This document shows positions 1-36,825 of a DNA stretch of 36,825 bases, in pieces; positions within the stretch are counted from its first letter, which is position 1; each line of letters starts with the position of its first letter. Origin of the DNA: Mycoplasmataceae bacterium (lineage in GTDB: Bacteria; Bacillota_I; Bacilli_A; Mycoplasmatales; Mycoplasmoidaceae); contig JAITRQ010000012.1 of NCBI GenBank assembly GCA_031288285.1, positions 1 through 36,825 on the forward strand, written 5' to 3'. Position numbers and translations under genes: made by a program. The notes beneath the pieces were generated by a model that made no database searches, was not told where the DNA came from, and saw only the letters and a program-made list of their open reading frames with translations.

Positions 1-21
1 ATATTAAATTTAACATAAATT

Positions 22-96
22 AGGGGTGTAGTTCAATGGTAGAACTGCGGACTTCAAATCCGCGTGTTGTGGGTTCAAATCCTGCCACCCCTGCCA
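22..96 (+). tRNA. tRNA-Trp (anticodon UCA, reads UGA)
   Basis: A full cloverleaf is visible: acceptor stem AGGGGTG/CACCCCT, D-arm GTTC/GAAC, anticodon stem GCGGA/TCCGC with loop CTTCAAA (anticodon at 54-56), T-arm with TTCAAAT, discriminator G and an encoded CCA at 94-96. The UCA anticodon decodes UGA as tryptophan, which agrees with the in-frame TGA codons seen across the window. A possible -10 (TAACAT, 11-16) lies just upstream; the rest of the promoter is outside the window. Confidence 0.97.
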
Positions 97-102
97 GATG
101 TC

Positions 103-119
103 AAAAAAAAAAAAAAAAA
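103..119. repeat. A17 homopolymer tract
   Basis: Seventeen consecutive A residues begin 6 bases after the tRNA-Trp CCA end. On the + strand it does not encode a terminator (it is A, not T). On the - strand it is a T17 run beyond the terminator of the restriction operon. It is one of three long homopolymers in the window and is expected to be length-variable. Confidence 0.9.
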
Positions 120-264
120 GAATAAAGTAATTTTATTTTGAATATTTTTATAAAACCAATCAACTATTTATCTATATTTATCCTTAGCACTTTTAAAGTT
201 AAATTATTTGAAAATCAAGCATTAAATTTTTACTACACTTGTTTTTTCAAAAAAATCATTTATG

Positions 265-293
265 GTTAACATAAAATTACATTTTATGTTAAC
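265..293 (-). terminator. Terminator of the restriction-modification operon
   Basis: A perfect 13-base inverted repeat (GTTAACATAAAAT / ATTTTATGTTAAC) with a 3-base loop lies 62 bases after the endonuclease stop codon. Reading leftward it is soon followed by a T-rich stretch (TGATTTTTTTG). It is AT-rich but symmetrical and well placed; it could work in both directions. Confidence 0.7.
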
Positions 294-355
294 AAAAACT
301 TTATAAGCTATCCATGCTTCACGATTGTTTACTTTGTACTAATATCGCACTAGAT

Positions 356-1789
356 TTAAAGTGCTGCGACTTGTTCAAAGTTATATGTTTGTAATGAAAA
401 GCTCTTACCGCACGCATTAAAATAGGCTTCACCACATAATTGAAACCATTTTACCAAATCGGGATGTGAATCTTTTGATTGCACGAGAATTAATTTAACT
501 TGTTTTAATGACTTTGATTTTGCAAATTCATCCAAATGTAAAATACACGGTCTACACTCGTGATTACATATACTTGATATCGAATCATGTAATGTGGTTT
601 CAATTGAGCAAGCGATGGAATCATCTTTATAAGACATATCAGCTTTACCACCAGGAGCGTGAGAAACCGGAAATAAATTTACATCTAGTGAAGCATTTAT
701 AAAATTTCGAACTTCGTTTGGTGGTATATCATAATAATAACAGAATTTCAAACCGACAAAATATTCGGTGATATCTGCTCTTGGTTTGCCTGCTAATCTA
801 ACTTGATCATTCATAAAATTAAAATCCTTATCGTTTATTTTTCTTAAATAATTATCAACGGTTGATTTAGAATAAGGAATGGTTAATATTTTTAAAGATA
901 AAATACTTTTATATTTACGATTAGTATCTTCGTAATGCAAATTGTCATTTGAATATTCTTTCACATTTTTACTTGAAGATGGCGCCAAATTTAGTCCTCA
1001 CATTAATCTATTAAATAAATCTAGATAATCACCTTCAAGCAATTGTCTCAATCTATTTTTATTAATTCGTTTAAATATTTGATCATGTGTCGAACTGTGT
1101 ATGAATGTCTCAAAATCATTTTTATCATTAAATGAATTAAGGTAAGTAATTTTTAATTTTCCAAAATCAATATGAGAAATTGCAAATGAATTTTTTTTAT
1201 TCACTATATTTTCACACATACGCTTTAACTCCGAAGTAGGTTTCCTACTTCCTAAGTAATTATTTAATAACTCAATAGCCGATGAACTTAATAATGTTTC
1301 GTTAGAAATATCATCTAGAATATCAGAATTATAGAGCGACAAAAAATCATCATTTGATTGATAAACAAAAAAAGCTTTTGAAATTTTCTTTGAATTTCTT
1401 AATGATGGATTTTTTAACATAAAATTTAACATAGCTTTAAATGCAATGCACGTTTCTTCTGAACCTTCAGTTAAGTTATTTAGAATGTCGTTAACTGGAT
1501 CATCGCTAGAAAAATTAATTACATATTTACCAAATTCGTCTTTTTTTATTACTTTATAAACTTTTTCTGCATGACGTAAAACCATTTGAATTCTTTTTAT
1601 TGGGGAAGATCCATAATCATAAATACCCATATCCTTTGCTCATTCTTTGAAATCAAGATCATTATTGACTCTGAATCTTGATAAAAATTGAGCTTCAACA
1701 ACATAGTTCGCAAAAGATATATACCCATTAATTTGATTTGAGACTCTGTACTCTGTACCACCGATTTTATTAAAATTATTTATTTTCAT
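356..1789 (-). CDS. AlwI-like type II restriction endonuclease
   Basis: 477 residues. Two open stretches are joined through in-frame TGA (Trp) codons, for example at 995-997. The C-terminal third carries a PD-(D/E)XK-like core: Asp in GGKADM (about D384), then SIETT (about E397, with T in the usual Lys position), followed by a conserved-looking ECRPCILHL segment. That D...ExT pattern followed by an E...P...HL segment resembles the AlwI family, which cuts outside an asymmetric GGATC-type site. The family call is from motif recall, not a search. Start ATG at 1789 gives MKINNFNKIGG. It overlaps the methyltransferase gene end by 14 bases, so the pair is probably translationally coupled. The frame is intact, so the enzyme may be active. 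The recognition site cannot be read from the sequence. Confidence 0.72.
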
Positions 1790-2399
1790 AATCTAATGCT
1801 TTAAATCCCGTAATTTTTGTACCAAAACATAATCAAAAAGAATAAAAAGATGTAGTTCTTTCTTTTTCTTCACCATTCACTATGAATCCCATATTATTTT
1901 TAGGACACAAAAAACCAAAATTTCTTTCAAAAGTCATCCTATTTTTTGGGCATAATCCTCCAAATTTTGCACCGTGTTTAGTTAATATTCTCATGCATGT
2001 TCCATTATTAAAAAACATAATTGGTTGCAATAAAATAAATGGCTTACCAATTTCCATTAATTTTATAAATAATTTACTTCTTTTCGAAAAAGGCGGGTTT
2101 GAAATTATGATGTCGTAATCAATTTTTGTATCGTAAAAATCAGTTTCTGTAGCAATTAAATTTTTATATCCAAAAATAGAAAGCGAAAGCATTATATTGC
2201 TTCCGTTATCATTAAATGGTAATCATATCTTAGCATTCATAGGAACAACCTTGTGCTTCTTAATATAAAATACCATTTTGTCTACATCAACTTTTCTAGT
2301 ATAACATTCGTTGTTCTCGCGATTCATATTAATGAAAGTTTTATTGTTTTTTGAAGTTTTAACACTTTTATTGTTATCTTTGTATTCTTTTATGCGCAT
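1776..2399 (-). CDS. DNA N6-adenine methyltransferase of the restriction system
   Basis: 207 residues. The catalytic motif IIISNPPFS (NPPF at 101-104) is the motif IV of amino-methyltransferases, and WLPFNDNGSN (residues 59-68) sits where the SAM-binding motif of small phage or plasmid-type adenine methyltransferases (CPFD-like) lies. An ECYT box near residue 31 matches the N-terminal (D/E)-x-(Y/F)-T box of that group. A clear Shine-Dalgarno AAAGGTGA lies about 10 bases before ATG 2399, which fixes the start. Trp at 1833-1835 is encoded by TGA and the gene continues to TAA at 1776. It precedes and overlaps the endonuclease gene, the usual order for making the protective methylase first. It is short, so it probably has one target strand or a palindromic core such as GATC (inference). 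Confidence 0.82.
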
Positions 2400-2546
2400 G
2401 GTAATGTATTCACCTTTAAATTTTTACAATAGAATGAGTAACGAGTCTCAAGTTAAAAACCGCTATTCTAAGGAGTAACGAAACGACTGTGAGTTTTTTA
2501 AATGAAAATTTCTTCATAACTACTTAATCATTACCAACTTGGGTAT

Positions 2547-2583
2547 AAATAAAAAACAAAGTAGTCGCTAGACCACTTTGTTT
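2547..2583 (-). terminator. Leftward terminator-like hairpin upstream of the methyltransferase gene
   Basis: Arms AAACAAAGTAGTC and GACCACTTTGTTT pair over 13 positions with one A:C mismatch around a GCTA loop. Reading leftward the stem is followed by GTTTTTTATTT, so it should stop leftward transcription. No leftward gene is visible between it and tuf, so it either belongs to a lost gene or lies in a long leader of the restriction operon. Confidence 0.55.
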
Positions 2584-2611
2584 GTGTTGAAAAAATTAAC
2601 TTACTTAATTC

Positions 2612-2656
<45 letters not shown>

Positions 2657-2689
2657 GACTATTTAAAATCATGGATAAATTATAACTTC

Positions 2690-2705
2690 AAAAAAAAAAA
2701 AAAAA
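2690..2705. repeat. A16 homopolymer tract
   Basis: Sixteen consecutive A residues, 35 bases right of the GT array. On the - strand it is T16, upstream of the restriction operon. Confidence 0.9.
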
Positions 2706-2817
2706 TCTCTTCCATTTTTTAATGTGTTAGAAAGATACGAAGTTAAAGCTACTAATTTTGAAATTAAATAATCATTAAAGATAGATCACTGATTAAAAAA
2801 TGTCATCACATTACCTA

Positions 2818-2846
2818 TTGCTTTATTTCTAAATTATTTATATAAT
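2818..2846 (+). promoter_or_regulatory. tuf promoter
   Basis: A -35 TTGCTT (2818-2823) and a perfect -10 TATAAT (2841-2846) are separated by exactly 17 bases. The predicted transcription start is about 28 bases before the tuf ATG. Confidence 0.82.
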
Positions 2847-2880
2847 AGGAAGACGAAAATTAAAGAAAAACACACAAAAT

Positions 2881-4065
2881 ATGTCAAAAGCAAAATTTGA
2901 TCGATCAAAACCCCACGTTAATATTGGTACTATTGGCCATATTGACCATGGTAAAACTACATTAACCGCAGCAATCTGTACTCATCTTGCTAAAAAAGGA
3001 TTAGCCCAAGCAAGAGACTATGCATCTATTGATAGTGCTCCCGAAGAAAAAGCGCGTGGTATTACTATTAATACTGCTCACGTTGAATACGAAACGCCAG
3101 CAAGACACTATGCTCACGTTGACTGTCCCGGACATGCCGACTATGTAAAAAACATGATTACTGGTGCGGCGCAAATGGATGGAGCAATTTTAGTTGTTGC
3201 TGCATCTGATGGTGCTATGCCGCAAACGCGAGAACATATTTTGTTGGCTCGTCAAGTTGGCGTTCCCCGTATTGTGGTTTTTATTAATAAATGTGATGTA
3301 GTTAAAGATGCGGAAATTCAAGAATTAGTAGAAATGGAAATTCGTGATCTTTTAACTTCTTATGGTTTTGATGGTGATAACACTCCCGTAGTTAAAGGGT
3401 CGGCACTTTTGGGATTACAAGGTAATCCTGAAGGCGAGAAAGCTCTAGACGAATTGATGAAAGCAGTAGATGAATATGTACCTACTCCAGTTCGTGAAGT
3501 TGATAAACCTTTCTTATTACCGATTGAAGATATCTTTACCATCACTGGTAGGGGTACAGTAGTTACTGGTCGAGTTGAACGTGGTAAAGTTGGTTTAAAC
3601 GAAGAAGTAGAAATTGTTGGTATCACTCCCACTAAAAAAACCGTTATTACAGGAATTGAAATGTTCCGTAAGCAGTTAGATGAAGCAATTGCTGGTGATA
3701 ACGCTGGAGTTTTATTACGTGGTATTGAAAAAACCGACGTACAACGCGGTCAAGTATTAGCTAAACCAAGTACGATCAAACCTTTTAAGAAATTCAAAGC
3801 ACAAGTTTATGCTTTGAAAAAAGAAGAAGGTGGCAGACATACACCGTTCTTTAATGGCTATCGACCACAATTCTATTTCCGAACTACTGATGTTACGGGA
3901 TCAATCAACTTAAAAGAAGGTGTAGAAATGGTTATGCCTGGCGATAATTCAGAATTAATTGTGGAATTAATTGCTCCTGTCGCAATTGAAAAAGGTTCAA
4001 AATTCTCTGTTCGTGAAGGTGGCCGTACCGTTGGTGCAGGTAACGTAGTAGAGATTCTTGCCTAA
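2881..4065 (+). CDS. tuf: Elongation factor Tu
   Basis: 394 residues, the full family length. It delivers aminoacyl-tRNA to the ribosome in a GTP-dependent way in the cytoplasm. GTPase motifs are intact: GHIDHGKTT (G1), DCPGHADY (G3), NKCD (G4) and a GSALL-type G5. Domains 2 and 3 follow ([15 protein letters not shown], then the [14 protein letters not shown] region). Codon use is clearly richer in G and C than its neighbours, as expected for a highly expressed gene. It is a single-gene unit with its own consensus promoter and a strong terminator. The GHIDHGK form has Ile where many bacteria have Val, a conservative change. The leader lacks a strong Shine-Dalgarno sequence. Confidence 0.99.
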
Positions 4066-4102
4066 AATCAATAATTAAACTACTATTTAATACAATAAAT
4101 TA

Positions 4103-4128
4103 AGCGAGTTAGTTAACTCGCTTTTTTT
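4103..4128 (+). terminator. tuf terminator
   Basis: AGCGAGTTA / TAACTCGCT forms a 9-base perfect stem with a GT loop, followed by seven T residues. It lies 38 bases after the tuf stop codon and is a textbook intrinsic terminator. Confidence 0.92.
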
Positions 4129-4185
4129 AATGATCAATAATCAAATTTAATCAATGGAATAGTTTGTATAATAAAATATGTGATT

Positions 4186-4213
4186 TTGATCAAACCAAAA
4201 TACATAATATAAT
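4186..4213 (+). promoter_or_regulatory. Promoter giving a leaderless transcript
   Basis: A -35 TTGATC (4186-4191), a 16-base spacer and -10 TATAAT (4208-4213) end only 5 bases before the ATG of the TSCPD gene. Transcription would start at or beside the start codon, leaving no room for a ribosome binding site. Confidence 0.75.
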
Positions 4214-4218
4214 TTCAC

Positions 4219-4473
4219 ATGAAATACACTTATAAACCTTCTAATGTTTGTGCAACAGAAATAATTTTTGATATTAAGAATAATAAGTTAATGGATTTGA
4301 AGGTCATTAACGGATGTCAAGGTTCTTCAAAAGGCATAGCTAGACTAATTAAAAATAAGAAAATTGATGATGTTGCTACGGCTTTACGTCATATTGAATG
4401 TGAAAATCGACACACATCTTGTCCCGATCAAATTGCAATTGCTCTTGAAAAAATTATCAAAAATAGAAAATAG
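4219..4473 (+). CDS. TSCPD domain-containing small protein (TIGR03905-like)
   Basis: 84 residues. It contains the signature HTSCPDQIA near the C-terminus and the family-typical N-terminal YKPSNVCATEI, plus VINGCQGSSKGI in the middle. These four conserved-looking Cys positions (C12, C34, C56, C63) match stand-alone TSCPD proteins related to the C-terminal tail of class II ribonucleotide reductases; they may bind a metal. The biochemical role of stand-alone members is not established. The gene has its own promoter with the -10 five bases before the start, so the transcript is probably leaderless. It converges on the leftward membrane-protein gene ending at 4495. Confidence 0.82.
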   Translation: MKYTYKPSNVCATEIIFDIKNNKLMDLKVINGCQGSSKGIARLIKNKKIDDVATALRHIECENRHTSCPDQIAIALEKIIKNRK

Positions 4474-4494
4474 ATACTTTTATTTCAAATCTAA

Positions 4495-5157
4495 TTATTG
4501 TCTAGAAGTATTGTTAAGTTTTTGTTGTAGCGCGATACACAATTCGTAAAATTTTTTCATTTGAAATAAATTGTACCGTTTATTTCATTTGATTGTAAAA
4601 ATTTCATTGAAAACAACAATATCAGCAAGTAACTGATCATATACAATATTTTGATTTTTTTGGATGGTAAACATAATCATTTCATAGCGTTGTTGTATGT
4701 GTGATGTATAACGTAAATGTTTTTGGAAAAATTTCGCTTCATCAAATTTAATTTGTTGCATCTGTTTTAATAGTCCATTAAAATCTTCATCACGAAATTT
4801 TACTAAATCGTGTTTTGCACGATTAACGTAATATTTGATTAAAAACAACAAAGATAAATACAAATATGTTAAAAAGACCAAAACTCACGAACATGGAGTT
4901 ACATAGGAATTATTGATAAAAAAATTATCTTCATCATGGCTAGTAATTACTGTTAAATAGATTGCCATAATCGTGAAAAAAACACCTACAATTGAAATTA
5001 AAGTAATTGTCGTTCAGCGATAATGTAATTTACTATAAAACTTCAGTTTATTATTCAAATAAAAACTATAAAGCAACACAAATATAAAAACGAAAATGCA
5101 AATGGCAATAATGTAAAATGACAAAATTCCGGGTGTAAATGAAATTGGTTTAGACAT
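4495..5157 (-). CDS. Three-helix membrane protein, function unknown
   Basis: 220 residues read through two TGA Trp codons near the middle (4885-4887, 5020-5022) and one at 4585-4587. Three hydrophobic segments occupy roughly residues 8-32, 47-68 and 90-110; the remaining C-terminal half is hydrophilic, Gln/Lys-rich and probably cytoplasmic and helical. It starts MSKPISFTPG at ATG 5157, five bases after the cinA stop codon, so it is the last gene of the asnS-pgsA-cinA transcript. I recognise no family. A conserved small membrane protein of mycoplasmas is the best description. Confidence 0.72.
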
Positions 5158-5162
5158 AATCC

Positions 5163-5660
5163 TTAAATCTTTGATGCTGAACGATCCATAGACATTAATA
5201 ATTTTAACAATTTATCTAATGCTAAAAAAGCCAATTCAGTTCGTATCGCGTTGCGTTCAGACGAAGTGGCATTAAGAGTGTAATCATAAAACTTATCAAT
5301 TATCCTAATTGATAAATATGCTAACCCTATGGGTTTATCTTCGCTAGTAATTGGTCCAGCATTACCAGTAATCGCTATTGCCAAATCAGTCTTCATTTTT
5401 TTCTGTATACCAATAGCCATGGCTTGAGCAGTGACTATACTAATCGCTCCTTTTGATTCAATTAATTTTGTATCAACATTAGCCAAAATAGTTTTGCTTT
5501 TATTTGAATATGTGACAATTCCACCTAAAAACACTTTTGAAGCATGCGGAGTGTTAGTAAATTCACTAGCGATTAATCCACCCGTAACCGATTCACAAGT
5601 ACTAATCGTTAAATTTTTTTGAATTAATAAATTAATGATTTGATTACTAACACTAAACAT
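5163..5660 (-). CDS. cinA: CinA C-terminal-domain protein (nicotinamide-nucleotide amidase type)
   Basis: 165 residues, the stand-alone CinA C-terminal (PncC) size. Family motifs are present: STCESVTGGLIASEFT near residues 19-34, GGIVTYSNKSK, and AITGNAGP near residue 96. Family members hydrolyse nicotinamide mononucleotide to nicotinate mononucleotide, returning NAD breakdown product to synthesis. The start at ATG 5660 overlaps the pgsA end by 8 bases. The neighbour order asnS-pgsA-cinA is the same as I recall for Mycoplasma genitalium. The N-terminal molybdopterin-like domain of long CinA proteins is absent. No separate promoter is visible. Confidence 0.9.
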   Translation of the reverse strand: MFSVSNQIINLLIQKNLTISTCESVTGGLIASEFTNTPHASKVFLGGIVTYSNKSKTILANVDTKLIESKGAISIVTAQAMAIGIQKKMKTDLAIAITGNAGPITSEDKPIGLAYLSIRIIDKFYDYTLNATSSERNAIRTELAFLALDKLLKLLMSMDRSASKI

Positions 5661-6261
5661 GAGCAGGCTTATTTAATATAAGCACATGATGCATATAAAT
5701 TATTCCCGAAATTACTGATAGTAACAATGACATAAATATTAGCAAATTCTGTATGCATCATCACACCGGATTACTATCATCGTTAGAATTAAAAAATAAA
5801 AAAATAACCATAATGGCAAACATTTGACAAACCGTTTTTAATTTACCATAAAAATTTGCAGCAATTAAGTGTTGCTTGTTAGCCGCATACATTCGCGAAG
5901 CATCAACAATTATGTCACGAGTAATAAAAATAACAACTGCTCAAATGGGTACAAGATGAATATAACCAAAACAAATTAGGATACCATTGATTAATACTTT
6001 ATCAGCAATGGGATCTCATAGTTTCCCAAAATTACTAATTCATTTGTTTTTACGTGCTAGATATCCATCCAATCAATCAGTAATACAAGCAAGAATAAAC
6101 AACAACCCGCTTAGTACAAAATTCAAACGAAAAGAACACAGAATGTAAGTGTCTAATGTATAAAGTTCTGTGCCGAATGGAAATAATAAAAAACACACGA
6201 TAACTGGAGCAATACAAATTCGCAATATCGTCAGGCAATTGGGAATGTACGACTTACGCAT
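5653..6261 (-). CDS. pgsA: CDP-diacylglycerol--glycerol-3-phosphate phosphatidyltransferase
   Basis: 202 residues. It makes phosphatidylglycerol phosphate from CDP-diacylglycerol and glycerol 3-phosphate in the membrane. The CDP-alcohol phosphotransferase signature D-G-x2-A-R-x8-G-x3-D-x3-D is complete: it begins DWLDGYLAR, contains SNFGKLWDPIAD, and the Trp before LDG is TGA (6073-6075). Several hydrophobic segments flank it. The start MRKSYIPNCLTILR at ATG 6261 is chosen because it lies 10 bases after the asnS stop and matches the family N-terminus (IPN-LT--R). Longer in-frame extension upstream would overlap asnS and look unlike the family. It overlaps cinA by 8 bases. Confidence 0.93.
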
Positions 6262-6271
6262 AACAACGTTT

Positions 6272-7627
6272 TTAATAATGTAAACTTCCTTCTGTGCGCG
6301 GGAACGGAATCGCATCTTTAATGTTTTCTAAATCAAGAATATACATTAGTAATCGTTCAAACCCTAATCCAAATCCTGCCGAACTATAATATCCATAACG
6401 TCGTAAATCTAAATATCATTGTAATGATGAGACATCAATTTTTGCTAGTTCGCAACGTGATTTTAATTTATCATAATTGTCTTCACGTTGACTACCACCC
6501 ACGATTTCGCCAACATCAGGAACTAATAAATCACAAGCTGCAACAGTTTTATTGTCGGGATTAACCTTCATATAAAAAGCTTTTATTTCCTGGGGAAAAT
6601 TAAATAAAAATACTGGTGATTGAAAAACTTTTTCACATAAATAACGCTCATGTTCGCTTGCTAAATCTTTGCCAAAAAAGAATTCACTATCTTCAAAATG
6701 CACACCTTGACTCTTTGCTTTGCTAAGTAATTCGATTGCTTGCGCATATTCACAACGCACAAAATCTTTTTTTAATAATTGCTCTAAGCGATTTTTAATT
6801 TGTGGTTTAGTAACACTAACTTGTTTAATTTCATCAACACATTTTTTTAAGATTTCCGCAATGATTGTTTTAATAAAAGTTTCAATCAGCATCATTAATT
6901 GCTTTAAATCAATAAAAGCTATTTCGGGTTCAACCATTCAAAATTCAGCAAGATGACGATTAGTGTGCGAATGTTCAGCACGAAACGTTGGTCCAAAAGT
7001 GTAAACTTTTTTAAACGCTTGGGCGTATGCTTCTGCACCAAATTGACCCGAAACTGTTAATGAAGGTTTTTTATCAAAAAACGGTTTATCGTCATTTTGT
7101 TTAATTTCAAAATTTTCACCCGCGCCTTCAGCATCACTAGCAGTAATAATTGGACTAGACACTCAAATAAACCCATTATTTTGAAAAAACTTATGAATAC
7201 TCATGGCTAATTGATTTCTAACCCGCATCACTGTCATTAGGGTATTAGTTCGCACACGCAAGTGCGCATTATCACGCAAAAACTCTAGTGAATGTTGCTT
7301 TTTTTGCAACGGATAATCTTCATCAGCCTGTTTTAATACTTTAATTTCATTTGCAATAATTTCTCATTGTTCTGAATTATTTTTATTTTTTTTAATTTTG
7401 CCTTCAACATATACCGCACCACCAGTACGAACGGTTTTTGCTTGATCAAAACCTGCTGTCTGTTGGGCTTTATAAACGACTTGTAAATTGGTTAATGTTG
7501 ATCCATCATTCAATTCAATAAAAGCAATTTTACCACTATCGCGGTTGGATTTTACCCAACCGACAACACTAACTTTTTCAACTTTTAATAGTGAATCTTG
7601 AATATCTTTAATTTCGATAATTTGCAT
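6272..7627 (-). CDS. asnS: Asparaginyl-tRNA synthetase
   Basis: 451 residues, usual length. Three open stretches join through TGA Trp codons (6416, 6938, 7361 regions). The N-terminal OB-fold anticodon-binding domain begins [19 protein letters not shown]. Class II catalytic motifs follow: a GENFEIK segment, [20 protein letters not shown] (motif 2) and [13 protein letters not shown] (motif 3). It ends [14 protein letters not shown], close to the family C-terminus. I use ATG 7627 (MQIIEIKDI); an upstream TTG is less likely. A -10 TATAAT (7667-7672 on the - strand) gives a leader of about 33 bases, so asnS starts its own transcript rather than reading on from deoA. Confidence 0.96.
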
Positions 7628-7666
7628 TATTTGAATCAACCATTCGCGTTAAAAACATACTCATAT

Positions 7667-7672
7667 ATTATA
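7667..7672 (-). promoter_or_regulatory. asnS -10 box
   Basis: TATAAT on the - strand, 39 bases before the asnS ATG and just inside the deoA-asnS gap. No good -35 is visible. Preceded by TTG rather than the TGN of an extended -10. Confidence 0.55.
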
Positions 7673-7678
7673 CAATGG

Positions 7679-8983
7679 CTAATTCTTCATGATTTTGGAT
7701 ACTATTGGGCGAAGGTTAATGGGTTTAGAGTTAATTTTATAGTTATTAATAAAGCCTTGAATTGTATCAGATTTGATCGGGCGAGACGAATAAAGTGTTG
7801 CAATCGTTTGACCACGCTTAACGTATTCATTAGTAATCGCATTTAGATAAATTCCCGCATGATGATCAATACCTGATTCTTTAGTAATTCTACCAGCACC
7901 TAGATGAAAAGCGACTAAACCAATTTCTTTAGTTGATAAATATTCTAAATAACCTGTTTTTTTAGCACAAATATGATGTTGATATTTCGGATTAAAATAC
8001 TTACCAGAACGTAATAAATTTAAATCAGCATTTTGGGCAGACATTCATTCGTTAAATTTATTTAAAGCTGCTTTAGATTTTATAACTTGATCAATCATTT
8101 TATAAGCAATTACTTTATTTTTGGCAAATTTAGTGGTTATTAGAATATCAGCGACAAAAGTGTAAATCAAGTTTTTGACGCATTGACTTTCAGCCTTATT
8201 ATTAAGAAAATCAATTGCTGCTTTTAATTCGATTCCATTACCGATTGCCCGACCTAACGGTTGAGTCATATTAGTAATATGAACTACCGCGCATCGTTTA
8301 AATGCTTTAAAAAGATCCAACATCAATTGCGACAATATAACCGCCGCTTTAATATCTTTATTAAATCCGCCATCACCCACTTTAACATCTAAAAAAACAT
8401 AGTTTGTTTTTAATGCTAATTTTTTAGCCACAATTGATGCCGCAATCATTGATTGCGAAGCCACTGTAGCCGTGGCATTTCGTAAATTGTAAAGCATTTT
8501 ATCTGCAGGTACAATGTCTTGGGTTTGTGCTGAGATACACAAACCCACTTGATTTAATAATCGAATGTAATCGTTAGGTTGTAAGTTGTATTTAAAATCG
8601 ACTGACTCTAATTTATCAATTGTTCCACCGGTGTGTCCCAAACCTTTGCCAGACATTTTGGCAACTTTCAATCCTAACGCCGCACAAATCGGTAACAAGA
8701 TAAGTGATACTTTATCACCCACACCGCCAGTAGAGTGTTTATCAATTTTAACACCTCTAACTTTTGCTAAATCAATGGTTTTACCAGAATTTAACATTGC
8801 TTTAGTCAAATTCAATGTTTCGTCTTTATTTAGACCATTAATAAAAATAGCCATCAACAATGCACTTGCTTGATAATCCTTAATTGTTTTGGTTTTGACA
8901 AAACCATCAATAAAATAATCGATTTCTTGTCTTGTTAGTGTTTGCTTATTTTTCTTTTTATCAATGATTGATAGAATATCCAT
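7679..8983 (-). CDS. deoA: Pyrimidine-nucleoside (thymidine) phosphorylase
   Basis: 434 residues. It splits thymidine, deoxyuridine (and perhaps uridine) with phosphate to the free base and (deoxy)ribose 1-phosphate. Signatures are clear: KHSTGGVGDKVSL near residue 82 (phosphate and substrate loop) and MSGKGLGHTGGTIDKLES near residue 108. Two halves join through a TGA Trp at 8045-8047 (NKFNEWMSAQ). It is the last gene of the nucleoside operon, 6 bases after deoC. Family members differ in whether they accept uridine; the sequence seen here does not settle this, so both names apply. Confidence 0.95.
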
Positions 8984-8989
8984 AAAAAA

Positions 8990-9640
8990 TTACTCAATTT
9001 TCATTAATGACACACCATTAGAAGTACCGATCCGGTCTGCTCCAGCATCAATCATTGCTAACATCTGTGCACGTGTTTTTATCCCACCAGATGCTTTAAT
9101 CTTAACGTTCGGTTTGAGATACTTCTTAAATAACTTAATATCTTGAATATTAGCACCACCATTAGCAAAACCAGTTGATGTTTTAATAAAGTCGGCGCTT
9201 GCTTCATTCACACACTTACAAGCATTAATCTTGTCAGTACGCGATAACAACGCTGTTTCAACAATAACTTTTAAAGTTTTTTTACCACAGCATTTCTTGA
9301 TCGCTGATATTTCACTAATACATTTATGTAATTGCTTGGCTTTCAATCACGAAATATTAATTACCATATCAATTTCATCTGCACCGTTGGCGATAGCATC
9401 TTTGGTTTCAAAAAGCTTGGTGGCTGTAGTATTACTACCGAGTGGAAATCCAATAACTGTACACACTTTTACTGATGACTTTATTAATAATTTATGACAA
9501 GTTAAAACATAACTAGGATGAACACAAACCGACATAAAATCATATTTTTGAGCTTGATTGCAAAGTTGTTTAATAGCCGCAAATGTGGCATCTGCTTTTA
9601 ATAAAGTGTGATCAATAAATTTGTTGTAATCCATATTCAT
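8990..9640 (-). CDS. deoC: Deoxyribose-phosphate aldolase
   Basis: 216 residues. It cleaves 2-deoxyribose 5-phosphate to glyceraldehyde 3-phosphate and acetaldehyde. The Schiff-base Lys lies in [15 protein letters not shown], and [13 protein letters not shown] is the phosphate-binding strand. The start region [12 protein letters not shown] matches the family. A TGA Trp at 9347-9349 joins the two open stretches. The ATG shares one base with the deoD stop (TAATG), so translation is coupled. Together with deoD and deoA it channels nucleoside sugars into glycolysis, although no phosphopentomutase gene is in this window. Confidence 0.97.
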
Positions 9641-10362
9641 TAATCCTTAATTTTAATTGCTACTGCGGTTGCTAAAGCTAATTCAACCATTTTGGTAAAA
9701 GAAGTCTGTCTTTGTGCTGATGACATTGCCTGATGAGTAATCATCGAATCACTACAAGTTAGCAAAGTAATAGCATGCTTACGAAGTATTTGCGCGTTAG
9801 CATATAGCGCAAATGCTTCCATTTCAGCCGCAATCGCACCGCCCGATTCTTTAACGCGTTGTGCGAGAGTGAACTTGGAATAAAATGCATCTTCAGAGTA
9901 AATGCGTCCCAAACAAAAAGGGATGTGCTTGGCATTAGCAATTTTTAAAACCAACGCTAATAACATTGGATCTGATGGCAAGATTTTATTGTGAACAATA
10001 GCACCAACTTCTTGCGCATAAATGGAATTACTAAATGCATCTTGGGTGATAACTACATCACCAACTTTAACATTTTTAACCATTCCCCCACATGATCCGG
10101 CGCGGATAATTGTGTGCACCTTGTAAAATTTGAATAATTCGTAAGAATATATACCGACTGATGGCATGCCCATACCATGACCCATTACTGTAATTTTTTT
10201 GTTTTGATAATATCCACTAAATCCTAACATTCCACGAACATGGTTAATCTGTTTAACACGCGTTAAATATGTTTCGCTAATTCATTTTGCTCTTAAAGGA
10301 TCACCTGTTAAAATGACAATTTTAGCAATATCTGATAATTTAGCATTAATGTGTGGGGTCAT
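9640..10362 (-). CDS. deoD: Purine nucleoside phosphorylase (DeoD type)
   Basis: 240 residues, typical for the hexameric DeoD family. It splits purine (deoxy)nucleosides with phosphate. Motifs: [12 protein letters not shown] (phosphate site, Trp by TGA), [19 protein letters not shown] and AEMEAFALY with SDSM near the C-terminus. The start [14 protein letters not shown] at ATG 10362 restores the family N-terminus; shorter starts would lose the GDP-R loop. It lies 5 bases after upp and overlaps deoC by one base. Confidence 0.96.
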
Positions 10363-10367
10363 AATAA

Positions 10368-10994
10368 CTACTTTGTACCAAAAATACGATCACCAGCATC
10401 ACCTAATCCGGGAACAATGTAACCATTTTTATCTAATTTTTGATCAACCGCGGTAGTGAAAATCATAACATCACGATGGTATTTCATGACTTGTTTAATA
10501 CCTTGCGGAGCAGCCAAAATGCAAGCAACCTTAATAGTTTTAGGATGTCTTTCTTTGATTAAATCAATCGCACTAACCAACGAATTTCCCGTCGCTAACA
10601 TCGGGTCGAGAATAATCACATCTGCGCCTTTAATACTATCAGGAAACTTAGCATAATATTTTACGGGCGATAATGTTTTCTCATCGCGATACAATCCAAT
10701 ATGACCAATGGCCGCATCTGGTAATAATGCTTTGAACCCATCAACCATTCCTAGCCCTGCACGTAATATCGGTACAAGAACAATTTTATCTTTTAAACGA
10801 TAAGCAGTTGTTTTTTGAATTGGTGTAGTGATAGAAAAAGAAACTAATTTTTGATTCTTAGTAACTTCATAAGCCATCAATTGCGTTATTTCTAATAAAC
10901 AAGTACGAAAATCACGTGATGTTGTATTTTTATTACGCAACACACTAAGTTTATCAATGATAACAGGGTGTTTAATTTCAATTATTTTGGACAT
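10368..10994 (-). CDS. upp: Uracil phosphoribosyltransferase
   Basis: 208 residues. It makes UMP from uracil and PRPP, so it captures the uracil set free from nucleosides. Motifs: VPILRAGLGMVDG, the PRPP loop IILDPMLATGNS, and the uracil-binding GYIVPGLGDAGDRIFGT near the C-terminus. It sits between the transporter genes and the phosphorylase genes, 2 bases after nupQ. Confidence 0.97.
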   Translation of the reverse strand: MSKIIEIKHPVIIDKLSVLRNKNTTSRDFRTCLLEITQLMAYEVTKNQKLVSFSITTPIQKTTAYRLKDKIVLVPILRAGLGMVDGFKALLPDAAIGHIGLYRDEKTLSPVKYYAKFPDSIKGADVIILDPMLATGNSLVSAIDLIKERHPKTIKVACILAAPQGIKQVMKYHRDVMIFTTAVDQKLDKNGYIVPGLGDAGDRIFGTK

Positions 10995-10996
10995 AT

Positions 10997-11914
10997 TTAT
11001 CGTTGCTCCTTATCAAATGGTATTCCCGTGTGTGCGGGTGGCTTAACACGTTTAGAAAAAGCCAGTATTGTCACTAACGTAATTAAATATGGTAATGCAT
11101 AACTAACAGCATTAGGTACACCCATATTTGTTAACACCACTGTTTTTGGTAAGGCAGTAAATAACGCAAAACAAGTTGACACAATTGCAATCCATTCCAC
11201 TTTTCATCCACCCGCAATCAAAATTGCTAATGATAAATAACCCAATCCTTGGGTATTGCCTTGAAATTGGTGTACCATGAATAAAAATAAGCCACCCGCT
11301 AAACCAGCAAACATACTAGAAACAATTACACCACATCATTGGTATTTATGAACATTAATTCCTTGTGCATCGACTGCATTAGGATTTTCACCAATCGCGC
11401 AATATCTTAAACCTGTTTTCGTAAAGACCATAAAGAAATAAATTCCACCCGCAACTAATAAAGCAATCACAAAGATAATTATAGATGAACCATAGATTGA
11501 TGAACCAACATATAAAAAATCACTATAACCAGCATTCAAATTAACACTATTGTACAAGCTCATACCTAAAGGATTATTCAAGAACATCGCCAATGGTAAA
11601 CCGATACTATTAATTGCTGTACCTGAAATAATGTGATTAGCCTTAAGCTTAATGGTGGCAAAAGCATGCATAGCCCCCGCAATAGTTGTACACAACATCG
11701 TTAACATTAATACCATGATTAATGTTCCTGGACCAAACTGTGATAATTTGAATAGTGGTGCTGAAAAAATGCCAAAAAATACGGCACCAAAACACATCAT
11801 CCCATCAATGCCAATATTCACAATACCTACACGTTCTGAAATTACACCTGACAATGCACCAAATAACAAAATGGCTCCAAATAATAATGTGTAATTAAAA
11901 ATTAAACCAAACAT
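10997..11914 (-). CDS. nupQ: Nucleoside ABC transporter permease (NupQ-like)
   Basis: 305 residues of mostly hydrophobic sequence (about 8-9 membrane segments). The segment SGVISERVGIVNIGIDGMM near the N-terminus and AIGENPNAVDAQGINVHKYQ in the middle are hallmarks of branched-chain/BMP-linked nucleoside importer permeases. Two open stretches join through TGA Trp codons at 11333-11335 and in GGWKMEW. The gene starts at ATG 11914 immediately after the nupP stop. It pairs with NupP as the second membrane subunit of the NupNOPQ-type importer. Confidence 0.9.
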
Positions 11915-13513
11915 TTAAATAATCATTCCTTTCTTAACGTTCTTTAATAATGTTTGGTAATAATTTATCGATATTTGGGCATTACTAATATTTTTTTGGA
12001 ATTGATCTACCCGATAATGAAAAATTTCTTGTTGTTTTGGTGAATTAAGATGGGTATTTTTTAATAAACTTATTTTCCGTTTTTCCATAAAATTTCTTTT
12101 GGAAGTTTCTCAATATTCTTTAATAAATATCATGTAAGCAATTTTTATTTCCAAACAATAGCGTGAATGCAAAAGATGTTTTTGATGATTGTAATCAGAA
12201 AAATTTAAGCGCCTATTCCAATATCTTTTGATTTGCGATAAATACTTGTTACTAAATTTCGACTGGGAAATTAATGACGCGTCAGCATCTTGGGCTTTTT
12301 TAAACGCGTAAAAATCATTTGATGCGTCACTGAGTATTTGCATTGCATATCGTTCGTATTTTTGGTGACCATCGGCATAATTCTTCCCACGGCAAATTAA
12401 TAAGTATCATCTAAATGGTACTAAATAATAAAATACAGAAATAACTGCTGTACCATAAACGACAATACCAAACATTAAATCCGAAATGGAAATGTCAACA
12501 CCACAGACTGTCGCGATATTACTCTTGGCAGCGTCAATCATCCCAAAAAAGAAGGCAATTGGAGGAATTGCTAGCGGATTAGACATCGCAATTAATCCCA
12601 CTGAGATACCTGTAAAACCTTCTTGGGGAATAGCACGTGCCATCACGTTGCATGAAATACCATTAGTCTTACCGCAATATACCATGATTCCTAGTATTCC
12701 TGCCAAAACACCCGAAATTAACATAGCCAAAATTTGGTTAAATTTAACTTTGTAGCCAGCATACAAAGCACCAGTATTAGACATTCCTGTATTAATAATT
12801 TTACGACCAACAGTTGTATAACCTAAAAATACAATTACAGCAATAACACTAATGGCTAAAATAATTAATAATGGCAATCACGCCCCACTTAACGCTGAAT
12901 GATTAGCAAAAGTATAAAATAAAACTAAATTATTAGGTAACGGTTGGGTGACATTACTATCATTAATTGGTACATGTCCAACTTGTAATAATCATGTGCC
13001 AACAAAATAAATAATTCAGCTAAACATAATTGAAGAAACTACTTCGTTAACGTTTCAAAAAGCTTTTAATAAACCAATAATCCCTGTAATCATAGTGGCA
13101 CCAACGATACTAATAAGTAACATTAAAACTTGTCCCAATCCGGTTGGCATATTAGACATATGTTGTCCAAAAACAATTGCAATAATTGCTCCAAACATCA
13201 TTTGTCCTGACACACCGATATTGAATAGACCGCATCGGAACGGAACAAGAAATGATAAAGCTGCCACCGCAAATATCGCCACGCTACACAAAGTGCTATT
13301 GATGTTGTAACCATCAACAAATGGCGCTAAAAAAATTTGTTTAATAATCTGGTAAAACAATGAACCATTACCATAAATTGCCATGGCAATAAATAATGCT
13401 AATAAAACCGCAGCGACAATCGCCATAAATGATACACAAATATTTTTAGTAGTGTTCCTACGTTTAGGTGTAAATTTTAATTTGTACCAATAATATACTA
13501 AAGAATTTTTCAT
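11915..13513 (-). CDS. nupP: Nucleoside ABC transporter permease with C-terminal extension (NupP-like)
   Basis: 532 residues read through several TGA Trp codons (12110, 12407, 13052 regions). Residues 1-367 are the permease core: a hydrophilic start, then VPFRCGLFNIGVSGQMMFGA (the permease signature) and about 8-9 membrane segments. From W369 a hydrophilic tail of about 165 residues follows, rich in Lys, Gln, Asn and Tyr and probably helical. That tail is absent from ordinary permeases of this family; I recall the M. genitalium counterpart also being longer than usual. The start at ATG 13513 is one base after the nupO stop (TAATATG). Confidence 0.88.
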
Positions 13514-13514
13514 A

Positions 13515-15113
13515 TTAACTAACCGATTGAAAACTACGCGATAAATATTTGCCAATTGTTGCTTTGGAAGTCAGATGTGTCGGGCGGTCATACACAATTT
13601 TACCTTCATCCATAATTGCTACACGTGTTGCAACATTTAGTAATTCATCAATCTCATAAGAAATTAAAATTACAGCTGTTCCTTTTTTAGCATCATTAAC
13701 AATGGCTTGGTGAATTTTGTTAATTGCTCCCGCATCCAAACCACGGACGGGTTGGACAAGAATTAACAACTGATGCGGTCTAGTTAATTCTCGACCCAAA
13801 ATCAATTTTTGTTGATTCCCACCTGATAATGATCGGGCAAATGCTAACCCATCTGTGGTGCCATGTACATCAAAAGCGATACAAATTTTTTTGGAATAAT
13901 TATTAATCGCATGACGATTAATAAAACCAAAACGACTAAAAGGTGGCTGATCAATTTGGCACGAAACAACATTCATCGCCACTGTTTCATCAAGAATTAA
14001 ACCATGTTTATGGCGATCTTCAGGAACGTGTGCAATACCGTTTTGATAAAGATTTTTAATACTATTCTTTTCAATTTGTAAAGCTTGTTTATTTACGTTT
14101 GAATATAATGTCATCGTTCCTGATTTTGGCTTAATAATTCCCGCAAGCGCTAATGCCAATTCGCTTTGCCCGTTGCCTTCAATACCCGCAATACCTAAAA
14201 TTTCTCCTGGTGAAACATCAAATGAAATATTCTTCACTTTATCCAAATTCTTATGCTCAGCATTAGCAATGGTTAATTCTTTTACTGATAGTAATGGCGC
14301 AGTTTTATTAACATTTGATGTAATTTTGTTCTTAAAAAATTGCATTTTCTTACCGACCATTAAACTAGCCATACGACTAGTAGAAGTGGTTTTAACATCA
14401 AAAGTTCCAGCATTTAATCCCGAACGAATAATCGAAACACGATCAGCCACTGCTTTAACTTCATTTAATTTATGCGTAATTAAAATAACCGTTTTACCTT
14501 GTTTTTTAAAAGTTAATAGCATTTGCAAAAAAGCACTAATTTCTTTGTCAGAAAGAACTGCGGTTGGCTCATCAAAAATTAGAATGTTTACATCACGATA
14601 CAGTAATTTCAATATTTCAACACGTTGCTGCTCACCGACACTCGCATCACGAGCCCGTGTACTCAAGTCAATTGCCAATTTATATTGTTTAGCGATAGTG
14701 TTAATTTTAGTAGCAGCTGTTTTTTTATCCAAAACACCAAATTTGGTAGTCTCTGCACCTAAAATGATATTGTCTAACAATGTATAAATACCAACCAATT
14801 TAAAGTGTTGATGCACCATACCAATTTTATTAATCACAGCATCGCGTGGTGATTTGAAATTACAAACTTTACCATTAATCATAATTTCACCTTGATCAGG
14901 CTGATAAATACCAAATAAAATTGACATTAATGTTGATTTACCTGCACCATTTTCACCAACAATTGCATGAATCTCACCACGCAAAACATTAAAACTAAGA
15001 TTGTTATTAGCATAGATCTTACCATCGGCAAAAGTTTTAGTAATATGTGACATTTGAATGGCATATTCTTTATTGATATTCTTTTTAATTCGTGGCATAT
15101 TATTATTTAACAT
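13515..15113 (-). CDS. nupO: Nucleoside ABC transporter ATP-binding protein, double NBD (NupO-like)
   Basis: 532 residues with two ATP-binding halves in one chain. NBD1 is complete: GENGAGKST (53-61), VGEQQRVEI signature and ILIFDEPTAVLS Walker B. NBD2 is degenerate in Walker A (GIEGNGQSE), has a good LSGGNQQK signature, and its Walker B reads LLILVQPVRGLDAG with Gln in place of the usual acidic residue. This is the sugar/nucleoside (RbsA/NupO) arrangement in which one site drives transport. It overlaps the end of nupN by 7 bases and abuts nupP. Confidence 0.93.
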   Translation of the reverse strand: MLNNNMPRIKKNINKEYAIQMSHITKTFADGKIYANNNLSFNVLRGEIHAIVGENGAGKSTLMSILFGIYQPDQGEIMINGKVCNFKSPRDAVINKIGMVHQHFKLVGIYTLLDNIILGAETTKFGVLDKKTAATKINTIAKQYKLAIDLSTRARDASVGEQQRVEILKLLYRDVNILIFDEPTAVLSDKEISAFLQMLLTFKKQGKTVILITHKLNEVKAVADRVSIIRSGLNAGTFDVKTTSTSRMASLMVGKKMQFFKNKITSNVNKTAPLLSVKELTIANAEHKNLDKVKNISFDVSPGEILGIAGIEGNGQSELALALAGIIKPKSGTMTLYSNVNKQALQIEKNSIKNLYQNGIAHVPEDRHKHGLILDETVAMNVVSCQIDQPPFSRFGFINRHAINNYSKKICIAFDVHGTTDGLAFARSLSGGNQQKLILGRELTRPHQLLILVQPVRGLDAGAINKIHQAIVNDAKKGTAVILISYEIDELLNVATRVAIMDEGKIVYDRPTHLTSKATIGKYLSRSFQSVS

Positions 15114-16690
15114 TTAAATCATTCATGACGATCAATAAATCTTCCTCATGAATAAGTAGTTTGATCGACCGGATCAACAATTGATAGTTTTGTCTGATCA
15201 CTAACTGTGTTTACAATATCACTTCAAGTGTTAACTTGAATATTAGGAATACTATTTAAAAAAGTCTTAAGATAAGGAATAGAATTATCTGAAGCAGCAG
15301 CACCATAATTATTCATATCACCAACTGTTAAATATCCAAAACTACCCACTTTAGCATCACCTTGACCATATTGCTGCTGATTTTTGGTATTTAATCAGCT
15401 AATCGCTGATACCATGTAGGTGATATTTTTGATCGCAGAAAATTTGATAATCTGATTGTCACCGCTTTTATCAGTAAAGCAACTTGTTGTGTTGACATCA
15501 CTATTCTCTTGCGGTGTGTCAACACCAATAACAACAGTTTTTGATCGTTGATTTTTGATTTCTTGGACAGTATCAATCGTTTGTGGTCCAGCGACAGGCA
15601 TAATCACATCCGCACCTAATTCTAATAATGTTTGAGCCAATAATTTACCATCACCAATACTAAATGAATTACTAAATCACGAAGTGGGTTTACCAAGATT
15701 GATAATATTTACTTGATGTTTTTTGTAATACGCTACCGAACTTGGGTCGTTGTTGTAAGGGAAATTTGGTGTATCTTGAGTGGCATAATTTTCAATTGTT
15801 GTGTTAAATACATATGCGGCTAATTCGATTCCACCCATATAACAAGTTACTGTCGGTATTGGTTGCCCACCAAATGTACCAATACTTAAAGGGTGAGATG
15901 GTGTCCAATAACTATCAAAATTGTCATTTAAATACTGACATGCTGCTAAACCCGCAAAAAATGCTGATTGATCAGCACGAAATGTTACTGAAGCAATGTG
16001 ATTCGCACTCGCACTAGCAGATTGAAAATAATTAGCATCAAAATCTAAAAAAATATATCCAGCTTGATCAAAAGAAGACGTTTGGTGCACCATGTAATCA
16101 AATAAGGGAGATGCATGTAAATATCCTGGTAAGGTTAAAATTTTATCGCCACTACGAATTGCTGAATTATAGGCATTTTCAAATCCAGGAGTGGTGTCAC
16201 TACTAGGTTTAGAATAATTTCCATAGTTATTAGGATCGCCATTAATTGGTACATCTTGATTAGCTCAACTATTATTAGGATCAGGCTCGCTTGAAGTATC
16301 ACTATTATTAGACCAATTAATCATGCCTTGAAACGTACTTTGATTAAATGAACGATCCATCACATTATGACCAGATCCATCAATTATTTGACGAACAAAT
16401 TTCTTTTTGGCATTTATATCTGTTTGGGAAGGCAAATCACTATCGTTGTAAGTAAAATGATTGCTAACAACGCTTTCATCAGTATCCATATTTCATCTGG
16501 TAGTAACTGGATCTTTATCTGAATTTGGTTTATAGCTTTCATACGAATAGCCTTTTGTCGCGTCAAAATAATCAACGTATCTACTGATAGTGCTGACAGA
16601 ACTAATTGTTGCCACCACACCAAAAGATATGCCCAATACGCCTGCACCACTTCCAATCATGATTAATTGATGTTTTAGTTTTGTAGTCAT
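15107..16690 (-). CDS. nupN: Nucleoside-binding BMP-family surface protein (NupN-like)
   Basis: 527 residues across many TGA Trp codons. It is the substrate-binding partner of the nup importer. The N-terminus MTTKLKHQLIMIGSGAGVLG is a basic start plus a hydrophobic segment to about residue 33. No Cys follows it, so it appears membrane-anchored rather than lipid-modified. BMP-type features: SYFDQAG-like ligand strands (SFDQAGYIFLDFDAN), GGQPIPTV, GGIELAAYVFN, and GADVIMPVAGPQTIDTV. A Ser/Asn/Asp-rich segment of about 110 residues separates the anchor from the binding domain. It is the first gene of the operon; ATG 16690 is preferred over an upstream TTG because a consensus promoter sits 36 bases before it. 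Confidence 0.85.
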
Positions 16691-16725
16691 GATAGTATAT
16701 TGCGCCAACTAAAATTTATAATGAA

Positions 16726-16754
16726 ATTATAAACCTAAAAAGAAAAGGTCACAA
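16726..16754 (-). promoter_or_regulatory. Promoter of the nucleoside uptake and salvage operon
   Basis: On the - strand a -35 TTGTGA (16749-16754), a 17-base spacer and a perfect -10 TATAAT (16726-16731) lead into nupN. It drives eight closely spaced genes and is back to back with the plsY promoter. Confidence 0.8.
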
Positions 16755-16812
16755 ACTTTAAAAAAATATTGTTAGTAAGTAATCTAAACTAATAAATATC
16801 AACAAGAAGATT

Positions 16813-16818
16813 TATAAT
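16813..16818 (+). promoter_or_regulatory. plsY -10 box with very short leader
   Basis: TATAAT ends 11 bases before the plsY ATG, so the mRNA leader would be about 5 bases. No clear -35 is seen at the expected distance. Confidence 0.55.
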
Positions 16819-16829
16819 TAAATACATCA

Positions 16830-17597
16830 ATGATTACATTTTATATTTTTTTAATAACTTGCGTATTTGCAGTCATCGGATACTTACTAGGTAGTATTTT
16901 ATTTAGTGTTATCATTTCTGAACTAGCCAATAAAGACGTAAGATATTTAGGTTCTAAAAATCCTGGTTCTACCAATATCGCACGAATTCTGGGCATAAAA
17001 ATTGGTTTTGTTAATGCCATTTTAGATGCAGTCAAAGGCTATGTTGCAGTAATCATCTGCCTTATTATTTACCGCTACTCAATTGCTGTTTGAACAAATG
17101 GCAATATCAACTTGTATGGTTTAATTTTTGTTGGTGGAACCTTTGCGGTGATTGGTCATTGTTTCCCGCTAGTTTATTTAATTCATTTATTAGCAAGTAA
17201 ATTTGATTTTAAAAATTGTGTTAAGTATCAGGGCGGTAAGGGTGTGTCAACTTCAGGAGGAGTGTTTTTTGCTATTTCTCCCTGAATTGCGTTGGTGGCT
17301 TTTGGAATATGATTGCTAATTGTTTCATCAACTCGTTATGTATCGTTAGGTTCGATTATCACTCTAGCAATCTCACCACCTTTGGTGTACGCACCACATC
17401 TAACGTTATGGTATCTAATTAATAATCATATTTTTGGACCTAGTAATTTTCATATTTCTATTCTATTTATTACTTGTATTTTTATTTTAACCATGGTCAA
17501 TGGCTTACTAGTTACTTACCGACATCGCACAAATATCATTCGCTTGTTACATCATAAAGAAAATCGGTTCGGTAAGCACCATGACAAAAAAGATTAA
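16830..17597 (+). CDS. plsY: Acyl-phosphate:glycerol-3-phosphate acyltransferase PlsY
   Basis: 255 residues, longer than the usual 200 or so. It puts the first acyl chain on glycerol 3-phosphate for membrane lipid synthesis. Family motifs: YLLGSILFSVII, GSKNPGSTNIARILG, GTFAVIGHCFPLV and QGGKGVSTSGGV. Several TGA Trp codons (17091, 17283, 17310 regions) join the open stretches. The extra length is in loops and at the hydrophilic C-terminus (TNIIRLLHHKENRFGKHH). The gene overlaps pncB by 17 bases. Confidence 0.93.
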
Positions 17598-18663
17598 TTT
17601 TGCTTTTGACCGAAGAATCAAAAACGGTTATTACACTGCTGCTTATTTCAATAAAACCACTAAATTAGCCAAAAAATATAAACCACTCGATATTGTTTGT
17701 TTACAATTTATCCATTTCACTCATGAACCAGTAAAAATTTGCGGCATTAGTGAAATAGTTGCTTTGCTAAAGCAAACTATTCCACCATTACATTTAAAAC
17801 AAATTAAAGTTTATGGCAGAAAAGATGGTGATTTAATAAAAGCAAATCAACCTGTTCTATTGATAATTGGTCCTTATCACTTATTTGGTTATTTAGAAAA
17901 TATTATTGATGGTATTTTAGCACGTCGCACATCTGTATGTAACAACTGTTACCAAGTACTAAAATTGATCAAATCTTCCCAGTTGATCTATATGGCAGAT
18001 CGGACTGATGATTATTTATTACAACCGTTTGATGGATATGCAGCCTACCTTGCTGGTGTAAGACAATTCGTGACTGATGCATCTGCATCTTTAATTAAAA
18101 ATGATCCGACCGTTAAAGTCACTGGTACTATGCCTCATGCCTTAATTCAGTTATTTGATGGCAAATTAAATGATGCTTTAAATGCTTATATCAAAGAATT
18201 TGGTAGCAAGAACGCAATAGCATTAATTGATTATCATAACGACATTGAACAAGAAATCAAACTATTGGCAAAACAATTTAAGCATCTCTTTGCTGTTCGC
18301 TTGGATACATCTGGATCGTTAGTTGATAAAAGTCTGCTTCGCCATTATCACCAACAAAAAAATAATTCACAAATCCGTGGTGTAAATCCTTTACTAGTCA
18401 AACACGCTAGAAAACTATTAGATGCATATGGCTTGCCACGAACTAAAATTATTGTTTCTTCAGGAATTGATGTGACTAAAATTAAAAATTTTATTGCGCA
18501 TCATGCACCCGTAGATTTTTATGGTATTGGTAGTAGTCTTATCACACGTAATGTTCACTTTACTGCCGATTTGGTTCTCAAAAATAATAAGCGCCAAGCT
18601 AAATATGGTCGAAAATTATTTATAGATATAAATAAAATAAAAAACTTGTGTATGTATATTTAG
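17581..18663 (+). CDS. pncB: Nicotinate phosphoribosyltransferase
   Basis: 360 residues. It converts nicotinate and PRPP to nicotinate mononucleotide, the entry to NAD synthesis. Supporting segments: NGYYTAAYFNKT at the N-terminus, GRKDGDLIKANQPVLLI, VTGTMPHALIQLF with the family's catalytic-region His, RLDTSGSL, and VDFYGIGSSLITR in the phosphate-binding barrel end. The shorter Firmicute/mycoplasma form of the family has this size. It is the second gene after plsY and overlaps it by 17 bases. CinA (window left) would act on the same NAD precursor pool. Confidence 0.92.
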   Translation: MTKKINFAFDRRIKNGYYTAAYFNKTTKLAKKYKPLDIVCLQFIHFTHEPVKICGISEIVALLKQTIPPLHLKQIKVYGRKDGDLIKANQPVLLIIGPYHLFGYLENIIDGILARRTSVCNNCYQVLKLIKSSQLIYMADRTDDYLLQPFDGYAAYLAGVRQFVTDASASLIKNDPTVKVTGTMPHALIQLFDGKLNDALNAYIKEFGSKNAIALIDYHNDIEQEIKLLAKQFKHLFAVRLDTSGSLVDKSLLRHYHQQKNNSQIRGVNPLLVKHARKLLDAYGLPRTKIIVSSGIDVTKIKNFIAHHAPVDFYGIGSSLITRNVHFTADLVLKNNKRQAKYGRKLFIDINKIKNLCMYI

Positions 18664-18699
18664 ATTATTGTTTTAAGTACTTATAATAAGTTGGAAGTT

Positions 18700-19635
18700 A
18701 TGGATCAAGCAAAAACGCAAAGTGTTAGCGTAAGTAATAAAAATCCACAAATACTACTAAATAAGACTCGTAATTTTAATAGTTTTACCACGAAACAAAT
18801 GAAAACTATTCAAACCGAATTACCCGTTGAAAGCAAAACATTAAAAGGACAATTTTGTGATGTCGCAAAAGAAGCGAAAGATACGCGCAAGATTGCACAC
18901 ATCAATCCTTACTATTCGTATTTTCCACATTTCTATGTAAAAGAGCTAAAAAACGCTTTCATTACTTACATTACCTGTTTAATTTTATTTTTTGGTGTTT
19001 TGGGTTTATTGATTTGAGCATTAACGTCCATTATCATTTCGGTTAATATTAACGATTGAGCATCGTTAATACTTATTCCCCCGCTTGTTTTGAGTTTAGG
19101 GTTAATTGTCATTAATGCCAATAAATACTATAGCTTTCGAAGCGAAGCCAAAACAATTAATTTCAAAGATGAAAAAACTTTATCAATCAATGTTCAAAAA
19201 TTATACAAACGCTTAAAGACTGGACATATTAACGTAAACTGAATGGCTTTCACGGCTTATGGTGTTACATTGTTAGTTGTTTTTTTTAACTTTTTAATTA
19301 CCTATATTTTAACTGATCAACATTTTGGTGATTGAAATCCCGCTCACTATGACACGTTGATTTACACCATAATTTTCATTACTTGTTTAGCTATTTTATT
19401 TTTAACATTAATTCTTCATGCAACTTTACTGATTAGTAACTATATTCGGGCTGCAAGAATTGAAAATTTCTACAATTTCATGATTGTATCCCAAGAAGAT
19501 CTAAACATAATTAAAAAACAAAAAAATCATCGTGACTTTATCATTTTTTTAATTGCTGTTGGTTTAGTTGGCTTTATTGGCTGATTTGTCTATAAAATTA
19601 TTAAGCGAACCAAAACCGTAAAAGTCGTGGCTTAA
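18700..19635 (+). CDS. Five-helix membrane protein, function unknown
   Basis: 311 residues with TGA Trp codons at 19015, 19057, 19240, 19333 and 19582. The first 75 residues are hydrophilic (Lys, Thr, Ser-rich). Hydrophobic segments lie near residues 83-108, 121-138, 180-202, 220-245 and 281-300, and the end is basic (KRTKTVKVV). ATG 18700 is chosen; a TATAAT (18682-18687) ends 12 bases before it and GGAAG sits 2 bases before it. No family is recognised. It is convergent with the kinase gene ending at 19640, with only 4 bases between the stops. Confidence 0.72.
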
Positions 19636-19639
19636 TATT

Positions 19640-20602
19640 TTATAAGCTTACAATTTTAGGCCAACATTTATCAAGAATTTTAAAATTAATTTCAGTTGTA
19701 CCTTTGGTTGTTGATGCATTAGTAGCCAAACCCGTAGCAAAACTAATTTTATCAATCGGTGATACTTTTGCTAATTCAGCCGCAATAAATCCCGCAACTA
19801 GAGTATCACCACAACCAACAGTATTAACAACCGGATGTTTAGGTGGAATAGCATGATAAACATTTGTGGATGTTACTAATAATGCACCTTCTGAACCCAA
19901 TGAAATTACAAAATTTTTAATTCCTTTTTGATTTCATTTCTTGGCAAATGCAATCGCTTGTGACTTAGTAAATTTTGTACATCCTAACAGTTGACGAATT
20001 TCATCAATATTGGGTTTTACAAAATTAGGTTTAGCTGTCAAATTATTAATTAACGCTTGTCCGCTGGTATCTAAAAATACACTGATTTTTTGTTGATGAC
20101 ATATGTTAATTAATTTACTGTAATAACTATGATTCAATCCTTGCGGTAAGCTACCCGCTAAACTAACAATATCGTAATTTTTAACAATCTTCTTAAAGAA
20201 TATTAAAAACTTTTGCGCATCAAGTTTGTTAATAACAGGACCAGGTTCAAGCATTTCAGTGATTTGATGTGTTTTACAATTATTAGCATTAATGCAAATA
20301 CGAGTTTGCCCATGTGATAATTGGTAAAAATGATGCTTAATACCTTCTTGATCTAAGGCTTTTGTTAAATACATTCCATTTTGACCCGCAAGAATACCAG
20401 TAACACACACATTAAGTTTTAATTGGTGTAATGCTCTTGCTTCGTTTAAACCTTTGCCACCAGCTGAATCGTTAACTTCTTGAATACGGTTTACAGCACC
20501 AATCGTTAATTTTGAAACACTTCAGTGTTTGTCAATAGCGGGATTTAAAGTAACTGTAAGAATTTTCTTATTTTGAATATTTTTTAAGTTTAATTTCATC
20601 AT
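19640..20602 (-). CDS. pfkB: 1-phosphofructokinase-type sugar kinase (PfkB family)
   Basis: 320 residues. Family marks: ILTVTLNPAIDKHW at the N-terminus (TLNPAID is typical of FruK and LacC), SAGGKGLNEARAL (first PfkB signature), VSLAGSLPQG, and NTVGCGDTLVAGFIA with the catalytic Asp. FruK phosphorylates fructose 1-phosphate to fructose 1,6-bisphosphate; LacC does the same for tagatose 6-phosphate, and the sequence alone does not separate them. A TGA Trp lies in the HWSVSK segment. The start is ATG 20602 or the next codon, 20599, 1-4 bases after the dehydrogenase stop. It is the last gene of the PTS-dehydrogenase-kinase operon. Confidence 0.88.
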
Positions 20603-20603
20603 C

Positions 20604-21866
20604 TTATGTTACATGAAAATGCGTTAATAAAATTTTCTCGGCTTCAGCGTTTCATAAACCGTGATGTTTTTGACACGAAATGTGTAATTGAGCAAATAAC
20701 GGATTGGTTTGACCCAATGTAGCAAAATCACTTATCGCTGTCAACGGTAAATCAAGATGCGTGTAACTTAAAATTTTACCATTTTTAAATTTCGGTAAAT
20801 TAACCACAGTATTAGCAATCGTGTCAATTCCACAAATATGTGAAACCATAAGTGCGGGTCTAATTTTATTTTGTGATGATAATAATAACGATTCTTTCAA
20901 ATCATCCACATTTCCGCCTGTGCTACCCAAAATATGTGTGCTAGTATAGTGGCAATTGTAAAGATTGATATTAGCGCTAAAGGTTTTATCTGCTGGTCCA
21001 GCAAAAAAATTGAAACAGCCGTCAAACGCTAAAAGTCGATCACCTAATTCACATATTTCTTTTATGGGGGCATAGACAAAAATATCATGATAACCTACGC
21101 CATTAGTTAATTTCATTAATTCATCATATGGATTAGAATAATTTTTACTGTTAACATAAGTGATACTCACGCCATGAGTAATACCATATTGAGGTGAAAC
21201 TAATTCTTTAGCACGATTTAAACGATGATCATCAATATCAACTACGACAATTTGCTTGGGTTTATGTGCTAAAGTCAAAGGATACTCAATCGCTCCCAAA
21301 CCCATTGGTCCTGCACCGCCCAAGATTAACACATTACCATTTGGTTTAATACCAGAAGCGTGTTGATAATTGCGTTTGTTAGTATGATACATGGCATTAT
21401 AACCACCGATAATACAACTCATTGGTTCGGCTAATGATGCGTCAAAAAAGGCTTCACCATTGTAGTGAAGTAAACAACCCAATTCCATCACTTCGTTTGG
21501 GACGATGGCGTATGTGGCACTGCCACCATAAAATCGATAAGAATAACCTGGTGATGCTAAACTACCTTTATAATTTAAAGCAGGTTGCTGTGCAAACTTT
21601 TCACCAACTTTAAATTCGCTTTGCCATTTTTTACCCACTTGAATAATCGTGCCCGCAAATTCATGACCAATAATGATCGGGTTCTTCTCAATATCTTGTG
21701 GTGCTCTTTTGTGGAGTTTACCTTGAATCAATAACTTATACGTTGACATACAAATACTATCAGAAATAATCTTGACCAAAATTTCATCATCTTTAATTTC
21801 GGGTAATTCAAATGTTTCTAATCTTAAATCATTTGCACCGTACAAACGCACTGCTTTAGTTTTCAT
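20604..21866 (-). CDS. Zinc-dependent sugar-phosphate dehydrogenase (SorE/L-sorbose-1-phosphate reductase-like)
   Basis: 420 residues, medium-chain dehydrogenase fold. The catalytic zinc ligands look intact: C39 in SICMSTYK, H68-E69 in IIGHEFAGTI, and E147 in LAEPMSCIIGG. The Rossmann loop is ILGGAGPMGLGAIEY near residue 181, followed by VVVDIDDHRLNRAKEL. Overall layout and length match SorE-type enzymes, which interconvert sugar 1-phosphates and hexitol phosphates with NAD(P)H. Its place between a hexitol PTS and a fructose-1-phosphate-type kinase suggests it oxidises the phosphorylated hexitol. It overlaps the PTS gene by 11 bases. The true substrate is not readable from sequence. Confidence 0.82.
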
Positions 21867-23874
21867 TGTTATTTATTGTTAAAACTTTATAAATTTCATC
21901 AATGTTCTTAGATTTCACTAAATTAATAACGTCTTGTTCGTTGCTTAACTTGGTACATATATTTTGCAATATATTCATGTGATCTTCATTATTAACAGCA
22001 ATGGCAATTACCAATTGTACTGGTTTACCATGTCAATCAATTGGTTTTTGATAAGTGGTAATTGCCAAACTATTGTGTTTGATGTATTTACGATCTTGGT
22101 TCGCAGCATGAGGAATAGCGATTGCATTGCCAATCGCAACACTTACATCTTTATCCCGCTTAATCATACCAGTAATGTACGCTTGTGCAACTGCACCGTG
22201 ATTAAACAATATATTACCAACACGTTTAATAGCTTGTGACACGGTTTCATTAGGACAATTCAATTTAATGCATTCTTTGGATAAGATATTTTTACTCAGA
22301 TCGTTTGTTACTAACGGTTTATTACTAGGAATATTTTTTAATTCTTGGGCTAATATCTCATATTCTGGTGCATTCATGAAATCTTTGATTGTGATAATGC
22401 GCGCATTAGCATTTCTTCGCGATACTTGTTCTTTAAGGGTTTGGTGAACAATGATTAGTTTAGCATTTTGGGGTATTTCACTAACTGATCGATGAATAAC
22501 ATCAATGCCATTAATACCATGTTGTACAAGTATTTTCTTGAGTTTGGTTGCTCCCATGGCACTCGAACCCATACCAGCATCGCACGCAAAAACAATTGTA
22601 TCCAAACCAGTCAAATGGTTGCTAATACCAAAATTTTTACTTTGTGCTTTTAGTGAAGCAACTGTTGCTTGACTCTCTTGCAAAGATTTATTAGGTTTTT
22701 TAAATTTAAAACAAATTAATGCACCAGCAAAACTTATTGCTGTACCTGTCAACATTCCCGCAGTATTAGCAATATAAATAGAACCTGGATAATAATTAAT
22801 TACTGTTCCTGGTAATCGCGGATAACCACCTAAATTATTCGGCGTCATAATGTATTCCATAATTATTGAACCAGGTGATGCAGGTGCACGCAATCCACCA
22901 CCTAATATTTGCTCAACCGCCACGCCACTCGCTCCTGCAATGATTAACGGAATAATCAATACTGGCATCAAAATAACAAACGGGAAATAAATTTCGTGAA
23001 TACCGCCAAACAAATGAATCGGTAATGCACCAATTGCATTGCGGCGATTTTCGCCTTTATTGAATAAAATGTATGCTAATAACATTCCCGCACCAGGACC
23101 AGGATTAGATTCAATCATGAATAAAATAGACCGACCATACTCATTTGCTTCAACAGTACCTAGTGGGGTAAACACACCATGATTGATTGCATTATTAAGA
23201 AACAAAACTTTGGCTGGTTCAACAATAACGGACATAATCGGCAATCCATGAAACTTTTCTAAACCATTCACCGCTTTACCCAAAATTCAAGTAAAACCAA
23301 CAATTGGGTAACTAATGCCAAAATAACCAATAATCATTAAAACCATACCAACTATACCAATCGCTAAATTGTTAAATAACATTTCAAATCCAGTTGGTGT
23401 AATCTTTTGGACATATGGATCAACCAATTTAATAATAAGCCCCCCAATTGGTCCAACGATCATCGCTCCCAAAAACATTAGCATATCATTGCCATCCAGC
23501 AATTCCTGAATGTAACTAGGTGCAAAGGCATATTGTCCAGCCATAATTAAACTAAGAGCAAACATCGCCCCAACAACGCCGCCTTTTATATCACCAATTA
23601 ACTTACCACCTAAAAAAGCAATTAACAACGGTAATAAATACATAATCATTAACGAAGTTAACGTACTAAAAGCTTTCTGTACATCACCATTTGGTAAGTA
23701 ACACCCAACTGTAGCAATTAATCCAAACCCAATGAAAGCGCCAATAATTGGCATAATCATTTTGCTTAAAAAATTACCTAAACGTTGGGTAAATATTTTC
23801 GTATCATCAAAAAAACGCTGAGTATTAATCACTATGTATTTTATTTTAACAAATAAAATAATGATAATATTCAT
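21856..23874 (-). CDS. mtlA: PTS mannitol-type transporter, IICBA fusion
   Basis: About 672 residues. IIC membrane domain: SKMIMPIIGAFIGFG at the N-terminus, and the mannitol-class motif GGIHEIYFPFVILMP (His near residue 293). IIB: VFACDAGMGSSAMGA with the phospho-Cys near residue 431. IIA: GNAIAIPHAA with the phospho-His near residue 589. All three phosphotransfer sites are present. It imports and phosphorylates a hexitol using PEP via HPr. Two TGA Trp codons (22033, 23287) join the stretches. ATG 23874 is the longest start; GTG 23832 (MINTQRFFDDTK) would give a more usual N-terminus and cannot be ruled out. It leads the operon and is divergent from the micro-ORF at 23897. Confidence 0.9.
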
Positions 23875-23896
23875 TTTTTTATTTGACTAAATAATT

Positions 23897-23989
23897 GTGA
23901 AAACTAAGAAAATATTTAAATTACTTTTATGAATTATTGGTATTTGTTTATTGGGGATTGTTGCAGTCGTTATTATCATGCTTGTTTAA
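23897..23989 (+). CDS. Possible 30-residue single-helix membrane peptide
   Basis: A GTG-started frame encodes a basic start (KTKKIFK) followed by one continuous hydrophobic helix (about 22 residues, with one TGA Trp) and a TAA stop. The basic head plus helix pattern suggests an inner-side-anchored micro-membrane protein. There is no clear ribosome binding site. It is the first frame of the rightward cluster that leads to cdaM. It may be a chance AT-rich hydrophobic frame. Confidence 0.32.
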
Positions 23990-24027
23990 AAAAACATATT
24001 TTTGTAATCAGCATTTTATAATGTATA

Positions 24028-24113
24028 AAGAGGTAATAATGAAACAAAAAAGTAAAAAATCTTGTGGCTGTTCAAAAAGTTGCAGTGGCAAAACAAAAGT
24101 TCGTAAGCACTAA
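24028..24113 (+). CDS. 24-residue basic Cys-rich micropeptide
   Basis: The coding part is 24039-24113 and is preceded by a strong Shine-Dalgarno AAGAGG (24028-24033) and a TATAAT (24018-24023). The peptide is MKQKSKKSCGCSKSCSGKTK followed by VRKH; it has three Cys (9, 11, 15) in a CGC...C pattern and nine Lys or Arg. It might bind a metal ion or nucleic acid. I recognise no family. Such a good ribosome site is unusual in this window, where most operon-leading genes have none, which argues it is translated. It sits 19 bases before the pseudo-GGDEF-EAL gene. Confidence 0.6.
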
Positions 24114-24132
24114 TTAAGAATTATTCATTTTT

Positions 24133-25980
24133 GTGCCTTTAATTGGTAATGCTTTTTTGTGTGGAATAATCGCAATTATTTTTTCGATTATTGTTGCGGT
24201 TTCTGTTTTAACTATTCACAACACAAAATTATTCAAGAAAATTATTAATATTCATTTTACTTCTAAAATTATTTTTGATGTAATCGTTGGTGCTTTATGC
24301 GGTTTTGTTTACTTATTAATTTACTATATTGCTAACATTGCTAACGAAAATATATTTATTGTAAATACCGTATTTTGTGTAGCGATTATTTTACCAACAT
24401 TAATTTCGCTAGACTACAAAAACGTGTTCGCTTTAAACATTGGTGCTATTACGACTTTACTAATAATTAACAATTACATTCTAAATTTGTCGTTTAGTAC
24501 GATAATCGTTTTCGTATTAATCTTACATGCAGCGTTTGGCTTTTTAATTTTAATCATGAGCACGCTGATTCGTCAGAACATTTACTTGCGGGCATCATAC
24601 ACTAGCATTTTTTTCGCTATTTTACTTTGAAGTATTGTTATCTTTTATTCAACTAATATTAATTTTGTTCGTGGGTTTAGCAGTCTTAATGATTTGTGAA
24701 TTCAAACAACGATATTAATGTTTTTTACATTGATTAATTTATGATTAGCAGTAGGGGTATGGTCTGTATTCAAAAAAATAATGCAGTTAAACATTCAAAC
24801 TCAATATCGTTATAAACAATTTGTCGGTTACAAATTTGCTCCTGAACAAATTAGCGAATTTATTGCTCGCAAGAACATTCAATATGCTTATGTGATGTTA
24901 CTCCATATTGATATTGAAAATACGACTGATAAAATTGTCGATTATGATATAAGAAAACAAGTAGAAAGTATTATTAGCCAAGAAATTTCGCATAGTTTTA
25001 AAGATACATCTGCCCTTTTCTTCCAAACAAATAATGATCGGTTATTTTGTATAGTCCCAGCAACAAATTTCGATATTAACAGCATCAAAGTTTCTTATCA
25101 AAATAATATTACTGAAAAAAGAACCGCAAATGATCCTCTAGTTAAATTTGAAAATATTGAAAATAAAATTAGTAAAGAAATAGCATTGAAAAAACAGCTT
25201 ATTAAACCAACTATACAAATTTTCATTTCTGTTTATGGCTTACATGATAGTAGCATTCAACGTTGCGTCGAATTATGTAATACGTTGTTGTTAAGTAAAA
25301 ATAATACTAATTTAATACAAATCTATCACCCCGTTGATTATGCGTCACAAAATAATGAAATGATACTTTACAAGGAATTAAAAAATTATGTTAATGACAA
25401 AAATATTGAAATTCAATTTAAAAAAATTATTCTGCGGGGTGAAACTTTTCAACTACCGATTTACTCATATCCATCTAAGAATGTTTTTGAATACTTCAAA
25501 TTATTGCAATTAGTTCCTAAAAAACTAACTATTATTTTAATGCGTCATCTTGTAGCGTTAACTCTACAAGCTTATTCAACTAATTCTACTTTGAGCGAAC
25601 ATAACATCATTATTTATTACCCAATTTCCTTTATTGGCTCAACTGAATTTATCATTCAAAATTTCATGAATAAACTTAAATTGTTTTCACTCCTACCAAA
25701 ACGTGTATGTCTAATGATTGATTTAGATCAAACTAAAAGACTAAGTATAACTACGATTAAAAATCTTCAAGCTCTTGTAAAAAATGGTATTCGAATTATT
25801 TATAACAATATTAATCAGGAAAATATTAATCTTGTCAATACTTTTGACCCGTGATTTGTGTGTTACCAAAATTTAATTAATCCTTCTAAATCAGAACAAA
25901 TTACTTACGATAAATTAATGGGCGAATTATTAACTAATAATGAAATCAAATATTTTAGCCGCGAGTTATTAAGCATATAA
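24133..25980 (+). CDS. Membrane protein with degenerate GGDEF and EAL domains
   Basis: 615 residues through TGA Trp codons at 24628, 24697, 24742 and 25852. Residues 1-215 hold about seven hydrophobic helices. Residues 250-400 follow the GGDEF fold pattern: MLLHIDIENT (like the LDID strand), then FFQTNNDRLFCIVPA where GGDEF should be, then IQIFISVYG and a helix with the CNTLLLSKNN (AD-AL-AK-like) spacing. Residues 405-600 follow the EAL pattern: LRGETFQLPIY (ETF for EAL), NIIIYYPIS (Asn ligand lost), VCLMIDLD, and LVKNGIRIIYNNIN where the DDFG metal site should be. All catalytic residues seem lost, so it is a likely pseudoenzyme or receptor. It lies 14 bases before cdaM. The start GTG 24133 is the best available. 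The domain call is by pattern, not a profile search. Confidence 0.66.
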
Positions 25981-25994
25981 TTAACTAAATTAAA

Positions 25995-26690
25995 ATGGAA
26001 ACCGTAATTTCTTTAGCGATTATTATTATCTTGCTATTAGTTAGTCTGATTGCTGTACAAATTGTATTTACAATTTATGGTTCTGAAATCCGAGTATTTT
26101 TATCCCGTTTGCGTTTTGCACACCGCGGTCGTAACGAGGATTTAAAATTTATTATGTCATTTATCAACAACTTTGCCAGTGTATTAATTAAAATGTCATC
26201 TGACAAAGTTGGTGCATTAATCGTGATTGAAAACAAAGATAGTTTATTACCATACATCAACATTGGTAATCGTATTGATGCCGCTTTTTTCCCCGAATTT
26301 ATCACTTCAATTTTTTACAACAAGAAATCCGCATTACATGATGGTGCGGTTATCATCCGCAATTGGCGCATTGCTTCATTATCTAGTTATTTACCAATGA
26401 CTAAAAAAGTGGTTAATGTTGAATATGGTGCACGTCATCGTGCAGCATTTGGAGTTTGCGAGAAATTTGATTGTTTTGCTTTTGTTGTTAGTGAAACTAA
26501 TGGTAATATTACTGCAGTACACTTGGATGAATTTAAAAAACTTTCACCCTCGCCAGAAAAATTAGTAAGTGAAATTGCGCGCATTTTTGCTTCTAGTGGC
26601 ATATTTGCTCATCATAAAACTTTGCGTAAAACAGATATCTTGACACAAGTGGAAGAATTTAATAGACCCAAATTACTTAAAAGAAAATAA
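25995..26690 (+). CDS. cdaM: Diadenylate cyclase (c-di-AMP synthase, CdaM type)
   Basis: 231 residues. It condenses two ATP to cyclic di-AMP, the essential second messenger controlling potassium and osmotic balance in Firmicutes and mycoplasmas. One N-terminal membrane helix (residues 5-27, ending IVFTIYG) is followed by the DisA-N catalytic domain with ALHDGAVII (DGA motif) and EYGARHRAAFG (RHR motif), both intact. The single-helix topology matches the mycoplasma CdaM type rather than CdaA with three helices. It follows the degenerate GGDEF-EAL gene by 14 bases and is followed by tRNA-Ser. Confidence 0.93.
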   Translation: METVISLAIIIILLLVSLIAVQIVFTIYGSEIRVFLSRLRFAHRGRNEDLKFIMSFINNFASVLIKMSSDKVGALIVIENKDSLLPYINIGNRIDAAFFPEFITSIFYNKKSALHDGAVIIRNWRIASLSSYLPMTKKVVNVEYGARHRAAFGVCEKFDCFAFVVSETNGNITAVHLDEFKKLSPSPEKLVSEIARIFASSGIFAHHKTLRKTDILTQVEEFNRPKLLKRK

Positions 26691-26713
26691 ACGCATCAAC
26701 AATATATGTATGC

Positions 26714-26719
26714 TAAAAT
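26714..26719 (+). promoter_or_regulatory. tRNA-Ser promoter (extended -10)
   Basis: TGC-TAAAAT forms an extended -10 (26711-26719) ending 10 bases before the mature tRNA 5' end. Confidence 0.55.
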
Positions 26720-26729
26720 TTAACAAAAT

Positions 26730-26818
26730 GGAGACGTACTCAAGAGGCTAAGAGGACACCCTGCTAAGGTGTTAGATCGCTATGCGATGCATGAGTTCGA
26801 ATCTCATCGTCTCCGCCA
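26730..26818 (+). tRNA. tRNA-Ser (anticodon GCU)
   Basis: Acceptor GGAGACG/CGTCTCC, anticodon loop CTGCTAA in a CACC/GGTG stem, a long variable arm (GATCGC-TATGCGATGC region) as in class II tRNAs, T-loop TTCGAAT and encoded CCA at 26816-26818. It reads AGC and AGU. Its last two bases are the first two of a 39-base repeat that recurs 396 bases downstream. Confidence 0.96.
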
Positions 26819-26855
26819 TTTTGCAAGGTTTCAAGCTAATTACTTGAATTTGCAA
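26817..26855 (+). repeat. 39-base direct repeat, copy 1 (hairpin)
   Basis: Starts at the CA of the tRNA-Ser CCA and matches copy 2 (27213-27251) at 37 of 39 positions. The unit contains arms TTGCAA/TTGCAA and TTCAAG/CTTGAA around a loop; both mismatches lie in that loop. It could be the tRNA transcript terminator or an attachment-type repeat. There is no T-run after it. Confidence 0.85.
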
Positions 26856-26911
26856 TCGATCGTGTCAGTTTGGTTTACAAACACCAAATACACATAAATA
26901 ATATTTCAAGT

Positions 26912-27187
26912 ATGGAAAATAAACTAACTAATTTAAGAGTTACTAAATCTAATCCTAGGGGTGCAGGACGTAAACCGGGATGGAGTGTTAATTATGTTGG
27001 TAAGAAATTTGGAGGGTGAACAGTAGTAAGAAATGTTGGATATATTGGGAAAAATGATAAAAAAAATTATTATTGAATACTTTCTTCTCCAAGTAACCAA
27101 AGTAAAACTATCGCATTAAGAACCGATGTGATGAAAAAATTCAAAGGTAAAAATTTGTGAAAAATAACTAAAAAAACTATTTCTTAA
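26912..27187 (+). CDS. Small AP2/homing-endonuclease-like DNA-binding protein
   Basis: 91 residues, missed by standard-code ORF calling because it holds several TGA Trp codons (27007, 27073, 27166 regions). NYVGKKFGGWTVVRNVGYIG followed by KNDKKNYYW resembles the GxxFGxLTVI start of AP2-like and HNH-associated DNA-binding modules of phages and homing elements. The usual zinc cysteines and catalytic residues are absent. A -10-like TAATAT ends 7 bases before ATG 26912, so the transcript may be leaderless. It is the only gene between two copies of the 39-base repeat, directly after tRNA-Ser, which suggests a small inserted cassette. The domain call is tentative. Confidence 0.62.
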
Positions 27188-27212
27188 ATTTTTCTAAAAT
27201 TGCATGTTCCAT

Positions 27213-27251
27213 CATTTTGCAAGGTTTCAAGCTAACTGCTTGAATTTGCAA
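27213..27251 (+). repeat. 39-base direct repeat, copy 2 (hairpin)
   Basis: Second copy, 26 bases after the stop of the small AP2-like gene. Differs from copy 1 only at two loop positions (CTAACTG against CTAATTA). The stem arms are unchanged. Confidence 0.85.
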
Positions 27252-27303
27252 CCAAAATACTAATAAACAAAACATTTTAAATTTCGTGTAATCTTTAAAA
27301 AAA

Positions 27304-27337
27304 TTGCGTCCTTTTTTTTTTTTTTTGCGATTATAAT
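27304..27337 (+). promoter_or_regulatory. Promoter with T15 spacer tract (probable phase-variable)
   Basis: TTGCGT (27304-27309) may serve as -35 and TATAAT (27332-27337) is a perfect -10. Between them lies a run of 15 T (27312-27326), making the spacer 22 bases. Loss of about five T would give the optimal 17. This is the arrangement of phase-variable promoters. The mRNA start would be about 50 bases before the ATG. Confidence 0.6.
27312..27326. repeat. T15 homopolymer tract
   Basis: Fifteen consecutive T residues between the likely -35 and -10 boxes of the following gene. Confidence 0.9.
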
Positions 27338-27392
27338 TTAGACAAGTCAAAAGTTACAACGAACACATTGAATTACTGAAATATTTAAGACC

Positions 27393-28703
27393 ATGCCAAA
27401 GCAAAAAATTGATTTACAAAAAAGAGAATTTGTTTTTAATCTGATCAAAACTTTATCTCAACCATCATTAGGGTGCACCGAAATTGGTTTAATCGCATTG
27501 GCAGCAACAATTGCTAGTGAAATATTAAAAGGAAAAATTAGCAAAGCAAATGTGAAAATTTCTCCATACATTTATCGTAATGTAGCTCATATTGGTGTAC
27601 CTTTATTAGGTTTTTGTGGCGTTAATATGATCGCGGCAAGCGGTTTTATAATCAAAAATAGTCGCAGTGGTTTGGCGTTATTATGTGACCTTAATCCTTC
27701 AAAAATTACCCAAGTTAAATCACTTTCTAAACGCATTAGTCATGATATTGTCAATGATGTTGATCCGGTATTTTGCGCTATTAATGCTACAGATAGTTTA
27801 GGTAACAATGCACAAGTTGTTATTGAAAAATATCATGATAATGTTACTTCTATCATCTTAAACAATAAAAAAATTAAAATTCCTAGTAAATTTCAACAGC
27901 AAGAGCAAACTACCAGCCAATCTAACTTGCAGTATGCTCCAGAAGATATCACGCTTTCTGACTTAATTACTATCGTTGATTCTTTTAGCCTAAGTGAGTT
28001 GTCATTTTTAAAAAAAGGTGTTAGTTTAAACGACGCTATCGCTCGTTACGGTATTAAACATAATAGCAAAAATGGTTTGACCAGTGCGTTTATTAATAGC
28101 ATCCCTGCATTAAAACAACACAGTTGAAAACGTAATGCTTTACTGTTAACTGCAGCAGCAATAGAAGCGAGAATGTCGGGTTGTACATTACCAGTAATGA
28201 CTAGTAATTTAAGTGGCGATCATGGATTAACATTAATTATTCCGATTGTTGTTTGAAGTTATTACCATAGCGAACCGAAATTAACAATGCTACGCGCAAT
28301 TGCGTTAGGACATATGTTGGTCTGAATTATTAAACAAAACATTGGCGAATTGTCTGCATACTGCGGAAGTGTAATTGCTGCAGTAACAGCTGTAATTGGA
28401 TCTTTGGGGTATTTACGTAAATATTCAATAGATTCAATTAATGATTTAATTAATCTCAATATGTGCGCAACTACTGGCATATTATGTGATGGGGCAAAAC
28501 CTTCATGTGCTTATAAAATTTGTACCGCACTTTGAAATGGATTTTTATCGCTAGAAATGGTAGTACATCACGGTAAAATCAAACCAAAAGATGGGGTAAT
28601 CGAACAAAATACTTGAGATACTATTAGTAACATGGGCTATATGTCGAAAAACGTTATGGAAACTACAAATAATGCTATTGTTAATATTCTTAGAAAAAAA
28701 TAA
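27393..28703 (+). CDS. Cysteine desulfidase / L-serine ammonia-lyase-like protein (UPF0597, CyuA type)
   Basis: 436 residues across several TGA Trp codons (28125, 28254, 28323 and others). Family marks: LGCTEIGLIALAATIAS near the N-terminus, PYIYRNVAHIGVP, EARMSGCTLPVMTSNLSGDH, GELSAYCGSVIAAV, and CATTGILCDGAKPSCAYK near the end. The Cys residues in the last two segments correspond to the likely iron-sulfur cluster ligands of the family. Members degrade L-cysteine to pyruvate, ammonia and sulfide, and are distantly related to L-serine dehydratase alpha. The choice between cysteine and serine as substrate is not settled by sequence. It is a single-gene unit with a T15 tract in its promoter. 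Confidence 0.82.
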
Positions 28704-28763
28704 TAGTTGACAAACATTTCGCCATTATTAATTTAATTAAATAAAGCAATTTTTCACTAATGT

Positions 28764-28769
28764 TATAAT
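28764..28769 (+). promoter_or_regulatory. topA -10 box
   Basis: TATAAT ends 12 bases before the topA ATG, leaving a leader of about 6 bases. A perfect TTGACA (28707-28712) lies further upstream and could belong to a second start site with TAATTT-type -10. Confidence 0.5.
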
Positions 28770-28781
28770 ATTACAAAACAC

Positions 28782-30959
28782 ATGAGTGAAAATTTATTAA
28801 TCATTGAATCACCGAATAAAATTGAAACCATTGGTAAATATCTCAAAGATAAAGATTTCAAAATTCTTGCATCCATTGGTCATGTGCGTGATTTATCAAC
28901 GCGCGGAATGGGTTTTGATGAAAAAACACTTGAACCAAGATGAATAATTCCTTCTGGTAAAAAACGAAATATTAAAAACCAAAAAACCAAACAGGAAATT
29001 ATTAGCGAAATTAAAGAAGCCGCTTCAGAAGCAAAACAAATCTATTTGGCTACTGACCCCGATCGTGAAGGTGAAGCAATTGCTTGACATGTGTACGAAT
29101 TACTCAACGACAAAGATAAAGCCAAGTGTAAGCGCATTACTTTTAACGAAATTACCCAAAGTGCTATTTTAGAAGCATTAGAGAAACCACGTAATATAGA
29201 CATTCGCTGAGTGAATTCCCAATTTGCACGGCGTATTTTAGATCGTTTGGTAGGCTATGGTTTATCAAAGTTAGTGCGAAAAAAACTCAAAGGTAGTTCT
29301 GCGGGACGAGTTCAAACTGTAGCATTGAAATTGATTTATGATCGCGAAAAAGAAATTAATGCTTTTAAAGAGGAAAAATGATGAACCGTAGATGTCACAT
29401 TAAGCAATGATGCCAAGTTAATTTTGCGTGAAGTTAGCAAAAAAATTAAAAATGTTAATTTGGTTAAATTAAATAATGATGAATCAGGGACAGGTATTGA
29501 TTTTAAAGACCCAGAATCTGCCAACTTAATCAAAGAAGACTTGAGTGACACTTATACCGTATATGCTGTTGATGACCCTAAACCCTACACTGTCAATCCA
29601 CGCGAACCCTATAAAACTTCCACATTGCAACAAGATGCAATTAATCGTTTAGGTTGAAATGTCAGTAAAGTAACTTCTATTGCTCAACGATTATATGAAG
29701 GTGTACGTATCAATGGCGAACATACAGCCTTGATTTCTTACCCGCGTACTGATAGCACCCGAATTGCTGATAGTTTCGTTAAAAAGTTACAAACATATAT
29801 TTTGAATAAATATGGCGAAAAATATTACCAATTTCGTGTGTTTGGTACTAATAGTAAGAAGAAAGAACAAACCAATGTGCAAGACGCTCACGAAGCAATC
29901 AGAATTATCGATCCCGCAGCTACACCTAATTCGCTAAAAAAATTAATTTCGCACGAGGAATACGCCCTATATAAACTAATTTGAATCCGTACTATAGCTG
30001 CTTTCATGACACCGGCTCGCTATGAAAACACCATCATTCGTCTCAATAACAATGATAATAAATTTTATACATATAACCGTCGGTTAATTTTTGATGGTTG
30101 TAAAATCTTATACAACATGTATGAAGAAAACGAAAAAGAACATATTTTAGACTTATCTAAGATTAGAATCAATCTTAAAATGCATGCGAAAAACGTGGAG
30201 ATTAAAGAACACCGTTCTTTACCACCACCACGTTTTAATCAGGCTAGTCTGATTAAAGCGTTAGATGAGGCGGGAGTAGGTCGTCCTTCAACATATAAAT
30301 CAATGGCTAATGTTGCTGTTGAACGGGGTTATGCTAAATTAGAAAATCGCGCTTATATGATGTTACCGATTGGTAATACAGTTATCGAAGGTTTATCCAC
30401 ATATTTTCCGTATGTAGTTGACAAAGATTTTACTAAGGAAATGGAAGAACATCTTGATGAAATTGCGGTTAATGATGAAAATTGAAAAGAATGAATTCTC
30501 GAATTCAAACCCCGATTAGATAAAGATATTGGTGTTGCTTACAAAAAAATACCTGATCCGCAAGATGAGCAAGTGGGACGCAATTGTCCTAAATGTAATA
30601 AACCGTTGGTTTATCGTTATGCCAAACGTACTGGGACAAAATTTATCGGATGTTCCGGTTTTCCTGAATGTCATTACGCTGAATTTCCTAATAGTTATAC
30701 ACCAAAAATTTTGGACCAAAAATGTCCGGTTTGCGGTAAGAATCTAGTTGAACGTCGCAATCGTCGTAATCAACCATTCGTAGGATGCTCAGGATATCCT
30801 AAATGTCATTTCATTCAGAAAATGGACAAAGATGGTAAACCAATACCTTTTGATAAAACTAAATATGACAAATTTGGTAATTTTAAAAAAAGCGCTAAAA
30901 CGCTAAAATTCACTAAGCAAAAGAAAGGTAAAAATCAAAAACGTGAAACATCTAAATAA
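28782..30959 (+). CDS. topA: DNA topoisomerase I
   Basis: 725 residues across many TGA Trp codons. It relaxes negatively supercoiled DNA by cutting one strand. TOPRIM domain: [17 protein letters not shown] at the start and [15 protein letters not shown]. The active-site Tyr is Y320 in [23 protein letters not shown] segment lies before it. The C-terminus holds two four-Cys zinc ribbons (CPKCNKPLV...CSGFPECHY and CPVCGKNLV...CSGYPKCHF) and a basic Lys-rich tail. Two ribbons are fewer than in many bacteria. The last 17 bases overlap trxA. The start ATG 28782 is fixed by the [13 protein letters not shown] family beginning. Confidence 0.97.
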
Positions 30960-31251
30960 TAATAACTTTCCTAATGAAATTAGTAATGGTTACACACTAG
31001 TAGATTTTTATACTAATTGGTGCGGGCCGTGTAAAATGATGGCACCAATTATTGAACAATTAGATCAAGAAATTCATAATGTCGCTTTTGCTAAAGTTGA
31101 TGTTGATCAGAATCAAGCACTAGCTCAACAATATCAAATTCATTCTATTCCCACTGTAATTCTTTTTAAAGATGGTAAGGTTGTTGCCAAATTTATGGGT
31201 TTTTTACCAAAAATAGAAATCGTTAAATTTATTAATAAATACGTTCAATAA
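30943..31251 (+). CDS. trxA: Thioredoxin
   Basis: 102 residues, the classic single-domain size. The active site NWCGPCKM has Cys at 27 and 30, and the cis-Pro is in HSIPTVILF. It keeps cytoplasmic protein thiols reduced with NADPH via thioredoxin reductase. The start is GTG 30943, inside the end of topA, and no strong ribosome site is visible, so it is probably made by coupled translation. An intrinsic terminator follows. Confidence 0.97.
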   Translation: MKHLNNNNFPNEISNGYTLVDFYTNWCGPCKMMAPIIEQLDQEIHNVAFAKVDVDQNQALAQQYQIHSIPTVILFKDGKVVAKFMGFLPKIEIVKFINKYVQ

Positions 31252-31253
31252 AA

Positions 31254-31287
31254 TTATCCAATTATTAGTTAGGATAAAACTTTTTTT
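31254..31287 (+). terminator. topA-trxA terminator, overlapping the rnhC 3' end
   Basis: TTATCC / GGATAA arms are followed by AAAC and seven T. The right arm is also the last two sense codons of rnhC on the other strand, so the two convergent genes share it. Confidence 0.72.
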
Positions 31288-32144
31288 GTTGTTGCAAAAT
31301 GTATCTTAACAAATTGTTTTAACTCATCAGTACCACCATGCTGATAAATTTGTTGAGCATAAGTGATAATTTTAGGATTCGAAGCACCCAATAAAATCGG
31401 TACATTAGTTAATTTCTGCAAATTACTAATTTGCTCTAAAAATTTTATACGAGCAATGATGCTTGCAGCGGCAACAGCCAAATTCTTTTTCTCAGCACCA
31501 GTCATAAAATGCGAAATTGGATAAGGTTTAGCTTTGATAACATCAAAATATTGAAAATACTTATTTGGTGGTGTAAATTGATCAAGAATTACACTAGTGT
31601 CATTAGCAATTTTATAATTTTGAACTAAAGCTTTGATTGTTAGATCGTGCATTAGTGCTTTAATGATGTGGGTGTTTTTGTATTGATCAACCAATTTATT
31701 ATATTGATCTGGTAAATACGATAAATATGTATATTTAACAAGTTTAATTAATTGCGGATAAATGCGGAACATTTCCCGATCCGAAAGATCTTTGGAATCG
31801 GTTATCCCAATCGCTTTTAATGATTCTTCATTTTGGTGTTGTAAATAAACTGCGCACGTTACCATACCACCAAAATAATCACCAACACCTACCTCGTCAC
31901 AACCGATGTAATTAGATGTAATATCTGTTGTAATCTTTTTAATGGTGGGTTTCCAAAAGTCTTGGGCATTTTCTCCTTGCACAAGTACTTTATTATTGGT
32001 ATAAACCGTAATTGTTCATTGACCTGTCTTATACATTTTACTAACATAAGGATTGGTACGATATTTAACGATTTGAAAGTTGCGCAAACGGTCATCAAGT
32101 TTTTTTAACTGGGAAACATTAAGTATCTTTGTGTCAGTAAACAT
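31269..32144 (-). CDS. rnhC: Ribonuclease HIII
   Basis: 291 residues. It removes RNA from RNA-DNA hybrids. The type 2 RNase H core begins YIGCDEVGVGDYFG, where the GxG-DE pattern carries the first catalytic acids; ITDSKDLS and LDQF supply others. The N-terminal 90 residues form the TBP-like domain that separates HIII from HII. Two TGA Trp codons occur. The start is ATG 32144 (MFTDTKILNVSQ), which restores that domain; shorter GTG starts would remove it. It is convergent with trxA with a 17-base gap. Confidence 0.92.
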
Positions 32145-32200
32145 TAATAAAGTAAAAGTTGTAACGTTTTAAACTAGTATAGTAAATAAAAATATCACAT

Positions 32201-32206
32201 TATAAT
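32201..32206 (+). promoter_or_regulatory. -10 box of the divIVA-like gene
   Basis: TATAAT ending 17 bases before ATG 32224. No consensus -35 at the right distance. Confidence 0.5.
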
Positions 32207-32223
32207 TATACAAGTTTGGTCTC

Positions 32224-32571
32224 ATGAGTCAACACGATAAACTTACAAGTAAAATGGAAGAGATTTTAAATAAGAAATTTAATCGACGTATCCATTCTGG
32301 TTATGATCCCGAAGATGTTGATAGTTTTTTTGATAGTATTATTGCTTTTTTACAAGATGTAAATACCGTTGTTGGCGAACTAGACACACACAATCAGAAT
32401 TTATTAATTGAAATTAAGCAATTAAAAGAACAGTTAAATCAAAAAGATCAAACCATCCAAACTTTATCCCAAGAGATTAACACACTCAAATCCGAAGGAT
32501 ACAGTAATCAACGCATTGGTAGTCAGTTGCGTAAAATGAGTGAAGACTTATACAAGAATAATAAAAAATAG
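32224..32571 (+). CDS. DivIVA/GpsB-like coiled-coil protein
   Basis: 115 residues. The N-terminal segment ILNKKFNRRIHSGYDPEDVDSFFD matches the DivIVA lipid-binding domain (the F-x2-RRGYD-P-VD-F pattern). A coiled coil covers residues 50-85 with heptads rich in Leu, Ile, Gln and Asn, and a hydrophilic tail follows. Such proteins bind curved membrane and organise cell division or polarity. The short length is closer to GpsB than to full DivIVA. It is first in a rightward unit with cysS 31 bases downstream. Confidence 0.85.
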   Translation: MSQHDKLTSKMEEILNKKFNRRIHSGYDPEDVDSFFDSIIAFLQDVNTVVGELDTHNQNLLIEIKQLKEQLNQKDQTIQTLSQEINTLKSEGYSNQRIGSQLRKMSEDLYKNNKK

Positions 32572-32602
32572 ACTTGTAGATATTTAAATTTATTTATCAT
32601 TT

Positions 32603-33919
32603 ATGAAACTTTACGATTCGGCAACTAATAAGTTATATGAAGTAATTAATAAGCAAGTGTCAATATACAATTGTGGTCCCACAGTTTACAACGATATCCA
32701 TATCGGTAATGCTCGACCGCTAATTACATTTGATGTTTTATATCGTTATTTGGAAACACTAAATTATCAAGTAACTTATATCCATAACATTACCGACATT
32801 GATGACAAAATTATTAATAAAGCTAAATCTTTAAGCAAAACCGAAAAAGAAATTGCCACAATTTATTACCAAAATTATGTAGATATTATGCGTGAATTAA
32901 ATATCAAACCAATGACTCTACCAAAAGTATCAGAAAACATGCAAGCTATTATTGATTACATTAATAAGCTAGTTCAAGGTGGATGAGCATATGTCAAAGA
33001 AGGTGATGTTTATTTTGATGTTTCGAAATCAACAAATTATGGTTTTGTTTCACACCAAAACATCGATGCTTTGCTCGCTGGTGTTAGAAAACAAGTTAAT
33101 CCTAAAAAAAATAACCCCCTTGATTTTACGTTGTGAAAACAAACTGAAGTAGGATTAAATTGAAAAACACCATGATCCACCGGTAGACCAGGTTGACATA
33201 CTGAATGTGCTGTATTGATTAACAAGTATGTTGGTGATCATGTAACTATTCATGGTGGTGGTATAGATTTAAAATTCCCGCACCACGAAAACGAAAATGC
33301 GCAAAATCAAGCACTATTTAAACGCAATATCGCTGACATTTGAATGCATGTTGGTCATATTGATATTAATAACGAAAAAATGTCCAAATCTGTTGGTAAT
33401 TTTGTATTAGTAAAAGATTTATTAAAAAAATATAGCGGTGGTGATATTCGTTGATTCATTTATCAATCAAAATATCAAAATCCGCTAAATTTTTCTGAGG
33501 AGTTGCTAGAAAAATCATCGGAAACGAAATTAAAACTTTATCAGCAAATTAACGCAGCATTTATCCAAATGGCTTTAAACGATTATCAACCATTAACCAC
33601 AAAAGCAATTTTACCAAATGACTTTGTTACTGCAATGAATGAAGATTTGGATTTACCCAACGCTATTACTGCAATTTGGAAATATACCAAGGGATTAAAT
33701 AAACTAATTCGCAATAAAGATTATGCAACTTTGTCTGCAAACGTTAATAATCTAATTAAAACTTTAGAAATATTAGGGCTAACGTATTGAAATCCATCTA
33801 CTGATCCAGTTATTAGTTCATTAATTAGTGAATGAAAAAACGCATTGCAACAAAAAAATTATTCACTAGCCGACAGTTATCGTCAAAAATTAATGGATAT
33901 GAGGATTATTAGTGGCTAA
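32603..33919 (+). CDS. cysS: Cysteinyl-tRNA synthetase
   Basis: 438 residues, usual for mycoplasmas. Class I motifs: [18 protein letters not shown] (zinc Cys and HIGN), GRPGWHTECAV and [12 protein letters not shown] (further zinc ligands), and [12 protein letters not shown] (KMSKS). Several TGA Trp codons occur, for example at 33788 and 33833. The C-terminal helical bundle is followed by a short end ([11 protein letters not shown]). The gene overlaps rlmB by 8 bases. Confidence 0.97.
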
Positions 33920-34631
33920 ACATTTATTTGGTAAAAAAGCATTATTTGATAATCTAGATAACCACATTATTATTAAAGTAGATTTGGCTAAACCCAATCA
34001 AGAAATTATCAATATTTTAAAAGCTGCTAATATCAAATACCAAGTTCACAATGATGCTGATCATTTTTTTGATCAATTTTCTAAAGGATTAAATCACCAA
34101 GGGATCGTAACTACTGTTAAGCAAAATCACAGTTTAAATCTTTTAGCTATGCTTGATACACTTAAGACCAAATCATCAGTTGTCATTTTAGTAGTTGATA
34201 GTATTCAAGATGCACACAATTTTGGCGCTATTTTAAGAACTTGTGACGCTTTTAAAGTTGACATCGTTATTTATAAAAAAGATAATCAAGTTCCTATTAA
34301 CGATTTTGTTGCTAAAGCAAGTATGGGGGCGATTAATAATTTAACTTTGTGTCCAGTGATAAACCTATCACAAACACTAGAACTGTTAAAACAAAACGGT
34401 TATTGGCTCTATGCAAGTGGTCTAAATACTGGTGCTATTAATTATGCAACAGTTGCTTTTGATAAACACACCGTACTAATTATCGGTAATGAAAATAAAG
34501 GAGTAGCAACGAATTTACTCAAATGTGCTGATTTTATTGTACAGATACCGATGCACGGTAAAGTTCAATCACTCAACGTTTCAGTTGCTACAGGTATACT
34601 ATTAGCCAAAATTCGGGAACAATTAAGCTAA
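33912..34631 (+). CDS. rlmB: 23S rRNA 2'-O-ribose methyltransferase RlmB-like (SpoU family)
   Basis: 239 residues. The SPOUT knot motifs are clear: DSIQDAHNFGAILRTCDAF (motif 1), LIIGNENKGVATNL (motif 2) and IPMHGKVQSLNVSVATGILL (motif 3). The N-terminal 75 residues form the L30e-like substrate-binding domain. RlmB methylates a guanosine ribose in the peptidyl-transferase region of 23S rRNA; close relatives with other targets exist. The start GTG 33912 overlaps cysS by 8 bases, so it is probably coupled. The cysS-rlmB order is the same in mycoplasmas I recall. Its stop overlaps the convergent ilvA stop by 9 bases. Confidence 0.9.
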   Translation: MAKHLFGKKALFDNLDNHIIIKVDLAKPNQEIINILKAANIKYQVHNDADHFFDQFSKGLNHQGIVTTVKQNHSLNLLAMLDTLKTKSSVVILVVDSIQDAHNFGAILRTCDAFKVDIVIYKKDNQVPINDFVAKASMGAINNLTLCPVINLSQTLELLKQNGYWLYASGLNTGAINYATVAFDKHTVLIIGNENKGVATNLLKCADFIVQIPMHGKVQSLNVSVATGILLAKIREQLS

Positions 34632-35855
34632 GCAATTAGTAATTTTATATTTGATTCCTATTTTTTTCAATTTGACAAATAATGTTGCTTGGTCCGAATC
34701 TTTTGATAAAAATATCACCCAACGTACACTGTCACTAGTTTGTGGATATTGGTCAGTTATTAATTTTTCACTTATCCCATCATAAGCTTTTGCTCCTGCC
34801 GACTGTAAAGCACTTAAAAGTTTAGATAAATCTTGTGGACGATAATTAAATGTCATAAAAAAGCGACGTTGATGGAAAGCCAAAGAACGATTAATGGATT
34901 GGATAAAACGATCAACATCAATGTTTCCACCCGAAGCAATTACCGCTACATGTCTATTGGCGACATTGACTTTATTTGCCAAGATTGCTGCAAAACCAGT
35001 AGCACCCGCACCCTCAACAATAATTTTATTAACTTCTGCTATGTATCTAATCGCATCTTCCACTTCTTCATTAGTAACTGTAACTACTTGATCAACATAT
35101 TTTTTGACAATACTAGCAGCATATTGTGATGGTTGTTTTACACTAATGCCATCAGCAATCGTTGGTACATAAAGACGTTTAGTCTTTAATGAAGTTTTAT
35201 TAAAATTATTGTACATCGCAGGGAAATTCTCAACTTGTACACCAATAATTCGAATATCTGGTTTGATACTTTTAGCAGCAATAGTAATCCCAGAGATTAA
35301 TCCACCACCACCAATTTGTACAATGATCGTATCTATCTCGGGATGTTGTTTAAGAATTTCTAAACCAATCGTTCCTTGCCCCGCGATAACATATCGATTA
35401 TCATATGGAGGGATTAAAGTAAAATTATTTTTCTTAGCCAATTCTTGTGACAATTTATTTGCATCATCAAATATGGGTGATGGAGCAAGAACTACTTGAG
35501 CACCAAAATCAGTTGTGGCATTAATTTTTGATAACGGTGCACTTGATGGCATAACAATGGTTGCTTTAATTCCCATTTGACTAGCAGCGTAAGCTACACC
35601 TTGTGCGTGATTACCCGCACTTGCAGCGATTACTCCGTGTTTTTTCTGTTGCTTATTTAAGTGCATTAAAGCATTAGCGGCACCACGAATTTTAAATGAC
35701 TTAACGATTTGAGTATTTTCTAATTTGATATAAATTTTTGCGTGACATTGTTTACTTAATTTATAGCAATAAATTAAGTCAGACAACACAATGAAATCTT
35801 TAATTTTGTTTTGGGCTTCTTTAATATCTTTTATTGTAACTATTCAATTTGACAT
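34623..35855 (-). CDS. ilvA: Threonine dehydratase (threonine ammonia-lyase)
   Basis: 410 residues. It is a PLP-fold type II enzyme that turns threonine (or serine) into 2-oxobutyrate (or pyruvate) and ammonia. The PLP Lys is in SFKIRGAANAL, the phosphate loop is GGGGLISG, and SAGNHAQGVA is the substrate loop. The last 75 residues (after RRFFMTFNYRPQDLSKLL) form an ACT-like regulatory domain, as in the shorter TdcB/IlvA forms. Start ATG 35855 (MSNWIVTIKDIKEAQ) is supported by a strong Shine-Dalgarno AGAAGGA 7 bases upstream. It is a single-gene unit. The catabolic role is more likely, as no isoleucine genes are seen. Confidence 0.94.
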
Positions 35856-35942
35856 AGGTTTATCCTTCTTGTTTTATTATATAAAACAAAACTAGAGAGT
35901 AAATAACAATCTTGATATGGTAAAAAAGAATTTGAAACGTAT

Positions 35943-36825
35943 TTAAGAGAATAGATCTTGATCAATTTGTCAATTATTCAAAATTTGTTCTTCAGTTAAC
36001 GGTTGATTGTAAATCCGATAACAATAATAATTGGCATTGAGCGGCTTAAAACTTGCATCAAAACCACCTCCACTGGCAGGATTTGCTGCTAGCATCATTT
36101 TTACGCTAGCACTAGGTATTCTAATTTCGGGTAACGCCAACATTTCAAAAATTCTTACACCGTTAAGGTATACATAAAACGAATTATTTGCATTATCATT
36201 TGTCACTGATATTGAATAAAACGCATCCAAATCAAATGGATTTTCCGAAATAGTAATTTGCTTATAATTTGAACCCATTTCTGAATAAGTAAATCTTGGA
36301 TAATGCAAATTAATATCAACTGATAAGATGATGCCCGCTCCTTGGGCGTTAGAAAAAATATAATAATCAGACATGTAATCATTAACATTAGTGTACGGAG
36401 GAAAATCACTGATTTTAAAAACAACCTCCTGAGTAAAACTGTTATCATTAATTACAACATCTCCATCATACGCCGTGGCAAACCCTGCTCCAATTGGAGT
36501 TGAATCTACTACAGCAGGAATTTTGCAATATTGATCATTAAAAGTTACGTTTAATTTATTGACCGTGTTTGTACCATCAATTGAATTGAATCATTGGGTG
36601 TCACCATTGGTGTGCGAACCAAAGCCAGTATTGTAATTGGCGTTATAAATTGCTACACAGCCTGAAGTTTCATATAAAGGATAAGGAGTAAATTCAAATT
36701 TAATAAATGTTGAACCATAATAACAGCCATATGGCTTGGATTCGATATTAAGTATTGCATAGGGATATCCATAAGTTGACAAAGAATAATCGGGAGTAAT
36801 AGTAAGACTATTAACTTCAACGTCA
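35943..36825 (-). CDS. LamG/concanavalin-like surface or phage-type protein (5' end outside window)
   Basis: At least 294 residues are visible; the N-terminus lies beyond the right edge. The frame passes through TGA Trp codons at 35970 and 36591. The C-terminal segment YRIYNQPLTEEQILNNWQID closely follows the LamG-type ending (YNRALTxxEIxxN) common in surface lectin-like and phage tail proteins, and SFYVYLNGVRIFE is a beta-strand typical of that fold. It is Asn/Tyr/Ser-rich. Whether it is secreted cannot be judged without the start. A stop at 35943 ends it 87 bases from the ilvA start. Confidence 0.72.

Follow-up and report, generated by a model that had tools for sequence, protein, structure and literature searches.

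A degenerate GGDEF-EAL membrane protein encoded beside the diadenylate cyclase gene cdaM in Mycoplasmatales

Introduction

LapD and FimX bind c-di-GMP, and LapD is built of two transmembrane (TM) helices, a periplasmic domain and a HAMP domain. CdaR carries extracellular YbbR domains, and its gene is found downstream of cdaA. CdaA of Firmicutes binds CdaR via the TM helices, and it also binds GlmM (PMC10243994). CdaM has a single TM helix (PMC5508000), MgtE of B. subtilis binds c-di-AMP (PMC8844918), and an atypical GdpP is described in M. bovis (PMC10720645). In the coral symbiont Candidatus Oceanoplasma callogorgiae, the gene U1, coding for an EAL-like membrane protein, is highly transcribed, and c-di-GMP use is inferred by the authors in the text searched (PMC11535214).

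Here we describe a gene, called X, found in a contig of 36,825 nucleotides from a Mycoplasmataceae bacterium (GCA_031288285.1, JAITRQ010000012.1), the whole of which is referred to as the window. Like LapD and FimX, X has both domains in a non-catalytic form, and like LapD it is membrane-bound, but it differs from them by the seven TM helices, the shortened EAL barrel and the lack of c-di-GMP synthesis around it; Pfam reveals no HAMP match in X, and no source of c-di-GMP was found in the genome. CdaR is also a membrane protein encoded with a membrane diadenylate cyclase. However, X is unrelated to it in sequence and fold, has cytosolic domains after the helices, and its gene is upstream of the cyclase rather than downstream. 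The comparison made in the earlier note with the way cdaR sits beside cdaA is therefore no more than an analogy. The idea that X is an unrecognised CdaR was discarded on sequence, with no YbbR domain found by Pfam in X or in any of 198 genomes of the order. GdpP (YybT), itself part of the c-di-AMP pathway, resembles X as a membrane protein with a degenerate GGDEF domain, but X has a pseudo-EAL in place of DHH-DHHA1; since no DHH or DHHA1 match is found, X cannot degrade c-di-AMP in that way. By its description, U1 is, like X, an EAL-like membrane protein of a mollicute, differing in that no link to cdaM is reported in the text searched (PMC11535214). Among full-text papers under open licences, none turned up in which an EAL-type protein is described together with cdaM; the closest is the one on the coral symbiont (PMC11535214).

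Fold and ancestry

The features of the locus are collected in Table 1; the frame, genetic code and coordinates first given for the 615-aa ORF proved right when the sequence was read again. The sequence of X has zero matches in Pfam and no meaningful ones in NCBIfam or among PDB sequences, so its ancestry can be traced via homologues and structure only. The AlphaFold2 model (14 aligned sequences; mean pLDDT 77) shows seven membrane helices up to residue 225, the last one long and continuing into the GGDEF domain, and alpha/beta domains after them, whose relative placing is uncertain (pTM 0.39). The best 50 PDB matches of this model are all GGDEF, EAL or GGDEF-EAL proteins, with GGDEF-EAL pairs at the top (Foldseek, E 4e-12). 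In VIA-align comparisons, the GGDEF-EAL part of PA0575 gives Z 18.3 over 355 residues, with an rmsd of 14.6 because the domain arrangement differs, while single EAL domains (FimX, BlrP1) give Z about 15 at 3.6 A and a GGDEF domain from T. maritima gives Z 14.0 at 3.0 A. Searching the PDB with the TM part by itself gave no significant match (best E 0.5).

Homologues of X in other families of the order match the Pfam EAL domain with 2e-20 and 8e-11, and another one, from family f5, with 2e-22. Moreover, a profile derived from 20 members of the X family matches, with 3e-15, a canonical GGDEF-EAL protein that belongs to the same class but not to the order, the match spanning GGDEF into the EAL domain. 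By fold and ancestry, X belongs to the GGDEF-EAL proteins, with a GGDEF fold followed by an EAL fold, and both the model and the homologue profiles bear out what had been proposed from the letters of the sequence, namely about seven membrane helices and the two folds, which structure prediction was expected to recover.

Table 1. Coordinates of the features in the window and of related genes at other loci.
Feature	Position	Strand	Remarks
24-residue Cys/Lys-rich ORF (MKQKSKKSCGCSKSCSGKTKVRKH)	24040-24114	+	GAGG Shine-Dalgarno-like; just 5' of X
Gene X, 7TM-pseudoGGDEF-pseudoEAL (P0001)	24133-25980	+	615 aa, GTG start, code 4, 4 TGA read as Trp
Seven predicted TM helices, residues 2-225	24136-24807	+	AlphaFold2 model
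Degenerate GGDEF domain, residues about 226-403	24808-25341	+	Model and structural match
TNNDRLF at the place of the GGDEF loop, residues 299-305	25027-25047	+	Alignment with homologues
Degenerate EAL domain, C-terminally shortened, residues about 411-615	25363-25977	+	Pfam EAL matches of homologues and structure
IYSY at the place of the lost EAL motif, residues 443-446	25459-25470	+	Alignment
NNI at the place of the lost DDF metal site, residues 558-560	25804-25812	+	Alignment
X-cdaM gap, 14 bases	25981-25994	+	ORF coordinates; in most relatives that have the pair, 15-59 bases
cdaM (P0002), single-TM diadenylate cyclase, 231 aa	25995-26690	+	DGA and RHR intact; Pfam DAC, NCBIfam CdaM
tRNA-Ser(GCT)	26730-26818	+	Right after cdaM
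TM-less X, 327 aa, genome G036	L070:4169-5152	-	Overlaps cdaM by about 10 bases
NrnA/PdeM-like gene upstream of cdaM	L061, L062, L058, L060, L067, L068		Genus g1
Second EAL-like protein	L311:2897-4687, L313:2591-4369, L315:3069-4688, L316:4390-5961		Families f3, f4, f7

Lost catalytic sites

The replacement of the GGDEF loop by TNNDRLF, noticed before, agrees with the alignment, in which the outgroup has GGNEF at this place, and X shows no GG(D/E)EF loop as expected for an active diguanylate cyclase. The loss of the EAL metal ligands also stands, with NN (558-559) instead of the DD of DDFG, although ETF had been taken for the place of EAL, which is in fact on the next strand, near PIYSY (442-446). 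From the set EAL, DDF and EGV(E) of an active EAL phosphodiesterase, X has IYSY and NNI, and the last segment is absent. Of the 40 X proteins in the alignment, not one keeps the GGDEF loop or the EAL metal ligands, and a role as an enzyme was discarded on this family-wide loss. X is almost certainly a dead GGDEF-EAL protein. Most members of families f1, f10 and f11 are also without the final portion of the EAL barrel, and only a few residues are near-invariant across the X family.

One alternative is a receptor with a changed ligand, in which c-di-AMP or another nucleotide would occupy the degenerate EAL or GGDEF pocket and X would signal to a membrane partner, acting downstream of CdaM instead of controlling it. 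X has the fold of c-di-GMP receptors (FimX and LapD rank high among the structural matches), and its gene is located with cdaM and mgtE. However, besides the lost metal and catalytic positions and the scarcity of near-invariant residues, the barrel is shortened in most of the lineages bearing cdaM, and the best-preserved EAL domains are found in lineages without a diadenylate cyclase, which rules out c-di-AMP as the common ligand. We consider this alternative unlikely, though it is one of the two main rivals, the other being a role centered on MgtE.

Gene neighborhood

The gene following X codes for a protein with one TM helix and a DAC domain carrying the DGA and RHR motifs. This protein matches Pfam DAC with 5e-31 and NCBIfam CdaM with 1e-57, a score below the cut-off of the latter model, and we assign it to CdaM. 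The genome also has a KtrC-type RCK_C domain and two DHHA1 proteins (contigs C8 and C17), whose retention indicates that a c-di-AMP circuit is present.

Neighbor counts were obtained by mechanical ORF calling. From 36 genomes with both X and a DAC gene, cdaM is directly 3' of X in 24, belonging to families f1, f7, f10 and f11, and X is not immediately before cdaM in 12. The gap is of 14 to 59 bases in most genomes with the pair, 14 being the distance counted earlier for the window and confirmed here. In one more genome (G244), the end of X is just 5' of cdaM at a contig edge. The survey of cdaM neighbors suggested in the earlier note thus reveals a pair conserved across genera, not a local arrangement.

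From 50 genomes with X and without DAC, mgtE is directly 3' of X in 34, the identity of MgtE being confirmed. The order X-cdaM-(deoD)-mgtE is observed in f11, f10, f7 and genus g25. Upstream of X, these groups have secG, rnr and smpB-like genes as well as the end of a tmRNA-like gene, assigned from their size, start and order. Judging from these gene orders, rnr-smpB-ssrA-X-cdaM-(deoD)-mgtE is the likely ancestral arrangement, and in f5 the cdaM separating X and mgtE was likely lost. In the sampled f5, which includes many complete genomes, no DAC domain gene was found at all and X is mostly kept, usually with mgtE beside it; this family seems to be devoid of c-di-AMP synthesis altogether.

In genus g1, the flanks change from species to species and the X-cdaM pair stays. 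All 16 genomes of this genus with X have a DAC (15 by profile, in addition to the diverged P0004), and the 12 without DAC are all without X (Fisher p 2e-4, a value inflated by shared absence in incomplete assemblies). A diverged X of 515 residues is next to cdaM in genome G022 (hhalign E 4e-7), and the TM-less copy from the sister genus (Table 1) was recognized with hhalign E 7e-9.

These neighborhoods raise a second alternative, that X acts mainly with MgtE or in the balance of divalent cations, the adjacency to cdaM being inherited from the X-cdaM-(deoD)-mgtE order. The position of X directly 5' of mgtE in most DAC-less genomes and the single cluster shared with mgtE in members of f10, f11, f7 and g25 are in favor of it. 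On the other hand, X-cdaM is kept in the window and in g1 with mgtE outside the cluster, and genus g33 retains X with neither cdaM nor mgtE as a neighbor, which makes this reading improbable as well.

Two other candidates were discarded, a conserved small ORF ahead of X, as the 24-aa ORF is missing upstream in the relatives checked, and a GGDEF-EAL gene adjoining cdaA in outgroups, as none of the eight outgroup loci examined has a DAC nearby. The promoter and terminator scan gave results near chance.

Distribution across the order

The X profile matches 87 from 298 genomes of the order and 20 from 46 genera, and DAC was found in 200 from 298 genomes; many of the assemblies are incomplete, and the genomes are related, so that counts are not independent. 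X is present without any DAC gene in the 50 genomes mentioned, more than 100 genomes of family f7 carry DAC and a single one carries X, and whole families keep cdaM without X. The tie between X and cdaM is therefore neither necessary nor universal, and X needs no CdaM in the DAC-less genomes.

The earlier expectation that these bacteria would not make c-di-GMP was borne out, with essentially zero GGDEF cyclases in the order: the Pfam GGDEF model has a match above the cut-off in 1 from 298 genomes and six weak matches, none of which is X. Pfam EAL matches were found in 53 genomes, at most one in each, and most of them are X. That X still senses c-di-GMP, as its EAL fold and the canonical GGDEF-EAL proteins among its outgroup relatives could suggest, is very improbable under these counts, since no source of c-di-GMP is visible in the genomes of the order. 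For the same reason, the absence of cyclases, a c-di-GMP reading of an EAL-like gene in mollicutes is disfavored, and X argues against inferring this signaling from such a gene.

Divergence and selection

The dN/dS of X varies from 0.06 to 0.34 in close pairs, and that of cdaM from 0.06 to 0.07 where both are estimable, which agrees with the former view of a pseudoenzyme kept as an intact frame. Between sequences in which CdaM keeps 74% identity, X has 29%. On these comparisons, X is fast-evolving yet constrained, under purifying selection and with no decaying frame. A functionless, decaying relic would account for the fast divergence and the loss from many lineages, but it is contradicted by the selection test, by intact frames in over 80 genomes and by the conserved fold and position, and is hardly credible.

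Proposed function

The suggestion that X regulates c-di-AMP synthesis is made plausible by the frequent pairing with cdaM and the lack of CdaR, but it is not the whole story, given the genomes with X and without DAC and those with cdaM and without X. Our preferred reading, with about an even chance, is that X is a pseudo-enzyme receptor or scaffold of an ancestral ion-homeostasis operon, regulating by binding and not by catalysis. Both enzyme activities would have gone when c-di-GMP synthesis vanished, either ahead of the order's radiation or in its course, and the inactive protein would have been kept as a binding-based regulator, like LapD and FimX. The seven helices may sense or anchor in the membrane, and the pseudo-GGDEF-EAL part may contact a neighboring membrane protein.

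In the window and its relatives, the main target would be CdaM. With one TM helix in CdaM, no CdaR in the order and MgtE binding c-di-AMP, X is a reasonable candidate for a regulator on the CdaM side, and the possibility that it acts directly on CdaM here, as suggested by gene order, falls just short of an even chance. X would then tune the c-di-AMP output and hence the transport of K+ and Mg2+, while lineages without cdaM would retain it to act on another partner, MgtE being the simplest candidate. More tentatively, we propose that in the ancestor of Mycoplasmatales a c-di-GMP turnover protein, having lost both activities, was put to new use in the membrane, regulating c-di-AMP synthesis and ion transport in place of CdaR; one second-messenger machine would have been handed over to another. 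Long-kept gene order by itself could account for part of the linkage between X and cdaM.

If the preferred reading is true, it would explain why some minimal bacteria without c-di-GMP retain an EAL-type gene, and X would be a first candidate regulator for CdaM. It would also join c-di-AMP synthesis and the Mg2+ transporter MgtE in one ancestral operon.

Related genes in genomes without X

In g1 species without X, an NrnA/PdeM-like gene, coding for a DHH-DHHA1 phosphodiesterase, often abuts or overlaps cdaM upstream (Table 1); genes related to c-di-AMP thus tend to occupy this position. The c-di-AMP synthase and a possible c-di-AMP phosphodiesterase are then side by side. The NrnA-like gene was considered as a diverged X and discarded (hhalign probability 0.1%). 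In families f3 and f7, which mostly lack X, an mgtE-like gene is directly 3' of cdaM at loci such as L077, L081 and L085, which is an independent hint of a link between c-di-AMP and Mg2+ transport in the order.

The remaining Pfam EAL matches of the order are at least partly a second, distinct EAL-like protein of 524 to 597 aa with one TM helix, found in f3, f4 and f7, families that mostly lack X. In f4, its gene is beside a prolyl-tRNA synthetase-like gene.
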